Origin: Pseudobutyrivibrio ruminis
GTDB taxonomy: Bacteria > Bacillota > Clostridia > Lachnospirales > Lachnospiraceae
Assembly (NCBI GenBank): GCA_015057315.1
Contig: SVER01000016.1
Location: forward strand, 1 to 64,000
Reading direction: 5' to 3'
Length of the DNA: 64,000 bases
A program made the translations under genes and the position numbers. Positions 1 through 64,000 of this stretch are shown here, one piece after another. Each line of letters opens with the position of its first letter. The first letter of the stretch is position 1. The notes beneath the pieces are model-generated. The model did no database searches and was not told the DNA's origin. It saw nothing but the letters and a program-made list of their open reading frames with translations.

Positions 1-450
1 GAGAACTTAATCTGGACTCTCACATATCACAAAAATGATATGAACACTATCGCTATGTCCACAATGGATTTGCTTCTGATGAATCTTTGTACTCTATCAT
101 CAGACACTTTAACTGATATGAGCCGGGGCAGTAACTCTACTACTATTCAGGCGCTGGAGTATATCGATACCCACTTTGACAATGGCACTCTAGATGAACT
201 GGCTCAGCTAACAGGGTATTCAACAGCCTACCTAAGCCGCCTTTTGAAACAAAACACAGGCCTAAATTTCAAACAGCTTCTCCAACAACGAAGACTTCAG
301 GAATCAGCATACCTGTTAGAAAGCACAACCCTTACAACAGAAAAAATCATAAAAAAAATTGGCTACGAAAACTCTGCATATTTCTACAGAATCTTCGAAG
401 CCAAATATGGTATGCCTCCTAAAGAATATAGAATTAGATCAGGGCGATAA
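1..450 (+). CDS. AraC-family transcriptional regulator, C-terminal part (5' end outside window)
   Basis: The reading frame is open from base 1, so the gene starts before the window; 149 residues are visible. The last ~100 residues form an AraC/XylS DNA-binding domain with two helix-turn-helix units: the first around LDELAQLTGYS, the second around KIIKKIGYENSAYFYRIF, followed by the family ending GMPPKEYR. The sensor domain is not in view, so the ligand is unknown. It converges on the GH78 gene with an 18-bp gap and lies at the end of a glycoside operon, so a role in sugar control is likely but inferred. An internal ATG at base 40 exists, but the codons before it read as coding and it is probably not the true start. 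Confidence 0.88.
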   Translation, partial: ENLIWTLTYHKNDMNTIAMSTMDLLLMNLCTLSSDTLTDMSRGSNSTTIQALEYIDTHFDNGTLDELAQLTGYSTAYLSRLLKQNTGLNFKQLLQQRRLQESAYLLESTTLTTEKIIKKIGYENSAYFYRIFEAKYGMPPKEYRIRSGR

Positions 451-468
451 GACAGATTTTTTTACCTA

Positions 469-2700
469 TTATAATTCACAAATATAGCTTCCTTGAACTA
501 TTACCTCTTCACCATTAGGCTTAATCAGTTTTCCAGATAAACCATCTGGCAATTCTACACTATATAGGCATTTATCATCCTCATAATGCCAGCCTACTGT
601 AATAACTCCTTTTGGGGATTTATATGAGACTCTTGCATATTGTAGCTGTTTACTTGGTAGTGGATTTAATACTAACTCGTCAAATGTGTATTTTAGACCA
701 CAAACACCCTCTATCAGCCATTCACAAATTGCTCCGTAACTATAATGGTTTTGAGATGCTTTTCCATCCCATGTTTCCCAAATAGTTGTAGCACCTTGAC
801 TTACCTCATATAACCAACTTGGTTTTGTTTCCTGCAAAAGTAGCTTGTAAGCAGTTTCTACATAACCGTTATCGGCAAGCACTTTGCATAAAAATGGCGT
901 AGATAAAAAGCCTGTGTTCAAATGATAATCCATCTTTTCAACCAAGTCATTTAGTTTTTTTGCATTGACACTTATGTCCCTCTCTTCTATAAGACCAAAA
1001 GCAATAGGTCTTACATAGTCCTTTTGACGATCCGACTCAATAATGCCATTTGAAATAAAACGGTGCTGATATGCTTTTTTAGCTCCTTGGTTTATCTTGG
1101 AAAAAGCTTTAGCATCTTCATGCATTCCAATGACATCGGCCATTTCAGCCAAAAGCTTTGCCGAGTAGCTTAAATAAGCAGTTGCAACACCGCTTTTGCC
1201 TTTCATATCTACTCCACTTGCAAATTCTACATCTGGTTCTGCCCATTCACCATAATCAAGGCCAGATGTAACATCATAAAAACTATCTCGGCTGCCACTC
1301 AGTAGTTTTTTAACAAATCCTCTTTTTGCTCTTTTCCTAAGAAACATTAGCCACTTTTTCATAGCCTCATAGTTTTCTTCTATAATAGCTTTGTCCCCAT
1401 ATCTCTTGTACAAAGTGTATGTGACAATAATAATTGCATCTCCCCATCCAGCAGATGAAGCCAACATTTTGCCAAAGAAGCTCTCCTCATTATTTCTTGG
1501 CGCAATATTTCTTACAGCCCCCGATTTATATTGATTTGCCCTACAGCTTGCCAACCATTTCTCGTAAATTTTTCTACAATCCATCAAATACAGGCCAGTA
1601 TTAACAAATATTCCTGCATCTCCCGTCCATCCCGCTCTTTCTCTTGTAGGACAGTCTGTCGGAACATCACAAAAATTTCCTTTCATACTCCACATGGCAT
1701 TTTTAAACAAAGTATTAAGCTTTTCATCACTTGACTCAAAGCTCGCAGTTTCTTCCATATCTGAATATACTGCAATTGCCTCAAATACTGAATCTTCTAA
1801 TGAAATATCTGTTTCTATTAGGCAATATCTGAATCCAAAAATGGAAAAATGAGGCTTGTAAGTATTTTTGCCATCATGAGCTATATACTCTATTTTTTGA
1901 AAAATACCACCTTCTTTGTGACGTTCTCCAGGTTGAAAATTTTCAATAGTAAACTCACCATTTTCATCTAGAGTTTCACCATGAGTCAATATGATTTTTT
2001 GACCAGACTTTGCATTAAATGTCATCTGAACATAACCGGCTATATTTTGACCGAAATCTATGACTGTTTTTCCTGATGGTGTTTTGATTTGCTTTCCTTT
2101 AAATCTTTCTTTCTCAACAATATGTGGATTATCTGCAAATCTTAGATTATTAAAGGAATATTCTTTTTCATATACATGTTTTCGGTCCACTTGGATAGTT
2201 CTGTAACAATCAATTACTTCTCCCTGACACATATCCGCAGACACAATTTCAGAATGAGGATAAGTCTCCCACGTACCATCAGTCTTCACGATAATCGAAT
2301 CTTTAGAAGAAATCCACGCTAAAAGTCCAATATGGGTTCCAAAAAGATTTCTTGCGCCGGTAACACCTGCTGCGCTTCGATACCAACCATCTCCGAGTAA
2401 CACCTTAATAGTATTCTTTCCTTCCTTCAAAAGATCTGCGACACTATATCTTTGAACATATAGTTCCTTTTCATATTCAGATGTACCTGGCGCAAAAATA
2501 AAGTCTCCTACTCTATGATTATTAATGTATGCCTCATAGCATCCATGGGCTGTGATAAATAGTTCCTCGTTACCATTTATAGTTTTTACATCAAAAGACT
2601 TTTCCACCCACTTTGGTCTTTGTCTTTTTTCTGTATCAATTTCCTTTTCTGGTTCTATCCAATGTACTAAGTTCGATTTTAGTATTCCGTTAATGTTCAT
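469..2700 (-). CDS. GH78 alpha-L-rhamnosidase, probably cytoplasmic
   Basis: Cleaves terminal alpha-L-rhamnose from oligosaccharides or plant glycosides. The N-terminal third is beta-sandwich-like, with a carbohydrate-binding-like stretch around residues 40-120; the (alpha/alpha)6 catalytic domain follows. The GH78 signature is present as DCPTRERAGWTGD, with D349, E354 and D361 spaced as in characterised GH78 enzymes, and a later WETWDG motif offers the second catalytic Glu. There is no signal peptide, so the substrate must be imported. At 743 residues it is shorter than many GH78 proteins of 900 or more, probably lacking accessory beta domains. It is the last gene of the GH1-symporter-isomerase operon, and its start overlaps the 3' end of the isomerase gene by 11 bp, which suggests coupled translation. 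Confidence 0.93.
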   Translation of the reverse strand: MNINGILKSNLVHWIEPEKEIDTEKRQRPKWVEKSFDVKTINGNEELFITAHGCYEAYINNHRVGDFIFAPGTSEYEKELYVQRYSVADLLKEGKNTIKVLLGDGWYRSAAGVTGARNLFGTHIGLLAWISSKDSIIVKTDGTWETYPHSEIVSADMCQGEVIDCYRTIQVDRKHVYEKEYSFNNLRFADNPHIVEKERFKGKQIKTPSGKTVIDFGQNIAGYVQMTFNAKSGQKIILTHGETLDENGEFTIENFQPGERHKEGGIFQKIEYIAHDGKNTYKPHFSIFGFRYCLIETDISLEDSVFEAIAVYSDMEETASFESSDEKLNTLFKNAMWSMKGNFCDVPTDCPTRERAGWTGDAGIFVNTGLYLMDCRKIYEKWLASCRANQYKSGAVRNIAPRNNEESFFGKMLASSAGWGDAIIIVTYTLYKRYGDKAIIEENYEAMKKWLMFLRKRAKRGFVKKLLSGSRDSFYDVTSGLDYGEWAEPDVEFASGVDMKGKSGVATAYLSYSAKLLAEMADVIGMHEDAKAFSKINQGAKKAYQHRFISNGIIESDRQKDYVRPIAFGLIEERDISVNAKKLNDLVEKMDYHLNTGFLSTPFLCKVLADNGYVETAYKLLLQETKPSWLYEVSQGATTIWETWDGKASQNHYSYGAICEWLIEGVCGLKYTFDELVLNPLPSKQLQYARVSYKSPKGVITVGWHYEDDKCLYSVELPDGLSGKLIKPNGEEVIVQGSYICEL

Positions 2701-3550
2701 TAGAATAATTCTCCTGCAAAAATGCTATACTTTTCTCCAAAGATTCAATGGGATTATTGTTGACCCAATTTCTATGACTTTCAAGAATAATTGCATCAAC
2801 ATTTTTTATACAATCCAAGCCAAGAATCCTTTTTAATGGCATATTTCCATACCCAAGTTCTATTGAATCTGATTTAAGTATTGGAGTAATTGGAGCTTTC
2901 TTTAATCTTGTCCCTCTATCGTTAATGTGATAAAGAACCAATCGCTCACCCAGTTGTTCCATCAATGGAACGACATCAACTCCAGCTTCTGCTGGCCAAT
3001 AAGAATCAAATTCTATCTTGACTAAATCAGGATTTGTATCATTAAGTATCATTTCATACGCCGTATATTTATTATCAATCTTTAAAAATTCCACATTATG
3101 GTTGTGATATAGTAATTGTAAATTTGATTCACGTAGTCTTGCGCCTACTTTATCCAATCTTTTTACCAGGTCTTTAACATTATCATAATTACTATAATCA
3201 AATCTGTACATTCCAGTTATTACTATTTTATCTGTGTCTAATTCTCTCGCCTTTGTAATAACTTCCTCAATTCTATTTTCAAGACTTCCTAAATCGGCAT
3301 GAAGACTAGTGGCTTTAAGCCCACTTTCTTTTAACATATCAGGCCAACATATATTTGCCCCTTTGCCAACAGGCATCCCAGCCATTTTTGTAAGCATTCT
3401 AACGATAAAGGGTGTATTCTCAATCATAAATAGATTCAATTCTATTCCATCGTAACCAACCTGTTTTATTCGTTTCAAAGTACTTAAGGTTGTCTTCTCA
3501 TCTTTACATACAGATCCAATCATTATCTGTTGCACAGCTAAATTATTCAT
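2690..3550 (-). CDS. sugar phosphate isomerase/epimerase (xylose-isomerase-like TIM barrel)
   Basis: 286 residues with the AP-endonuclease-2-like TIM barrel fold used by sugar isomerases and epimerases such as IolE and tagatose epimerase. Metal- and substrate-binding positions expected for the family are visible: the YHNHNVEF segment, EFDSYW, the LYHINDR histidine and a late ILESH glutamate. It lies between the GPH symporter (5-bp gap) and the GH78 gene (11-bp overlap). It probably isomerises a sugar released by the GH1 or GH78 enzymes, or reshapes an imported glycoside. The exact substrate cannot be read from sequence, because this superfamily includes isomerases, epimerases and dehydratases. 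Confidence 0.85.
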   Translation of the reverse strand: MNNLAVQQIMIGSVCKDEKTTLSTLKRIKQVGYDGIELNLFMIENTPFIVRMLTKMAGMPVGKGANICWPDMLKESGLKATSLHADLGSLENRIEEVITKARELDTDKIVITGMYRFDYSNYDNVKDLVKRLDKVGARLRESNLQLLYHNHNVEFLKIDNKYTAYEMILNDTNPDLVKIEFDSYWPAEAGVDVVPLMEQLGERLVLYHINDRGTRLKKAPITPILKSDSIELGYGNMPLKRILGLDCIKNVDAIILESHRNWVNNNPIESLEKSIAFLQENYSNEH

Positions 3551-3555
3551 TACTC

Positions 3556-5013
3556 TTATTTCACTTTCGCTTTCTGTTCTGCTATCTTTTCCTGAATCCT
3601 TACCATTTCTTCTTTAGATATAGGAGAAAGTTTCATTGCAAATAGATTACAAATCCAGCCAATAAATGGTAATCCAATATATATGAATATTGTCATATTT
3701 TTAATTGCAAGACTTGGTGTATCTGTTGGCTGTGGCATTGTAGATGTATAACCGATTAACGCTATTAGCGAAGTTGCCAAAACTGCTCCAAGTGATGAAA
3801 GAATACGGTCAAAGAAATTATATGTTCCTGTAACAACTGCAGGCATATATTTCCCTGAACGAGCCATTTCATAATCAATTACATCGCCGCTCATAGAAGA
3901 TGTGGCTGTTGTTACACACATCTTTGCGCCATTAACTAATAATGTAATTACAAAAAATACAGCAGTTGGAAGTATTTCAACAGTCACTTTTCTCATATCG
4001 ACCATATACATAAATGCTGCCAGTAATATAGAAAAAGCCATACAAATTCCTGTCCAAAAATAAAGAGCTTCTTTGCTACCATGTTTACCTGCATATCTTG
4101 CTCCAAAAATTGCAAAAACAATGGACGGCAACATTGCAACTACATTCAATATAGTTGATAATTGCATATTTCCAATTAGAATACCAAATAGCATTGTGGT
4201 AATAATAGATTGGCTAGCAGTCTGCTGTGCAAGCTTATCAGTAGCTCCTGCTACAATGTACATCTGCAAAGCCTTGTTTGATTTCAACAGCTTTATCATA
4301 TCTTTTACTTTTACCTTTTCACTTGCGCCATGGCTATCTGTTCCAAAGTTTTCTTGCTTATCAGCCTCTGATATACCAATACAAGCAAGTATCGTAAATA
4401 CGAATGATATAACAATTGTCACTGTCGCACATGCTGCAAGCATCTCTACTGTATATTCATTATTGTATCTAGGTAATAAAACAACAGTAAAAAATACAGT
4501 CATTATCATTGGTGCAAAATAATTATATACAGTTCCCCACACACCAACGATTGGTCTTTGGTTTGGATCATTTGTCATAACAGGTCCAGCTATCATACCT
4601 GCAACATTGTTCATTGTGTATCCCACAATGTAAACTAAATACATCATTGTAAACAAAACAATTCCATGGCCTTTTCCTGAGCACCATATATATAGCATAA
4701 AAATTGCTAAGCTTTCTAATCCCCAACCTGCCAGCAAGAATAAACGAATTTTTCCATATTTTGTCATAGTCTTATCTATTAACATTGCTATAAACGGATT
4801 AATGAACCCGTCAAATATCCTTGTGGCAGTTAATAATACTCCTACAATCGCTGTTGCTATACCATATCCCACATTTGCCACATAACTTGCATATGTTAAG
4901 AGCATGTAAAAACACATTGCTCCACCTGAATTTATTGTTGTAAGTGCTATTTGCCAGTTTTTTGCTTTTCTATAAATATTGTTTTCTATATTTGTTGTTA
5001 TATTCGATGTCAT
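3556..5013 (-). CDS. GPH-family sugar:cation symporter (MelB-like)
   Basis: 485-residue integral membrane protein of the glycoside-pentoside-hexuronide:cation symporter family (MFS_2), with about 12 hydrophobic segments. The N-terminal region TRIFDGFINPFIAMLIDKT matches the family's conserved helix-2 segment, whose aspartates bind the coupling cation in MelB. The central hydrophilic loop (EADKQENFGTDSHGASEK) separates the two six-helix halves. It should bring an intact glycoside into the cell for the GH1 and GH78 enzymes encoded next to it; the GH1 stop codon lies 11 bp upstream. The substrate is inferred only from context. The gene contains ATCGTAAATACGAA at 4391-4404, a near match to a palindrome repeated elsewhere in the window. 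Confidence 0.92.
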   Translation of the reverse strand: MTSNITTNIENNIYRKAKNWQIALTTINSGGAMCFYMLLTYASYVANVGYGIATAIVGVLLTATRIFDGFINPFIAMLIDKTMTKYGKIRLFLLAGWGLESLAIFMLYIWCSGKGHGIVLFTMMYLVYIVGYTMNNVAGMIAGPVMTNDPNQRPIVGVWGTVYNYFAPMIMTVFFTVVLLPRYNNEYTVEMLAACATVTIVISFVFTILACIGISEADKQENFGTDSHGASEKVKVKDMIKLLKSNKALQMYIVAGATDKLAQQTASQSIITTMLFGILIGNMQLSTILNVVAMLPSIVFAIFGARYAGKHGSKEALYFWTGICMAFSILLAAFMYMVDMRKVTVEILPTAVFFVITLLVNGAKMCVTTATSSMSGDVIDYEMARSGKYMPAVVTGTYNFFDRILSSLGAVLATSLIALIGYTSTMPQPTDTPSLAIKNMTIFIYIGLPFIGWICNLFAMKLSPISKEEMVRIQEKIAEQKAKVK

Positions 5014-5024
5014 AATAAACCTCT

Positions 5025-6320
5025 CTATGATTCAATAAAGCTACCAAGTACTTTTAGGCTTTTTTTCGGTGTTCTTTCCATTGTATTTCTGTCAACAGAG
5101 ATTAATCCAAATGTCATTGAAAATCCCTTCTGCCATTCGAAATTATCTAGTAGCGACCATGCAAAATATCCCTTTAGATTAATACCTTCCGCAATGCAAT
5201 TGCTAAGACCTGACAAAGCCTCATTTATAAACTCACATCTTCTATCATCATCTGCTGTAGCTATTCCATTTTCCGTAACAATAATGTCGCCCTTAAACTC
5301 TTTGGCGCATTTTCTAACAACATTTACAATTCCCATTGGATAGTCTTCATATCCCATCTGAGTTTTTGGTCCTGTTTCAAGTGCTGAATTTGCTCCATTA
5401 GCATCAAAGAGTTTTCTTGTGTAACATTGAACACCTAAGAAATCGTCATTTTCGATGTAAGGCAAATAATGCAGGAATTCACTATTCCAAGCGTCCTTTG
5501 CATGCTCTTCACCACCATCCACCCATTGTATATCATGAAGTGAAAGTGTCAAACCAACCTGAATACTTGAGTCAACATTTTTTATAGCAACTTTAGCAGC
5601 ATTGTGTGCTTTCATTACAAGCAGGTCACCTTCTTCAGTTGCTTGAGATACAAAATTTGCAACTTTTCTTGGATCTGCAACGTTAAAAGCATTTGCAGTT
5701 TCCATCATAGACATCATCATCTGAGATTGATTCTGTGAAAGATTAACTCCAACCTGTACTGAACCTTCATGATTCTGATTGTCTGACTGCTTACTCATTC
5801 TTCCCATAATATCCTTAATTAAAAAGGCCATTTGCAATCTCATATTTGCTTCATTAATTGTACATACATATTTAACTTTGCCCGAAATATGTTCTGTTAC
5901 ATATTTAGCATATCTTTCAAAGTAGTAAACTACATCAGGAGATTCCCATCCCCCTTTTGTAATCAACCAGGCAGGAGATGTAAAATGATGATAAGTTACT
6001 ACTGGTTCAATTCCATTTGCATTACAATAATCAATCACCTGAATGTAGTGATTCATTTCTTTTTCATCCCATTGTCCCTCGACAGGCTCTATTCTCGCCC
6101 ATTCAATAGAAAATCTATAGGCGTTTAATCCGGCCTGTTTTAACAAATCTATATCTTCCTTGTATCTGTTGTAATGATCTACTGCTAATCCAGATTTTTC
6201 AGCAAACATAGAATGCTCAATATTCTCCATAACCCAATAATCACTTCTTGTGTTGTTTCCCTCAACTTGATGAGCCGCTGTGGCTGCACCTAACATAAAA
6301 TCATTTGTAAATAGCTTCAT
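5025..6320 (-). CDS. GH1 beta-glucosidase/6-phospho-beta-glucosidase family enzyme
   Basis: 431-residue GH1 (alpha/beta)8 hydrolase acting on beta-linked glucosides or galactosides in the cytoplasm; no signal peptide. FMLGAATAAHQVEG opens the family fold. The acid/base Glu is E157 in TINEAN, where most GH1 proteins have T-x-NEP, so the usual proline is alanine. The nucleophile is E350 in IVTENG, and SLLDNFEW closes the active site. The short residues 160-200 region (MSKQSDNQNHEG) is unusual in sequence. It is the first gene of the operon and is divergent from an AraC gene. Together with a rhamnosidase it could take apart rhamnosyl-glucosides such as rutinose-type disaccharides, which is inference. 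Confidence 0.93.
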   Translation of the reverse strand: MKLFTNDFMLGAATAAHQVEGNNTRSDYWVMENIEHSMFAEKSGLAVDHYNRYKEDIDLLKQAGLNAYRFSIEWARIEPVEGQWDEKEMNHYIQVIDYCNANGIEPVVTYHHFTSPAWLITKGGWESPDVVYYFERYAKYVTEHISGKVKYVCTINEANMRLQMAFLIKDIMGRMSKQSDNQNHEGSVQVGVNLSQNQSQMMMSMMETANAFNVADPRKVANFVSQATEEGDLLVMKAHNAAKVAIKNVDSSIQVGLTLSLHDIQWVDGGEEHAKDAWNSEFLHYLPYIENDDFLGVQCYTRKLFDANGANSALETGPKTQMGYEDYPMGIVNVVRKCAKEFKGDIIVTENGIATADDDRRCEFINEALSGLSNCIAEGINLKGYFAWSLLDNFEWQKGFSMTFGLISVDRNTMERTPKKSLKVLGSFIES

Positions 6321-6357
6321 TTCTTAGCCCCCATTTCTTATTATGGATTAATTATAT

Positions 6358-6386
6358 TTGACAGCCGGATATACAAATAATAAAAT
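6358..6386 (+). promoter_or_regulatory. sigma-A promoter of the AraC gene at 6432
   Basis: TTGACA (6358-6363) and TAAAAT (6381-6386) are separated by 17 bp, giving a near-consensus vegetative promoter with transcription starting near 6393. The start codon at 6432 follows AGGAAG with a 7-base spacer. Confidence 0.7.
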
Positions 6387-6413
6387 AGTACATATTTTAT
6401 TAAATTAGTACAC
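6381..6413 (+). promoter_or_regulatory. 20-bp-phased direct repeat, probable AraC-type operator
   Basis: TAAAATAGTACAT (6381-6393) and TAAATTAGTACAC (6401-6413) match at 11 of 13 positions and are exactly 20 bp apart, about two helical turns. Tandem half-sites on one face of DNA are typical for AraC proteins. The repeat overlaps the -10 box of the regulator gene and lies upstream of the divergent GH1 operon, so it could both limit the regulator and activate the operon. Confidence 0.6.
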
Positions 6414-6431
6414 TGAACAGGAAGAATACAA

Positions 6432-7646
6432 ATGTCCCACAGATTACAGTTATTAGAATCATTGCAATCTACCATCAATATTCCATTTTGCATATACAAT
6501 ACTCACACCGAAATCTCTTATTTCATTCCAGACATACCTATGCCTAGTTTGATGAAATATGTAGTCTCAAGATTTAATAATGAGGGACACGATATAAATA
6601 CCCCACTAATCATCATTGAAGAACCATCTATTTTTATTGCCATTTCAAAGCTATCCGATTATAGTTTTTTAATTCTTGGTCCCTGTTTGCCTCAAGAGCA
6701 TAGTGATGAATTTATAAATCACTTTTTCTTTGGAAAGCCATATAGCAAGGATAAGGAAGCAATTAAGCTAAACATAAAACAAAGCAAGCTTATTTCCATA
6801 GAAGAATTAAAAAATGCACTTTGTTTAGCTTACTTTATAAACACTGCCAAAGAGCTGGACAAATCTAATATTTTAGTTGATGAAATAATTGCATCGAAAG
6901 AGCCTTTACAAAATCTCCACTCTCTTCTAGAAGTTAATAATCTTGATAGCGAGGATAAGAATTACAGTAGCCCTGAATCCATTAATAACGACTTATACTC
7001 TTACTTCGCCATGGATGGAATTCCAGTCATGGAAGACTTATTTAAAAAGTTTTCCGAACCAAATCAATATTCATTTACAAAAATGTCGTTGAACCACGAT
7101 CGCCAAACAAAATATGTATTTATGGTAGTCGCCAACAAGATTTGTCAGGAAGCAATCCGTAGTGGTGTTGGAGAAGATGCTGTAAATGTGATTGCTGAAA
7201 TAATATGTCAGAGAGTTGACTCAGCGCCAACTTATTTTGATGTGAGACCTTATTATGTAGAACTTATAGCCGCAATCTCAGAAGTTGTAAATAAGCAGGC
7301 TACAACAGAAAAAGGTTACTCCCCTATGATTTCAAATTGTGTGTCCTACATCAATTCTCATGTACAAAAAAAACTAACCTTATCTATACTTGCTGGAATT
7401 TGTAATGTTTCCGAACGTTGGCTTTCGAAATGCTTTCGAAAAGAGGTCGGTGTATCTATTCCTGATTACATCAATAATATAAAACTACAGAGAAGTACCC
7501 AATTACTGCTTTATTCAAATGCAACAATAGAAGAAATATCGGATTTTTTTAGCTTCGCGAATCAAAGCTATTACACGAAATTATTTAAAGAAAAATATTC
7601 CTGCACCCCTTTTGAGTACAGGAATAATAAAAACATAGATAGCTAA
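6432..7646 (+). CDS. AraC-family transcriptional regulator of the adjacent glycoside operon
   Basis: 404 residues. The N-terminal ~290 residues have no motif I can name with certainty; they look like a cytoplasmic sensor module. The C-terminal ~100 residues are an AraC domain with two helix-turn-helix units (LSILAGICNVSERWLSKCF and EEISDFFSFANQSYYTKLF) and the ending YSCTPFEYR. The gene is transcribed away from the GH1-symporter-isomerase-GH78 operon, with 111 bp between start codons. Its promoter carries a phased direct repeat, so self-control plus activation of the operon is the natural reading. The inducer is probably the imported glycoside, which is inference. Confidence 0.9.
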   Translation: MSHRLQLLESLQSTINIPFCIYNTHTEISYFIPDIPMPSLMKYVVSRFNNEGHDINTPLIIIEEPSIFIAISKLSDYSFLILGPCLPQEHSDEFINHFFFGKPYSKDKEAIKLNIKQSKLISIEELKNALCLAYFINTAKELDKSNILVDEIIASKEPLQNLHSLLEVNNLDSEDKNYSSPESINNDLYSYFAMDGIPVMEDLFKKFSEPNQYSFTKMSLNHDRQTKYVFMVVANKICQEAIRSGVGEDAVNVIAEIICQRVDSAPTYFDVRPYYVELIAAISEVVNKQATTEKGYSPMISNCVSYINSHVQKKLTLSILAGICNVSERWLSKCFRKEVGVSIPDYINNIKLQRSTQLLLYSNATIEEISDFFSFANQSYYTKLFKEKYSCTPFEYRNNKNIDS

Positions 7647-7666
7647 ATATCCTACAGACTATCCAC

Positions 7667-8302
7667 TTATACTAGATTGATAATCTGTCTAAAGCTATTT
7701 ATTTTATGCTCAGCCTTCTCATAACTGCTAGCACTGCCAATTCCTATGCTGTGAAAACCACCAGCTACTGCTGCGTCAATTCCAGCTTCGGCATCTTCAA
7801 CAACAAAACAATTTTCATTCCTTAATTGAAGAATACCGGCAGCCTTAATGAAAACCTCTGGATTAGGCTTTGACTGAGAAATTATAGTTCCATCTGATAT
7901 TCCGTCAAAGAAATCCAAAAGACCAATGCGGCTTAGAATAAGCTTAGTGTTCTGTGATGATGAACCAATAGCAAGCTTTAAACCTTTTGCTCTAAGTGCA
8001 TTTAAAGTATCAAACACCTCTGACGATACATCCCTTTCTGTCATTGATGCCAAAAGCTCTTTATATAAATCATTTTTCTTTGTCATCATCTCAAGCTTTT
8101 CTTCATCTGAATACTGCTTGTCAGTTTTTTCTAGAATAATCTCCAAACTGGCAGCTCTGGAAACACCGCGAAGTCTTTCATTGATCTTTCTATCAAAATA
8201 TATTCCCTCATCGTCAGCCATTTTCTTCCAGGCCTGATAATGATATTCATCAGTGCTACAAATAACACCATCTAAATCAAATATAATTCCCTTGATTTCC
8301 AT
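7667..8302 (-). CDS. pgmB: beta-phosphoglucomutase (HAD superfamily)
   Basis: Interconverts beta-D-glucose 1-phosphate and glucose 6-phosphate. The HAD nucleophile motif is FDLDGVICSTDEYHYQAWK near the N-terminus, and the cap segment NERLRGVSRAASLEIIL is characteristic of beta-PGM. Motif II is IGSSSQNT, the lysine is in SKPNPEVF, and the acidic motif is VVEDAEAGI. I chose ATG at 8302 (211 aa) instead of the upstream GTG at 8323: the ATG lies one base past the GH3 stop codon and the N-terminus MEIKGIIFDLDG is then normal. As the last gene of the ABC-GH78-GH3 operon it points to a phosphorylase-type reaction making beta-sugar 1-phosphate somewhere in this pathway. Confidence 0.9.
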   Translation of the reverse strand: MEIKGIIFDLDGVICSTDEYHYQAWKKMADDEGIYFDRKINERLRGVSRAASLEIILEKTDKQYSDEEKLEMMTKKNDLYKELLASMTERDVSSEVFDTLNALRAKGLKLAIGSSSQNTKLILSRIGLLDFFDGISDGTIISQSKPNPEVFIKAAGILQLRNENCFVVEDAEAGIDAAVAGGFHSIGIGSASSYEKAEHKINSFRQIINLV

Positions 8303-8303
8303 T

Positions 8304-10061
8304 TTATATATAATCCTTTCCACATAGTGGGTCTATTGGGCTGATTCCCTTAAACTTAGAACGCCCCATCATCTTTTCTATACAAGCCGTTACAAAATCA
8401 TCGTTACCACTATAGGCATTTATATAAGTCTTCATCATTGGTGCATCAAAAAGATGATATGGATAAGCGGTAGAAACCATAAGCATCGGTATTTCAGCAG
8501 CATGCCAAGGTGCATCATCCCCAAGGCCAAACAAAACATTCCAATTCAAACGGAGTGTTGTGTTATTAGAAGCATTTTCCATGTTACAAACATAAAGATA
8601 CAAATCATAATCTTTCTTCATATCTGAAACACTTCTATACAATTCATTCATAAGCATCTGCTTTTCTTCAGTTATTCTACTTGGATCTGCCAAATCCATT
8701 ACAGAAAGACGAGTGCGTCTATCTCTAACCCTGACTTCAAAGCCTTCTGCTTCTAGTTTTTCCTTCCACATCTTTACAAAATCGCTATTTGGATCATCAT
8801 TTCTATCGATAACATTCAAATAAATTCGCTTATATTTTTTTGCAGAAAGTGGAAGTAAACTTGCCTCATCTCTTACGAGTGTTATGGCCTTATCTGCAAC
8901 TTCCTTAGCCATCTTTCTATGCTCTTCACAACCTACTACAGCCAAAGCATCTTTGCCTGGTACCAGCTTTCCTTCTGCCTGCTTTTTGTGAAGACCTAAA
9001 GAAGCCTTTGTAGCAAGTATTCTAAGAACTGCTTCGTCTAATCTTTCTTCCTTAAGGATTCCATTTTTCACACCATTCATAAGGAATCCATAATCCTCTT
9101 CTAAGCTCTTATTGAAAAGAATCATGTCACATCCATTTTGAATTGCAGTTGGAATAGCAAGTTCTCTTTTCATAGCAGCTGTAAATCCTACCATAGGTGT
9201 TGCATCTGTAGAAATTAAACCATTAAAACCAAGCTGCTGTCTCAAAAGCTTAGTAAGCAATTCGTAGGAAAGTGATGCAGGGCATAACTGTTTTTCTCTA
9301 GAAGCATTACTATCGTATTTACGTACATACGCTGGACATGCAATATGGCCTACCATTACAGTTTTGGCACCTTTATCTATGAGTGACTTATATACATATC
9401 CAAAAGTCTCATCCCATTCCTCTACAGAAAGGCTATTTATGCTTGTGAGAATATGTTGGTCTCGCTCGTCTATACCATCTCCTGGAAAATGTTTAATAGC
9501 AACTGCCACATCATTTTCGTCAGCTCCATCCATATACCTGCTGGCAAAATCTACCACAGTCTTTGGGTCATCACCAAAGGTTCTGACATTTGTAATAGGA
9601 TTATGGAACTCTTTGTTAATATCTACGATTGGTGCAAATGACCAATTCATACCAAGAGCTGCACCTTCTTTGCAGGCAACATATCCCATTTTATAGCCAT
9701 ATTCGCTATCTGCTGTTGCAGCTACTGCCATAGGCTTTCCAAAGGATGTTCCCTCAAAAGCCAAACCATCTCCTCCTGCCTCAGTATTGGCAGCAAGAAG
9801 AAGTGGCACCTTGGCGATTGATTGAATTTTTCTGTGAGTGTTCTGTATCTCCTCGGCTCTGCCACTTCGATACATCATACCCCCTACCTTTATATCTCCT
9901 ACAATGTGGTTGAGGACTCCATCATCACTGCTGAATCCCATTGGACAGAATACCTGTCCACACTTATCCTCAAGCGACATCTCGCTAAAGGTAGACTCAA
10001 CCCACTCTATAGCCTCATCATCTAAATAAAAGGGATTTCCCCTATAATCTATATTTGACAT
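8304..10061 (-). CDS. GH3 glycosidase or phosphorylase with NagZ-type Asp-His dyad
   Basis: 585-residue cytoplasmic GH3 protein. The (beta/alpha)8 domain holds KHFPGDGIDERDQH (residues 190-203), the loop that in NagZ-type GH3 proteins supplies an Asp-His acid/base pair, here D201 and H203. The nucleophile is D286 in STDATPM. A second domain follows from about residue 370. Family members include beta-N-acetylglucosaminidases, and Asp-His enzymes have been reported to use phosphate in place of water. The gene directly precedes beta-phosphoglucomutase, and 11 bp separate it from the GH78-like gene upstream. Substrate could be a beta-glucoside or a beta-N-acetylglucosaminide; the mutase next door favours glucose. 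It contains TATCGTATTTACGTA (9311-9325). Confidence 0.88.
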   Translation of the reverse strand: MSNIDYRGNPFYLDDEAIEWVESTFSEMSLEDKCGQVFCPMGFSSDDGVLNHIVGDIKVGGMMYRSGRAEEIQNTHRKIQSIAKVPLLLAANTEAGGDGLAFEGTSFGKPMAVAATADSEYGYKMGYVACKEGAALGMNWSFAPIVDINKEFHNPITNVRTFGDDPKTVVDFASRYMDGADENDVAVAIKHFPGDGIDERDQHILTSINSLSVEEWDETFGYVYKSLIDKGAKTVMVGHIACPAYVRKYDSNASREKQLCPASLSYELLTKLLRQQLGFNGLISTDATPMVGFTAAMKRELAIPTAIQNGCDMILFNKSLEEDYGFLMNGVKNGILKEERLDEAVLRILATKASLGLHKKQAEGKLVPGKDALAVVGCEEHRKMAKEVADKAITLVRDEASLLPLSAKKYKRIYLNVIDRNDDPNSDFVKMWKEKLEAEGFEVRVRDRRTRLSVMDLADPSRITEEKQMLMNELYRSVSDMKKDYDLYLYVCNMENASNNTTLRLNWNVLFGLGDDAPWHAAEIPMLMVSTAYPYHLFDAPMMKTYINAYSGNDDFVTACIEKMMGRSKFKGISPIDPLCGKDYI

Positions 10062-10072
10062 TTATAACCTCT

Positions 10073-11551
10073 TTAATTATAAAAATACTTTCTTAAAAAA
10101 TATGTAGGACCGCAGCTCCATGCGTGGCAATAGCTATTTACTATGGTTCCTCCATATGGTGATTCATTAGGGTTCTTTGGGTTGTATAATTCCCAGAACG
10201 TATCTGCTCCCTCATCAAGCATTCCGCCCCAATAGCTTTCCATTTCTTTAAGGGCCAAATCTTTTTCCCCAATCATAATCAGTGCTTCAATATAATTGTG
10301 ATACATATATGGTGTCACCATCATGGCCGCATCATCCATGGCCTTCGTTCTTTCTAAAAGCTTTACTGCTTTATTGCCTTCAATGGCGCCGCCTAAAATC
10401 ATCCACACCTGAGATGCAAAAGAAATCTGTCTATCGCTTCCGCTGATATAAACTCCCTTTTCGCTATCAAATAAAAACTTGTTAGCTGATGTTTTAATCT
10501 GTAGATAGTATTGTGCATACTCTTCTTCTACTAATACATCCTCCACAATCTGAGCCAATTCAATAGCAGCCTCTAGGGCATAAAGAAGAATTCCCTGGGC
10601 ACTGCCCTGTTTGTTAAGTCCTAAATTCCAATCTACAAAACACCATCCCAACTTGTCAGAATCAGCCACAACATAATTGTCATCCAGATTATTCATAGCA
10701 AGCTCTATCTGCCTTTTGCATACATGCCATAAATCCTTAACCGCCTGCAAGTCTGCTGTTTTTCTGTAGTAATCCAGCAATATGTTTATGAAAAACAGTG
10801 AATAATCAAACATAAATGTATCATCCACTTCAGGCTCTGGTTCTAAAAAGATGCAAGCACCAACTCGGCCCTCATCATTTGTCAAAGCCCCAAACAGATA
10901 CAGACCTTCCTTTACCAATTCGTAATTACGATATGTTTCATAATTAGCCAGTGCCTGCATTCTAAGGTCACCAATCCAAAGTCTTCTGTCTCTCTTTGGA
11001 CCATCCTCAAATACAAGCTGCATACAATCATGAAGTGTTTTTATTGCAACCTTATCAAGACTTTTATGTAATTCATTTGTTGTATTTAATGCTACAAGCT
11101 TTGTATCATCAGCAGAAGACTCACTAGTGCATACCACGTTATCAAAATAAATCTTGTACTTATCGCTAATATCTAAAACCTCAATCTTTACATATCTAAA
11201 AGCATATCTTCTTGGAAGTTTTACTGTTGAAGGAATCACATCCACATGTATATATTCCTCCTCAATCCAGGATGCACAGACCCAACCATTGTATTCTTTA
11301 GGATTCTCTGTAAGCTCTATTTCTCTTTCTGCAAAATGCAATCTAAGATATGCAGGAGCATCTGGATGAGAGCCTTTTGCCTTTAAATCAAAAGCCAATC
11401 TTCCCACCTGATGATCACCGAAATCAAGTACAATAGAATCCCCTTTTTTCAACTGCTTGGTTTGGTAGTCTGTGCCAACTGGACTTACATTTTTATATAT
11501 CAACTTTGGCATAAGGCTTATTGCCTTTTTTAATAATTTCTCGTCTCTCAT
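10073..11551 (-). CDS. short GH78-like alpha-rhamnosidase-family protein
   Basis: 492 residues: a small N-terminal beta-sandwich part (about 1-160) and an (alpha/alpha)6 barrel. The segment DGPKRDRRLWIGD aligns with the GH78 catalytic signature (D-x-P-x-R-E-R-x-G-W-x-G-D), but the position of the usual catalytic Glu holds Asp and the glycine before Trp is Leu. A later DTFWELYNP offers the second carboxylate. Proteins like this are annotated as alpha-L-rhamnosidases, but the altered motif and short length make the true bond uncertain. No signal peptide. Its ATG overlaps the stop of the upstream permease gene by 4 bp, so it belongs to the ABC operon and should act on the imported oligosaccharide. 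Confidence 0.78.
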   Translation of the reverse strand: MRDEKLLKKAISLMPKLIYKNVSPVGTDYQTKQLKKGDSIVLDFGDHQVGRLAFDLKAKGSHPDAPAYLRLHFAEREIELTENPKEYNGWVCASWIEEEYIHVDVIPSTVKLPRRYAFRYVKIEVLDISDKYKIYFDNVVCTSESSADDTKLVALNTTNELHKSLDKVAIKTLHDCMQLVFEDGPKRDRRLWIGDLRMQALANYETYRNYELVKEGLYLFGALTNDEGRVGACIFLEPEPEVDDTFMFDYSLFFINILLDYYRKTADLQAVKDLWHVCKRQIELAMNNLDDNYVVADSDKLGWCFVDWNLGLNKQGSAQGILLYALEAAIELAQIVEDVLVEEEYAQYYLQIKTSANKFLFDSEKGVYISGSDRQISFASQVWMILGGAIEGNKAVKLLERTKAMDDAAMMVTPYMYHNYIEALIMIGEKDLALKEMESYWGGMLDEGADTFWELYNPKNPNESPYGGTIVNSYCHAWSCGPTYFLRKYFYN

Positions 11552-12528
11552 GGTCTAAATAGTCTCTTTATCAAATTATTGTTGTTTAAGTAAATCAAAA
11601 ATACTACAAGCAGCACAGCATTTATGATTGATTGTGTTGATGCAGTAACCTGATTTGAAAATACTGCAAAGGTTGAATTCAAAAGCGACATGCAAACTGC
11701 TGCAAGAAGATAACCAACCTTTTCGTTGCAGTAACCACCAATGTATCCTCCAATAAACATTGGCAAGAATGCCGTAAACATGATGGCAATACTTCCAAAA
11801 TTTAGCTGTCCGCCATTGATAGTTGTGTTTCTTGCTGCATTTAAAAATCCAACAATTCCCATTAATCCACCGCATATGCCATAACAAATAAGTGCATTTT
11901 TAACCTCTTTGATGCCTGTGTTAATTGCTACCTTTTGTCCACTTTTTAGTGCCAGGTAATCATATCCAAATGTTGTCTTTTCAAATACAACAATCATGAA
12001 TATGAGCACCACCGTAATGATAATAAATGCATAAACCCAAGTACTTACAAAGGCCGACATTGAATTATTCTGAACAGTTTTCATTACATATTTTCCACTG
12101 GTGAGTGTATAAAGAATGCCCTCATATATAAGAGTTACACCAAGTGATGTTATGATAGGTGGCAGTCTCAAAATCACATATATTCCACCGGAAATAAGTC
12201 CAAGCACTACGCCAACAATAAGTGTGATAATAAGCATTACAAAAGATGACCCTTTTTGACCTGACATCAGTGAATAGGTAATCTGTGCTCCTATGACTGA
12301 CGATAAAGCGGCCATTGACCCCAGCGAAAAATCAAAACGTCCACTGTTAAGATTTATGGAAAGTGCCATTGTAGTAATCATTACTATGGCTGTGTAAACT
12401 ACAAAATTGTCAAAACTCTTTGCATTTGTAATTATATTTTGTCCTTGTGTTAGGCAAAGCAGTTCCAGCACTACAGCTACAAGAACTGGTATTGCCAATG
12501 TATGTATTATCCTCTTAGGGGTGCTCAT
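11548..12528 (-). CDS. ribose-type sugar ABC transporter permease (second)
   Basis: 326 residues with about 8-10 hydrophobic segments, of the RbsC/MglC-like permease family (BPD_transp_2). The family region SLGSMAALSSVIGAQITYSLM and the cytoplasmic coupling segment around LALKSGQKVAINTGI are visible. I start it at ATG 12528: the TTG start 12 bp upstream lies inside the GGAGG ribosome binding site itself. It follows the binding-protein gene and overlaps the GH78-like gene. With the other permease it would form a heterodimeric channel in the membrane. Confidence 0.9.
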   Translation of the reverse strand: MSTPKRIIHTLAIPVLVAVVLELLCLTQGQNIITNAKSFDNFVVYTAIVMITTMALSINLNSGRFDFSLGSMAALSSVIGAQITYSLMSGQKGSSFVMLIITLIVGVVLGLISGGIYVILRLPPIITSLGVTLIYEGILYTLTSGKYVMKTVQNNSMSAFVSTWVYAFIIITVVLIFMIVVFEKTTFGYDYLALKSGQKVAINTGIKEVKNALICYGICGGLMGIVGFLNAARNTTINGGQLNFGSIAIMFTAFLPMFIGGYIGGYCNEKVGYLLAAVCMSLLNSTFAVFSNQVTASTQSIINAVLLVVFLIYLNNNNLIKRLFRP

Positions 12529-12543
12529 AATTGCCTCCAAATA

Positions 12544-13710
12544 TTACTTTGACTCTACTAAAGTCTTTATATTTTCAAATGTAACTGAATCACCAATGAT
12601 TGAATCAAGAGATTCCTTGTCATAGATAGGTGTATCACCATTATCTGTTACATAGTACTGATTAAATGAATCAACATCTGTTGCTACAAGATATCCCTGG
12701 CTTAATGAAACTGCATTACCATCATTGTCACGGATTACATTTCCATTTACTGCATTCATAACAAGTGCAAATACAGGTCCAATTGATGATGAATATTTAC
12801 CAGCAAGATATGTTAATGTTCCATTTGTCATTGAATCCAAATTCATTTCTGTGAATGAATCAATATCAGCAAACTGAATATCATTCTGTGATAATGTCTG
12901 GGCGAAGAATGTAGTAGCCATACCAACTGATAAAAATGCATCTGGTGCTTTTTGAATAGCTGCATTTAACTCATCTGTTGTTGTATCGCCGTAGCCCTGA
13001 AGATATGCAACCACTTCAACATCACCTTCAATCTTTGATAAATCAATTGCCTGATCACCAAAAATCTGTCCAATCATTCCATTCATATCATCTGTGCCAC
13101 CGTATGTATCTCCAAGTCCTGCAATAACACCAGCTGCACGATATACATGCATTGGGTTTGGAATAAACGCTCCATACATAGCAACCTTGCCTACACCCTG
13201 GCTCTTAAAATACTCACCCATAGCCTTTCCAGCTTCAAATTCTGTTTCGTTTGAAGGTCCAATCTGACCTACAAAATGCTCATAACCCTTGTATGTTTCA
13301 TACTGCTCCTCATCAAGCACACCTGATGCGATTGCATAATAAACTCCATATTCTTCACATGTTTCAATCTGCTGTGCTCTATCTGAACTTGAAAGAGAAA
13401 TGATTGCATCATATCCCTTTGATGCAAATTTTTCGATCGCAGATTTCTCATCTTCTGCACTTTCTAATGCATCTGTATAATCAAAAGTTACATCATAGTT
13501 TTCCTGAATATATTTCTCGTAGTAATTTCTAAATCCAATTGCTTCCTCACCACTTACATCTGCAACAAGAACACCAATTTTTACTGAGTCCTTGCTTGAC
13601 TTGGAAGCTGACCCATCAGCTGAATCTCCTTTGCCGCAACCTGCTAACATGCTAACTGACATTACGCCAACAAGTGTCAGACTAAGTAACTTTGTAAACC
13701 TGTTTTTCAT
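12544..13710 (-). CDS. sugar ABC transporter substrate-binding lipoprotein
   Basis: 388 residues from ATG 13710, preceded by GGAGGG at nine bases; an extension of 13 codons upstream is open but lies before this site and does not look coding. Lys/Arg-rich start, hydrophobic core and lipobox LAGC with C25 as the lipidated residue, so it is anchored outside the cell. A Ser/Asp-rich linker leads into a type I periplasmic-binding fold (KIGVLVADVSGEEAIGFRNYYEKY and later domains). It is distant from classical ribose binders. It captures the oligosaccharide for the adjoining ribose-type importer. Confidence 0.9.
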   Translation of the reverse strand: MKNRFTKLLSLTLVGVMSVSMLAGCGKGDSADGSASKSSKDSVKIGVLVADVSGEEAIGFRNYYEKYIQENYDVTFDYTDALESAEDEKSAIEKFASKGYDAIISLSSSDRAQQIETCEEYGVYYAIASGVLDEEQYETYKGYEHFVGQIGPSNETEFEAGKAMGEYFKSQGVGKVAMYGAFIPNPMHVYRAAGVIAGLGDTYGGTDDMNGMIGQIFGDQAIDLSKIEGDVEVVAYLQGYGDTTTDELNAAIQKAPDAFLSVGMATTFFAQTLSQNDIQFADIDSFTEMNLDSMTNGTLTYLAGKYSSSIGPVFALVMNAVNGNVIRDNDGNAVSLSQGYLVATDVDSFNQYYVTDNGDTPIYDKESLDSIIGDSVTFENIKTLVESK

Positions 13711-13776
13711 CTTTAAAATCCCTCCATTATTTCCTTTTAATATATTCAAAAGCTGTAAAATGCAGCCTTTGCTTCG

Positions 13777-14757
13777 TTATCTAGGTAGCATCTGTGAACG
13801 GTAATTCATGCTTGTCACATATACCACTGCTAAGAAAAACACTGCAGAAATAACCTGTGTAATTCCATAAGCTGCGCTACTATCAATTAGAATTTCCAAA
13901 ATATCGTTAAGAAGCATATATGAAAATCCTCCAACAAGTGCTGCGTATATCTTCGAACGAGCTCCACCTGATATAGGCATTCCACCAAATACAATTGCTA
14001 TAAAAATATTCATTCCAATGCTGGATGCTGTCTGAGTTGTAACTGATGGTGTATAGGTAAGTGTTAAGAATGCACCAAGCCCTACTCCAATACCTGCCAT
14101 CACAAATGCGATAATTGTATATTTGTTAGCCTTGATACCTGTTAAGCTTGCACACAGTGGATTACCGCCTATGTATTTCATTCTTCTACCTGTTTTTGTA
14201 TGTTGGAAAATGAAATAGCAAATTCCAAAATATAGGCCCAACAAAAGAATCTTAAATCCCACTCCTGTGTATGGTTCAACCACACTGCTTGGAATGCTTA
14301 TTCCACCAAGAGCACCACCGTCTGTTGTGATAATCTGTGAAGCAATTGCCGACAACACCGACATCATTGCAACTGTTGTTACAAATGCTGGTATGTTAAA
14401 AATCGATGCCAGTATGGAATTGAACAATGAGCATACAATTCCAGCCAAAAACAATACTAATATCATCAGCAGGAGGCTTTCTGTCCTGTTGTATACTGTG
14501 ACACCCATGGTTGCCGCAAAAAGTGTAGATGCTCCAAGACTTATATCAAAGGTTCCTAACGTATATATAAATATCGCTCCTGTGGCGACCACTGCAAGAA
14601 CTACAGCTTCGTTAAACACTATCTTCAAATACATATCTAATCTATATTCATTCATTTGCACTACTGTGCAAAATACAATGAACAGCACTATAAGAGCTAC
14701 GATTGGAAGTATAGCTATAAGCATTTGACTATTTTTTAATTTATTTCCTTTACTCAC
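13777..14757 (-). CDS. ribose-type sugar ABC transporter permease (first)
   Basis: 326-residue membrane protein with about nine hydrophobic segments, RbsC-like. TLGTFDISLGASTLFAATMG matches the conserved second-helix motif of the family, and the segment GNPLCASLTGIKANKYTI is the cytoplasmic coupling region. It starts with GTG, six bases after AGGAGG. The ATPase gene ends 10 bp upstream. Paired with the second permease on the other side of the binding-protein gene. Confidence 0.9.
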   Translation of the reverse strand: MSKGNKLKNSQMLIAILPIVALIVLFIVFCTVVQMNEYRLDMYLKIVFNEAVVLAVVATGAIFIYTLGTFDISLGASTLFAATMGVTVYNRTESLLLMILVLFLAGIVCSLFNSILASIFNIPAFVTTVAMMSVLSAIASQIITTDGGALGGISIPSSVVEPYTGVGFKILLLGLYFGICYFIFQHTKTGRRMKYIGGNPLCASLTGIKANKYTIIAFVMAGIGVGLGAFLTLTYTPSVTTQTASSIGMNIFIAIVFGGMPISGGARSKIYAALVGGFSYMLLNDILEILIDSSAAYGITQVISAVFFLAVVYVTSMNYRSQMLPR

Positions 14758-14767
14758 AACCTGCCTC

Positions 14768-16270
14768 CTAAATCATGTAGTTAATTACATCTGCTTCTGA
14801 CAGATCTTTACTACGCTTAAATTCTTTTGTAATTTGTCCATCCTTCATGATTAGCACTCTATCACTCATTCCAATAAGTTCTGGCAGCTCCTCGCTAATC
14901 ATCAAAATGGCTTTACCTTCATTTTTAAGCTGAACCATCAGCTGATACATGGCCTGCTTAACACCAATGTCCACACCTCTTGTCGGACAATCAAGTATTA
15001 ATATCTCACTGTCGCAGCCAATCCATTTTCCAAAAACAACCTTCTGCTTATTGCCACCTGAAAGCTGACTAACCTGCTGATTCATGCTGCTGCATTTTAT
15101 TGATAAGTTTTTAATCTGATTGCTTACATATTTCTTTTCATTTTTTGATGTAACAAGGCCTGCTTTTGTTTTAAAAATATTCATTCCTGCGATGGATATG
15201 TTGTCCTTAATGCTGGCCTCCAAACAAAGTGATTTAGTATCTCTATCCTTTGATACATAACCGATTTTTTGTCCCACTGCATTGTGACAGCTCTTGATTA
15301 CCTTGCCTGAATCGGCAACAACCTCTCCACTATCAAGTGCTAATGCTCCAAACAGTGCTTCGCCCAGGTAGTGCATTCCGCATGTAGATAATCCTCCGAT
15401 TCCTACTATCTCCCCTTTATGAAGCTTAATATTTACATCCTTAAGCTTATCTCCATAATTAAGTGATTTTCCCTCTAAAGCTACAGCATCTTCACTTGTT
15501 GCATCATAATCTGCTCTGTAATAATCTCCCTGAAGCTCACGTCCAATCATGCTTGTCCTTATTAAATCAGCATCAAACTCCTCTTTCTCAAATGTTCTTA
15601 TAAGCTTTCCATCTCTTAGAACTGTAAGTGTGTCACAAACAGTCATTATTTCATCCAAATCATGAGAAATGAAAATAACTGATTTATTCTCATTTTTTAA
15701 TCTCTTGATTAAGCTATACATAAGTGTTCTGCCATCATGAGACAAAGCTGTACTTGTTTCATCTATTACCAGGATATCTGGCTTTTTCATCATAACCTTG
15801 GCTATCTCTACCAGTTTTCTTTCCTGAAAATCCAGACTTTGCATCAAAATGTTTGACTTAACATTGGTAATACCTATGTTTTCAAGCACTTTATCAGCTT
15901 CACGATATAATCTTTTTTTATCAATAATCCCAAACTTGTTTTTAAACTGATTAAGCTCACCTAAGAAAATATTCTCTGCAACAGATATACCTGCTATTGT
16001 TCCACTTTCTTGAACAACCATCCCTATACCTTTTGACAGAGCATCAATCATGCTCTCTGGCTCCCAATTGTTATTTTTAAAAACCATCTGTCCACTATTC
16101 GCTTTTTGCATGCCGGCCGCAATAGAAGAAATTGTAGATTTTCCTGATCCATTTTCTCCAATAAGGCCTCTAATTTCCCCCGGAAAAACTGTAAGTGAAA
16201 CATCATTAAGAGCAACTACACTCCCAAATCTTTTTGAAATATTTTTCATCTCAAGAATTGGCTCACTCAT
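14768..16270 (-). CDS. sugar ABC transporter ATPase with two nucleotide-binding domains (RbsA/MglA-like)
   Basis: 500 residues with two tandem ABC domains, the usual size of this family. The first half has Walker A GENGSGKST, a degenerate signature (MQSLDFQERKLVEIAK) and Walker B ILVIDETS. The second half lacks a clear Walker A but has LSGGNKQKVVFGKW and a Walker B-like LILDCPTRG. This asymmetry is normal for ribose-type importers. I prefer ATG at 16270; an in-frame TTG at 16276 is nearer to the AAAGGTG site and is also possible. First gene of the seven-gene operon, facing the AraC gene at 16446. Confidence 0.92.
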   Translation of the reverse strand: MSEPILEMKNISKRFGSVVALNDVSLTVFPGEIRGLIGENGSGKSTISSIAAGMQKANSGQMVFKNNNWEPESMIDALSKGIGMVVQESGTIAGISVAENIFLGELNQFKNKFGIIDKKRLYREADKVLENIGITNVKSNILMQSLDFQERKLVEIAKVMMKKPDILVIDETSTALSHDGRTLMYSLIKRLKNENKSVIFISHDLDEIMTVCDTLTVLRDGKLIRTFEKEEFDADLIRTSMIGRELQGDYYRADYDATSEDAVALEGKSLNYGDKLKDVNIKLHKGEIVGIGGLSTCGMHYLGEALFGALALDSGEVVADSGKVIKSCHNAVGQKIGYVSKDRDTKSLCLEASIKDNISIAGMNIFKTKAGLVTSKNEKKYVSNQIKNLSIKCSSMNQQVSQLSGGNKQKVVFGKWIGCDSEILILDCPTRGVDIGVKQAMYQLMVQLKNEGKAILMISEELPELIGMSDRVLIMKDGQITKEFKRSKDLSEADVINYMI

Positions 16271-16387
16271 ATTCAATACACACCTTTCTTGCTTAACTTG
16301 TAAGACGATTATAAATACATTTAATCCCCAAGATAATTCACAATATTAATCAACTCTACTGATTTATTTTGATGTATATAATTTATT

Positions 16388-16422
16388 TTTCTAATCTTAT
16401 TGATACTTTTTGACATTAGAAA
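16388..16422. promoter_or_regulatory. inverted repeat overlapping the AraC gene promoter
   Basis: TTTCTAAT (16388-16395) is repeated inverted as ATTAGAAA (16415-16422), 19 bp apart, centred between the two divergent genes and covering the -35 box of the AraC gene. A candidate operator for the AraC protein. For the importer operon only a perfect -10-like TATAAT (minus strand, 16308-16313) with a poor -35 is visible, as expected for an activator-dependent promoter. Confidence 0.4.
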
Positions 16423-16438
16423 GATTATGGTTTATTAT
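16410..16438 (+). promoter_or_regulatory. consensus sigma-A promoter immediately before the AraC start codon
   Basis: TTGACA (16410-16415), 17 bp, TATTAT (16433-16438). Transcription would begin about 16445, which is the base before the first in-frame ATG at 16446, and no Shine-Dalgarno sequence lies between. The mRNA may therefore be leaderless. Confidence 0.6.
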
Positions 16439-16445
16439 CGTATGC

Positions 16446-17501
16446 ATGGATGCAACAGCTTTAAAACAGCATATCTACGATATGACTGACACAGAAAAAT
16501 TTTATAAAGAATACTATATTGCAAGGAGCAATCCCAAAAATTTAAATAAGTTTCTTGCAAATCTTGATATGGAGGATGTATTTAAGAGACATCTTTTGAT
16601 ATGGGAAGTAAAAGAAACTATTCCAGATGTTTTTGAAGATTCATTCTTTTTTGATCTTACTAATAATGATAGTATTGTAGTTCAAAAGCATGAAAGATAC
16701 AGCCCAGCCATAGAACACAGCCATACCTTTTTTGAGATTACTTATATATATGATGGTAAATGTACCCAGGATATTTCTGGCAAGACAATCGAAATGCGCA
16801 CTGGAGATTTTTGTATTATTCCACCTGGAATTAAGCATTCTATTTCTATTTTTGATGACACAATAGCTATCAATATAATGCTTAGAAGAGATACCTTGCA
16901 TTCTATGTTTTATGGTTTCCTTAATACTCAAAACATCCTGTCATCATTTTTTTTAAACAATATATATGCGAAAAAAGCAAACGATTATATTATGTTCAGA
17001 ACTGGCTCAGATAGTGCATTAAGCTTGTCATTTATATGGATGCTGTCAGAAAGCAGGAACAGACAGGAATATTATTATCAGGCAATCACTAATACTCTTC
17101 TTTTGGATTTTTACCTGATTATCAGAAACTATTCTGAGTCAGTGCAGATGCCACTTTTCGATAGCCGTGTTGATGTACAGCGCTACGCTCTTATTCAATA
17201 TATTCAAGAGAACTATAAAGAAATTACTCTTTCTGATTTGGCAAAAAGATTTCATTATTCCAATGAATATACTTCACGTCTAATTAAGGAGCTCACTGGA
17301 ATGAACTATACTGAAATCTTAAGAACCGTAAGAATTGAGCATTCACAGGATTTACTTGCTAATTCTACCATGTCTGTATCCACCATCGCTGAAGCTGTAG
17401 GCTATGACACTGCAGAACATTATATTAGACAATTTAAAAAATATACTGGAATGACACCATCTGCATTCCGCAAACAATCCGCTTCTAATAAAGAAAGATA
17501 A
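16446..17501 (+). CDS. AraC-family transcriptional regulator with cupin-type sensor domain
   Basis: 351 residues from ATG 16446. The middle-N-terminal part has a cupin-like stretch (HSHTFFEITYIYDGKC, then MRTGDFCIIPPGIKHSI), typical of sugar-sensing AraC proteins. The C-terminal ~100 residues hold two helix-turn-helix units (LSDLAKRFHYSNEYTSRLIK and STIAEAVGYDTAEHYIRQF) and the ending TGMTPSAFRK. It is divergent from the ABC-GH78-GH3-beta-PGM operon and should activate it. The TTG 36 bp upstream, which opens the longest frame, is part of the -35 box, so it is unlikely to be the start. Confidence 0.9.
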   Translation: MDATALKQHIYDMTDTEKFYKEYYIARSNPKNLNKFLANLDMEDVFKRHLLIWEVKETIPDVFEDSFFFDLTNNDSIVVQKHERYSPAIEHSHTFFEITYIYDGKCTQDISGKTIEMRTGDFCIIPPGIKHSISIFDDTIAINIMLRRDTLHSMFYGFLNTQNILSSFFLNNIYAKKANDYIMFRTGSDSALSLSFIWMLSESRNRQEYYYQAITNTLLLDFYLIIRNYSESVQMPLFDSRVDVQRYALIQYIQENYKEITLSDLAKRFHYSNEYTSRLIKELTGMNYTEILRTVRIEHSQDLLANSTMSVSTIAEAVGYDTAEHYIRQFKKYTGMTPSAFRKQSASNKER

Positions 17502-17502
17502 T

Positions 17503-17525
17503 AAAAAGGGCTGCCTCGGCAGCCC
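17503..17525 (-). terminator. intrinsic terminator of amt-PII, shared with the convergent AraC gene
   Basis: GGGCTGCC (17508-17515) and GGCAGCCC (17518-17525) form an 8-bp GC-rich stem with a 2-base gap. On the minus strand it is followed by TTTTTATTATC, a good terminator for the amt gene. On the plus strand the U-tract is weak. Confidence 0.85.
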
Positions 17526-17531
17526 CTTAAG

Positions 17532-19277
17532 CTATTCTACATCCTGCAAGGCAGCAAAGTCTTCCTCACCTGTTCTGATTTTTACAACCTGCTCAACGTC
17601 ATATACGAAGATTTTTCCATCACCGATGTGGCCTGTGTAAAGTACCTTCTTAGCAGTGTCGATTACATCCTTTACTGGAACCTTGCAGACTACCACGTCC
17701 ACTCTAATCTTAGGAAGCAATGCTGGCTCTAAAGCAACGCCTCTGTAATATTCAGGAGCTCCCTTTTGAACGCCACAGCCCATTACATGAGATACAGTCA
17801 TTCCTGTAATGCCAAGCTTCATAAGAGCATTCTTAAGCTTTTCAAGATTACGCTCCTTACAAAGGATTTCTACCTTTGTCATTCTAGGCTTGCCTGCTGA
17901 TGTAATCTGAGATGGTGCATACTCAACCTCTACTGCATCATCCATTGATGCAAGACCAGCAGCCTCTAATGTATCAGTGATAAGTGATGCTGTTTCATCA
18001 TCATATTCATCTGCATCAAAATCATCCTCTAGCATGTTAAATCCAGAATAAGCTGATGGAAGTCCATGCTCAGTTCTATCAAGACCAACTATCTCCTCTT
18101 CTGCAGATGCACGAAGCCCTATAGTCTTTTTAATTACCGTAAATGCGATAGTAATTGTAACAGCTGCCCATGTTCCTACTGTAAGAACTCCCAGTAGCTG
18201 TAGACCAAGTAGCTTAAATCCTCCCCCGTAAAAAAGACCGGTAAGCTCACTGTCAGGAGCTGATGTAGTTGCAAATAATCCTACTGCTATTGTTCCCCAA
18301 ATACCATTCATCATGTGTACTGCAACTGCTCCAACTGGATCATCAATGTGAAGCTTGTAATCAAGAAGCCATACACCAAATACTACAAGAAATCCTGATA
18401 CAACACCAATTATGATTGCACCGAGTGCATCAGTTACGTCGCATGGGGCTGTGATTGCTACCAGACCTGCAAGTGAGGCATTAAGTGACATTGATACATC
18501 CGGCTTGCCATATTTAATCCAAGTGAATGCCATTGTTGTACATGTTGCAACGGCAGGTGCTATTGTTGTAGTTACAAAGATTGATGCAAGCTGTTCTACT
18601 GATGTAGCTGCTGCACCATTAAATCCATACCAGCCAAGCCAAAGAATGAATACACCCAGTGCTCCAAGTGCAATGTTGTGACCTGGGAAAGCATTTACCT
18701 TTGTAATCTTGCCCTTGCTGTCATGATTAAACTTTCCAATTCTAGGTCCCAATATTTTAGCACCAACCAATGCACAAATACCACCAACCATGTGGATTGC
18801 ACAGCTTCCAGCAAAATCGTGGAAACCAAGCTGTGATAGCCAACCGCCTCCCCAAATCCAGTGTGCCTCAATTGGATAGATTATAAGAGAGATAACACCT
18901 GAGTAGATACAATAGCTGATAAACTTTGTACGCTCTGCCATAGCACCACTTACGATTGTTGCTGTAGTTGCACAAAATACTAAGTTAAATACAAAGTTGC
19001 TCCAGTCGAAGCTTGCATAATCTGTAAACACCTGAAGAGATGGTTTGCCAACAAGACCAAATAAAGCATTTTCACCAAACATCAATCCAAAACCTAGTAT
19101 TATAAACATTACTGTTCCAATACAAAAATCCATAAGATTTTTCATAATGATATTTCCTGTATTTTTTGCTCTGGTAAAGCCAGCCTCCACCATTGCAAAT
19201 CCTGCCTGCATCCAAAATACCAATGCAGCTCCTATCAGGAACCATACGCCAAATAACATGCTAGAATACTCTTCCAT
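17532..19277 (-). CDS. ammonium transporter (Amt) fused to a C-terminal PII signalling domain
   Basis: 581 residues. Residues 1-395 are an 11-helix Amt channel; conserved Asp (D154 in FHDFAGS) and the twin pore histidines (H162 in AIHMVGG, H321 in AVHMMNG) are present. An acidic linker (about 400-460, DDFDADEYDDE) leads to a GlnB/GlnK domain at 465-575 with the GVQKGAPEYYRG T-loop base and the LYTGHIGDGKIFV signature. In ordinary GlnB the uridylylated tyrosine follows Y-R-G-x-E; here the sequence is YRGVALEP, so that tyrosine is absent. The PII domain would block or open the channel in cis according to ATP/ADP and 2-oxoglutarate. RBS AAGGAGG precedes ATG 19277. Confidence 0.93.
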   Translation of the reverse strand: MEEYSSMLFGVWFLIGAALVFWMQAGFAMVEAGFTRAKNTGNIIMKNLMDFCIGTVMFIILGFGLMFGENALFGLVGKPSLQVFTDYASFDWSNFVFNLVFCATTATIVSGAMAERTKFISYCIYSGVISLIIYPIEAHWIWGGGWLSQLGFHDFAGSCAIHMVGGICALVGAKILGPRIGKFNHDSKGKITKVNAFPGHNIALGALGVFILWLGWYGFNGAAATSVEQLASIFVTTTIAPAVATCTTMAFTWIKYGKPDVSMSLNASLAGLVAITAPCDVTDALGAIIIGVVSGFLVVFGVWLLDYKLHIDDPVGAVAVHMMNGIWGTIAVGLFATTSAPDSELTGLFYGGGFKLLGLQLLGVLTVGTWAAVTITIAFTVIKKTIGLRASAEEEIVGLDRTEHGLPSAYSGFNMLEDDFDADEYDDETASLITDTLEAAGLASMDDAVEVEYAPSQITSAGKPRMTKVEILCKERNLEKLKNALMKLGITGMTVSHVMGCGVQKGAPEYYRGVALEPALLPKIRVDVVVCKVPVKDVIDTAKKVLYTGHIGDGKIFVYDVEQVVKIRTGEEDFAALQDVE

Positions 19278-19296
19278 ATCTTTTCCTCCTTTTTAT

Positions 19297-19337
19297 AAAA
19301 CAAAAGGCGCCGCAAGCATATTGCTTACGACGCCTTT
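19297..19337 (-). promoter_or_regulatory. leader terminator/attenuator hairpin of amt-PII
   Basis: On the minus strand, AAAGGCGTCGTAAGCA pairs with TGCTTGCGGCGCCTTT (16 bp with two G-U pairs) around an ATA loop, followed by TTGTTTT. It lies inside the ~94-base leader, between the promoter and the ribosome binding site. No gene lies upstream on this strand, so it is best read as a conditional terminator. Confidence 0.65.
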
Positions 19338-19377
19338 GTCATTCTTCAAACAAGTCTTGTTTTTTTATTTGTCTAGT

Positions 19378-19406
19378 ATAATATTCTTCCCCAAAAGTTT
19401 TGTCAA
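19378..19406 (-). promoter_or_regulatory. sigma-A promoter of amt-PII
   Basis: On the minus strand, TTGACA (19406-19401), 17 bp, TATTAT (19383-19378). Predicted transcription start near 19371. Confidence 0.75.
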
Positions 19407-19500
19407 CACTTTTTTGTAGAAATTTTTCAAATCATTTTTTTCATAAATATAATTTTTCTTACTGAATCGGGTGCAGGATTAGCCAAATCGGTCGTCTTGT

Positions 19501-19529
19501 TTGACTAGCCTAACTTCCTATGCTAAATT
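19501..19529 (+). promoter_or_regulatory. probable promoter of the iron-siderophore importer operon
   Basis: TTGACT (19501-19506), 17 bp, TAAATT (19524-19529). The -35 is good and the -10 is moderate. The segment from the -35 onwards, GACTAGCCTAACTT, resembles one half of a DtxR/IdeR iron box, an inference from similarity only. Confidence 0.45.
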
Positions 19530-19539
19530 ATTCTTCGCT

Positions 19540-19555
19540 GTTAGAACTTTCTAAC
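19540..19555 (+). promoter_or_regulatory. perfect inverted repeat just downstream of the importer promoter, candidate operator
   Basis: GTTAGAA and TTCTAAC (7 bp each) are separated by CT and sit about +4 to +20 relative to the predicted start. The position suits a repressor, plausibly iron-responsive. It does not match a classical Fur box. Confidence 0.5.
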
Positions 19556-19594
19556 TAATGATTCAATTATCAAACACGGAGGACAATATTTCTT

Positions 19595-20650
19595 ATGAAA
19601 AAAAGATTATTTACATTATTAATCACTGCATCAATTGCAGCTACAAGCATAATCGGTTGTGGTAGTACAGCTGAAGATTCCAGTGAAAATGCCGTGGCAG
19701 CTACAGCCCAGTCATCCACTCAAGAGACTTCAGAATTTCCTATTACAATTAAGCACGCTTTTGGTGAAACTACCATCGAAAGCAAACCAGAGCGTATAGT
19801 TAACCTTGGATGGGCTAATCAGGATACAACTCTTGCCCTTGGTGTAGTTCCAGTAGGTGTATCTGCTGCTAATTATGGAATGATGACAGACAACAAGCTA
19901 CACCTTTGGACAGATGAAGCCTTTGCTGATTTGGGTGTCGAAAATCCAAACGTATTTAATGACGAAACCGGATGGGATTACGAAGCTATCGCTGCTTGCG
20001 AGCCTGACATTATTATCGCATCATACTCTGGATTCACAGAAGAAGAATATAATCTTCTCTCTGAAATTGCTCCTGTAGTACCATTCCTTGAAACTGCATG
20101 GAAGACAAACTGGCGTGAACAGACAATCACTAATGCTACTGCAATGGGTATGAAATCAGAGGGCGAAAAGCTCGTAGATGAAACTGATGCTCTTATTGCT
20201 GAAAAGCTTGCAGACTATCCTGAGCTTAATGGCAAAACCGCAGGATATTTTTGGATTTCCCAGGATGATATGAGCACTTTCTACGCTTATCTCCCAAATG
20301 ATCCAAGAGCATCATACCTTAATGATTTGGGATTAAAGACACCTGAGAGCATTCTTTCCCTTGCAAGCTCTACAGAGGATTTTTCTGTAACAATCTCTAG
20401 AGAAAAAACAGAAACATTAAATGATGTGGATATTATGGTCGTTTACGGTGACGAAGGACTACTTGAAGCTATGCAGGCTGATCCACTTATGAGCCAGATT
20501 CCAGCTGTAAAAAATGGAGCTGTTGTTCTTATCGATTCAACTACAGTCCTTGCTGCTGCAACTACACCATCAATCCTTTCCATCCCTTATGCAATCGATG
20601 ACTATTTATCTTTATTAAGCGAGGCAGCAAATAAAATTGAAACAGAATAA
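19595..20650 (+). CDS. iron-siderophore/heme ABC transporter substrate-binding lipoprotein
   Basis: 351 residues. Signal peptide with lipobox SIIGC, C22 lipidated. After a Ser/Thr/Ala-rich linker the FecB/FepB-type binding domain begins (FPITIKHAFGETTIESKPERIVNLGWANQDTTLALGV), continuing through the EPDIIIA and WREQTITNATAMG segments of class III binding proteins. RBS GGAGGA precedes the ATG at 11 bases. It is the first gene of a four-gene importer operon with overlapping or abutting reading frames. The ligand (ferric siderophore, heme or cobamide) cannot be settled from sequence. Confidence 0.92.
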   Translation: MKKRLFTLLITASIAATSIIGCGSTAEDSSENAVAATAQSSTQETSEFPITIKHAFGETTIESKPERIVNLGWANQDTTLALGVVPVGVSAANYGMMTDNKLHLWTDEAFADLGVENPNVFNDETGWDYEAIAACEPDIIIASYSGFTEEEYNLLSEIAPVVPFLETAWKTNWREQTITNATAMGMKSEGEKLVDETDALIAEKLADYPELNGKTAGYFWISQDDMSTFYAYLPNDPRASYLNDLGLKTPESILSLASSTEDFSVTISREKTETLNDVDIMVVYGDEGLLEAMQADPLMSQIPAVKNGAVVLIDSTTVLAAATTPSILSIPYAIDDYLSLLSEAANKIETE

Positions 20651-21635
20651 AATAACAATCGTATTTACTATAGGAATAATCGTCCTAATACTATCTGTTA
20701 TTGTATCAATTACCTACGGTGCAAAAGCCGTAGGTTTATCTGATATTATAGATGGTATTTTGGGAAGAAATACTGATAGCTTCAACGCTAATGTTGTAGC
20801 GGCCAGAATACCGCGAACCATCTTTGGTTTAATAGCAGGGGCTTCTTTAAGCATTGCTGGTGTATTGATGCAATCCATAACTAGAAACCCTATTGCAGAC
20901 CCAAGTATTTTAGGTGTTAACACCGGGGCTTCACTTTTTATTGTTATTGGAATTGCATTTTTCAATATTCAATCAAAGATTGCCTACATGGGTATAGCCT
21001 TTGTTGGAGCACTTATTACTGCACTGTTTGTATATAATCTGGCATCACTTGGAAATGGTGGTGCAACTCCTATAAAGCTTGCTATATCGGGTGCTGCTGT
21101 AAGCACTGCCCTAACAAGCCTTATAAGCATTTTTGTAATGCCTGATTCAAGCGTTATGACTACATTTCGCTTCTGGCAAATAGGAAGTATTGGTGGAACT
21201 ACAAACACAGACATATTGTTACTACTTCCATTTACAATAGCAGCCATCGTTATAAGCTTAATGCTTTCCAGTAATCTAGATACTATGCTCCTATCAGAAG
21301 AAACTGCAAAAGCTCTAGGCTTAAATATTGGTCTTACCAGAGGAATTGCAGCCATCTGTGGTGTTATATTATGTTCTACTACAACAGCTCTTGCAGGTCC
21401 AATCAGCTTTATTGGTCTTATGATTCCTCATCTAATTAGAGCAATTGTTGGTAGCAATCACAAGATACTTATCCTAAGTAGTGGTATTTATGGTGGAGCT
21501 ATCCTTATTATCTCTGATGTACTAGGAAGAATCCTTGGAAGACCTGGTGAATTAGAATCAGGTATTATGACAGCTCTAATTGGAGCACCTGTATTTATAT
21601 ACTTAATTAGAAAGGCAAAGCTACAGTCCTTATGA
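20637..21635 (+). CDS. FecCD-family iron-siderophore ABC permease (first)
   Basis: 332 residues, about nine or ten membrane helices, FecCD family: RIPRTIFGLIAGASLSIAGVLMQSITRNPIADPSILGVNTGA is the family N-terminal hallmark and GPISFIGLMIPHLIRAIVG is the cytoplasmic coupling segment. It starts with TTG and overlaps the binding-protein gene by 14 bp; no later Met lies before the first conserved motif, which supports the TTG start. Confidence 0.92.
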   Translation: MKQNKITIVFTIGIIVLILSVIVSITYGAKAVGLSDIIDGILGRNTDSFNANVVAARIPRTIFGLIAGASLSIAGVLMQSITRNPIADPSILGVNTGASLFIVIGIAFFNIQSKIAYMGIAFVGALITALFVYNLASLGNGGATPIKLAISGAAVSTALTSLISIFVMPDSSVMTTFRFWQIGSIGGTTNTDILLLLPFTIAAIVISLMLSSNLDTMLLSEETAKALGLNIGLTRGIAAICGVILCSTTTALAGPISFIGLMIPHLIRAIVGSNHKILILSSGIYGGAILIISDVLGRILGRPGELESGIMTALIGAPVFIYLIRKAKLQSL

Positions 21636-22648
21636 TAGATAATTCAAAGATATTTGCAAATATAAAGTCACACCGGATTAAATATAAAATCATACTAACA
21701 ATAATGGCAATTATCCTGCTAATACTGGTTTGCCTTAATATGACAATAGGTGAAAAAAACTATTCTCTTATGGAAGTAATACATACACTTCTTTCAAGTG
21801 AGAATAACTACATCATTATGAAGCTAAGGCTTCCACGAACATTAGCTGGCATCTTCTGCGGTATAGCATTTGCCATAGCGGGAAATACCTTCCAGACTCT
21901 GCTCGGAAATCCCCTTGCTAGCCCAGATATAATCGGTGTTTCATCTGGTTCTACAGTGGCCGCTGTATTTTGCATTCTTTTTCTAAACCTAAACAGAGGA
22001 TTAGTATCCTTTATAGCCGTATTAGCAGGTGCAGTCTCAGCTCTATTAATTTATAAGTTAGCCAGTAAAGATGGCTATTCCACCAATAGACTAATTCTCA
22101 CAGGCATTGGTGCTCAAGCCTTCTTTTCGGCTCTTATCAATTGGATGATTAAAAACGCTTCTGAATATGATGTTCCTACTGCCATGCGCTGGATGTCAGG
22201 AAACCTAAACGGAATCACTACAGATACTCTTCCACTACTGATTGTTATTGTACTATTAGCTCTAATTACAATGACTTATCTAAGTAACAGCCTGCAAGCT
22301 TTGGAGCTTGGAGAAAACTACGCCACTGTCCTAGGTGTAAATGTTGATGTAACACGTTCCCTACTAATATTGATATCAGTAGTATTAATTGCCTTTGCAA
22401 CAGCTATTTCCGGTCCTATTTCTTCTATAGCATTTTTATCAGGACCTATAGCCGGCAGGCTATGTAGCAAAAATCAGATTAATACTATCCCTGCTGCACT
22501 CACAGGTGCAATCCTTGTACTTGCTGGAGATTTTATAGGGCAAAATCTGTTGCCTACCAGGTATCCAGTAGGAATTATTACGGGAATTCTAGGTGCACCT
22601 TATTTGGTATATCTTCTTATTAAGCAAAACAAAGGAGGTTCTATTTAA
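21632..22648 (+). CDS. FecCD-family iron-siderophore ABC permease (second)
   Basis: 338 residues; the second half of the permease heterodimer. LRLPRTLAGIFCGIAFAIAGNTFQTLLGNPLASPDIIG matches the family opening and GPISSIAFLSGPIAGRL the coupling region. An Arg/Lys-rich N-terminal tail precedes the first helix. The ATG overlaps the previous stop by 4 bp. Confidence 0.92.
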   Translation: MIDNSKIFANIKSHRIKYKIILTIMAIILLILVCLNMTIGEKNYSLMEVIHTLLSSENNYIIMKLRLPRTLAGIFCGIAFAIAGNTFQTLLGNPLASPDIIGVSSGSTVAAVFCILFLNLNRGLVSFIAVLAGAVSALLIYKLASKDGYSTNRLILTGIGAQAFFSALINWMIKNASEYDVPTAMRWMSGNLNGITTDTLPLLIVIVLLALITMTYLSNSLQALELGENYATVLGVNVDVTRSLLILISVVLIAFATAISGPISSIAFLSGPIAGRLCSKNQINTIPAALTGAILVLAGDFIGQNLLPTRYPVGIITGILGAPYLVYLLIKQNKGGSI

Positions 22649-23458
22649 ATGAACGATAATATTCTAATAGCCAATGATATAGTAGCTGGATATGGTGATA
22701 ACACTATTATAGATGGAATTAACCTTAAGATTCCTGCCCACAAAATAAGTGTTATACTAGGTTCAAACGGAAGTGGCAAATCTACCATGCTTAAAACCTT
22801 CTGTAGACTGCTTACTCCTCAATCTGGATCTATAGTTTTAAATGATAAATCTTTGCAGGAAATGAAAAATAAGGATATTGCTAAATCAATAGGTTTACTT
22901 CCTCAAAACTCCATTGCTCCAGAAGGTATAACTGTAGCTGAGCTTGTTACAAGAGGTCGTTTTCCATATAGAAAATTCATGTGCTCTCTTACAGCAGAGG
23001 ACTATGCTGCCGTAAAGGAGGCCATGGAAGCTATGAAAATCTGCGGCCTTGCAGATAGAAGTATTGATGAGCTTTCCGGTGGTCAGCGTCAACGAGTATT
23101 CATAGCATTAGCCTTAGCACAGCAGACAGATATTTTATTTTTAGATGAGCCTACTACCTTTTTAGATATAGCCTATCAAATTGAAATTTTGGATTTGTTA
23201 AAGGAACTAAATAGAAAAAAGAAAACTACCATTGTTATGGTGTTGCACGATATTAATCTTTCCAGCAAATATGCAGATTATATATTTGCTATGAAAAATG
23301 GAAAGCTCATCAAGGAAGGCAGCCCTTCGGATATAATTACCTCACAGACTATCGAAGAAATATATGGTCTAAAAAGTGTTGTAATTACGGATCCTGTGTC
23401 CTGCTCTCCCATGATTATTCCAATCAGTTCTCATGATGATTTAACAAATGTCTCTTAA
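22649..23458 (+). CDS. iron-siderophore ABC transporter ATPase (FecE-like)
   Basis: 269 residues with Walker A GSNGSGKST, Q-loop region LLPQNS, signature LSGGQRQRVFIALALAQ, Walker B ILFLDEPT and switch HDINLS. The start codon directly abuts the stop of the second permease gene and AAAGGAGG lies inside that gene's end. The last 35 bp overlap the convergent AraC gene, so no room remains for a separate terminator. Confidence 0.94.
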   Translation: MNDNILIANDIVAGYGDNTIIDGINLKIPAHKISVILGSNGSGKSTMLKTFCRLLTPQSGSIVLNDKSLQEMKNKDIAKSIGLLPQNSIAPEGITVAELVTRGRFPYRKFMCSLTAEDYAAVKEAMEAMKICGLADRSIDELSGGQRQRVFIALALAQQTDILFLDEPTTFLDIAYQIEILDLLKELNRKKKTTIVMVLHDINLSSKYADYIFAMKNGKLIKEGSPSDIITSQTIEEIYGLKSVVITDPVSCSPMIIPISSHDDLTNVS

Positions 23459-24443
23459 AATCACCAGGTGTCAATCCACACCATTTCTTAAAAGCATTGT
23501 AGAAAGCAGTTTGGCTGTGATAGCCAACTGCTTTTGATATTTCTTCAAAATTCATTTCATTTTCCTTTATTAGAAATGCTGCTCTACTCATTCTAATATT
23601 ATTCTGGAAATCCCAAACTGTTTGCTTAAAATAATCCTGAAAGCCATATTTTAATTTCTGCTCACTAATTCCAACTTCCCCGGCAAGCATGGGAATAGTT
23701 TTGAAATCATAAGCTGAACTGACTATTATATCCCTTACTTTATTAAGCTTATTAATATCCTCTCCACTTATTTTTATATCCCTTTTTCCAGCCTTTACTA
23801 CCCTAATATATCGGTCTTTACTGGTAACAAAATACATTCTGGAAGAAGGCGCTAATAAAAGTTCTACAAGCTCAATAGCGCAAGCCTGCATCAAGGCATT
23901 CGTAAGAATACGATTTTTAATGTAACCTTCTACCTTAGAAAGCACATCTATTATCTCCTGGCTTATCATGGTATAACGCGTATTTACCATGATAAAATCC
24001 AATTCCTTCTCTTGTCGATTAATAGATGGCAGTAATGTATCCACCAAATAATCATAATTAATCGAAAACTCTACCCCCTTAAAATGCTGGCCTGCCCGCC
24101 ATACTCCAACACCCTTATCCATTTTTTCTAATGCCATAAATGAAGATGGTATGGACTGAGCTACAAGTTCTCCGTTTTTCAAGGAATAGGTTATTCCTTC
24201 GTAAATTATTCCAAAGTGCAAAAACCTGGTGCCATAGTGATACTCGATAGAAAAATCACTATCAACCACATAATCCCCTATGCCACATTGAATGGTTTCA
24301 GGCTGGCCATAGCTTATTATTGAGCCAGCCTGATTATTTTCATATAAAACAAATCCATCCTGATTACTTACATCTGTAATCTTGGCAAAATCATGGAACA
24401 TTTTTTGATATTCACTTGAAGAATTTGCTATTCCTTTTTTCAT
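23424..24443 (-). CDS. AraC-family regulator, PchR-like, convergent with the iron importer
   Basis: 339 residues from ATG 24443; the longer frame begins with a TTG that is part of the GGAGG ribosome binding site. The N-terminal ~230 residues resemble the sensor part of PchR/RipA-type regulators. The C-terminal domain has two helix-turn-helix units (IPMLAGEVGISEQKLKYGF and EEISKAVGYHSQTAFYNAF) with the ending CGLTPGDFKRH. PchR-type proteins respond to ferric siderophores, and the gene overlaps the tail of the importer operon by 35 bp, so control of that importer is likely but inferred. It follows the radical SAM gene in the same direction. Confidence 0.85.
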   Translation of the reverse strand: MKKGIANSSSEYQKMFHDFAKITDVSNQDGFVLYENNQAGSIISYGQPETIQCGIGDYVVDSDFSIEYHYGTRFLHFGIIYEGITYSLKNGELVAQSIPSSFMALEKMDKGVGVWRAGQHFKGVEFSINYDYLVDTLLPSINRQEKELDFIMVNTRYTMISQEIIDVLSKVEGYIKNRILTNALMQACAIELVELLLAPSSRMYFVTSKDRYIRVVKAGKRDIKISGEDINKLNKVRDIIVSSAYDFKTIPMLAGEVGISEQKLKYGFQDYFKQTVWDFQNNIRMSRAAFLIKENEMNFEEISKAVGYHSQTAFYNAFKKWCGLTPGDFKRHLLNHHEN

Positions 24444-24519
24444 AAAATAAAATATTGCCTCCAACTATTCCACACTCTTAAGAGCTTCTGTCATTGGAAT
24501 TCGTTTAATCCTTCTGATA

Positions 24520-25632
24520 TCAAAGAATAGTACCACAATATGCTTCCTGTAGTATTGCTTCTACCTGATCCTTCTTTTCAAAAAGTACGCATCCGCCTAC
24601 ATGGTCATCCTTTAGAATATCCCCGGACTGTAGAACCTCAAACAATCGCGAAGATATTGCGCCCTTTAATCCCATATCCATTACATTTGTATCTGAGAAT
24701 GGTGAAAATGGACAAGGCTCCGCACCACCTTGTGAATTAATATGGAAAAATCCTCTGCCTGCGGCAACACATCCACCTGAGGACTTTTCATCTCCAGGAA
24801 ATGATATAAATACCATGTCTTCATACTGTTCTCTAAGCTCAGCTATCCTAGCTCTTAAACGCTCCTCTGAGGCTTCCTCCAAAGCAAGATGCTTGCTTTC
24901 CTCAGAAACAGGTACATACTCTACATAGATAACAGCCTTACAGCCATAGCCCTGTAGCATTGAAACGAAATCATCTGAAAGAACATCATCAAAGTTTTCC
25001 GTAGTAACTGTTACGGAATTACCAAAAATCTGACCGTTTTTCTTAAAGGTTTCCATATTGGAAATCAGCTTTTCATAGATGCCTTCACCACGTCTTGCAT
25101 CTGTAGCTTCTTTATGTCCCTCGATACTCATAATAGGCACAAGGTTTCTGTTCTTATCAAACAAATCAAAATACTCATCGCTGATAAAAACGCCATTTGT
25201 GAATATAGGAAATAGTATATTAGGCTTAGTTGCGGCAGCCTTAATTACACCCTTTCTAAGAAGAGGCTCTCCACCTGCCAAAAGAATAAAGCTGATTCCT
25301 AAATCCTCAGCCTCGTTAAATATACTAAGCCAGTTATCATCTGTAAGCTGATTAACAGGCTCACAATCCTTAGTAGCCTCATTTTGTCTGGAATAACAGC
25401 CTGCGCAATGAAGATTGCAATTACTGGTTATAGATGCAATAAGAAATGGTGGAACATGCAGTCCGTCAGCTTCATACTTTCTTCTAGTATCTGAAGCCTT
25501 TTTTGTGGCCAGAGCAAACTTTCCCATAAAGATGCTCTCTTTTGGATCCTTAAGTGTAGCCCTAAGATAATCCTTTACTACTCTTTCCACACCATGTGTC
25601 ATGTACTCTTGAATATCGAATTCCTTACTCAT
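24520..25632 (-). CDS. radical SAM protein with SPASM-like C-terminal domain
   Basis: 370 residues from ATG 25632, which follows GAGGTG at seven bases; a longer frame upstream lies within the LysR gene and is rejected. The SAM-cluster motif C-x3-C-x2-C is C72, C76 and C79 (CNLHCAGC), followed by the GGEPLL SAM-binding motif. The C-terminal part has the SPASM-type order C-x4-GxxxxxIxxxGxxxPC (CVAAGRGFFHINSQGGAEPC) and another Cys near VGGCVLF, so it probably binds additional FeS clusters. Substrate unknown: such proteins modify peptides, hemes or cofactors. No small precursor peptide gene is visible nearby. Its start overlaps the LysR stop by 8 bp. Confidence 0.86.
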   Translation of the reverse strand: MSKEFDIQEYMTHGVERVVKDYLRATLKDPKESIFMGKFALATKKASDTRRKYEADGLHVPPFLIASITSNCNLHCAGCYSRQNEATKDCEPVNQLTDDNWLSIFNEAEDLGISFILLAGGEPLLRKGVIKAAATKPNILFPIFTNGVFISDEYFDLFDKNRNLVPIMSIEGHKEATDARRGEGIYEKLISNMETFKKNGQIFGNSVTVTTENFDDVLSDDFVSMLQGYGCKAVIYVEYVPVSEESKHLALEEASEERLRARIAELREQYEDMVFISFPGDEKSSGGCVAAGRGFFHINSQGGAEPCPFSPFSDTNVMDMGLKGAISSRLFEVLQSGDILKDDHVGGCVLFEKKDQVEAILQEAYCGTIL

Positions 25633-26509
25633 AATAAAACACCTCGAGTTTGCTTTCATTCATTGCTTCTAAAAATCTCTTAGCTAAGTCCCTATCAGCA
25701 GAATCCACTCTATATACACCATATACATCCCATGAATAAGCATCTTTTATTTCTACAGCTTTAATATCTTCATTATCACTGAAAAACTTAGGGGATATGC
25801 CTATTCCTACCCTGTTTTTCACTAAACGATAAATAGATTCTCCCTCGCCAACCCTTGCTACAATATTAGGATTAAAGCTATTAAGATGGCATGCGTTAAT
25901 AACATCATGATACACATGATATTTCTCATTCATAGAAATAATCTTCTCTGTTTTTAAATCACTTATTTCTACCTGTTTCTCATCAAATAATCTATGACCA
26001 TTATAAACATAGGCTACTAAATCAATTGATTTTACAAGCCTCGTCACAAGATTACTATTATTAGGCTTTCCTACAACAAATCCAAAGCTTATTTCATCAC
26101 TTAGTATTCTATTAATTATTTGCTCATTCTCGTACTCGGACCAGCTTGCTAAAACCTCAGGATTAGACTCCATAAAATCATTAACCTTAGGTATATCAAT
26201 AGCCCTTATGGTACCTGCTGCAAAGCCAACCTTAAATCGTTTTTCCTTATCGTTCAAAGTTTCTATTGAAGAAAAAAGCTCATTTAAATCTCTAGATACC
26301 ACCTTGGATTTCTCATAAAAAAGCTTTCCGCTTTCTGTTGGAACAAACCCCTCCTTGCTTCTAATAAAAAGCGGAGTTCCACATTCATCCTCTATGCTTT
26401 TTATTATCTTGCTCAATCCTTGAGGGGACAAAAATAGCTTGCTGGCAGCAACCTGCAGGTTTCTTTCCTCATATACAGTTTGAAAGCATTTAAAATTTCG
26501 TGTATTCAT
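25625..26509 (-). CDS. LysR-family transcriptional regulator
   Basis: 294 residues. N-terminal winged helix-turn-helix (FQTVYEERNLQVAASKLFLSPQGLSKIIKSIEDECGTPLF) followed by a type II periplasmic-binding-like effector domain from about residue 88. It lies between the flavin reductase gene (terminator between them) and the radical SAM gene (overlapping by 8 bp). Targets are probably these neighbours. The co-inducer is unknown. Confidence 0.92.
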   Translation of the reverse strand: MNTRNFKCFQTVYEERNLQVAASKLFLSPQGLSKIIKSIEDECGTPLFIRSKEGFVPTESGKLFYEKSKVVSRDLNELFSSIETLNDKEKRFKVGFAAGTIRAIDIPKVNDFMESNPEVLASWSEYENEQIINRILSDEISFGFVVGKPNNSNLVTRLVKSIDLVAYVYNGHRLFDEKQVEISDLKTEKIISMNEKYHVYHDVINACHLNSFNPNIVARVGEGESIYRLVKNRVGIGISPKFFSDNEDIKAVEIKDAYSWDVYGVYRVDSADRDLAKRFLEAMNESKLEVFYYE

Positions 26510-26526
26510 AAGATGTATTTTAAACT

Positions 26527-26561
26527 AAAAGGTCTCGACAGACAACAAGTCCATCGAGACC
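26527..26561 (-). terminator. intrinsic terminator after the flavin oxidoreductase gene
   Basis: GGTCTCGA (26531-26538) and TCGAGACC (26554-26561) form an 8-bp stem; on the minus strand the hairpin is followed by TTTTAGTTTA. It separates the reductase from the LysR gene. Confidence 0.85.
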
Positions 26562-26595
26562 AAAGGTGAGAAATGATTTATATAAAAAAGGATTA

Positions 26596-28587
26596 CTAAA
26601 TGTGATTTGCGACTTCGAATGCGTCCCAAATACCATACATAATATTTGAAACCTGTCGTGCATCACCAAGTAGATAAATCTCATCTACTTCGTTTTTATA
26701 CTGATTATAAAGTGTATTTTCACTAGCATAACCAACACAAAGAACTACACTGTCCGCTTCAAGTTCTTTTGTCTCGTCACCAACTGTGGCCTTGAGTACC
26801 CCGTTTCTGTACTCAGTTACACGTGCGCCAGTAACAACATCGATGCCATTGAATGGGATTAACTTCTCAAGCATCTCTTTATTTGCAGAACAAAGAGGTC
26901 CGTTAACAGCCATAAGCTTATCAAGTGCTTCAACTATTGTAACCTTCTTGCCCTTCTGAGCTAAATCAAGTGCAAGCTCGCAACCTACAAGACCGCCACC
27001 TACTACGATAGTCTTCTCACCAGATTCCTTCTCACCAAGAAGTACCTGCTCTGCTGAGTAAACCTTCTCATCATCGCCAAGTGAGAACATCTTAGGACGA
27101 GAACCTGTAGCAAGGATAACTGCATCAAACTGTTTATCAAGAATTTCTTTTTCTGTAGCCTTAGTGTTAATGTGTACTTCTACGCCAAGACGAACCATCT
27201 CATCTTCGTACCACTTAGCAAGTGCAATATCGTCTTCCTTGAATGCAGGAGCACCACCTGGAATAAGGTTACCACCAAGACGACCATTTGCCTCGTAAAG
27301 TACAGGCTCGTGACCTCTTTCAGCAAGTACACGTGCAGCTTCACAACCTGCTACACCACCGCCTACTACAAGAACCTTCTTCTTCTTACAAACTGGATTG
27401 TACTGGTTTAATCTTTCCTTACCACACTGTGGGTTAACTGCACAGTTGATAAGTGAGTATGTCTGGATACGTCCCATACAACCTTCCTGACAGCTGATAC
27501 ATGGACGAATCTGGCTAAGCTCGTTTCTTCTAATCTTGTTTACGATATCAGGGTCAGCAAGTGTTGGACGACCAAGAGAAATCATATCGCAGATATCATT
27601 GTTAAGGCAATCAAGTGCAGTATCTGGGTTATCCACACGGCCTGCCATAATTACAGGGATATTAACATGTTCCTTAGTAATGCGAGCGAACTCCTTGTAT
27701 GGAGCCTTCTCCATGTACATTGGTGGGTGATTCCACCACCATGCATCGTATGTTCCTGCATCTACGTCAAGGGCATCATATCCGTATTTCTCAAGAAGCT
27801 TTGCAGCCTCGATACCCTCTTCAATGTCACGACCCTTCTCTTCGAATTCCTCTCCTGGAAGAGCGCCCTCTCTAAAGTCCTTAATCATAGACTTAAGAGA
27901 GAATCTCATTGCAACTGGGAAGTCCCATCCACAAGTCTTAGCAATTTCCTCACGGATTTCCTTAGCGAAACGAAGTCTGTTCTCTAAGCTTCCGCCGTAC
28001 TCATCTGTACGCTGATTGAAGAATGAAATAGCAAACTGATCAATAAGATATCCTTCGTGAACTGCATGAATCTCAACACCATCAAAACCTGCACGCTTAG
28101 CATTGTAAGCACCCTTACCAAAGCTTTCTACAATACCGTGAATCTCTTCAACTGTAAGTGGGCGGCAAGTCTTATCAAGCCATCTGTGTGGTACTGCTGA
28201 CGCAGATACAGGTGGGAACTCACCTAAGTTTGTAGGAATAGTAACACGACCAAATCCACCTGACATCTGTAAGAAAATCTTAGAGCCATAAGCATGTACA
28301 CGCTCTGTCATCTGACGGCTAGTTCTTACAAACTGAACTGGATTGTATGTAGAGTTAGGTGTGTTAGGGAATGAAGGCTTCTCAACCTCTGTGTCTGAGA
28401 ATGTTACACCGGTAATAATAAGACCGATGCCACCCTTAGCACGTCTTGTGTAGTAGTCAATTCCTCTGTCGTTCCATCCACCTTCGCAATCACCAAGACC
28501 AAGTGGTCCCATAGGTGCCATTGCGTAGCGGTTCTTGATTTCAAGCTTACCAATATTGATAGGCTCAAAAAGTCCCTGGTACTTCAT
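26596..28587 (-). CDS. NADH:flavin oxidoreductase / 2,4-dienoyl-CoA reductase-like enzyme (FMN, FeS, FAD)
   Basis: 663 residues. Residues 1-345 are an old-yellow-enzyme TIM barrel that binds FMN (APMGPLG, IHAVHEGYLIDQF, NQRTDEYGGSLENR). C363, C366, C370 and C382 give the family's C-x2-C-x3-C-x11-C [4Fe-4S] site. From ~405 there is an FAD domain (VVGGGVAGCEAARVLAERG) and an NAD(P) domain (TIVVGGGLVGCELALDLAQKG). Relatives reduce enoyl groups (2-enoate, dienoyl-CoA, bile-acid enones). Codon use is richer in C-ending codons than in the sugar operons, suggesting high expression. The substrate here is unknown. Confidence 0.9.
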   Translation of the reverse strand: MKYQGLFEPINIGKLEIKNRYAMAPMGPLGLGDCEGGWNDRGIDYYTRRAKGGIGLIITGVTFSDTEVEKPSFPNTPNSTYNPVQFVRTSRQMTERVHAYGSKIFLQMSGGFGRVTIPTNLGEFPPVSASAVPHRWLDKTCRPLTVEEIHGIVESFGKGAYNAKRAGFDGVEIHAVHEGYLIDQFAISFFNQRTDEYGGSLENRLRFAKEIREEIAKTCGWDFPVAMRFSLKSMIKDFREGALPGEEFEEKGRDIEEGIEAAKLLEKYGYDALDVDAGTYDAWWWNHPPMYMEKAPYKEFARITKEHVNIPVIMAGRVDNPDTALDCLNNDICDMISLGRPTLADPDIVNKIRRNELSQIRPCISCQEGCMGRIQTYSLINCAVNPQCGKERLNQYNPVCKKKKVLVVGGGVAGCEAARVLAERGHEPVLYEANGRLGGNLIPGGAPAFKEDDIALAKWYEDEMVRLGVEVHINTKATEKEILDKQFDAVILATGSRPKMFSLGDDEKVYSAEQVLLGEKESGEKTIVVGGGLVGCELALDLAQKGKKVTIVEALDKLMAVNGPLCSANKEMLEKLIPFNGIDVVTGARVTEYRNGVLKATVGDETKELEADSVVLCVGYASENTLYNQYKNEVDEIYLLGDARQVSNIMYGIWDAFEVANHI

Positions 28588-28610
28588 TAAAATATCCTCC
28601 TTTTAAACAT

Positions 28611-28648
28611 ATTTAACAATGCTTACTTCTGCCAGAACATTGTTAAAT
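28611..28648 (-). promoter_or_regulatory. inverted repeat upstream of the flavin oxidoreductase gene
   Basis: ATTTAACAATG (28611-28621) and CATTGTTAAAT (28638-28648) form 11-bp perfect arms with 16 bp between, ending 24 bp before the start codon. It could be an operator for the adjacent LysR protein or a leader hairpin; it has no U-tract. Confidence 0.5.
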
Positions 28649-28738
28649 TTTTGTCATTGATGAGAATATTTTAAATCAATACCAGGGATATCTCCATCAA
28701 CAAAAGGTTGAAGCTAGTCAACAAAATCTAGATTCCTA

Positions 28739-30682
28739 TCATTCTATATAAATACCATCAGGCTTATCAGAACACAAAACATAAATCTCATCACCTTGCA
28801 ATATAGACTTAGGTAATCTGAATGGTAGATTATGATAGAACTCATCCATTACAAGCTTGCCATCCACGTATACCTGCATCACATCACAAGGAATGTTAAG
28901 GTCAATAAAGCCTTCACTACCTTCTACTTTTAGGCTGTACCAGGTTATTGGCTTGTTTTGATACTTAAGCTCATAGCTATACATTTCAGGGATTTCAAAG
29001 GCAGGACTATCAAGTTTTATCAGGTGATAATCATTGTCTCCATGAGCCTTTAGTTGCTTAATTGTTTTTCCACTTTCCTTAGCATAGTATACTTTTCCGT
29101 CTACCTTTCTAAGAAGCTTTGCTTCATCCATGCTAATTACTTTTATATCAGCCTTTTTATCAGGATTTGCAAATTCAAACTCAGGCTTAATGCCAGGGAT
29201 TTCCATGAAAAGCCATATATCTCCATCCTTGCAAATAGGCTGAGCTGTGGCATATTTAAGTGTTACACCATCTCCTAAATCCATATTAAATGGCATGAAA
29301 AAGGCAATGTTTTCTTTTATATTGATGCTTGGAAACTGCACTAAACCAGTGTCAATTATCACATCATCAATAGCTTGTAGTTTATGTAATCTCTGATAGT
29401 TGTTAATGAAAACGAAGCCACTTTTTTCATCTCTTCGCATGCCATAACGTAAGCCTGTCATGGTACCCAGCTTACTATTTGAAATTCCTTCTACATAAGT
29501 CATGGTTGCTAATCTTTCTCCATACTCATGTATAAATAGATGCAATATATTTAATAAATCATAGGACTCTCTAGTCTCTTCAAAGCATGATATTGGAGCT
29601 TGAAAGTCATAAGAGATAATAGGATAGTCATTAGGATAGCCTGTAGCCTTTGATTCCTGCAGTGTGTATGTAGGTGCCACCTTATTTATACCACCATGAT
29701 ACATGTAGTAGCCTAATAGGTTTGCGCCCTCACATAGCATGATAAGTGTCATAGCATATATATCCATACCATGTATATTATATCTACGATGATACGTGTT
29801 CATAAGCCCCGCTCCTATCTCACAGGTTGCATAAGGATATCGCATATACGGTAACTGCCAATCATCCTCTTCTTTATCCTTTATCAAATCCTTTCCTATA
29901 GCAGAATCATTTCTGATTCCAGTAAAATAATATCTGGCACATGGAGGCAGCTGCTTTACCCCCTCATCCCAGGGTGCGTCACAATATCCACCAAAGGTAG
30001 GAATCACATCATCAACAGGTATCTTTGCACCCCTTACAGAATTCCAGCCTGTCACTGTAAATAATGGTACATCTATTCCCACTTCTATTGCCATCTGCTT
30101 AAGTGTCAATAGATGCTCTGGCTCATCCGTAAGCTCATTTTCCAGCTGACACATGATGATAGGGCCACCGTCCTTGAATAGCAATCCCTGAACCTGAGTT
30201 GCTATTTCTTTATACCATTTCTTAACAATAGCCAGATATTCATCATCATTACATCTTAGCCTGCACCCTTTTTTCAATAGCCAATCTGGAAATCCACCAT
30301 TTCTTACTTCACCATGACACCATGGACCAATGCGGATACACACATCAAGCCCTACATCCTTAGCAAGCTTAACAAAGGCTCTAAGATTATTGTCACCTTC
30401 CCAGTCAAACCTGCCCTCTTCTAACTCATGATAAATCCAAATGATATAGGTGGAAACAATATCTATTCCACCTGCCTTCATTGTCTCAAGAGCCTGTTTC
30501 CACTGACTTCTTGGTACACGTTCATAGTGCATTTCCCCCATAACAGCCATAGTAGGCTTTCCATTTTTTTCAATAGATAAGCTGGTAACGGAGATTTCGT
30601 TACCAGCAATATCCTTTCCACCTAGATTTAGATGATTTTTAATAATCTCAGGATTTTTATAATCTTCAAATTTGTAAACCAT
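28739..30682 (-). CDS. GH35 beta-galactosidase-family enzyme
   Basis: 647 residues. The N-terminal (beta/alpha)8 domain has the GH35 features: FDWEGDNNLRAFVKLAKDVGL, RIGPWCHGEVRNGGFPDWL and the acid/base motif CQLENE with E183. A likely nucleophile region is TCEIGAG. Beta-rich C-terminal domains follow from about residue 400. No signal peptide, so it acts inside the cell. It lies 34 bp after the GH115 gene in the same operon; together they suggest breakdown of a glucuronic-acid-bearing oligosaccharide that also has galactose. Confidence 0.9.
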   Translation of the reverse strand: MVYKFEDYKNPEIIKNHLNLGGKDIAGNEISVTSLSIEKNGKPTMAVMGEMHYERVPRSQWKQALETMKAGGIDIVSTYIIWIYHELEEGRFDWEGDNNLRAFVKLAKDVGLDVCIRIGPWCHGEVRNGGFPDWLLKKGCRLRCNDDEYLAIVKKWYKEIATQVQGLLFKDGGPIIMCQLENELTDEPEHLLTLKQMAIEVGIDVPLFTVTGWNSVRGAKIPVDDVIPTFGGYCDAPWDEGVKQLPPCARYYFTGIRNDSAIGKDLIKDKEEDDWQLPYMRYPYATCEIGAGLMNTYHRRYNIHGMDIYAMTLIMLCEGANLLGYYMYHGGINKVAPTYTLQESKATGYPNDYPIISYDFQAPISCFEETRESYDLLNILHLFIHEYGERLATMTYVEGISNSKLGTMTGLRYGMRRDEKSGFVFINNYQRLHKLQAIDDVIIDTGLVQFPSINIKENIAFFMPFNMDLGDGVTLKYATAQPICKDGDIWLFMEIPGIKPEFEFANPDKKADIKVISMDEAKLLRKVDGKVYYAKESGKTIKQLKAHGDNDYHLIKLDSPAFEIPEMYSYELKYQNKPITWYSLKVEGSEGFIDLNIPCDVMQVYVDGKLVMDEFYHNLPFRLPKSILQGDEIYVLCSDKPDGIYIE

Positions 30683-30716
30683 ATTATTCCCCCAAAAGTT
30701 TAATTCTAGGGATATT

Positions 30717-33623
30717 TTAACATAGTTTGCTTTCTTTTGGACCTAAATATGAATCACGCTTTTCATAATTTTCATTCCATAACACAAGCTTTTCTATTAC
30801 AACACCTGGGTCTATTGCTGAAAGCTTAATGGTATTTACACCCTTATGTAGTTTAAACTTGCAGGTACCTATATGAATCTGATCTAAAACACCCTTTCTC
30901 CAGCTATTTGATTTCCATGGGACAAAATCAGTTTCTGGTATGGTATTTACGATAGTACCCTTTTCATCATTGGCAGCAACTGTAAGTGCAAGCTTACCCT
31001 GATATACTACTGGATTGCTTGCTGCTGCATATACTTCAACCTCATAGTTTGCATCTTCACAGGCATATACATTGTAAATAAGGGCTGGTGCATCAGCAGG
31101 ATTATCAAATCGAACTGTCTGTGGATATGCCTTCATACCACTTTTGTATCTACCGTAGTCCTTAATCTCTTTGTATTCACCCTTTGCTGTTGAGATAGAT
31201 TTTTGATAATGGTTAGCCTCAATAGAGATGCAACCATTCGTTTCAAGGAAACACTTTTCTGTTACATTGCTTAAATCAATAGTTGTAACATCTACTTGAA
31301 GCTCTACCATAGTAATGCTTCCACCATTCTCAGATTCGTCTGCAACAGTCTCACAATCGTCTCCGTATATACGAATTACGGCACTTTCGGCATTATCCCA
31401 TTTGGCTTTATTAATTCTGACATTATATAGCTTAATATCATCAATAGCTACTTGCTTATTCTTCTCCACCGACTTTCCTTCATCTGCTGACACTACTTCA
31501 ATCCAATCAGCATCCCAGTCTATGCGATAGTGAAGCTCCTTCTCTCCGCCATTTGCCACCTCAAATACACCTGAATCATTTGTTTCAAAGCAAAGTGGCA
31601 TGTGAAGTACATGTCTAGTCCAACGATGAGCACCTGTAGAATCCTCACTATCAGTGATTCCTACTAATAATCGGCTGTCTTCCACAGGATTTAAGAAATG
31701 GCTGATAGGATATTCACACTGCTCATCATTCCAGTTAGTAAATCCAATATGGTAAACAGATTGCATGTGATTCCACTTACCACCGTTTCTTGTATGATAT
31801 TCCTCTACAAGATTACGTTCTGTCTTAATACAATCCTGAATCAACTTCGCATATACATTAGCATGCTTCATACGCTTTTTAATATATACATTGTTGAGGC
31901 TGGCATACAGATGCATCTTATTAATCTCTGCAACAGATTTAAGTGGATAATAAACCACCTGGAAGAAGCATTCCTCTAAATCGGTTCCTTTTACCTTAGC
32001 ATAAAGCTCTTCTGCCTTGTCCGCAGCTTCGTATATACGATTTAGATAATCTCGCGCCTCATTATCATGAGCCCCATGATAAATGCTAGAATTAAGTGCC
32101 TCTGGACGTCTTCTTCCACTCCAGCTTACATACTCTGTTACAAGCTTTGCGGCTTCATCTGACATTTTGGCATCAAAGCCTAATCCCTTAAGCCATTTTA
32201 CAGTGTACTCTATAGTTTTATTGATAGCACCTGTTCCCCACTTATCAAAATCATAGGCAAGGTCAAGGAAGTAGCTAAGAGGTAACTCCTGATTTTTGAT
32301 ATCTCCTACGTTTACAATCCATGCTGAGCGAACACCAAAATCATAGGCCATAGTCATCTGCTCCCACACCTTTGTCAGAGGAGAAGTGTTAATCCATAGA
32401 TAAGAAACTGGCTCACCAAAATAATCAAAATGATAGTACATTCCAAATCCACCGTTCTTCTTACGAAGCTCATCATCTGGAAGTGTTCTGACATTTGCGA
32501 AATTGTCATCACAAAGCATCATAATATCATTATCAAGGGCTTCCCAGTCCTTAAGCCCCTTGGTATTCTCATCACCGTAGTAGTATTCTTCTACCTCTTT
32601 ATATAAGGCAAGAAGCTGTGGGTGCTGGCTTGGAGCATACTTTGCAATCAATTCCTTTTGCTTTATTATGGCCTTCTTAAGTACATTGATATTATCCTCA
32701 AGTGTGGCATCCTCAGGCATAAGATAAGAATCATTCTCACCGCGCATACCTATAGTAATAAGATTTTCAAAATCCTTATTTCGGACAAGTCCATCCTTCC
32801 AAAATTCTGTGATACCTTCGGCATTAGATAAAAAGCTCCAATCTGTTCCATACTGAGGATTGTCATGTCTAAGGCGCTGGAACTCCTGTCCTGAACGGCA
32901 ACATGGCTCATGATGGGATGCACCAACAATAACGCCCATTTCATTGGCAAGCACTGCATTGTCAAAATAATCAAGTGTAAAATCGGAGCGCCACATTGCA
33001 GGCCAGATATAGTTGCCCTTTAATCTAAGAAGCAATTCGAAAATCTTCTCATAAAGCTCAGGCCCTGGGCTGATGCTTCCATAGTTTTCCCTTGCCCAGT
33101 TACCAAGGCAAGGCTGCTCATCATTAATAAAGAAACCTCTATATCTTACTGATGGCTCCTTTGAAATCATGCAGATATCATCTGTAAGAACCACCTCTGC
33201 CTTGCGCTTTACATTCGCATCTGCCCAGAAATACCATGGAGACACACCAATGATTTCTGAGATATGAAACATACCATAAGTAAGCCCACGCTTATCACTA
33301 CCTACTACAGCAAACACCTGCTGTCCCTTAATATCAGGATTTGCAAACATGAAAATACCGTAGTTCTCACGCTTACCTGCAATGTCCTTTGTATCAATTA
33401 ATTTCTCAAAGGTAGTCTTAACCTGTAAGCTCTCAGCCAGGCCTAGATAGATTACAAAGCTTTTATCCTTAGGAAACTCTGTTAAAGTTTCAGGCTCTAT
33501 CCCCGTTACCCTTTCAATATCCTTAGCAAAAATCCCTGCCATCTTCTTAACACCATGTACTCCATTGTCCTCAAGCACAATAGGTGCCACAATACCATCT
33601 TTAAACAAATTAAATTCAGCCAT
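30717..33623 (-). CDS. GH115 alpha-glucuronidase
   Basis: 968 residues, within the usual GH115 size. Early region GSDKRGLTYGMFHISEIIGVSPWYFWAD and RYRGFFINDEQPCLGNWA are typical family segments; the catalytic domain includes WPAMWRSDFTLDYFDNAVLANEMGV and SAWIVNVGDIKNQELPLSYFLDLAYDF, and a C-terminal beta domain follows. GH115 removes (4-O-methyl) glucuronic acid from the backbone or ends of xylan-type polymers. No signal peptide, so it works on imported oligosaccharides. First gene of a two-gene operon; ribosome site GGGAG precedes ATG. Confidence 0.93.
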   Translation of the reverse strand: MAEFNLFKDGIVAPIVLEDNGVHGVKKMAGIFAKDIERVTGIEPETLTEFPKDKSFVIYLGLAESLQVKTTFEKLIDTKDIAGKRENYGIFMFANPDIKGQQVFAVVGSDKRGLTYGMFHISEIIGVSPWYFWADANVKRKAEVVLTDDICMISKEPSVRYRGFFINDEQPCLGNWARENYGSISPGPELYEKIFELLLRLKGNYIWPAMWRSDFTLDYFDNAVLANEMGVIVGASHHEPCCRSGQEFQRLRHDNPQYGTDWSFLSNAEGITEFWKDGLVRNKDFENLITIGMRGENDSYLMPEDATLEDNINVLKKAIIKQKELIAKYAPSQHPQLLALYKEVEEYYYGDENTKGLKDWEALDNDIMMLCDDNFANVRTLPDDELRKKNGGFGMYYHFDYFGEPVSYLWINTSPLTKVWEQMTMAYDFGVRSAWIVNVGDIKNQELPLSYFLDLAYDFDKWGTGAINKTIEYTVKWLKGLGFDAKMSDEAAKLVTEYVSWSGRRRPEALNSSIYHGAHDNEARDYLNRIYEAADKAEELYAKVKGTDLEECFFQVVYYPLKSVAEINKMHLYASLNNVYIKKRMKHANVYAKLIQDCIKTERNLVEEYHTRNGGKWNHMQSVYHIGFTNWNDEQCEYPISHFLNPVEDSRLLVGITDSEDSTGAHRWTRHVLHMPLCFETNDSGVFEVANGGEKELHYRIDWDADWIEVVSADEGKSVEKNKQVAIDDIKLYNVRINKAKWDNAESAVIRIYGDDCETVADESENGGSITMVELQVDVTTIDLSNVTEKCFLETNGCISIEANHYQKSISTAKGEYKEIKDYGRYKSGMKAYPQTVRFDNPADAPALIYNVYACEDANYEVEVYAAASNPVVYQGKLALTVAANDEKGTIVNTIPETDFVPWKSNSWRKGVLDQIHIGTCKFKLHKGVNTIKLSAIDPGVVIEKLVLWNENYEKRDSYLGPKESKLC

Positions 33624-33728
33624 TATTCTTCTCCCAGTTTATTTTTTATATGAAGATTCTACCAACTGACTGTATTTGTCTCTATTCATTTTTTGCCCTT
33701 TTATGTGCCAAAACTTGCGAAGGTTAAA

Positions 33729-33760
33729 CAACAAGGGCACCCAGAAGGGTGCCCTTGTTG
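33729..33760 (-). terminator. terminator-like hairpin after the purine permease gene
   Basis: CAACAAGGGCACCC and GGGTGCCCTTGTTG form a perfect 14-bp stem around a 4-base loop. On the minus strand a short TTTAA follows. The stem is very stable, although the U-tract is weak. Confidence 0.75.
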
Positions 33761-33770
33761 TTTACTCTTT

Positions 33771-33789
33771 CGCCCCATAGGGGGAAGCC
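33771..33789 (-). repeat. partial copy of the stop-codon hairpin repeat (permease 3' end)
   Basis: CGCCCCATAGGGGGAAGCC is the 3' half of the repeat family described at 37178-37224. It ends 2 bp from the stop codon of the purine permease gene, the same position and orientation as the full copies. Confidence 0.6.
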
Positions 33790-33791
33790 TT

Positions 33792-35219
33792 TTATACTGC
33801 TAAGAAGAACTTGATAAGGAATAATACAGAAATTACGTAAGTAAGAGCTGAAACTTCCTTAGCTTTACCTGTAAATACCTTAATGATTGTGTATGAAATC
33901 ATAGCAAGACCGATGCCGTGTCCGATTGAGCCAGAGATTGGCATAGCAATAAGCATGATTGTAACTGGCACACATACTGAAAGGTCATCAAAGTTAACCT
34001 TCTTAAGACCTGTCATCATAAGTACACCAACATAGATAAGTGCTGCTGATGTAGCGGCTGCTGGAATGATAGCAGCTATAGGTGCAAGGAAGATGCAAAG
34101 AAGGAATGCGATACCGCATGTAAGTGCTGTAAGACCTGTACGTCCACCAGCCTCTACACCTGATGCTGACTCGATGAATGTTGTAACTGTAGATGTACCT
34201 GTGCATGAACCTACGATTGTACCGATTGAATCTGAAAGAAGTGCTTCCTTCATGTTTGGCATGTTACCCTCACGGTCAACCATGCCTGCACGTGATGCAG
34301 TACCAACAAGTGTACCGATTGTATCGAACATATCAATAACGCAGAATGTAATAACAAGTGTGATTGCTGTGAACCAACCCATCTGAGCAAGTCCTGCGAA
34401 GTTGAACTTGAATAATGTTGTTGATACCATGTCACCAAATGCTGGAACAAATGATGCTGTAGCAAGTGAAGCAAAAGGATTGTTACCAAGGAATACTGCA
34501 TCTCCAATCCAGTAGATAACAGAAGCGATTAACATACCGCAAATAACTGCGCCCTTAACGCCCTTTGATGCAAGAACTACAATAATGAAAAGACCAACAA
34601 ACATAGTGATTGCAGAAAGAACCATCACAGGGTAAGCATCTGTCATTGTCTGCTTAGCATAGCCTGCTGTAAGTGCTCCAAAGAAATCCCTCATTACAAA
34701 GAACTGATTAAAGTTAGAATCAGCAATGTAAACATTTGAACCAAAGCCAATGTTAAGAAGCATAAGACCAATAGCTGGTGAGATACCAAGTCTGATTCCA
34801 AGAGGAATTGCATCTACAATCTTTTCACGAATATTGAGAAGTGAAAGAATAAAGAAAACAATACCTTCAATAAGAATGATGCAAAGCATAGCCTGGAATG
34901 ACTCAACATATCCCATTCCTGTCATTGCAACAAGGTTACCAATAACGATAGCCATGAATGAGTTAAGACCCATACCTGGAGCTAAGCAGAATGGCTTGTT
35001 AGCAAGGAAAGCCATTACGAACATTGCTACTGCAGATGAAAGACATGTAGCAAGGAATACTCCATTCCAAAGTTCCTGTCCGCCTGCACCGTAATTGGTA
35101 AGTAAGTTTGGATTCAAGGCAATGATGTATGCCATTGTCATGAATGTGGTAAGTCCAGCGATAATTTCTGTTTTTACAGAAGTGTTGTTTGCGCTGAGTT
35201 TAAATCTTTTCTCTAACAT
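33792..35219 (-). CDS. NCS2-family purine (hypoxanthine/guanine/adenine) permease, AzgA/PbuG type
   Basis: 475 residues with 12-14 hydrophobic segments. TEIIAGLTTFMTMAYIIALNPNLL is the hallmark N-terminus of the AzgA/PbuG branch, and LAPGMGLNSFMAIVIG and GTSTVTTFIESASGVEAGGRTGL mark the two conserved substrate-site helices. It moves purine bases with protons. Codon use is more biased than in the sugar operons. It lies downstream of pyrG on the same strand, 151 bp after its stop, and a hairpin repeat fills most of that gap. Confidence 0.93.
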   Translation of the reverse strand: MLEKRFKLSANNTSVKTEIIAGLTTFMTMAYIIALNPNLLTNYGAGGQELWNGVFLATCLSSAVAMFVMAFLANKPFCLAPGMGLNSFMAIVIGNLVAMTGMGYVESFQAMLCIILIEGIVFFILSLLNIREKIVDAIPLGIRLGISPAIGLMLLNIGFGSNVYIADSNFNQFFVMRDFFGALTAGYAKQTMTDAYPVMVLSAITMFVGLFIIVVLASKGVKGAVICGMLIASVIYWIGDAVFLGNNPFASLATASFVPAFGDMVSTTLFKFNFAGLAQMGWFTAITLVITFCVIDMFDTIGTLVGTASRAGMVDREGNMPNMKEALLSDSIGTIVGSCTGTSTVTTFIESASGVEAGGRTGLTALTCGIAFLLCIFLAPIAAIIPAAATSAALIYVGVLMMTGLKKVNFDDLSVCVPVTIMLIAMPISGSIGHGIGLAMISYTIIKVFTGKAKEVSALTYVISVLFLIKFFLAV

Positions 35220-35266
35220 ATAATTCTCCTTTTTTATATATAAAAATTATTGGAAACTTGGTTATG

Positions 35267-35367
35267 CCCTCATCAGTCGGCTGCGCCGACAGCTTCTTCT
35301 CCGCTGCCGCTCCGGTCGGCTCAGAGCAGAGGTCCACTGGACCTCTTGAGCCCCAGAGGGGGAAGCC
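35267..35367 (-). repeat. long (101-bp) stop-codon hairpin repeat, pyrG 3' end
   Basis: Starts with CCCTCATCAGTCGGCTGCG and ends with GAGGGGGAAGCC as read on the plus strand. It is 101 bp, as is the copy at 41649-41749, and the middle ~60 bp are identical. It includes the stem GTCGGC/GCCGAC and a perfect AGAGGTCCA/TGGACCTCT hairpin. On the minus strand it begins 3 bp after the pyrG stop codon, so it forms the 3' end of that transcript. Confidence 0.85.
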
Positions 35368-35370
35368 GAT

Positions 35371-36963
35371 TTATTTAAGGCTTGCTTTAATGAAAGCTGT
35401 AAATAATGGATGTGGTTTGTTTGGGCGGCTCTTAAATTCTGGGTGGAACTGAACACCTACATGGAACTTGTTAGATGAAACTTCGATAGCTTCAACTACC
35501 TCATCATTAGGTGATGTACCAGAAATTGTAAGCCCCTTTTCTGTCATAAGCTCTCTGTATGAATTGTTAAACTCAAATCTATGTCTGTGACGTTCTGAAA
35601 TATTCTCGCTGCCGTATGCTTCAAAAAGCTTAGTATCTTTTCTAACTGCACATGGATAAGCACCAAGACGCATTGTACCGCCCTTTCTAAGAACAGCCAT
35701 CTGCTCTTCCATAAGATCGATTACACAGTTCTTACCTGTGCTGTTAAACTCACGTGAATTAGCATCTGCAAGTCCACATACATTACGTGCAAATTCAATA
35801 GCTGCAACCTGCATACCAAGGCATATGCCAAGATATGGGATATCATTTTCACGAGCGTACTGGCAGGCAACAATCTTACCTTCTACGCCTCTATCACCGA
35901 AACCACCTGGAACAAGAATACCATCACACATGCCAAGTCTATCCTTAACATTATCCCTTGTGATTTCCTCTGAGTCAACCCATTCAATCTCAACATGGGC
36001 ATCATTAGCATAACCGCCATGATAAAGAGCCTCGCGAACTGAAAGGTATGCATCATGAAGTGCAACATACTTACCAACGATTGCAATTCTAGTAGTCTTC
36101 TTAAGACCCTTGATAGTATCAACCATCTTCTCCCACTCTTCAATCTTTGGAGTAGGATTATCAAGACCAAGCTCACGGCAAACAACATCATCAAGGCCAT
36201 ACTTATGCATCATAAGTGGTGCTTCATATAGACAATCAAGTGTGTCATTTTCGATTACACAATCCTTCTTAACATTACAGAATAAAGAAATCTTATCCTT
36301 AATAGACTGCTCAAGTGGATGATCTACACGGCAAACAATAATGTTTGGTGAGATACCAAGTGACTGAAGCTCCTTAACAGAATGCTGTGTTGGCTTTGAC
36401 TTGTGTTCCTCTGAGCCTGAAAGCCATGGTACAAGTGTTACGTGAATAAATAAGCAGTTCTCACGTCCCTTTTCAAGTGAAACCTGACGAATAGCCTCAA
36501 TGAATGGCTGAGATTCTATATCACCAGTTGTACCACCGATTTCTGTAATAAGAACATCACAGCCAGATGTCTCTGCACCCATGTAAATGAAACGCTTGAT
36601 TTCCTCAGTGATGTGAGGGATAACCTGAACTGTCTGTCCAAGATATTCGCCCTTTCTCTCACGATTAAGAACATTCCAGTAAACCTTACCAGATGTAAGA
36701 TTAGAGTACTTGTTAAGACTCTCATCAATAAAACGCTCATAATGTCCTAAATCAAGGTCTGTCTCAGCACCATCGTCTGTTACAAAAACCTCTCCATGCT
36801 GATAAGGACTCATTGTGCCAGGGTCAACATTCATATAAGGATCCAGCTTCTGTGAAGCCACCTTATAACCTCTCATCTTTAACAGACGTCCTAAAGAAGC
36901 TGCTGTGATACCCTTGCCTAAGCCTGATACTACACCACCTGTTACAAATACATGCTTTGTCAT
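35371..36963 (-). CDS. pyrG: CTP synthase
   Basis: Makes CTP from UTP, ATP and glutamine in the cytoplasm. 530 residues, the usual length. The N-terminal synthetase domain opens with [17 protein letters not shown] and includes [18 protein letters not shown]; the C-terminal glutamine amidotransferase domain has the nucleophile Cys in LGICLGMQ and the His-Glu pair in [10 protein letters not shown]. The ATG follows AAGGAG at six bases. Upstream is a 146-base leader with a terminator-like hairpin, so expression is probably set by attenuation. Codon use suggests strong expression. Confidence 0.97.
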
Positions 36964-37048
36964 TCTACACTCCTTAATTTGTATTATTCATTGGATTACA
37001 TCATTAATAGAAATCTTAAATAGATATTTGTGACATATTTCCTCCTGA

Positions 37049-37101
37049 AAATAGAAAAAGCGTTTTTTTTTTGAAGGAATGCCTCCAAAAAAATAAACGC
37101 T
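37049..37101 (-). promoter_or_regulatory. pyrG leader hairpin with U-tract, probable attenuator
   Basis: On the minus strand AGCGTTTATTTTTTTGGAGG pairs with CCTTCAAAAAAAAAACGCT around a 4-base loop, followed by TTTTCTATTTT. It lies between the promoter and the start codon with no other gene on that strand. The A/T runs make it an unusual stem. The predicted transcript start does not begin with GGGC, unlike the known CTP-sensing pyrG leaders. Confidence 0.55.
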
Positions 37102-37115
37102 CAAATTACTGTAAA

Positions 37116-37144
37116 ATATTACAACAAGAGGATAGATTTGTAAA
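37116..37144 (-). promoter_or_regulatory. sigma-A promoter of pyrG
   Basis: On the minus strand TTTACA (37144-37139), 17 bp, TAATAT (37121-37116). Predicted start near 37109, about 146 bases before the pyrG ATG. The gap 36964-37331 contains this promoter, the leader hairpin and a repeat, and no gene. Confidence 0.6.
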
Positions 37145-37177
37145 GAGGGAAATTTTTCTAAATATTCAACGTGTTTA

Positions 37178-37224
37178 CCCCTCATCAGTCAGCTGCGCTG
37201 ACAGCTTCCCCCCAAGGGGAAGCC
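37178..37224 (-). repeat. short (47-bp) hairpin repeat
   Basis: Reads CCCTCATCAGTCAGCTGCGC and continues to GGGGAAGCC on the plus strand. Two stems: GTCAGC/GCTGAC around TGC, and GCTTCCCC/GGGGAAGC. It is the same size as the copy at 41587-41633. Unlike the other copies it does not follow a stop codon; it lies between the pyrG promoter and the activase gene. Confidence 0.85.
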
Positions 37225-37331
37225 AATTTTATAACATATTTAATAATTTGTTTATTGTATATTTTTTCATCTACATTTATAATACCTCATGTTGTATAAA
37301 ATACTTTTTAATAGGAAAGAATTATTATTTT

Positions 37332-40300
37332 ATGGAAAACAAGTTATTTAAACTAGGTATTGATATCGGCTCTACAACAGTTAAAATTGCAGTTTTAGAT
37401 GACGATGACAATCTTTTATTTTCAGATTATCAGAGACACTTTGCTAACATTCAGCAAACTCTCACTGATTTATTAACACAGGCCAAGTCAACACTTGGTA
37501 AGATTCAGGTTCGTCCTATGATTACAGGTTCAGGCGGACTTACACTTGCTAAGCATCTTGGTGTTGAATTTGTACAGGAGGTTATCGCAGTTTCTACTGC
37601 CCTTACTCACTATGCTCCTCAGACAGATGTTGCAATCGAGCTTGGTGGTGAGGATGCCAAAATCATCTATTTTGAGAATGGTAATGTAGAGCAGCGTATG
37701 AACGGTATCTGTGCAGGTGGTACAGGTTCATTTATTGACCAGATGGCATCTTTACTTCAGACAGATGCACCAGGTCTTAACGCATACGCAAAGGATTATA
37801 AGGCACTTTATCCTATAGCTGCTCGTTGTGGTGTTTTCGCCAAGACTGATATTCAGCCTCTTATCAACGAAGGTGCTTCTAAGGAAGATTTGTCTGCTTC
37901 TATTTTCCAGGCAGTTGTTAACCAGACTATTTCAGGTCTTGCTTGTGGTAAGCCTATCCGCGGTCACGTTGCATTCCTTGGTGGTCCACTTCACTTTTTG
38001 GATCAGCTTAGAGCAGCATTTATCCGTACACTTAAGTTAGATGATGAGCACGCTATCCTTCTTGATAACTCTCATCTTTTTGCAGCTATCGGTTCTGCTC
38101 TTAATTCAAAGGAAGAAAACAACGTTCCTATGGACGACCTTATCGACAAGCTTTCTGAAGGAATTAAGATGGACTTTGAGGTTGCCAGACTTGAGCCATT
38201 ATTTGATGGTGAAGATGATTTCAGAGCCTTCAAGGACAGACATGCAAAGGCAGAGGTTAAAAAGGGCGATTTAGCTAACTATCATGGTAATGTTTACCTT
38301 GGTATCGATGCTGGTTCTACCACTACAAAGCTTGCGGTTGTTGGTGATGATGGAACACTTCTTTATTCCTTCTACTCAAGCAATAACGGTAGCCCACTTG
38401 CTACTTCACTTAAGGCACTTAAAGAGATTTACTCTATCATGCCTGAGGATACACATATCGTGCATTCTTGCTCAACAGGTTACGGTGAAGCTTTACTTAA
38501 GGCTGCACTTCAGCTTGATGATGGCGAGGTTGAGACAATTGCTCACTACTATGCTGCAGCATTCTTCGACCCTGATGTAGATTGTATCCTTGATATCGGT
38601 GGTCAGGATATGAAATGTATCCGCATCAAAAACGGCGTAGTTGATAGCGTACAGCTTAACGAAGCATGTTCTTCTGGTTGTGGTTCTTTCATCGAGACTT
38701 TTGCTAAGTCACTTGATTTCACAGTTCAGGATTTTGCCGAAGAAGCACTTTTTGCTTTGAACCCAATCGACCTTGGTACACGTTGTACTGTATTTATGAA
38801 TTCAAAGGTTAAGCAGGCTCAGAAGGAAGGCGCATCAGTTGCTGATATTTCTGCAGGTCTTGCTTACTCTGTAATAAAGAACGCACTCTTCAAGGTTATC
38901 AAGCTTTCTGATGCATCAGAGCTTGGTAAGAACATCGTTGTTCAGGGTGGCACATTCTACAATGATGCTGTTCTTCGTTCCCTTGAAAAGGTTGCAGGTG
39001 TTAATGTAATTCGTCCTGATATTGCAGGTATCATGGGAGCCTTCGGTTGTGCCCTTATCGCTAAGGAGCGTTACGAGGAAAATCCTACCACTACTACACT
39101 TGGCATTGATGAGATTAACAATCTTACATTTGATACAAAGCTTACTCGTTGTCAGGGCTGCGTAAACCACTGCTTACTTACAATCAACAGATTCTCTGGC
39201 GGTCGTTCATTCATCACTGGTAACAGATGTGAAAAGGGTGCAGGCGGTGTTAAAAATAAGGAAAACATCCCTAACCTTTACGAATACAAATACAACAGAT
39301 TATTTGATTATGAGCCTCTTTCTGAGGAAGAAGCTACTCGTGGTACTGTTGGTATTCCACGTGTACTCAACCTTTACGAAAATTACCCATTCTGGGCTAC
39401 ATTCTTTAAGGCTCTTAAATTTAGAGTAGTTCTCTCTCCTCGTTCAAACCGTAAGGTTTACGAAATGGGTATCGAATCAATCCCATCTGAGTCAGAATGC
39501 TACCCAGCCAAGATGGCACACGGTCATGTTCAGTGGCTCATTAACGAAGGCAATGTGGACTTCATTTACTATCCATGTATTCCATACGAAAGAAATGAGT
39601 TCCCAGATTCAAACAACCACTACAACTGCCCTATCGTTACATCTTACGCAGAAAACATTAAGAACAACGTAGACGAAATCACAACTGGTAAGGTTCGTTT
39701 TCTTAATCCATTTATGGCTTTCTCTTCTGAGGAGATTCTTACAACTCAGCTTGAAAAGGTATTTAAGGAAGAGTTTGATATTGACGCTTCTGAGGTTAAG
39801 GCAGCTGCCCATGCAGCATGGCTTGAGCAGGAACATTTCAGAAATGATATGTACGCTAAGGGCCAGGAAGTTCTGAAATACTTAGAGGAAACAGGAAAGC
39901 ATGGTATCGTTCTAGCAGGCCGCCCTTACCACGTAGACCCAGAGATTAACCACGGTATTCCAGAGCTTATTAACAGCTACGGCATCGCAGTACTTACTGA
40001 GGATTCTATTTCTAACCTTGGTGAGGTTGAGCGTCCTCTTATCGTTATGGACCAGTGGATGTTCCACTCTCGTATGTACTCAGCTGCTAACTACGTTAAG
40101 AAGCATGACAACTTAGATTTAATTCAGCTTAACTCATTCGGTTGCGGTCTTGATGCCGTTACAACTGATCAGGTTGCTGATATCCTTACAAACTCTGGCA
40201 AGATTTACACTTGCCTTAAGATTGATGAGGTTAACAACCTTGGCGCTGCTCGTATCAGAGTACGTTCTCTACTTGCTGCACTTCGTGTTAAGAAGAAGAA

Positions 40301-41582
40301 AAAGCAGGAGCGCACAATTGTTCCAGCTAATTACAACCGTATCGTATTTACAGAGGAAATGAAGAAGAATTACACAATCCTCTGCCCACAGATGTCACCT
40401 ATCCACTTTGAATTAATCGAGCCTGCATTTAACGCAGCTGGTTACAACCTGGTGATTCCAGATATTCCTACACGTACCTGTGTAGATGTGGGACTTAAGT
40501 ATGTTAACAACGATGCATGCTACCCTTCACTTATGGTAATCGGACAGCTTATGGCTGCTATCAATTCAGGTGAGTTTGATATGAGCCGTACCGCTCTTCT
40601 CATCTCACAGACAGGTGGTGGATGTCGTGCTTCCAACTACATTGGCTTCATCAGACGTGCACTTGCAAAGGCAGGCTATCCTGATGTTCCAGTTATTTCA
40701 ATGAACCTTAACGGCTTCGAGCCAAACCCTGGATTTAAGCTTACTCCTAGCCTTATCCAACACGGACTTTACGCTCTTACATTTGGTGATATTTTACTTC
40801 GCTGTGTATATCGCGTTCGTCCTTACGAAGCAGTTCCTGGTTCTACAGACGAGCTTCACAACAAGTGGAAAAAACAAGTTATCGATTTTGTTTCTAATAC
40901 AAAGATTCTTTCTCACCGCAAGTTCAAGAGAATGTGCCGTGAAATGATTCGCGATTTCGATAACCTTCCTATTATAGAAGGACTTAAGAAGCCACGTGTT
41001 GGTATCGTAGGAGAAATCCTTGTTAAGTTCCTTCCAGCAGCTAATAATCATCTTGCTGAATTACTTGAGCAGGAAGGTGCTGAAGCAGTTGTACCAGACC
41101 TTACAGACTTCCTCCTTTACAGTTTCTACAATGCAAACTTTAAGGAAGAAAACCTTGGTGCTAGCCGAAAGACTAAGTTCATGTGTAACCTTGGAATTAA
41201 GTTCTTTGAATGGCTCAGAAGTGCTGCTAGAGATGAATTTAACAAGTCTAAGAGATTCACTGCTCCAGCATACATTACAGATACTGCAGCTAATGCTAAA
41301 GAAATCGTATCAATTGGTAACCAGACTGGTGAGGGATGGTTCCTTACAGGTGAAATGCTTGAGCTTATCGAAACTGGTGCAAGCAACATCGTATGTATCC
41401 AGCCTTTCGGTTGCTTACCTAACCACGTAGTTGGTAAGGGTGTTATTAAGCGTATTCGCCATGAGCACCCAGAAGCTAATATCGTAGCCATCGACTACGA
41501 TCCAGGTGCTTCAGAAGTAAACCAGCTGAACAGAATTAAGCTTATGCTTTCTACAGCAAATAAGAATTTAGCTAAAGCATAA
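37332..41582 (+). CDS. giant 2-hydroxyacyl-CoA dehydratase activase-like protein (fused)
   Basis: 1416 residues from ATG 37332, where [16 protein letters not shown] begins a normal domain; the 87 codons before it run through the hairpin repeat and do not look coding. Two BcrAD/BadFG-type ATPase domains: residues 4-260 ([17 protein letters not shown]) and ~320-585 ([20 protein letters not shown]), where Cys residues sit as in HgdC-type activases that carry a [4Fe-4S] cluster. A DUF2229-like region follows near 685-900 ([24 protein letters not shown]), then a dehydratase-subunit-like C-terminus ([20 protein letters not shown]). These proteins are common in anaerobes and their substrate is unknown. 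Arg codons are mostly CGT and C-ending codons are frequent, so it is probably highly expressed. Confidence 0.9.
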
Positions 41583-41586
41583 AAAA

Positions 41587-41633
41587 GGCTTCTCCCTCCG
41601 GGAGAAGCTGTCACCGCAGGTGACTGATGAGGG
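41587..41633 (+). repeat. short (47-bp) stop-codon hairpin repeat, activase 3' end
   Basis: Plus-strand orientation opposite to the other copies: GGCTTCTCCC to GATGAGGG, so relative to its own gene it is in the same orientation. Stems GCTTCTCCC/GGGAGAAGC and GTCACC/GGTGAC. It starts 4 bases after the activase stop codon. Confidence 0.85.
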
Positions 41634-41648
41634 AATTCATATAGTTGA

Positions 41649-41749
41649 CCCTCATCCGTCTGCTGCGCAGACACCTTCTTCTCCGCTGCCGCTCCGGTCG
41701 GCTCAGAGCAGAGGTCCACTGGACCTCTTGAGCCCCAGCGGAGGAAGGC
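41649..41749 (-). repeat. long (101-bp) stop-codon hairpin repeat, GH13 3' end
   Basis: Same length as the copy at 35267-35367 and nearly identical in the middle. Stem GTCTGC/GCAGAC and closing pair CTCCGCTG/CAGCGGAG. On the minus strand it begins 3 bp after the GH13 stop codon. With the short copy at 41587 it forms a back-to-back pair between convergent genes. Confidence 0.85.
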
Positions 41750-41752
41750 TTT

Positions 41753-43387
41753 TTATATGTTAGATGCTACGATTCTAAATTCGTATGGTTTGAGGTAAGT
41801 GTTTTCTGCCTCTTCAATATCATAATTTCCAAATACTATTTTATCCCCATAGAATTCTACTGACCTATTGCAGCTAGATAAATTACAGTAAATATATAAT
41901 CTCTGTTCATCTGATTCTCTAGTGAATATATATACGTCACTTGGAGATGCTACACGGCGGTAAGTACCTTCGTTAAGGGCATGGGAGCCTTTTCTGTATT
42001 CTATCATCTTCTTGTAGAAATTAAGGATACTATTCTCATCCTCTTTCTCATCCTTTACGTTGATATAGCTTTTATTTGCATTAATCTTTAACCATGGTGT
42101 GCCTGTAGTAAAGCCTGCACCCTCAGATGAATCCCATTGTACCGGTGTACGTGCGTTATCCCTGGTAGTGCGAAGAATAAGATGTCTTCTTATAGAATGT
42201 ACAAGCAATAGCCTTTTCATTGCCTGATTGACACTGGCAGATTCCACATCCTTTAAGTCTCTAAGACCTCTGAAATCTCCATTAGTCATTCCTATTTCTT
42301 CACCTTCGTAAATAAATGGAAGGCCTTTCAAGCAAAGATTAAGGCCGCATAAAAGCTTTGCACTCTTCTCCCAGAATTTACCTGTATTACCAAAGTGATT
42401 AACAGAGCGTATCTGATCATGGTTCTCAAGATAATTAGCTGGAACCTCTAATGCCTTCTGCCACTTATCTAGTATTCTTATAAGCCTACATGGTTTATAA
42501 GCTTTTTTAAACCATTTAACACCTCTGCTATCTACATCCATGTGTTCAAAGAAGAAAACAGCATCTAACTCTTTTCTACTTTCGTCACTAAGAAGCTTAG
42601 CATCATCAGGTGTTACAAATACAGTTTCACCCACTATGAAGGTCTTGTATTTGCTCCATACCTCTGCATTAAATCTCTGTATTAATTCATGACATCCCTC
42701 TGTGTTAAGATAATGTTCCTTACCAGTGAGTGCAAATCTTCTTTTTCCATTCTCTAAAGATTCTTTGTATATAATATTTATTACGTCACATCTGAAGCCT
42801 GCTACACCCTTATCAAGCCAAAAGCGCATAATATCAGTGATTTCCTCATAAACATCAGAATTGTGCCAATTTAAATCAGGCTGTTTTTTACTAAACAAGT
42901 GAAGGTAGTAATCACCATTTTCAGTCTTAGTCCATGCTTTGCCGCCAAAGAATGAACCCCAGTTATTAGGTGCCTTCCTTCCTTTTCCATCTCTGAAATA
43001 ATAGTAATCTCTATATTTACTATCACCAGCCAATGCCTTCTTAAACCACTCATGCTCATCTGATGTGTGGTTAATTACCAAATCCATAATTATTTTTATT
43101 CCAAGTCTCTTAGCACGGCTGATAAGCTTTTCCATATCCTCCATAGTGCCAAATTCAGGATTGATGCCCTTATAATCAGAAATATCATAGCCATTGTCAT
43201 AGCCAGGGCTTGGATAAACAGGGCTTAGCCAAATAACATCTACGCCCAGTTCCTTAAGATAATGAAGTTTAGATATGATTCCAGGGATATCACCTATCCC
43301 ATCCCCATTACTATCACAAAATGATCGTGGATAAATTTGATATACTATCGCATTCTTCCACCATTTTTTTGTACTAGAAGTTGCCAT
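41753..43387 (-). CDS. GH13 oligo-1,6-glucosidase / alpha-glucosidase
   Basis: 544 residues, no signal peptide. GH13 subfamily 31 features: VYQIYPRSFCDSNGDGIGDI, the region-I motif MDLVINHTS, QPDLNWHN, nucleophile D201 in GFRCDVIN, acid/base E254 in IVGETV and the transition-state Asp in ENHDQIRS. The residue after the nucleophile is Val, which in this subfamily goes with alpha-1,6 specificity, where Ala or Thr goes with alpha-1,4. It has its own promoter and stands alone, a few kilobases from a LacI-controlled sugar importer that might feed it. Confidence 0.92.
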   Translation of the reverse strand: MATSSTKKWWKNAIVYQIYPRSFCDSNGDGIGDIPGIISKLHYLKELGVDVIWLSPVYPSPGYDNGYDISDYKGINPEFGTMEDMEKLISRAKRLGIKIIMDLVINHTSDEHEWFKKALAGDSKYRDYYYFRDGKGRKAPNNWGSFFGGKAWTKTENGDYYLHLFSKKQPDLNWHNSDVYEEITDIMRFWLDKGVAGFRCDVINIIYKESLENGKRRFALTGKEHYLNTEGCHELIQRFNAEVWSKYKTFIVGETVFVTPDDAKLLSDESRKELDAVFFFEHMDVDSRGVKWFKKAYKPCRLIRILDKWQKALEVPANYLENHDQIRSVNHFGNTGKFWEKSAKLLCGLNLCLKGLPFIYEGEEIGMTNGDFRGLRDLKDVESASVNQAMKRLLLVHSIRRHLILRTTRDNARTPVQWDSSEGAGFTTGTPWLKINANKSYINVKDEKEDENSILNFYKKMIEYRKGSHALNEGTYRRVASPSDVYIFTRESDEQRLYIYCNLSSCNRSVEFYGDKIVFGNYDIEEAENTYLKPYEFRIVASNI

Positions 43388-43421
43388 AACCGTCCCCCAT
43401 AATCAAAAATTCTCTACTAAG

Positions 43422-43450
43422 ATGATAACGGATTAAACATACTTTTTCAA
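43422..43450 (-). promoter_or_regulatory. sigma-A promoter of the GH13 gene
   Basis: On the minus strand TTGAAA (43450-43445), 17 bp, TATCAT (43427-43422); start near 43415. A short leader follows with GGGGGA before ATG. Confidence 0.65.
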
Positions 43451-43520
43451 TAATTTATTCACAAAATCATCACATATAATCTCAAAATTAAGATAACTTT
43501 AAAACAATTGCATGTAAAAT

Positions 43521-43551
43521 CTAAAAACGGCAGACGTTACCGTCTGCCGTT
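43521..43551 (-). terminator. intrinsic terminator of htpG
   Basis: AACGGCAGACG and CGTCTGCCGTT (43526-43536 and 43541-43551) form an 11-bp stem with a 4-base loop. The minus strand continues TTTAGATTTT. It separates htpG from the GH13 promoter. Confidence 0.85.
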
Positions 43552-43608
43552 ACAATAATATGCAAGTGTAAAATCATATTATTTTGTATAACTATTCTGA
43601 TTATATCA

Positions 43609-45705
43609 CTATTTTGCAAGAAGTGTCATAATCTTATTTGATCTAGCTATAAACTCTGACATTGCCTCTGGTGCAAGTGGTGCATTGGCAATCTTAGCAA
43701 GATCATAAAGCTGTGCTGCAAATATAGGAGCATTCTCAGAATCCTTATTGTTAAGGATGTAGTTTACTAAATCGTTGTTAGCGTTGAGCACTAATGTCTC
43801 TGATGCAGAGCCAAACATACCCATATCCATACCGCCCATAGCGTACATCTTCATCATATCCTGCATACGGCGGCTTTCCTCAGATACAGTAAGCATAGAT
43901 GAAAGCTCTTTGTTCTTGAATCTTTCAACCTTAACCTCAAGACCTTCATTATTAAGTGCCTTTCTAAATACTTCTGTAAGAGTCTCAGTCTCAGCCTTAA
44001 GTTCATCCTCAGAAGTCTCTTCTACCATAGAATCTGTAACATCAGCATCGATACGGCAGAACTTATAATTCTCGTTACGCTGCTCTAGCTGTGTAATGAA
44101 GGATGTATCAATAGCGTGGTCAAGGATAACAGCGTTCATACCCTGCTCCTTAAACATGCTTACATACTGTCCCTGCTGATTCATATCAGTTACATAGTAA
44201 ACTGTCTTTCTGTTGTCCTCAGGCTCCTTGTTTTCTGCATCATCTTTCTTTGCATCATCCTTCTTTGCATCGTCAACAACCTCTGCCTCTACCTTCTCAC
44301 CGTTTTCATCAGTAGCCTTTTCCTCTTCCTTAACAAGAAGCTCTGGAAGTGTGATGTATTTATCATTAATATCCTTGAAAAGGATGTAATCATTCATCTT
44401 GTCGCAGAACTTGTTATCCTTTAAGCAACCGAACTTGATGAATGGAGCAATATCATCCCAGTATTTCTCATAAGATTCCTTCTCTGTCTTGCACATTCCA
44501 GAAAGCTTATCAGCAACCTTCTTTGTAATGTACTCAGAAATCTTTGTAACAAATCCGTCGTTCTGAAGAGCTGAACGAGAAACATTAAGTGGTAAATCAG
44601 GACAATCAATAACACCCTTAAGAAGCATTAAAAACTCTGGGATAACTTCCTTGATGTTATCTGCAATGAATACCTGGTTGTTATATAGCTTGATTGTACC
44701 CTCGATTGAATCGTACTCTGTATTAATCTTAGGGAAGTACAAAATACCCTTAAGATTAAATGGGTAATCCATGTTAAGGTGAATCCAGAAAAGTGGCTCC
44801 TTATAATCATGGAATACATCGCGATAGAAAGCCTTATATTCCTCCTCTGTACATTCAGCAGGATTCTTTGTCCAAAGTGGATGTGTCTCGTTAAGAGGAA
44901 CTGGACGCTTAACAATCTTAAGCTTATCCTTTGCAGGTGATACCTCAACTTGCTCCTTAGTACCATCCTCTTTTTCCTTTTCCTCGAACTTAGCTTCCTC
45001 ATGAATCTCCTCGATAACCTTATCAGTGTCACGCTTGTCAGCTGCATCGATTGTCTCGTATTCTTCTGGAGCATCCTTCTTAGAAAGATAGATTTCTGTA
45101 GGCATGAATGAGCAGTACTTTTCGATTACCTCGCGAGCTCTGTACTCGTTAGCAAATTCAAGACAATCCTCATTTAAGAACAATGTAATCTTAGTACCAA
45201 CCTGGTCCCAATCACCATCGCCCATTTCGTAATCTGTACCACCATCACATTCCCAGTGAACAGCCTTAGCGCCGTCCTTATATGAAAGTGTATCGATGTG
45301 AACCTCATCAGCTACCATAAATGCTGAATAGAAGCCCAAACCAAAGTGTCCAATAATCTGATCACTATCAGCCTTATCCTTGTACTTCTCAAGAAAATCT
45401 GTAGCACCTGAGAATGCAATCTGATTAATGTACTCATCAACCTCTTCTGATGTCATACCAAGACCATTATCAATAAATGTAAGTGTCTTGTCCTCTGGGC
45501 TAACAATTACCTGAATCTTAGCCTTATAATCAAGTGGAAGTGAATACTCTCCCATCATATCTAGCTTTTTGAGCTTTGTAATTGCATCGCAACCATTTGA
45601 GATGAGCTCTCTATAGAAAATGTCGTGATCAGAATATAACCACTTCTTAATCACTGGAAAAATGTTTTCGCTTGTAATTGATAAACTACCTTTTTTGTTT
45701 CCCAT
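43609..45705 (-). CDS. htpG: Hsp90-family molecular chaperone HtpG with two extra acidic segments
   Basis: 698 residues; most bacterial HtpG proteins are about 620-640. The N-terminal ATPase domain is intact (FYRELISNGCDA with the catalytic Glu, FIDNGLGM, GHFGLGFYSAFMVAD). A charged linker (about residues 215-258, rich in Glu and Lys) joins it to the middle domain, longer than in E. coli and reminiscent of the eukaryotic Hsp90 linker. A second acidic/lysine-rich insertion lies at about 457-500, partly built by a 15-bp tandem repeat (44237-44274) that encodes an Asp-Asp-Ala-Lys-Lys unit. A CIRCE operator lies upstream, so HrcA probably controls it. Confidence 0.93.
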   Translation of the reverse strand: MGNKKGSLSITSENIFPVIKKWLYSDHDIFYRELISNGCDAITKLKKLDMMGEYSLPLDYKAKIQVIVSPEDKTLTFIDNGLGMTSEEVDEYINQIAFSGATDFLEKYKDKADSDQIIGHFGLGFYSAFMVADEVHIDTLSYKDGAKAVHWECDGGTDYEMGDGDWDQVGTKITLFLNEDCLEFANEYRAREVIEKYCSFMPTEIYLSKKDAPEEYETIDAADKRDTDKVIEEIHEEAKFEEKEKEDGTKEQVEVSPAKDKLKIVKRPVPLNETHPLWTKNPAECTEEEYKAFYRDVFHDYKEPLFWIHLNMDYPFNLKGILYFPKINTEYDSIEGTIKLYNNQVFIADNIKEVIPEFLMLLKGVIDCPDLPLNVSRSALQNDGFVTKISEYITKKVADKLSGMCKTEKESYEKYWDDIAPFIKFGCLKDNKFCDKMNDYILFKDINDKYITLPELLVKEEEKATDENGEKVEAEVVDDAKKDDAKKDDAENKEPEDNRKTVYYVTDMNQQGQYVSMFKEQGMNAVILDHAIDTSFITQLEQRNENYKFCRIDADVTDSMVEETSEDELKAETETLTEVFRKALNNEGLEVKVERFKNKELSSMLTVSEESRRMQDMMKMYAMGGMDMGMFGSASETLVLNANNDLVNYILNNKDSENAPIFAAQLYDLAKIANAPLAPEAMSEFIARSNKIMTLLAK

Positions 45706-45720
45706 AATTACGTCACTCCT

Positions 45721-45749
45721 TTGTAATAATTCTCACTAAATGATATGAT
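45721..45749 (+). promoter_or_regulatory. possible promoter of the thioesterase gene
   Basis: TTGTAA (45721-45726), 17 bp, TATGAT (45744-45749); it overlaps the htpG promoter on the other strand. Transcription from here would place the CIRCE element in the leader at about +24 to +50, its usual position. Confidence 0.4.
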
Positions 45750-45773
45750 AATACTGCAAAAACTCAAAGTCAA
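45745..45773 (-). promoter_or_regulatory. sigma-A promoter of htpG
   Basis: On the minus strand TTGACT (45773-45768), 17 bp, TATCAT (45750-45745). The CIRCE operator lies 7 bp upstream of the -35 box. Confidence 0.65.
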
Positions 45774-45780
45774 TAGAAAT

Positions 45781-45807
45781 TTAGCACTCATCTATACAGA
45801 GTGCTAA
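45781..45807. promoter_or_regulatory. CIRCE operator (HrcA binding site)
   Basis: TTAGCACTC, nine bases, GAGTGCTAA: a perfect match to the classic CIRCE inverted repeat, lying in the 123-bp gap between divergent htpG and thioesterase genes. HrcA represses through this site and releases it on heat shock. Confidence 0.93.
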
Positions 45808-45828
45808 TAATGTCTAAGGGAGGATAAA

Positions 45829-46239
45829 ATGAGTAAAGAATTACTAAATCAGTGGGAAGGTTCTATATCAACAAACCACTTTCCAAATCATATTGGAGTT
45901 GTTATTGATGACATAGAGCTAATGAGTGCAAAGGCCCATGTAGATTTGAAGCCTGAATCAATGAATGCTATTGGCATTGCACATGGTGGTGTAAGCTTTA
46001 CATTAGCAGATACCTGCGCTGCATACGCAAGCCGTGGGGATGGCAGAGAATATGTAACACAGCAGGCAAACTTCTACTATCTAAAAGCAAACAAAGGTAA
46101 CAGGATCAATGCTGTTGCAACAGTTGTAAGCAGGACTAAGAGCTTGTGTGTGGTTGAGGTAGATGTATTTGATGAAAGCAACACCCTTACCAACAAGGGA
46201 ACCTTCAATTATTTTTGTGTATCAAAAAAGGACAGCTAA
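45829..46239 (+). CDS. PaaI-family hotdog thioesterase
   Basis: 136 residues. Hotdog-fold acyl-CoA thioesterase of the PaaI/YdiI type: NHFPNHIGVVIDDIELMSAKAHVDL, then GIAHGGVSFTLADTCAAYAS with the His-Gly-Gly and Asp residues used in catalysis, and a conserved C-terminal strand. It hydrolyses acyl-CoA thioesters, probably aromatic or medium-chain. RBS GGGAGG precedes the ATG. Sharing a CIRCE operator with htpG suggests heat-shock control, an inference. Its stop codon lies inside the terminator stem. Confidence 0.85.
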   Translation: MSKELLNQWEGSISTNHFPNHIGVVIDDIELMSAKAHVDLKPESMNAIGIAHGGVSFTLADTCAAYASRGDGREYVTQQANFYYLKANKGNRINAVATVVSRTKSLCVVEVDVFDESNTLTNKGTFNYFCVSKKDS

Positions 46240-46258
46240 CAATTAGCTGCCCTTTTTT
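46224..46258 (+). terminator. bidirectional terminator between thioesterase and LacI genes
   Basis: AAAAAAGG, one mismatch, CAGCTAA pairs with TTAGCTG and CCTTTTTT; A-tract on one side and T-tract on the other give terminators for both convergent genes. Confidence 0.85.
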
Positions 46259-46259
46259 C

Positions 46260-47237
46260 TTAGGTACTTTCTCTTTTAACTAAAGTTACAGGAAGCAATG
46301 TACGCTTTGGTACTGTCTTTCCTTCAGATGCTGCAACAACCATATCTACAGCAGCCGATGCCATTTCCTTAATAGGCTGATGTATGGTCGATATCGGTGG
46401 ATTGGTGATTTGGGAAATCATAACGTCATCAAATCCTACCAGCTTAACATCCTCTGGTACTCTCTTCCCAAGCTTAGAACACACCTGCAATACCTGCGAT
46501 GCTATCAGGTCAGAACTGGCGAAAACCCCGTCTATTTCATCATCCAGTTCTAATGCACCTTCTAGCAACTCATGATAATCTAAGCTGTTGTACTGGCCAA
46601 TATTAGTCTCAATGACCTTGTAATAAATACCATTCTTTTTACATACCTCTTCAAAACCTAAGGTTCTATCATCAGCTGGCATTGAATTTTCCGTAACGCC
46701 ACTGACGTTTAATAATCTCTTACATCCCTGATCAATCAAATGCTGAGCCGCTAACTCCCCGCCCTGCTTATTGTCGCATTCGACTGCAGCTGTTCCATTT
46801 TCTACATAACGCTCTACTGTAACAAGTGGAATCTTGCTATCTGTGAATTCCTGTACTGCTATGCTAGCTGAAAAAAGAATTATGCCGGCAACTCTATTAC
46901 TAGTGCACATGTCTAAATATACTTTTTCCTTATTATCTCTTCCTTTTGTATTGTAGAGAATAATCTTATAGCCTTTTTTACTTGCAGCATTTTCTATGTT
47001 ACTAATCATCTCTGCAAAATATGGGTGCCTGATGTGAGGCACTATAACACCAATTGTATTAGTCGCTTTCTTAGAAAGGGAACGAGCCACTTCATTAGGT
47101 GTGTAATTAAGTTTTTCCATTGCGGCAAAAACTTTTGCTCTGGTTTCATCACTTATGTAGCCCCTGTTATTAAGAACTCTAGAGACTGTAGTGACTGTCA
47201 AACCACACTCAGCTGCCACATCCTTAAGCGTCGCCAT
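46260..47237 (-). CDS. LacI-family transcriptional regulator of the adjoining sugar importer
   Basis: 325 residues. N-terminal helix-turn-helix ATLKDVAAECGLTVTTVSRVLNN plus hinge helix NEVARSLSKK, then a periplasmic-binding-like sugar sensor domain (NTIGVIVPHIRHPYFAEMIS). It is the fourth gene after the binding protein and two permeases, with a 70-bp gap and RBS AAGGAGGGG. Two matching palindromes with a central CG in front of the operon are its probable operators, so it should repress the importer and itself until the sugar arrives. Confidence 0.93.
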   Translation of the reverse strand: MATLKDVAAECGLTVTTVSRVLNNRGYISDETRAKVFAAMEKLNYTPNEVARSLSKKATNTIGVIVPHIRHPYFAEMISNIENAASKKGYKIILYNTKGRDNKEKVYLDMCTSNRVAGIILFSASIAVQEFTDSKIPLVTVERYVENGTAAVECDNKQGGELAAQHLIDQGCKRLLNVSGVTENSMPADDRTLGFEEVCKKNGIYYKVIETNIGQYNSLDYHELLEGALELDDEIDGVFASSDLIASQVLQVCSKLGKRVPEDVKLVGFDDVMISQITNPPISTIHQPIKEMASAAVDMVVAASEGKTVPKRTLLPVTLVKREST

Positions 47238-47307
47238 TATGCCCCTCCTTAATTTGTTTATATAAATTCTCCCAAAAACGGGAAGGCAAACATTTATGAT
47301 TGCCGTA

Positions 47308-48162
47308 TTACTTAACTGCCCCCGCAGTTATTCCTTCAACGATATATCTCTGAAGGAATAAATATAGGATAAGAATTGGAAGCATTGCAAGAAGTAAAGC
47401 TGCCATAATCAATCCTGTATCTGTTGAATAAGTGCCGTAGAATACCTTTGTTGCGATAGGAATAGTATATAATTCCTTACGACCAAGTACAAGTGATGGA
47501 AGCAAATAATCATTCCAAAATGCCATAGCATCGATAATTGCTACTGTAGCAATAGTTGGCTTTAATATCGGAAATACGATTTGTGAGAAAATCTGCCATT
47601 TGTTACATCCATCAATTGTAGCTGCCTCTTCAAGAGATATAGGTACATTAGTATGAATACTTCCATGGAACATAAATGTTGCCATTGAAAGTGAAAATCC
47701 AATGTGCATGATAATAAGTGTAATTCTGTGATTTAATACACCAAAGATTCCACCATAAAGAGATACTAATGGAACCATAAGTACCTGGAATGGAATAACC
47801 ATTGATGCAATCATAGTTACAAATAAAATCTTGTTAGCCTTCCAATTATTTCTAACAATCAAGTAAGCTGTCATTGAAGATAAAATGATAGTACCAATTG
47901 TAGAAAAGATTGTAACAATAAGTGAGTTGCCAAATGATCTAAAGAAGTTCATCTTCTTAATAGCATTTGGGAAGTTCTCAAGTGTAAAGCCATGTCTTCC
48001 TATTAAAGCAAGTGGATTTGCTGTAATATCTGACTTCACCTTAAATACATTGATGATAACCATTATGAAAGGGAATATAAATGCTACAAATAAAATAGCA
48101 AGTACGATAATCATAATGGCATGTTTAATTTTTTTGTTGCGAGCTGCGATTTCGTTTTCCAT
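47308..48162 (-). CDS. CUT1 sugar ABC permease (MalG-like)
   Basis: 284 residues with six membrane helices; the EAA loop is EEAATIDGCNKWQIFSQIVFPILKPTI. The ATG shares one base with the stop of the MalF-like gene (TAATG). It forms the channel with the partner permease and would need an ATPase encoded elsewhere. Confidence 0.93.
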   Translation of the reverse strand: MENEIAARNKKIKHAIMIIVLAILFVAFIFPFIMVIINVFKVKSDITANPLALIGRHGFTLENFPNAIKKMNFFRSFGNSLIVTIFSTIGTIILSSMTAYLIVRNNWKANKILFVTMIASMVIPFQVLMVPLVSLYGGIFGVLNHRITLIIMHIGFSLSMATFMFHGSIHTNVPISLEEAATIDGCNKWQIFSQIVFPILKPTIATVAIIDAMAFWNDYLLPSLVLGRKELYTIPIATKVFYGTYSTDTGLIMAALLLAMLPILILYLFLQRYIVEGITAGAVK

Positions 48163-49040
48163 TATGCCTGCACCTCCCCTTTCTTTCCAACATAAACCTG
48201 TAATCCACCGATAATAGCACAGATAATAAATAGGATTAATGCCTCTGCCTGACCTGTACCATAATCCTTGTTAATGAATGCCTGGTTATACACGTGCATA
48301 GCTGCAAGAGCTGAGCTTCCGTATGGGTCACCGTTTGTAAGTGAAAGGTTTACATCATAAACCATGAAGCATCTGGTGATTGTAAGGAATAAGCACTGTA
48401 CAAATGAAGCAGTCATAAGTGGAATTGATATATGAATGATTGACTGTGTTCCTGTACAGCCATCAATTTTAGCCGCCTCTATAACATCTTCTGATACGCT
48501 CATAAAGCCTGCTACATAGATAAGCATCATGTAACCTGCATATTGCCAAACAGATACAATGATAAGTGCTGCGATAGCACCAGTTTCTGTGGCAAGTAAT
48601 GACTTAGCGTGTCCACTTGAAATAGTACTTGCAAGCTCAACAAGAGCTTTATTAAATACGAATTTCCAAACATAACCTAAAACAATACCACCAATTAAGT
48701 TTGGAACAAAGAATCCTGCTCTAAAAAAGTTTTGTCCTTTAATACCGCTTGTTACCATATATGCAATGATAAATGCAACGGCATTAACTAAAATAACTGC
48801 GATAGCTGAATAAATGAATGTACGTCCAAGTGATGTCCAATATCCGCTATCCGCAAAAGCGCTAACATAATTATCTATACCAACAAATGGTTTGTTACGA
48901 GATACACCATCCCAACTTGTAAATGTGAGATACAAACCATAAATGAAAGGTATGATTACAACACAAGCAAAAATAATTGTAGATATGCCTGCAAAAAGCA
49001 AATACTGCTTGAATTTATAGCTCATGGTATTTGTTTTCAT
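48162..49040 (-). CDS. CUT1 sugar ABC permease (MalF-like)
   Basis: 292 residues from ATG 49040, preceded by AAGGGA at seven bases; a 21-codon upstream extension (49103) includes cysteines and lies over the intercistronic region, so it is rejected. Six membrane helices and the EAA loop EDVIEAAKIDGCTGTQSIIHISIPLM. Partner of the MalG-like protein. Confidence 0.92.
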   Translation of the reverse strand: MKTNTMSYKFKQYLLFAGISTIIFACVVIIPFIYGLYLTFTSWDGVSRNKPFVGIDNYVSAFADSGYWTSLGRTFIYSAIAVILVNAVAFIIAYMVTSGIKGQNFFRAGFFVPNLIGGIVLGYVWKFVFNKALVELASTISSGHAKSLLATETGAIAALIIVSVWQYAGYMMLIYVAGFMSVSEDVIEAAKIDGCTGTQSIIHISIPLMTASFVQCLFLTITRCFMVYDVNLSLTNGDPYGSSALAAMHVYNQAFINKDYGTGQAEALILFIICAIIGGLQVYVGKKGEVQA

Positions 49041-49138
49041 ATTGATTTCCCTTCTTAATAAATAGGGCCCACAAGTTTTGCAGGCCCAATATATTCTGTA
49101 CAATGAAGTTCGCCCATCTATAATGCCTTCGGCATGGG

Positions 49139-49195
49139 GCTCACAGCATAATTTTTACTTGCTAAAGCTGCGTAAAAAATATGCACTTAGTGAGC
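49139..49195 (-). other. intercistronic hairpin at the 3' end of the binding-protein gene
   Basis: GCTCAC/GTGAGC outer arms enclose GCATAATTTTTAC pairing with GTAAAAAATATGC, 57 bases in all, and cover the stop codon of the binding-protein gene. No U-tract follows, so it is a likely mRNA-stabilising or processing element that raises binding protein over permease. A smaller ATGCC/GGCAT hairpin sits next to it (49123-49135). Confidence 0.6.
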
Positions 49196-50479
49196 AATTG
49201 GTGTTGCTGTCTTGAAGTAATCCTGAACTGCTGTTACAAGCTCTGGTCTTGTCATTGCTTCGTCAAGATACTTCTGCATAATCTCCTGTCCAACTACTGT
49301 CATGTGATCATCTGGTAAGTAGTTGTAGTTAGGGATAAGCTTTCCAGCATCAGCATAAGACTTAACTGATAATGAAAGTGGGTCAAGTGCTGAAGCGTCG
49401 ATGTTGTCAAATGCAGGAACAAGTGCACACTTCTCTGTAAGGAATGCATTACCTTCTGCATCACTTACAAGCCAATTTAAGAAATCAAGTGCTGCCTGTC
49501 TCTGCTCATCAGAAGTTGCATCTGAGCTATCAACGAAGATGTACTTAGAACCACCACCTACAAGCTTTGTGTTTGTATCATCTGATGTGTTCTCAGGTAC
49601 TGGCATGATTCCCATGTTCTCTGTGAAATCATACTGGTTAAGTACTGACCAATCCCAGTTACCACCAAACATAAATGCAATCTGTCCTTCTGCAAGCATC
49701 ATAGATGTTTCTTCTCTATCAGCATTTGCTGCAGAACCCTTAGCATAGTTATAAGCGATTAATGTATCAAATGTATCCATAAGCTCGTTGAACTTCTGGT
49801 TGCTAGCAAGGTCTTCCTCGCCTGCAAGAAGTGAATTAACGAATGCATCTGGATCTGGCTGCTGCTCGTATACTTCTGCGAAGTAGTGAGCTCCAAGTGA
49901 CCAATACTCAGAAAGAACACCAACTGGCTTTTCCATTCCACCAGCTACAAGCTTATCTAAAAGAGTCTTAAAGTCATCAAGTGTTGCAACTGATGCTGGA
50001 TCAAATTTCTCACCTGTGATTGCTTCGATTGCATCTGCGTTGTAGATGATTCCTCTTGCTTCTACACAGAATGGGAAACCAGCAAGCTTATCATTAACTG
50101 TGATACCAAGTGTTGTGTGACCTACCCAATCTTCATTTGAAAGATCATAAGCATAATCATCTGCTAGTGAGTAGATATCTTTTGCGTCAACCATTGTAAG
50201 TGTGTATGGATCGTTAGATGCATACTTTGTTGCAACCTGTGAAGCAACTGTTGTATCAGTATCTGCATTGTATACTTCTACATGAACGCCTGTTGCTTCT
50301 TCGTACTGTTCTGCCATTTCTTCGAACTGTGTCTGAATTTCAGTCTTAGAATTGAGAATAGTAATTGATGTGCCTGAACCATTAGATGAGCTGCCTGATG
50401 CTCCATCTGAACCGCCACAAGCTACAAGTGATGCTGACATAGCAGCTACCACTGCAAGTGATAATAACTTCTTCTTCAT
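49187..50479 (-). CDS. CUT1 sugar ABC transporter substrate-binding lipoprotein
   Basis: 430 residues. Lipobox LVAC, C21 lipidated, then a Ser/Gly-rich linker and a solute-binding family 1 domain (EIQTQFEEMAEQYEEATGVHVEV; GGNWDWSVLNQYDFTENMGIMPVP). It should bind an oligosaccharide; the specificity is not visible. First gene of the four-gene operon, with a consensus promoter overlapped by a LacI-type operator. Confidence 0.93.
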   Translation of the reverse strand: MKKKLLSLAVVAAMSASLVACGGSDGASGSSSNGSGTSITILNSKTEIQTQFEEMAEQYEEATGVHVEVYNADTDTTVASQVATKYASNDPYTLTMVDAKDIYSLADDYAYDLSNEDWVGHTTLGITVNDKLAGFPFCVEARGIIYNADAIEAITGEKFDPASVATLDDFKTLLDKLVAGGMEKPVGVLSEYWSLGAHYFAEVYEQQPDPDAFVNSLLAGEEDLASNQKFNELMDTFDTLIAYNYAKGSAANADREETSMMLAEGQIAFMFGGNWDWSVLNQYDFTENMGIMPVPENTSDDTNTKLVGGGSKYIFVDSSDATSDEQRQAALDFLNWLVSDAEGNAFLTEKCALVPAFDNIDASALDPLSLSVKSYADAGKLIPNYNYLPDDHMTVVGQEIMQKYLDEAMTRPELVTAVQDYFKTATPIAH

Positions 50480-50526
50480 TACAATTAACCCTCCTTCAAT
50501 AGGTTCGTGTGTTGTTTACATTATGG

Positions 50527-50555
50527 ATAATATCATCCAGAGAAATGTATGTCAA
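50527..50555 (-). promoter_or_regulatory. sigma-A promoter of the CUT1 operon
   Basis: On the minus strand TTGACA (50555-50550), 17 bp, TATTAT (50532-50527). The -35 box lies inside the operator, so repression would block RNA polymerase. Confidence 0.8.
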
Positions 50556-50572
50556 TCGGTTGACATACATTT
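50543..50572. promoter_or_regulatory. LacI-type operator O1
   Basis: AAATGTATGTCAA and TTGACATACATTT are perfect 13-bp arms around TCGG. The core TGTCAATC/GGTTGACA has the central CG usual for LacI-family operators. Confidence 0.8.
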
Positions 50573-50681
50573 CAAACGATTAAGTGGTGATTTTGTAAAA
50601 TAGAGTTAAATTAGAGATGTGTAATTTGTATACATTGTACAATTCAAAAAGATATAGCGTTAATTTGATGGATTTTTGGTA

Positions 50682-50697
50682 TGTCATGCGATTGACA
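50682..50697. promoter_or_regulatory. LacI-type operator O2
   Basis: TGTCATGC/GATTGACA, with the same outer arms, length and central CG as O1. The centres are 132 bp apart, suitable for repression by looping. Confidence 0.6.
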
Positions 50698-50710
50698 TTT
50701 TTAGATAGAA

Positions 50711-50765
50711 CCCTCATCCGTCTGCTGCGCATACACCTTGTCTTGCCTCCCGGCTTGGTCGTTTC
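50711..50765 (-). repeat. degenerate copy of the hairpin repeat
   Basis: CCCTCATCCGTCTGCTGCGC is almost the start of the copy at 41649, but the stem has a mismatch (GTCTGC/GCATAC) and the remaining part has diverged. It follows the H1-like gene's terminator on the minus strand. Confidence 0.6.
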
Positions 50766-50767
50766 TA

Positions 50768-50802
50768 AAAAAATAAGCGTTATCGTATATACGATAACGC
50801 TT
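50768..50802 (-). terminator. intrinsic terminator of the H1-like gene, perfect 28-bp palindrome
   Basis: AAGCGTTATCGTAT with its exact complement ATACGATAACGCTT, then ATTTTTTTAG on the minus strand. It contains the recurrent ATCGTATATACGAT motif (50782-50795). The gap 50480-50831 holds this terminator, a repeat, two operators and the CUT1 promoter; no gene is seen. Confidence 0.85.
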
Positions 50803-50831
50803 CCGTTCCAACATAATTAAAAAATAAAGTT

Positions 50832-51278
50832 TTAAAGATCAACTGAACCAACACGATCTTTGTTTGCTACATAATAAATCTTGTTCTCCTCAGGCTTGAT
50901 ATAGATGCTAATCTCCTCAAGAACCTCTTTCTTGTAATCCTTCTTGAACTGAGCCTGAGCTTTCTTTAAGCACTCTGTCTCTGTAAACTCTCTACCCTGA
51001 TACTGGATTACTGATGTTGTTGCAACTGCCTTCTTAGCTTTAGCTGCTGCTTTCTTAACTGTCTTTGTTGCAGTCTTCTTTGCAACTGTTGCTTTCTTAG
51101 TTGCTGTCTTCTTAGCTTCAGTTGCTTTCTTTGATGCAACTGCTGCTTCCTTCTTAACTTCCTCTACAGCTTTCTTTGTAGCTACTGTAGCATTTGCTGC
51201 AGCTGTCTTAACTGTACTAGCAGCTGTTGCAGCTGACTTCTTTACATCATCAACTGTGACCTTTGCGTTTGTTACCAT
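50832..51278 (-). CDS. histone H1-like Lys/Ala-rich protein with a small C-terminal domain
   Basis: 148 residues. Residues 1-90 are a low-complexity run dominated by Lys, Ala, Thr and Val (for example KKTATKKATVAKKTATKTVKKA), like bacterial H1-type nucleoid proteins. Residues ~92-148 (IQYQGREFTETECLKKAQAQFKKDY and the IYIKPEENKIYYVAN strand) form a separate globular domain that I believe is DUF6465-like. Probably a DNA-binding nucleoid or cell-cycle-linked protein; the function is inferred. It has a TATAAT at 51327-51332 (minus) and AGGAGGG before the ATG. Confidence 0.8.
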   Translation of the reverse strand: MVTNAKVTVDDVKKSAATAASTVKTAAANATVATKKAVEEVKKEAAVASKKATEAKKTATKKATVAKKTATKTVKKAAAKAKKAVATTSVIQYQGREFTETECLKKAQAQFKKDYKKEVLEEISIYIKPEENKIYYVANKDRVGSVDL

Positions 51279-51484
51279 TTTTTCACCCTCCTATATGAGC
51301 AAAACATTATTTTTTATTTAAGAATTATTATAGCCATTTGCCTCTTCAATTGCTAGTGTATTGTTGCAATTTTCTACCAAATAACTAATAAATATTTAAA
51401 TACGCATTCTTTTTAGTATATATTGCAAATATTAAATCATAAATAGACTATATTTTTCTTTAGAAAATAATTTTCAAACATTTA

Positions 51485-52468
51485 CTATTTATTGTTTAAT
51501 GTTTCAAAAAATGATGCGCTTGTTAGCTCAGATGCATCCTCAGGAAAGTCTAACTCATCCCACAATTTTGTATTCATATCAGAGAAATATCTATCCTCTA
51601 ATTCTGATACAATATCACTCAAAACCTGCTTACGTCTGTTCTCAATAATTACCTCTTTATTTGCCTCAGAAAGCTCTTCATTATACTTGTCCAAACACTG
51701 GAAAAAATAGTATCCATTATCAGCAGAAATTGCACCTGAAACTTCATCTGTATCAAGATTAAAAACCACTTCATCTATATCACTTGAATACTCTCCTCTT
51801 GCAAAAGTTTTCTGGTAATAATCTAACTCAGTATAAGATGATGCCAATCTCTCAAAGGTATATCCATAATCAATCATACCCTGTATTTCATTTGCCTTTG
51901 CCTCATCTGAAACAAATAAAACAAAAGCCTCCATTACTCTTGCTTCATCCTCAGATACTTCATCATCAACAGAATTCATAAGGCTTTCATAAACCTTTGA
52001 TGCGAGAGCATATTTGTAGTACATTTTTTCTAAATCCTTTTTTCTTGCGCCAGTAAAAGAACGCTCTTTAGAATTCATAGATTTGTAATAAGTCTTTGCT
52101 GCTTCTTCGCATACTTTTTTATCTTCATCAGTAAGCTCTATTCCATTTTCCATGGCATATAAATTAAGCACATATACTCTGGTTAAATGCTCTAAAGTAA
52201 GGTCTTTAATTGAGCTTGCCATTGTATCAGTATCGTAATCATCTGACCACAAATTAACACCATTTACAGAGCCATAAATATTCTTTTCATTTAATAGATA
52301 AACAAGTGCCTCTTTTTTGGAGCACTTCATATCACCAATCTTAAACACTGTGTTAAATCCACTGGAGCCGCCAAAATATACAGTTCTTCCTGCTATCTCA
52401 CAGCCTGAAAATGTTACGCAAATACATATCGTAAATACGATAGCGCAAAATCTCTTTAATAACTTCAT
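51485..52468 (-). CDS. PpiC/SurA-type peptidyl-prolyl isomerase-like lipoprotein
   Basis: 327 residues from ATG 52468 (GGAGG five bases before; the upstream TTG is rejected). Lipobox TFSGC with C23 lipidated. A helical N-terminal chaperone-like part (residues 50-170) leads to a parvulin-like region (ADNGYYFFQCLDKYNEEL). It resembles extracellular foldases such as PrsA, but the rotamase domain is weak. A palindromic ATCGTAAATACGAT (52428-52441) lies in its signal sequence. Confidence 0.78.
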   Translation of the reverse strand: MKLLKRFCAIVFTICICVTFSGCEIAGRTVYFGGSSGFNTVFKIGDMKCSKKEALVYLLNEKNIYGSVNGVNLWSDDYDTDTMASSIKDLTLEHLTRVYVLNLYAMENGIELTDEDKKVCEEAAKTYYKSMNSKERSFTGARKKDLEKMYYKYALASKVYESLMNSVDDEVSEDEARVMEAFVLFVSDEAKANEIQGMIDYGYTFERLASSYTELDYYQKTFARGEYSSDIDEVVFNLDTDEVSGAISADNGYYFFQCLDKYNEELSEANKEVIIENRRKQVLSDIVSELEDRYFSDMNTKLWDELDFPEDASELTSASFFETLNNK

Positions 52469-52482
52469 ACTATCCTCCAAGT

Positions 52483-53568
52483 CTATCTAATAGAGCGATG
52501 ATTATTTTTAATCTTAAGATATAATAAGCTTATCACAACTGTTATGATAAATTCTGCTATAAATAAAAGCCATGTTTTATAAATAGTAAATGGTATCTGA
52601 TGTAATCCCATATAAGCGTTGGCAAATCTTACAATTACATAGTGAATCAAAAATGCCTGTGGGCTAATATCACCAAGTGCTATAAAAAGCTTATTTGAAA
52701 ATAATCTGGTTAACAGACCATTGCATCTATAGAATAAATATATAAGCACAAGTGCCATAATTATATAGCTACTAGACCAGTTTTTTATAGCGGTAATAAA
52801 GTACCCGTTGCCTGGCTTTTCCAACCACACCGAAAAAATAATTATAGCTACAAAAGCTATTATTTCAACAATCGTATATACGATAGTCTCTGATTTATTG
52901 TTCACATATTTTGTTTCACCAAGCACTTTAAAAAGAGCACAGCCTGCAAAAAAATCTCCTATTCTAAATACAGGAAAGCAATACATAAACCAGGTATACT
53001 GCACCCCTTCATGAAACAGTAAAAGAGCAATATATGAAAGCATTACCTGTAGCACCACAATAATTACAGCAGCTGCCAATACCATAGCCACTTTGCTCTT
53101 TTTAATCCATCTAAGAATAAATGGAAAAAGCATGTACAAAAACAGCGCCACTGATAAATACCAGGCAACTCCATTTAAAGCTACATTCACTGTACTGTCA
53201 GGATACCAGGATTGTAGTAATAGTACATTAAGTACTATATTTCTAAGCAGCACATAGCCACCTGCCAAAATATTGCCATTAACCTTTCCAATCCATAGTT
53301 CAATAAGCACTGCTGCAACCATCGTAATGATGTGCAGCAAATACAGCTTTTTAATCTTTCTAACAGAGAATAAAAATGATTCCTTAAGCCCAACTGGCAA
53401 ATCCCTATCCATATATACATAGGCCATTAAAAATCCTGACAAGCAAAAGAATATAGACACACCAAGCTTAGGCCATGAATACACAATCTTTGCATGAGCT
53501 AAAAATATTCCAAGAAAAGCAATGGCTCTCAATGCTTGTAGAGAATAAATCTTTCTGTTAGATTCCAT
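52483..53568 (-). CDS. membrane acyltransferase, OafA/YrhL family (acyltransferase 3)
   Basis: 361 residues with about ten membrane helices. The N-terminal motif YSLQALRAIAFLGIFLAHA holds the conserved Arg and His used for acyl transfer. Members acetylate or succinylate surface sugars. It ends 14 bp before the PpiC-like gene and starts 1 bp after the small protein gene. The target polysaccharide is unknown. Confidence 0.88.
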   Translation of the reverse strand: MESNRKIYSLQALRAIAFLGIFLAHAKIVYSWPKLGVSIFFCLSGFLMAYVYMDRDLPVGLKESFLFSVRKIKKLYLLHIITMVAAVLIELWIGKVNGNILAGGYVLLRNIVLNVLLLQSWYPDSTVNVALNGVAWYLSVALFLYMLFPFILRWIKKSKVAMVLAAAVIIVVLQVMLSYIALLLFHEGVQYTWFMYCFPVFRIGDFFAGCALFKVLGETKYVNNKSETIVYTIVEIIAFVAIIIFSVWLEKPGNGYFITAIKNWSSSYIIMALVLIYLFYRCNGLLTRLFSNKLFIALGDISPQAFLIHYVIVRFANAYMGLHQIPFTIYKTWLLFIAEFIITVVISLLYLKIKNNHRSIR

Positions 53569-53569
53569 A

Positions 53570-53824
53570 TTATGCCTCTACTATCAAGTATCTTCCATCT
53601 TTAAGAGGAAAAACTTCTTCTGAGGATAATATTTCCTCTTCCGTCATTCCACCTATATCCATGCCATCCTCAAGATATGCAATTACCTCTTTTTTATTCT
53701 TACAAACCATGGCACAAACATCCTCCAAAAACTCTAAGGCTTCATCATAGGAATCTGCCACCTTCTCTGGAAACAGCTTTAACTGATTCTCCAAAAATGT
53801 TTCTACTGTGAGTTTGTCGTACAT
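53570..53824 (-). CDS. small protein of unknown function downstream of addA
   Basis: 84 residues, acidic, predicted mostly helical (EEALEFLEDVCAMVC and EEEILSSEEVF) with a C-terminal GRYLIVEA strand. I do not recognise the family. Its ATG overlaps the addA stop by 22 bp, so it is very probably translated with it. Two cysteines lie close together (C-A-M-V-C). Confidence 0.7.
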   Translation of the reverse strand: MYDKLTVETFLENQLKLFPEKVADSYDEALEFLEDVCAMVCKNKKEVIAYLEDGMDIGGMTEEEILSSEEVFPLKDGRYLIVEA

Positions 53825-56800
53825 AAATTAATACTCCTTTCCAACGCAAATGAATAGATTAATACTTCTTTGACCTTTACGCCATAAGAAGCCTCTATTG
53901 CATTTTTATAAAGCTCTAATTGCTTCTCATATCTTACCATCAATGCATTAGCATCGTCTACTTTATCAGTCTTATAATCCAAAAGAACAATACCATCATC
54001 CTCTTCCCAGAAGACATCGATTATTCCCTGAACTAAAATCATTTCATCCCCTGATTCATTATCATCAAAAAGCCTTTTAGCATCACTACCATACACAAAT
54101 GGCTTTTCTTTATAAAGCTTTCCTGATGCTGCTGCAGCTGCCATACGAATAGCTGAATTATCACTCAAAAACGTCTTTAGCTTGCTTAGATTGATTCTTG
54201 AGAATTCATCCTCTGACAGACACTTAACCTTTTTCATGTACTGCAATTGCTCATCAAATGAACCTAATAAATCCTGATTTGTAAAATCAAAGCATTCTAA
54301 AAATCTATGCATGGCTGTTCCATATAATGCACCAGATGGCACATTGCTATCACCATCAGCTTCTATATTCCCCTCTCTCATAAAAACAGGAATATAGCTT
54401 TCATCCTCTTGATAAACAAAAGCAGGGGCAGCATCTGCATTAAACATAAATGCCTCTTCCATAGCCTGATGTTTAATCTCCGAAACAGAATACTTGCTCT
54501 TATACTGGCTATCCTTAATTCCATCATATTCAAAGGCTAACGTATTTACGATAGGATTATCAGTAGCCTCAACCTCGTCAATAATCTTATCAATAGTAGC
54601 CTTAACCTGCTCCTTAATTACAGCTCGCTTAACCTCATCTATAAACAGCTCTTTGCAATCTACAATTCTTCTTTTGTAAGGGTAGGCTGATGCATTTAAA
54701 GACCTGATTATAAGCTCAATACTAGTAGATGCTTTCAGCTTGGTATAGGTATCCAGTAGCCCACTATCCCCTGCGAACTCGCTTATTTTATCTACAGCGG
54801 ATTTATCCTTAGAAGGCTTTATCTCTGCTGTAATAATAAGCTTATCAACAGCACGGGTAAGGGCAACATAAAGAATTCTTAAATACTCTCCCCTGGCATC
54901 GGATTGGTTGGCAAACTTAACCAGATTATAAAGTGGCGTGCTATAAGATAATCTTGTGTCCGGATTTCTGTAATTCATAGCAAGTCCAAGCTTATCATCA
55001 TATACGAACAATCCACCTTCGCTTTTAAATGGTTTGCCGCAGCCTGCCAAAAATACCACTGGAAATTCCAAGCCCTTACTTTTATGTATGGTCATAATTC
55101 TTACGGCTTCATCATTTTCAGACACAGTTTTTGCAAGGCCCAAATCCTCATCATAGGTCTTAAGCCCCTCTATATAGCTAACAAATCTGGAAAGCCCCTT
55201 AAAGCTTGTCCCCTCAAAGCTTACTGCCTCGTCTATAAGCTTGTTTAGATTGGCAGCTGCCATAGGTCCATTATCAAGAGCCTTGGTATATATCAAAAAC
55301 CTAGTTTCCTCTAATACGTGCTCAATAATTTCGTGAATAGGAGTGTCTATTGCCTCATCCCTAAAGCGATTTAAAAGTGTGAGAAAAGCACCAATATCTT
55401 CATCCTTATCGGCTTCCCATTTGTTGAGCAGACATTGATATAGGCTAACCTCTGGATTAGTTGCTCTAATCTGTGCCAATCTCTCTGATGAAAAATTAAA
55501 CATAGCTGAGTGAAGCACTGCTGCAAGAGGAATATCGTTAAACGGGTTATCTATCACATTTAACATAGATAAAACTGTGTCAATTTCCTCCCTGTCAAAA
55601 AATCCAGTTTCCTCTGCCACATAGGCTGGAATTCCCTTGTCCTTAAGGGTGGCAATATATTTGTCAGCATGCCCCTTAACTCCACGCATAAGGATAACAA
55701 TATCGTTATATTTAAGAGGTCTTTGCTCTCTTCCATCCTCTCCCTTACAGCTTACCTGAAAGCCATCAGCCATAAGCTCTTTGATTCTTTTAGCAATAAC
55801 AAGTGCCTCTAATATATCTCCACCATCTATATCCATTTCTTTCATGGAATCAGGCTCACCAGTTGCTATAAGCACCTCGGCTTCATAATCAGAAGGCTCT
55901 CCCTTGAAGCTTTCATCACCCAGCTTAAGTGCAGCCTTTTCATCATACATTACTCCACCAACATCCATCTGCATAAGGGGAGCAAATACCTGATTACAGA
56001 AATTTAAAACCTCGTAGCGGCTTCTAAAATTCTTGTCCAAATCTATTCTGATAGAATTATTTGTAGGGCCATCATCCATTGGGTATGAAGAAAGCTTGTC
56101 AATAAAAAGCTTAGGATTTGCCTGTCTAAATGCATAGATAGACTGCTTTACATCACCTACAGTAAAGTAATTGTTCCCTGAGCTGATAGCAGTAAGTATC
56201 TGTTCCTGCAGCTCATTAGAATCCTGGTATTCATCCACCATGATTTCCTTAAAATGATTAGACAGCTCTATGGCCACAGGGCGTTTTTCATGCTCCTTAG
56301 ATTCCTCATTTCTTAGGATTCTAAGAGCCATGTGTTCCACATCATTAAAATCATATATATTTCGCTTTTTCTTTTCCTCTAAAAGCACTCTTGAGTACTC
56401 TTTTGCAAATTCAATAAGTGATATAGCCTGATTTCTAACATACAAAATATCATCAAAGATATCATTTAAACTAAGTCCATAAAAATCTTTTTTTAACGTA
56501 TTTACGATACCCTTATAGCTGTCTCTAAGTGCCTTTGCTCTTGCTATATCATCTTCATTAAGACTAGTTCCCTTGCTACTCCATCTGGTAGAAAAATCCA
56601 CCCCGGAAATAGCAGCGTATTTATCAGCAAAGCTGTCCTTAGAATATATTCCCTTTAACTGCCCCAGCTCGTAGTTAAGGATTTCCTTGTCCTTAGAATC
56701 ACTGTCAGAAGGATATAAATTAACAAACCGCTCCAGTTTATCAATAGCCCCCTTAAGCTCCATATCAGTAAGCTTAAGTATTTCTACTACAGCCTGGGAT

Positions 56801-57420
56801 GATTCCAATTCTTCTATGGAATTAATATCATATAGCTTCAAGGCATTATCATACCACTCATTAGGCCAGGCAAAGCTTGCGGCCTTTGCATGAAGGCTAA
56901 ACACCATATCCCTTAGGCTGTCAGTTCTACGCCCATTGATATAGGCTCCAGCCAGATTTTTAAACCCTTCGTCAGCCTCTTCAAGCTTAGCTGATAACAA
57001 ATCGCTAAAGACATTATCCTCTAGCATCTTTAACTCACCTGAGGAACCAATTCTAAATGATGGATCCATGTCAATCTCGTAGAAATAGTTCTTAACTACC
57101 CAGCTACAAAAGCTATCGATAGTTCTAATATGAGCATTATGAATAAGGGTTGCCTGACATCTTAATCTGGCATCCCTGCTGTTTTTCATAATGGCCTTGT
57201 CGATAGCCTTTCTTATTCTATCCTTCATCTCAGCAGCAGCTGCTGTAGTAAAGGTAACCACAAGAATTCTATCTACATCTACTCCATTTTTCTCATCCAA
57301 TATTTGAGATATGATTCTTTCAACCAGTACGAAGGTCTTACCACTACCTGCGGCGGCACTTACAAGCATATTTTTATTTCTTGTATCTCGCACCAGCATC
57401 TGTTCTTTTGTTAATGCCAA
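53803..57420 (-). CDS. addA: ATP-dependent helicase/nuclease subunit A (AddA)
   Basis: 1205 residues. With AddB it resects double-strand breaks and makes 3' single-strand DNA for RecA. UvrD-like helicase motifs: Walker A SAAAGSGKT (about 21-29), DEYQDSN with motif II, KNFRSRYEVL motif IV and ALTRAVDKL motif VI. The C-terminal RecB-type nuclease has GIIDVFWEEDDGIVLLDYKTDK with catalytic acids and Lys. The start is TTG, two bases after the addB stop and following GAGGAAGAG. Two TAACGTATTTACGATA elements (54538-54553, 56494-56509) lie in the gene. Confidence 0.97.
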   Translation of the reverse strand: MALTKEQMLVRDTRNKNMLVSAAAGSGKTFVLVERIISQILDEKNGVDVDRILVVTFTTAAAAEMKDRIRKAIDKAIMKNSRDARLRCQATLIHNAHIRTIDSFCSWVVKNYFYEIDMDPSFRIGSSGELKMLEDNVFSDLLSAKLEEADEGFKNLAGAYINGRRTDSLRDMVFSLHAKAASFAWPNEWYDNALKLYDINSIEELESSQAVVEILKLTDMELKGAIDKLERFVNLYPSDSDSKDKEILNYELGQLKGIYSKDSFADKYAAISGVDFSTRWSSKGTSLNEDDIARAKALRDSYKGIVNTLKKDFYGLSLNDIFDDILYVRNQAISLIEFAKEYSRVLLEEKKKRNIYDFNDVEHMALRILRNEESKEHEKRPVAIELSNHFKEIMVDEYQDSNELQEQILTAISSGNNYFTVGDVKQSIYAFRQANPKLFIDKLSSYPMDDGPTNNSIRIDLDKNFRSRYEVLNFCNQVFAPLMQMDVGGVMYDEKAALKLGDESFKGEPSDYEAEVLIATGEPDSMKEMDIDGGDILEALVIAKRIKELMADGFQVSCKGEDGREQRPLKYNDIVILMRGVKGHADKYIATLKDKGIPAYVAEETGFFDREEIDTVLSMLNVIDNPFNDIPLAAVLHSAMFNFSSERLAQIRATNPEVSLYQCLLNKWEADKDEDIGAFLTLLNRFRDEAIDTPIHEIIEHVLEETRFLIYTKALDNGPMAAANLNKLIDEAVSFEGTSFKGLSRFVSYIEGLKTYDEDLGLAKTVSENDEAVRIMTIHKSKGLEFPVVFLAGCGKPFKSEGGLFVYDDKLGLAMNYRNPDTRLSYSTPLYNLVKFANQSDARGEYLRILYVALTRAVDKLIITAEIKPSKDKSAVDKISEFAGDSGLLDTYTKLKASTSIELIIRSLNASAYPYKRRIVDCKELFIDEVKRAVIKEQVKATIDKIIDEVEATDNPIVNTLAFEYDGIKDSQYKSKYSVSEIKHQAMEEAFMFNADAAPAFVYQEDESYIPVFMREGNIEADGDSNVPSGALYGTAMHRFLECFDFTNQDLLGSFDEQLQYMKKVKCLSEDEFSRINLSKLKTFLSDNSAIRMAAAAASGKLYKEKPFVYGSDAKRLFDDNESGDEMILVQGIIDVFWEEDDGIVLLDYKTDKVDDANALMVRYEKQLELYKNAIEASYGVKVKEVLIYSFALERSINLCTTNSQ

Positions 57421-57421
57421 T

Positions 57422-60400
57422 TTACTCTTCCTCTAGCTTTTCTTTCATCAATTCTACTACTTCAGAATTCTTTTTAGCCTTATCAAAGGCTCTTACACTA
57501 AAGCCTGCCTCATTCTCATTGAAATGACAAACACTTTTATAATTACAGTATCTACATGCATCGATATTTCCAAGGCGGGCTGGAGATGGTTCAAAATCAC
57601 CTGCTATTATGTGCTTTGCTGTATCAGCTGCTGCAAGCATAGAATAATCTATCACAGTTTGCATTGCTGACCTATCGATTGCATTGGTATCTCGTTCAGA
57701 TGGCTCCCCATTAACCTTTATTCCATAAGGTACAATTGATGATACCTTGGTCTGTCCTTCCATAGTACCAACAGTCAGGTCGTTGGCGGCCAAATCAGCC
57801 GGGTCATTTGAAAGTAGACCATCCATCTTGCTTAGCTTAAGTCTTTCCTCTTCTGTGGCTGCCTTAGATGATGACAACTCTAAAAACTTGTTAGCCATTT
57901 CATAGTAAAGCATGGCCGATGGATGTAATGCTACCCCAGGATATTTTTCCTTTAGCTTATCAAGTACAACCCCCATATATATTGGAAGCTGAAGTGATAA
58001 ACCGTGATATGTCTCACTTAAATCAAGCTTATGGTCACTTGATTTGTAATCAATAATTCTAACTGCTCTGTCATCTGAATCTGTAAGGTCTATTCTATCA
58101 ACCTTGCCCTTAAGATTAGCCAGTATCTCATTTGTCTTACTATCCCTGATTTCTGTCCTAATCACTTCTTCAAAAAGCTCTGGCTCAAACTCGCCTCTGG
58201 ATACCTGGGTAGTAATGATTTCCACCGTGTGTCTTAGGGTATCCTTTAGAGATTCTACAATATATTTTTGAGTTGCATCCTCTAATGTTGCCACCTTTGC
58301 CATGTGTTCAAAGGTTTGTGATATGGCAACCTCTATATATTTTTCCCGCTCATCAGCTGTCACTGATTTAAATGTTTTGCCATCAGCTTTTAGGCTACTA
58401 GAGTATCTTTCAATAGCCTCGTGGCAGAAATTTCCCATATCTATGCTTGAAAGGGCGAACTCCTCCCTCTCATTAAGCTTAAGAATATATGTAAGAAAAT
58501 ATTTGTAGCTACATTCATTATAAAGTTCAAACTTAGATACGGAACCTGATATGGTTTCATCGGAATTTATAGCTTCATTTACTGCAAGCATTATATCCTC
58601 TGAAAAGCTTTCCTTTGTATGCTCATAAAAAGCCGCCGTAAGTAAAAGCTGAAGCTTTTCATTATCTTCTGATTTTGCCCACTCCAATAGATTATTTAAA
58701 TCTGTAAGTTCTTCCTTTGTCAGCCCTTCAAATGATACTAATATAGCCTTATTTAAAAGCTCTATTAAATAATCCAGTGCACTCTTTTTTGAAAGGCATC
58801 TATCTTTGGCTGTAAACTCTTCTATTTCCTCAAGCTTTAGGCCTTTGAACATATCCTTTAAAAGCTCCATAAGATATGATGGATTTACACCCTTTCCTGC
58901 GCCATCTACACGTGGAGATGTAATATAAAGAATATGATTTGGTTTGGTAAGCATAAGATAGAGATAGAATCTTTGTCTAAATGATTTTTGTCTATCTGAT
59001 GGAGCCAACTCAAACCCAAGAGATAACAGCTGTTCACGCTCTAGCTGAGATAAAATACCTCCATTTTCTACCTTTTTAGGAATAGCATCATCTGATGCTC
59101 CAATACAAAACAGCACTTTTATATTGGATAATCTAGTTCTTTCTATATCACCTAAAATAACACTGTCTGCAGTAGGTGGAATAACACCGATGGATGCTGC
59201 CGAAAGGCCTGCCTCATATATATCCTTAAACTCATCTAAGGACATCTTTTCATCCCCCAGAATTCCTACCAGCTTGTCTAATATATCCATTATTACCTGA
59301 TAGATTTGGCTATATTCCTTTGCCTTTACAGCCTCATTCTTATCCTCGTAAAGCTTTCCTCTTTCCTTTATCTTTCCTTCAAAATCAAAGCTTGTAATGA
59401 ATCTGTATAATGCCACCGCTATATCTTTTACTGTGGAATCTGAATTAATGGTCTTATCCATTTGTACAAATGGACCTATAAACCTTTCCCTTAATTCATT
59501 TACCTTAATAAGATCTTCATCCTTATTGAAGCTATTTGAACGAATGGCAAATGGATGGAAATATTTCTTTTTTCCGCGTATTCCTGTAGAAATAAGATAG
59601 TTTTCCAGATAATCTATTTCATCTAATGACAATTCAGTTAGACCTGTTCGAAGGAATCTAAACACATCCTCCCTTTTAAAGTCTCTGTCAAAGATATCAA
59701 AAAGGGCTTCTATGGCCTCTGACATAGGGTGGAATAAAAGCTCTGTCTTGGCATCAATGAAATAAGGGATATTGTATTCATCCCAAATGCCTGAAACAAG
59801 ATACCTGTAAGAATCCAAATTAGGTGCCACCACCGCAATATCCTTATAGTGCATGCCGCCTCTGATAAGATGATTAATCTGAATTGCCACATATCTTAGC
59901 TCATCTCTCATGGTTCTTAAGCTCACCAGCTTAATAGCTTCCCCTGGAGCCAAATCACCTTTATACTCTTTTACATTCTCTCTAAAGATGTTTTTTTCTA
60001 AATGTGATAGCACCTCATTTGAAGCCAGCCAACCATTTGTTGAATCAATATGTGTCACAGGATTAATCAATGTATTTGTATTTACCGCAAGCTTGTTTAG
60101 CTTGATTGCAAACTCTGATGACATCTCAAACAAAGCATCATCTGACGCCTTAGTAAGCAGAGCCTCATCATTATCCGCAGTAATTGTAACTGCAACCTCA
60201 TCGCAAATACGAAGCATGTGCTCCACAAGCTGATACTGGATAGGAGTAAAGCCTGTAAAACCATCTAGCACTACAGTGGCTCCACTGACAATCTGGGAAT
60301 CATCCAGCATATCATTTAATGTAGACAAAATAGATTCGGTGGTTACATATTTTCCATTTATAAAATCCAAAAAAGCCTCGTACAAAACTAACAAATCCGA

Positions 60401-60868
60401 GGCTTTTCTTCTGAAGCTTTCTGACATAGCAGGTGTATCAATCATTTCCTTCAATCTATCCACAGTGATATTATACTGGGTCATCTCGGAAATCAGTGAC
60501 TTCACCTGAGTTATGTAACTGACACGTGTTATATTTTTTCTAAGAGTCTTAAGCTCCTCCAAATGAGAACCAATAATTCTTCTTATAACAAGAGATTTAC
60601 CGGTATCATCAAGGACTGCATTTATTCCTGCGCCTAGCTCTTCGAAAACACGATAGGCCAGACGATTAAATGACAGTACATCTATGTTCATAATGCACTT
60701 GTTTGGGTGCATAGAAACCAAAAGCTTCTGAGTTGACATGGTGTACTGCTCTGGAACAATAACAAGAAAATTCTTATCCTTGTTTGCCATAGACTCTTTA
60801 ATTATTCTTGAATAAAGGGTAGTGGATTTACCACTACCCGAGCTACCTACTACTATTGATAAAGACAT
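57422..60868 (-). CDS. addB: ATP-dependent helicase/nuclease subunit B (AddB)
   Basis: 1148 residues. Walker A GSSGSGKST near the N-terminus, VIVPEQYTM, helicase-like middle, and a C-terminal nuclease with VRIIDYKSSDHK. Cys residues for the [4Fe-4S] cluster are one in NECSYKYFLTYIL and C1105, C1108 and C1114 (C-x2-C-x5-C), as in the B. subtilis subunit. Forms the AddAB complex; the addA TTG start follows its stop by one base. Confidence 0.96.
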   Translation of the reverse strand: MSLSIVVGSSGSGKSTTLYSRIIKESMANKDKNFLVIVPEQYTMSTQKLLVSMHPNKCIMNIDVLSFNRLAYRVFEELGAGINAVLDDTGKSLVIRRIIGSHLEELKTLRKNITRVSYITQVKSLISEMTQYNITVDRLKEMIDTPAMSESFRRKASDLLVLYEAFLDFINGKYVTTESILSTLNDMLDDSQIVSGATVVLDGFTGFTPIQYQLVEHMLRICDEVAVTITADNDEALLTKASDDALFEMSSEFAIKLNKLAVNTNTLINPVTHIDSTNGWLASNEVLSHLEKNIFRENVKEYKGDLAPGEAIKLVSLRTMRDELRYVAIQINHLIRGGMHYKDIAVVAPNLDSYRYLVSGIWDEYNIPYFIDAKTELLFHPMSEAIEALFDIFDRDFKREDVFRFLRTGLTELSLDEIDYLENYLISTGIRGKKKYFHPFAIRSNSFNKDEDLIKVNELRERFIGPFVQMDKTINSDSTVKDIAVALYRFITSFDFEGKIKERGKLYEDKNEAVKAKEYSQIYQVIMDILDKLVGILGDEKMSLDEFKDIYEAGLSAASIGVIPPTADSVILGDIERTRLSNIKVLFCIGASDDAIPKKVENGGILSQLEREQLLSLGFELAPSDRQKSFRQRFYLYLMLTKPNHILYITSPRVDGAGKGVNPSYLMELLKDMFKGLKLEEIEEFTAKDRCLSKKSALDYLIELLNKAILVSFEGLTKEELTDLNNLLEWAKSEDNEKLQLLLTAAFYEHTKESFSEDIMLAVNEAINSDETISGSVSKFELYNECSYKYFLTYILKLNEREEFALSSIDMGNFCHEAIERYSSSLKADGKTFKSVTADEREKYIEVAISQTFEHMAKVATLEDATQKYIVESLKDTLRHTVEIITTQVSRGEFEPELFEEVIRTEIRDSKTNEILANLKGKVDRIDLTDSDDRAVRIIDYKSSDHKLDLSETYHGLSLQLPIYMGVVLDKLKEKYPGVALHPSAMLYYEMANKFLELSSSKAATEEERLKLSKMDGLLSNDPADLAANDLTVGTMEGQTKVSSIVPYGIKVNGEPSERDTNAIDRSAMQTVIDYSMLAAADTAKHIIAGDFEPSPARLGNIDACRYCNYKSVCHFNENEAGFSVRAFDKAKKNSEVVELMKEKLEEE

Positions 60869-60967
60869 TATTACTCCCTGAAATACTTTTAGTCCGCCTG
60901 TTACGCTAACAATAATTATATTTCTACGCTCAGCATAGAAAGCTTCGCTTAAGAAACATATTCATTA

Positions 60968-62518
60968 CTACGATTGTGGGAACATGCCGCGGAGCATGGT
61001 GGCCATGGATCCGGTTCTGGATCTTTCGTATGGCTTTCCCTTAAGATAGAGTTCTAAAACTCCTATTTTATTTAATTCATTAATTGGAACCTCGTATGGG
61101 TTGTGGTCTAGAATAACTATATCACAGCTCTTACCCATCTCCAGTGAGCCTCGCTCCTTCTCATCAAACAATGAATAAGCCCCATTATATGTAGCCATTC
61201 TAAGAGCATCGTATACTGAAACAGATTCTTCAGCATTGGTATTGTTACATGCATCATGAATCCATTTAATAGGGTCAGGATCCGATGCTGGTGCATCTGA
61301 ATTGAAGCACACCCTGATTCCCAAATCCTGCATTGTCTTAAGTGGATTAATGAATTTATACTGATTTTCTGAAAGTATTCCCTTAATGTACTCTTCAACA
61401 CCATTAAGGTGAGAAAGCAACGAAGGCTTAACAGAAATCATTATATTATATTTAGCGCAAATCTTTAAGCATCTTTCTGTTGGAAGTGAGCCATGCAATA
61501 TAATGTGTCTATGGTCATACCTTGGGTAATCCTCCAGTGCCATTGCTATTGCATTGACAGCCTGCTCAAAGGCAGCATCTCCCACTGCATGTAATGCAAT
61601 CTGATAACCTGCACGGTTAGCATTTATACAGAATTTCTGAACATCAACATCATCATAATATGATACGCCCTTATGCTTTGCGGTTGCATATTCATCAATA
61701 AGTGCTGCATCCTGATTAGCAAAGGTTCCATCCAGATTGGCAAACACCACTCTAGTCATGTCCTTCTTTGCAATCTTGTCTACATTGGAACATTGATAAG
61801 CCACACGAATCTGCATGCCATTATCAAGTCCCTTGGCAACAGACCGTTCCATATCAAAATCGTAGTCCCTAACAAAGCCCAGACCACTGGCAGAGCAAAT
61901 AAGACCAACACCTTTGCTGGCCAAAAAATCTGCTGTCTCCACCATGGAATCTATAACCTTCTTAGTAGAAAGGCCATGGGATACAAATTCTGCCGCAGCC
62001 ACAAAGGCTTCCTGCTTAAGCTCACCAGTTTCTGGATTGAATCCACGTAAGTTTTCTATCTTGGATTTTACAGCATCGATAAACATGCTGTTACAAACAG
62101 CTGAATGTGCATCATGTTTTAAAATGATGGCAGGCTTGTTAGGACAAGCCTTATCCATCTGCTCTCTAAGAATCAAATATCCCTCTGATACAGCAAACTC
62201 TGTAGCACCAAATCCTACCACAATATTTTCTTTGGTGGTGTTAGCATAGTTTTCAAGCTGCTCAAGAATCTTTGCGTTGGAATCTGTATCACTAATAGGA
62301 AACATCCTGTGTAATACAGAAAAGCCTGAATAATGGGTGTGCGTATCAACAAATGCAGGAAGCGCAACGTTTGCTCCTAGCTCAATAGGTGGCACAACCT
62401 CATATTGAGTAGGCAAAGTATCACCAATATAAGCAATTCTACCTTCTCTTTCAACTAGATAATTTGCAATCGTATTATTTTCATCACATGTAATTATTGT
62501 TCCATGAAAAACCTGCAT
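60968..62518 (-). CDS. amidohydrolase, YtcJ-like
   Basis: 516 residues of the metal-dependent amidohydrolase superfamily. Metal motif DTHTHYSG, then KHDAHSAVCNS, ALHAVGDAAFEQAVNAI, HGSLPTERCLK and FNSDAPASDPDPIKWIHDA supply the usual His/Asp ligands. Probable substrates are amides or similar small molecules; the exact one is unknown. 99 bp before the addB start, with a TTTCTAcGC-type small hairpin (60921-60941) between them. Confidence 0.86.
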   Translation of the reverse strand: MQVFHGTIITCDENNTIANYLVEREGRIAYIGDTLPTQYEVVPPIELGANVALPAFVDTHTHYSGFSVLHRMFPISDTDSNAKILEQLENYANTTKENIVVGFGATEFAVSEGYLILREQMDKACPNKPAIILKHDAHSAVCNSMFIDAVKSKIENLRGFNPETGELKQEAFVAAAEFVSHGLSTKKVIDSMVETADFLASKGVGLICSASGLGFVRDYDFDMERSVAKGLDNGMQIRVAYQCSNVDKIAKKDMTRVVFANLDGTFANQDAALIDEYATAKHKGVSYYDDVDVQKFCINANRAGYQIALHAVGDAAFEQAVNAIAMALEDYPRYDHRHIILHGSLPTERCLKICAKYNIMISVKPSLLSHLNGVEEYIKGILSENQYKFINPLKTMQDLGIRVCFNSDAPASDPDPIKWIHDACNNTNAEESVSVYDALRMATYNGAYSLFDEKERGSLEMGKSCDIVILDHNPYEVPINELNKIGVLELYLKGKPYERSRTGSMATMLRGMFPQS

Positions 62519-62536
62519 TTTACCCCTCCATACATT

Positions 62537-63778
62537 TTATTTTTTTCTTTTTGGTCTACAAATATGACGAGGAATTCCATCAACCATGATAGGAGCCACA
62601 TCCCCTTGAATAAGTGGCTTAGCATAAGTGATGAATGCCTCTGTTACATAAGTACCATCATGTGTAATCCAATTTCTTGGAACCAGCTTTTCGTCGTTTG
62701 CAATCTTGTGAACATCCTTAACCTCCGTTCCGCACTGGTAAGGATCATCTGAATGACGAATAAGAGTTACCATCTTACCTGTATCACCCTCATCTGCAGC
62801 AAGCACTGCAGCACCACCTACCTGATATGCCTCAAGGATATCAATACGTGACGCAAGATGAGAGCCTGCACGCTGAAGTGTTGAAAGCTCAATAGCTCTG
62901 GTCTTGCAGCCAAGCTCTCTTCCAATGTAGTTGCAAAGATAAGATGCTGTTCCTGTAAGCTGTTTGTGATTGAAGGCATCTACGAATTCTACGTTGCTTC
63001 CTAATTCGCATACATATTTGCCGTCCTTTGTATGAATACCTTCAGAAACACAGATAACAACAGAATGCTGTTGCTTTAATAGCTTCTCTACTCTCTCTTT
63101 AAATTTCTCAACATCAAATGGAACCTCTGGCAAGTAGATTAAATCTGGTCCCTCACAATCCTCGCCCTTTGCTAAGATTGAAGCGCCTGTAAGCCAACCG
63201 GCATTTCTGCCCATTATCTCCACTATAGTAACAAGTCCCTTATCATATTCAAGACAGTGACCATCTCTAATGATTTCCTTCACAGATGTACCGATATATT
63301 TAGCTGCACTACCATATCCTGGTGTGTGGTCTGTAAGAGCCAAATCGTTATCGATTGTCTTAGGGCATCCTATAAATCTGATGTTTGAACCTGTGATAAT
63401 TGCATAATCAGAAAGCTTCTTGATGGTGTCCATGGAATCATTTCCACCGATGTAAATCAAAGCTTCGATTTCGAGCTTGTTGAGAATTCCGAAGATTTTT
63501 TCGTAAGTTTCCATATCCTCGTGGATTTCTGGAAGCTTGAAGCGGCATGAGCCAAGATAAGCAGCTGGTGTACGCTTTAGAAGCTCTACATCCAAATCAT
63601 TCTTGATGTAATCGGAAAGGTCTATGTAATCCTCTTCCATTAATCCTTTGATTCCGTGGAGCATTCCGTAAATCTTATTTGCGCCACGATCCCTTGCTGT
63701 CCTGATAACTCCTGCCAAAGAAGAGTTGATTGCGGCGGTTGGTCCGCCTGATTGTCCCACAATTACGTTTCCAGTCAT
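62537..63778 (-). CDS. pfp: pyrophosphate-dependent 6-phosphofructokinase
   Basis: 413 residues. Phosphofructokinase fold (VIVGQSGGPTAAINSSL). The two phosphoryl-donor positions are D114 in GGNDSMDT and K140 in PKTIDND, the pair that goes with PPi, where ATP enzymes have Gly at both. Fructose-6-phosphate region IEIMGRNAGWL is present. Using PPi saves ATP in glycolysis and makes the step reversible. RBS GGGAGG precedes the ATG. Confidence 0.92.
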   Translation of the reverse strand: MTGNVIVGQSGGPTAAINSSLAGVIRTARDRGANKIYGMLHGIKGLMEEDYIDLSDYIKNDLDVELLKRTPAAYLGSCRFKLPEIHEDMETYEKIFGILNKLEIEALIYIGGNDSMDTIKKLSDYAIITGSNIRFIGCPKTIDNDLALTDHTPGYGSAAKYIGTSVKEIIRDGHCLEYDKGLVTIVEIMGRNAGWLTGASILAKGEDCEGPDLIYLPEVPFDVEKFKERVEKLLKQQHSVVICVSEGIHTKDGKYVCELGSNVEFVDAFNHKQLTGTASYLCNYIGRELGCKTRAIELSTLQRAGSHLASRIDILEAYQVGGAAVLAADEGDTGKMVTLIRHSDDPYQCGTEVKDVHKIANDEKLVPRNWITHDGTYVTEAFITYAKPLIQGDVAPIMVDGIPRHICRPKRKK

Positions 63779-63808
63779 TTCATAATACCTCCCAACTATT
63801 ATTAGTAA

Positions 63809-64000
63809 CTAGTCTTCTCTAGGGTCATCCCTGAAAAAACCTGCGATAATATCGCACACACACCAAATACCTCCTCCAATAGTGGATGCGATAAATATCT
63901 TAAATATATTGATTATGAGAATGCCAGCTGTAAGTGTCCCCCCTGTAAAGCCAGTTACAAGCCAATAGACAGGACGAACAAACAACCAATATCCTCCAAT
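63809..64000 (-). CDS. small membrane protein, C-terminal part (5' end outside window)
   Basis: 63 codons from the edge of the window to TAG at 63809, with no start codon visible. The visible part has two hydrophobic segments (VYWLVTGFTGGTLTAGILIINIFKIFIA and TIGGGIWCVCDIIAGFF) and a charged C-terminal tail RDDPRED, resembling small TM2-like membrane proteins. Function unknown. It is upstream of pfp on the same strand with a 30-bp gap. Confidence 0.6.
   Translation of the reverse strand: MGGYWLFVRPVYWLVTGFTGGTLTAGILIINIFKIFIASTIGGGIWCVCDIIAGFFRDDPRED

Follow-up and report, generated by a model that had tools for sequence, protein, structure and literature searches.

The repeat that occurs in the analysed stretch of a Pseudobutyrivibrio ruminis contig (SVER01000016.1, positions 1 to 64,000; 64,000 nucleotides, hereafter the window) carries a purine third strand beside its two hairpin stems, and this strand and the stem-2 duplex change together, in register, following the code of an antiparallel purine-motif triple helix. 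Judged from its sequence, the element is probably a BoxC/PIT-type repeat dispersed among intergenic regions, with a G-rich single strand built to fold as an intrastrand purine-motif triple helix. The parts of the G-rich strand follow in the order pyrimidine arm, loop, purine arm, T, hairpin 1 and purine third strand. The third strand mirrors the purine arm and reads GGATGAGGG in the C-type and TGATGAGGG in the A-type. This mirror strand is the main feature of the element and was missed by the first-pass annotation, which had described a family of covarying hairpins in two size classes.

Copies in the window and stem pairing

The four copies lie where the first-pass annotation had placed them, two of 101 bp and two of 47 bp, and their stem-1 letters agree with those it had given. 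The copies and their parts are as follows, the strand being that of the pyrimidine-rich "top" strand:

35267..35367, + strand, 101 bp: long copy 1, A-type
35267-35275: third-strand complement of copy 1
35276-35290: hairpin 1 of copy 1, followed by the spacer at 35291
35292-35296 and 35351-35354: stem-2 5' arm of copy 1, split by a 54-bp insert (35297-35350)
35355-35357: stem-2 loop of copy 1, followed by the 3' arm (35358-35366)
37178..37224, + strand, 47 bp: short copy 2, A-type
37179-37187, 37188-37202 and 37204-37223: third-strand complement, hairpin 1 and stem 2 of copy 2
41587..41633, - strand, 47 bp: short copy 3, A-type with ACC hairpin
41649..41749, + strand, 101 bp: long copy 4, C-type with TGC hairpin
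50710..50770 (end approximate), + strand: degenerate fifth copy, C-type

Copies 3 and 4 stand head-to-head, 15 nt apart. The + gene ending at 41582 has its stop codon 4 nt before the start of the former, whose triplex-capable strand is + (sense); the - ORF 41753-43387 has its stop codon 3 nt from the stem-2 end of the latter. In the fifth copy, a portion of the second long-insert type is present and the stem-2 3' arm is lost. The 54 bp of the long copies had been assigned to the second loop; comparison with orthologous short alleles places them instead inside the stem-2 5' arm, between CTTC and CCCC. Likewise, the single long class proved to be two kinds of long insert, present in 9 and 11 of 86 copies.

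With up to 3 mismatches allowed, the pattern CCTCATCMGTCNNCTNCGNNGNCASCTT was found at 86 places in the genome and at 0 with a reversed control, so the copies form a repeat family and are not due to chance. The covariance-model search that had been suggested for this genome returned 119 matches, and repeats of the same architecture were also found among other Clostridia and among Alphaproteobacteria. The element is flanked by the motif CCTCATC[A/C], and the hairpin foot CATC[A/C], which is contained in the pattern used, is present in the 86 copies.

Pairing was analysed in 62 of 64 short copies, the other two being exact duplicates of other rows. Stems 1 and 2 were paired in 96.5% of cells, compared with 44-54% when the partners were slid. 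The paired substitutions claimed in the first-pass annotation were borne out over the two stems together: double changes occupied 82 cells, compared with 24.8 for shuffled data, and 0 of 500 shuffles attained the observed value. Neither the 5 pairs in which a double change occurred nor the 10 further pair types exceeded the shuffles in the same set. Perfect pairing of stem 1 and a constant TGC hairpin loop, both asserted earlier, hold for the four window copies but not for the family, in which position 2 is unpaired in 12/86 copies and position 3 in 6/86, and the loop may also read TTC, TAC or otherwise.

Covariation of the third strand with the duplex

The third strand and stem 2 are coupled in register. 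Base y10 tracks the basal stem-2 pair in 82 of the 84 resolved copies of the 86-copy set. Base y2 tracks pair 9 in the 64 short copies, with C beside C:G in 46, A beside T:A in 9 and other combinations in 9. The y10/y27 coupling holds in 125/126 resolved copies from named collections and in 85/86 resolved copies from viral contigs (120 and 84, respectively, if the 3' base is also required).

A scan covering 2.69 Mb of retrieved loci, which required a hairpin, 1 nt and stem 2 but left the third strand unconstrained, yielded 319 structures; most of these loci had originally been retrieved with patterns or a model in which the third strand was included. Triads were compatible in 2,775 of 2,827 cells across all 319 structures, 2,424 of them being G.GC, A.AT or T.AT and 351 being A.GC, T.CG or C.AT. 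When the set was reduced to 183 distinct rows, 1,546 of 1,595 cells were compatible; shuffling third strands within genomes gave 1,476 on average and 1,500 at most, and 0 of 1,000 shuffles reached the observed value. A search of 61 genomes that ignored the third strand yielded new matched sets of arm and third strand, namely CGAGAGGG/TGAGAGGG, CGAGGGGG/TGAGGGGG and CGAAGGGG/TGATGAGG. In the long copies, the arm expected to contact the third strand is split by the insert; in the 20 copies of this class, 175/180 triads are still compatible if read from the other arm.

The layout is that of PIT elements, one strand providing the pyrimidine arm, the purine arm and, at its 3' end, the reverse-Hoogsteen purine strand. 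The strict PIT criterion admits G.GC, A.AT and T.AT over at least 8 positions with at most 1 mismatch. Counted in this way, the copies of the window reach 7 or 8 of 9; among the four commonest combinations of third strand and arm, three have 7 or 8 of 8, and the fourth, an A-type with C:G at pair 6, has 6/8. The purine motif also tolerates A.GC and T.CG, and all four combinations reach 8/8 once these are allowed.

Genomic setting and alternative readings

About half of the copies directly follow a stop codon and have their triplex-capable strand in the sense orientation. In a set of 166 copies, which takes in copies at orthologous sites of related genomes, 86 have, on the triplex-capable strand, a gene whose stop codon lies within -3 to 10 nt, compared with 12 at the other end. 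No discordant tandem site was found, so sense orientation and leading strand are inseparable. Such tight sense placement would also be expected of an RNA-level 3'-UTR element, in which selection sees two hairpins in the sense transcript, as for REPs guarding mRNA ends, and in which stem 2 and a T-run terminate antisense transcription. At 41608-41588 and 37204-37223, stem 2 and its T-run do resemble a terminator by score when the pyrimidine strand is read, and a T-run downstream of the element is common in the genus. However, no T-run was evident by eye behind the listed Alphaproteobacterial copies, and the window gave 0 Rfam 15 matches at gathering thresholds. The RNA reading also leaves the third strand unexplained, since this strand is unpaired in four computed folds and yet covaries with stem 2. 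The first-pass annotation had proposed a fold in RNA or in single-stranded DNA; we favor single-stranded DNA, because the additional covariation follows the purine-motif code, and RNA is unable to form purine-motif triplexes according to the available part of Holder et al. (2015; PMC4666352). Overall, we regard selection at the RNA level as unlikely.

A hammerhead ribozyme was rejected as well. The motif CTGATGAG on the G-rich strand resembles the hammerhead core, but C-types read CGGATGAG instead, and the window has no Rfam match.

At orthologous sites of a close species, whole variants have been exchanged, with all coupled bases switching together. Sites of this species that are free of the element mostly hold other sequence or remnants, and no target-site duplication was evident in an informal look at the orthologous comparisons. 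Exchange in blocks could alone keep distant bases linked, and the hairpin sequence correlates with type, so that A-type, C-type and CACC-type might be separate subfamilies that never recombine. We consider such lineage linkage very unlikely as the sole cause of the covariation: hairpins, loops, inserts and pair-6 states are common to the types, the y10/y27 coupling nonetheless holds in nearly all resolved copies of both collections, and new arms in other families are matched by new third strands.

Within the genus Pseudobutyrivibrio, 20 of 22 inverted pairs are A+C as typed by base y10 and 2 are C+C; outside it, 11 of 23 are A+C and 12 are C+C, 7 of these 12 lying in one contig. The distance between copies is 13-17 nt in 20 of 29 head-to-head cases. 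In E. coli, REP/BIME repeats likewise occur close to stop codons and as inverted pairs combining two types, and they are short, palindromic and dispersed, as is the present repeat. These likenesses, together with a hairpin with conserved flank and the intergenic position near stop codons, speak for the proposal of the first-pass annotation that a REP-type repeat is moved by a TnpA_REP (RAYT) transposase. The covariation of stems and triads supports a selected fold in this dispersed, REP/BIME-like repeat, beyond what the first-pass annotation could show; the transposase part is not supported, and we judge it very unlikely. PF01797 has 0 matches in the genome, which is 94.5% complete, so the absence is not absolute. 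A Y1 match of some kind occurs in 10 of 29 genus genomes, and the element is present in 9 of these 10 and in 13 of the 19 others, with no clear association. In our reading, RAYT-like proteins are encoded in three genus genomes, which hold 26, 103 and 0 copies, and no element was found near the Y1 genes at the 18 Y1 loci scanned. GTAG is the motif at the foot of REP hairpins, and no GTAG-like tetranucleotide was found at the hairpin foot here. The repeat thus differs from REP/BIME in having no RAYT found in the genome, no GTAG foot, and an extra stem and third strand. Mirror-like base contacts also occur in IS200/IS605 recognition; guide/cleavage-site recognition of this type was rejected, as the sequence that would have to serve as guide is itself part of a helix and the genome yielded no Y1 gene.

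A pyrimidine-motif triplex (C+.GC, T.AT) on the pyrimidine-rich strand, or H-DNA in supercoiled duplex, is very unlikely: mirror symmetry serves either strand, but in the 309 of 319 structures picked for at least 6/8 compatible triads (a choice without which the count of 2,775/2,827 was repeated) the pyrimidine motif fits 2,038 of 2,752 cells and the purine motif 2,737, the former failing at top-strand A opposite A:T at position 4 (289/309) and position 9 (49/248) and at top-strand A at position 1 of A-types (143/309), and such a fold is described as more stable in acid (PMC4666352, in part).

Relation to known repeats and proposed mechanism

The closest known kind of repeat is BoxC/PIT. BoxC/PIT/TM_ECO elements, described as class II intrastrand triplexes in the available part of PMC4666352, are intergenic and share with the present repeat the order pyrimidine arm, loop, purine arm, loop 2 and purine third strand. 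BoxC also forms inverted pairs of two types (5/5 in E. coli K-12, according to the same part of PMC4666352), and the type A/type B pairing characteristic of BoxC is found for the repeat in the genus as A+C. The differences concern loop 2, for which BoxC has 3 nt (TTA or CCG) and the present repeat has a single spacer nucleotide and a covarying hairpin, as well as the hosts (Clostridia and Alphaproteobacteria), the third strands GGATGAGGG/TGATGAGGG of the window and the long inserts. The BoxC/TM_ECO core CCCTCNCCC ... GGGNGAGGG N3 GGGNGAGGG is not found in the window copies, which have another arm and third strand (GAAGG, GGATG or TGATG) and a hairpin in place of N3. The Caulobacter class of the family, with 6 structures in 5 Caulobacter/Caulobacterales records, shares the core arms with BoxC but has the hairpin. 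E. coli BoxC, with arm GGGAGAGGG and third strand GGGTGAGGG in 2 records, equals this class in all nine letters of both strands; a pattern search of three 50-kb stretches of MG1655 found no BoxC, and two other E. coli records were used.

The repeat therefore appears, from these comparisons, to be a new, hairpin-capped version of the BoxC/PIT intrastrand-triplex repeats. Because a hairpin occupies loop 2, it falls outside the limits of the published triplex search, which covered loops of 1-6 nt, and of an earlier search cited there, which covered 0-10 (Holder et al., 2015; PMC4666352, available part). Among the literature matches listed, mostly from outside subscription journals, there was no description of the Clostridial/Alphaproteobacterial element as a triplex repeat, and the available main text of a 2025 REP survey (PMC12306157) contains none of the terms butyrivibrio, faecalibacterium, clostridi-, mesorhizobium, caulobacter or triplex. 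The Alphaproteobacterial copies also resemble the Rhizobium-specific intergenic mosaic elements (RIME), which were considered by name alone, in being intergenic repeats of that group; RIME may overlap with the Mesorhizobium copies. RIME is palindromic.

We propose that the third strand would run antiparallel to the stem-2 purine arm, with hairpin 1 capping the turn. In the cell, the fold would arise on a strand left single as the template for lagging-strand synthesis, or on one that RNA polymerase has displaced in its wake, and the folded strand would stall copying at the element. Spread and in-place swapping may then proceed via strand switching or recombination between copies or, alternatively, via a trans-acting enzyme, for which no candidate was found. 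The element would be triplex-folding selfish DNA with the life style of REP/BIME, any host benefit, such as effects on mRNA 3' ends, being secondary. More tentative, and somewhat doubtful, is the extension that the repeats of Clostridia, Alphaproteobacteria and E. coli (BoxC) are one superfamily of mobile repeats in which the heritable unit is the DNA triple helix and the triads are the conserved code, with two types kept for inverted pairs and a dedicated factor that recognizes the folded strand past stop codons and exchanges entire variants at their sites.

Whether intrastrand triplex repeats of bacteria fold in vivo has been an open question. According to the available part of PMC4666352, triplexes were seen in vitro; E. 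coli BoxC showed no DMS protection in vivo, in an assay that did reveal a polymerase stop, and the block to DNA polymerase that PIT elements caused in vitro had no in vivo counterpart. Triad-by-triad covariation across phyla is the kind of evidence that established RNA helices, here applied to a DNA triple helix, and it gives a testable rule as to which double mutants should rescue. It also provides a family with 119 model matches in one anaerobe, as well as natural exchanges at orthologous sites from which the spread of such repeats can be traced. One long copy had no match in annotated plasmid or phage collections; the short pattern is present in 86 IMG/VR stretches.

Copies and two-stem anatomy

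All four copies of the hairpin repeat that the first-pass annotation had placed in the window were confirmed at their positions, and a decayed fifth copy was recognized.

35267–35367, long copy (101 bp)
37178–37224, short copy (47 bp)
41587–41633, short copy (47 bp)
41649–41749, long copy (101 bp)
from 50710, decayed copy

In the genome hosting the window (3.42 Mb, 97 contigs), the pattern with up to three mismatches revealed 86 copies (49 in forward and 37 in reverse orientation), and the reversed pattern gave none; a covariance model trained on 62 short copies gave 119 matches. The paired changes claimed for the stems were borne out, and both stems are real: 96.5% of cells were paired, versus 44–54% with slid partners, and double-change cells numbered 82, versus 24.8 in shuffles. 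By size, 64 of the 86 copies are short, nine carry one long insert, 11 carry another, and two have no readable 3′ end. The long class had been described as the short one with extra sequence in the second loop; it is indeed the short form plus an insert, but the insert breaks the 5′ arm of stem 2 instead. At sites where this genome has the long form, the short form is present in other genomes of the genus.

The inserts, of about 54 nt, are of two kinds, the first seen at 35297–35350 and in the matching part of the copy at 41649–41749, the second, for example, at loci L025 and L061. A separate hairpin is present in each kind (GAGGTCC/GGACCTC and GGCTCC/GGAGCC around ACT), and both are placed at nearly one point of stem 2. 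They have short motifs in common and may be related.

The putative third strand

The flank CCTCATC[A/C], 5′ of hairpin 1, mirrors, in register, the 5′ arm of stem 2. Among 84 resolved copies, the last flank base (y10) is A with a basal stem-2 pair G:C in 54 (A-type) and C with C:G in 28 (C-type); of the other two copies, one is a mismatch and one a hybrid, whose site in a close species holds a matched A-type copy (L072). For flank base y2 and pair 9, the 64 short copies have C with C:G in 46, A with T:A in nine and other combinations in nine, and the top mutual-information partner of y2 was pair 9, plus its neighbouring bases and, weakly, the adjoining hairpin loop. The G-rich, triplex-capable strand reads pyrimidine arm, loop, purine arm, T, hairpin 1 and third strand; judged from the sequence, the predicted third-strand contacts match an antiparallel purine-motif triple helix.

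Structures made of a hairpin, a single spacer base and a stem of seven or more pairs, with the third strand unconstrained, were sought across 2.69 Mb of loci. The scan yielded 319 structures, although it was not bias-free because most loci came from patterns or the model that include the third strand. Compatible triads made up 97–100% in register in each of four groups, versus 44–73% at shifts of one or two. Over all 319 structures, 2,775 of 2,827 cells were compatible (2,424 strictly); ten structures with fewer than 6/8 compatible triads resemble other or chance hairpins. Within-genome shuffles of the third strand (183 distinct rows, 1,000 shuffles) reached at most 1,500 of 1,595, versus 1,546 observed. 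The 2,752 cells of the 309 passing structures comprised G.GC (1,606), A.AT (432), T.AT (367), A.GC (183), T.CG (147), C.AT (2) and all others (15). A.GC and T.CG are moderately stable in the purine motif, according to affinity-cleaving work. The pyrimidine motif on the opposite strand accommodated 2,038 of the 2,752 cells. Holder et al. (2015; PMC4666352) treat G.GC, A.AT and T.AT as established purine-motif triads.

A pattern lacking the third strand, and free of third-strand bias, matched in 27 of 61 genomes of another family, many by chance; there were also matches for the reversed control. Real hairpins were present in 33 rows from these loci. Stem 2 has at least seven unbroken pairs in 18 of them, and 17 of these carry the arm-predicted third strand (GGAAGGGG/GGATGAGG, one with GAATGAGG; CGAAGGGG/TGATGAGG; CGAGAGGG/TGAGAGGG); the odd row (L426) is a hybrid that combines GGATGAGG with the CGAAGGGG arm. 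A single genome contributes nine rows whose arm is CGAGGGGG and whose third stem-2 pair is mismatched; their third strand is TGAGGGGG in eight and AGAGGGGG in one, two of the nine looking like one copy counted twice. In two rows stem 2 is lost and the third strand matches; four others (L389, L391, L405, and L412) lack stem 2, and their flanks are unrelated.

Distribution and relation to BoxC

The element occurs in 22 of 29 Pseudobutyrivibrio genomes. An order-wide sample searched with a strict pattern gave 6 of 246 genomes, five of them in Pseudobutyrivibrio, and a phylum-wide sample searched with the model under stricter filters gave 11 of 398, the weakest two possibly by chance; both counts include this genome. 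A scan of species genomes returned at least 117 stretches, and the 80 matches listed include Lachnospiraceae, Oscillospiraceae, Gemmiger and Ruminococcus, as well as Mesorhizobium, Caulobacter, Brevundimonas, Pelagibacterium and Aquamicrobium. The y10/y27 coupling is kept in 125 of the 126 resolved copies (of 133) in these stretches, and in 120 the 3′ base matches too; outside the genus, among the 80 matches listed, the 3′ base could be read in 77 copies, all of which agree (six unreadable). The short pattern was also seen in 86 stretches of IMG/VR contigs (L454–L539), and phages or prophages may therefore carry the repeat between hosts. Of 93 copies in these viral stretches, 86 were resolved, and the coupling holds in 85 of them, or in 84 if the 3′ base must match too.

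BoxC (TM_ECO) is described as a class II intrastrand triplex whose second loop measures 3 nt; it was found in 262 proteobacterial genomes, and its folding was shown in vitro by CD and NMR; E. coli K-12 has five inverted BoxC pairs, each of type A with type B, and the search behind that description permitted loops of 1–6 nt (Holder et al., 2015; PMC4666352). The BoxC arm and third strand read GGGAGAGGG and GGGTGAGGG, respectively, in two E. coli records. The identical nine letters in both strands recur in six hairpin-capped structures from five Caulobacter/Caulobacterales records, and the triplex core is therefore common to BoxC and the hairpin-capped element. BoxC has a 3-nt second loop, whereas the present element has a hairpin cap, which, on sequence comparison, is the new part. 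The likeness of the cores may reflect either homology or convergence.

Turnover, placement and putative spread

We compared 37 copies of this genome with both flanks in stretches of the close species G251 (41 rows, four sites twice), assigning turnover classes by reading of the rows; the flanks were mostly 88–99% identical. A-type and C-type were switched, with all coupled bases together, at three sites (L018 1519, L084, and L094), and at L078 a CCC-long copy corresponds to a CACC-short one, the coupled pair changing along. An insert was gained or lost at L025, L095, and L052, and the hairpin was swapped at L009 1501; many compared sites keep the same variant. The element is absent, with other sequence or a remnant instead, at L013, L050, L082, and window sites 37178 and 41587/41649. 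Variants are therefore replaceable whole at fixed sites.

Where the close species lacks the element (L102/L240, at the ortholog of window 41587–41749, and the G251 counterparts of L013, L050, and L082), it holds other sequence in which some stretches are rich in GTTAG/GTTAC; these may represent a second repeat family. In L100, L107, L128, and L240, the orthologs of site 35267 have half-units, consisting of CCCTCATC and hairpin 1 without the rest, stacked before a complete element, as if flank and hairpin 1 could be added as a separate part.

Among close pairs (gap of at most 40 nt; some sites recur across related genomes), inverted pairs join A with C in 20 of 22 cases in the genus and C with C in two; elsewhere the figures are 11 and 12 of 23, seven of those 12 on a single contig. 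Pairs of A with A were absent from both sets of inverted pairs. The commonest head-to-head gap is 15 nt (11/29). Genes were taken from our own ORF calling (at least 90 aa). For genes on the triplex-capable strand, a stop codon lay −3 to 10 nt from the stem-2 end in 86 of 166 copies, and at the other end in 12. This strand is the sense strand in tandem gene pairs in 44 of 51 cases in this genome and 51 of 62 in relatives; 12 of 93 and 15 of 88 copies fall inside called ORFs, perhaps where simple ORF calls overrun gene ends. On the G267 chromosome, the triplex-capable strand coincides with the G-rich strand of the chromosome in 27 of 30 copies when each is assigned the closest of 20 sampled skews (four of these 30 copies lie between samples of opposite sign), and in 20-kb stretches it does so in 62 of 84. 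The strand preference fits replication and transcription alike in these data.

Beyond the anatomy, code, types, pairs, place and turnover shown here, the proposed account is that the G-rich strand, once single-stranded, would fold into a triplex at which DNA copying would stall, and that the element would spread via strand switching, recombination or an enzyme. PIT elements, which are known intrastrand triplex repeats, stop DNA polymerase in vitro (PMC4666352). As for the enzyme, a REP-type transposase had been suggested, and this genome yielded no Y1 transposase. RAYT-like Y1 proteins were recognized by reading in L136 (genome G246), L141 (G261) and L137 (G250). The proteins measure 206 aa, with 137 aa called for L137, and triplex repeats number 26, 103 and 0 in the three genomes, respectively. 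Next to the RAYT-like gene in L136 and L137 lies a small ORF resembling an HTH regulator.
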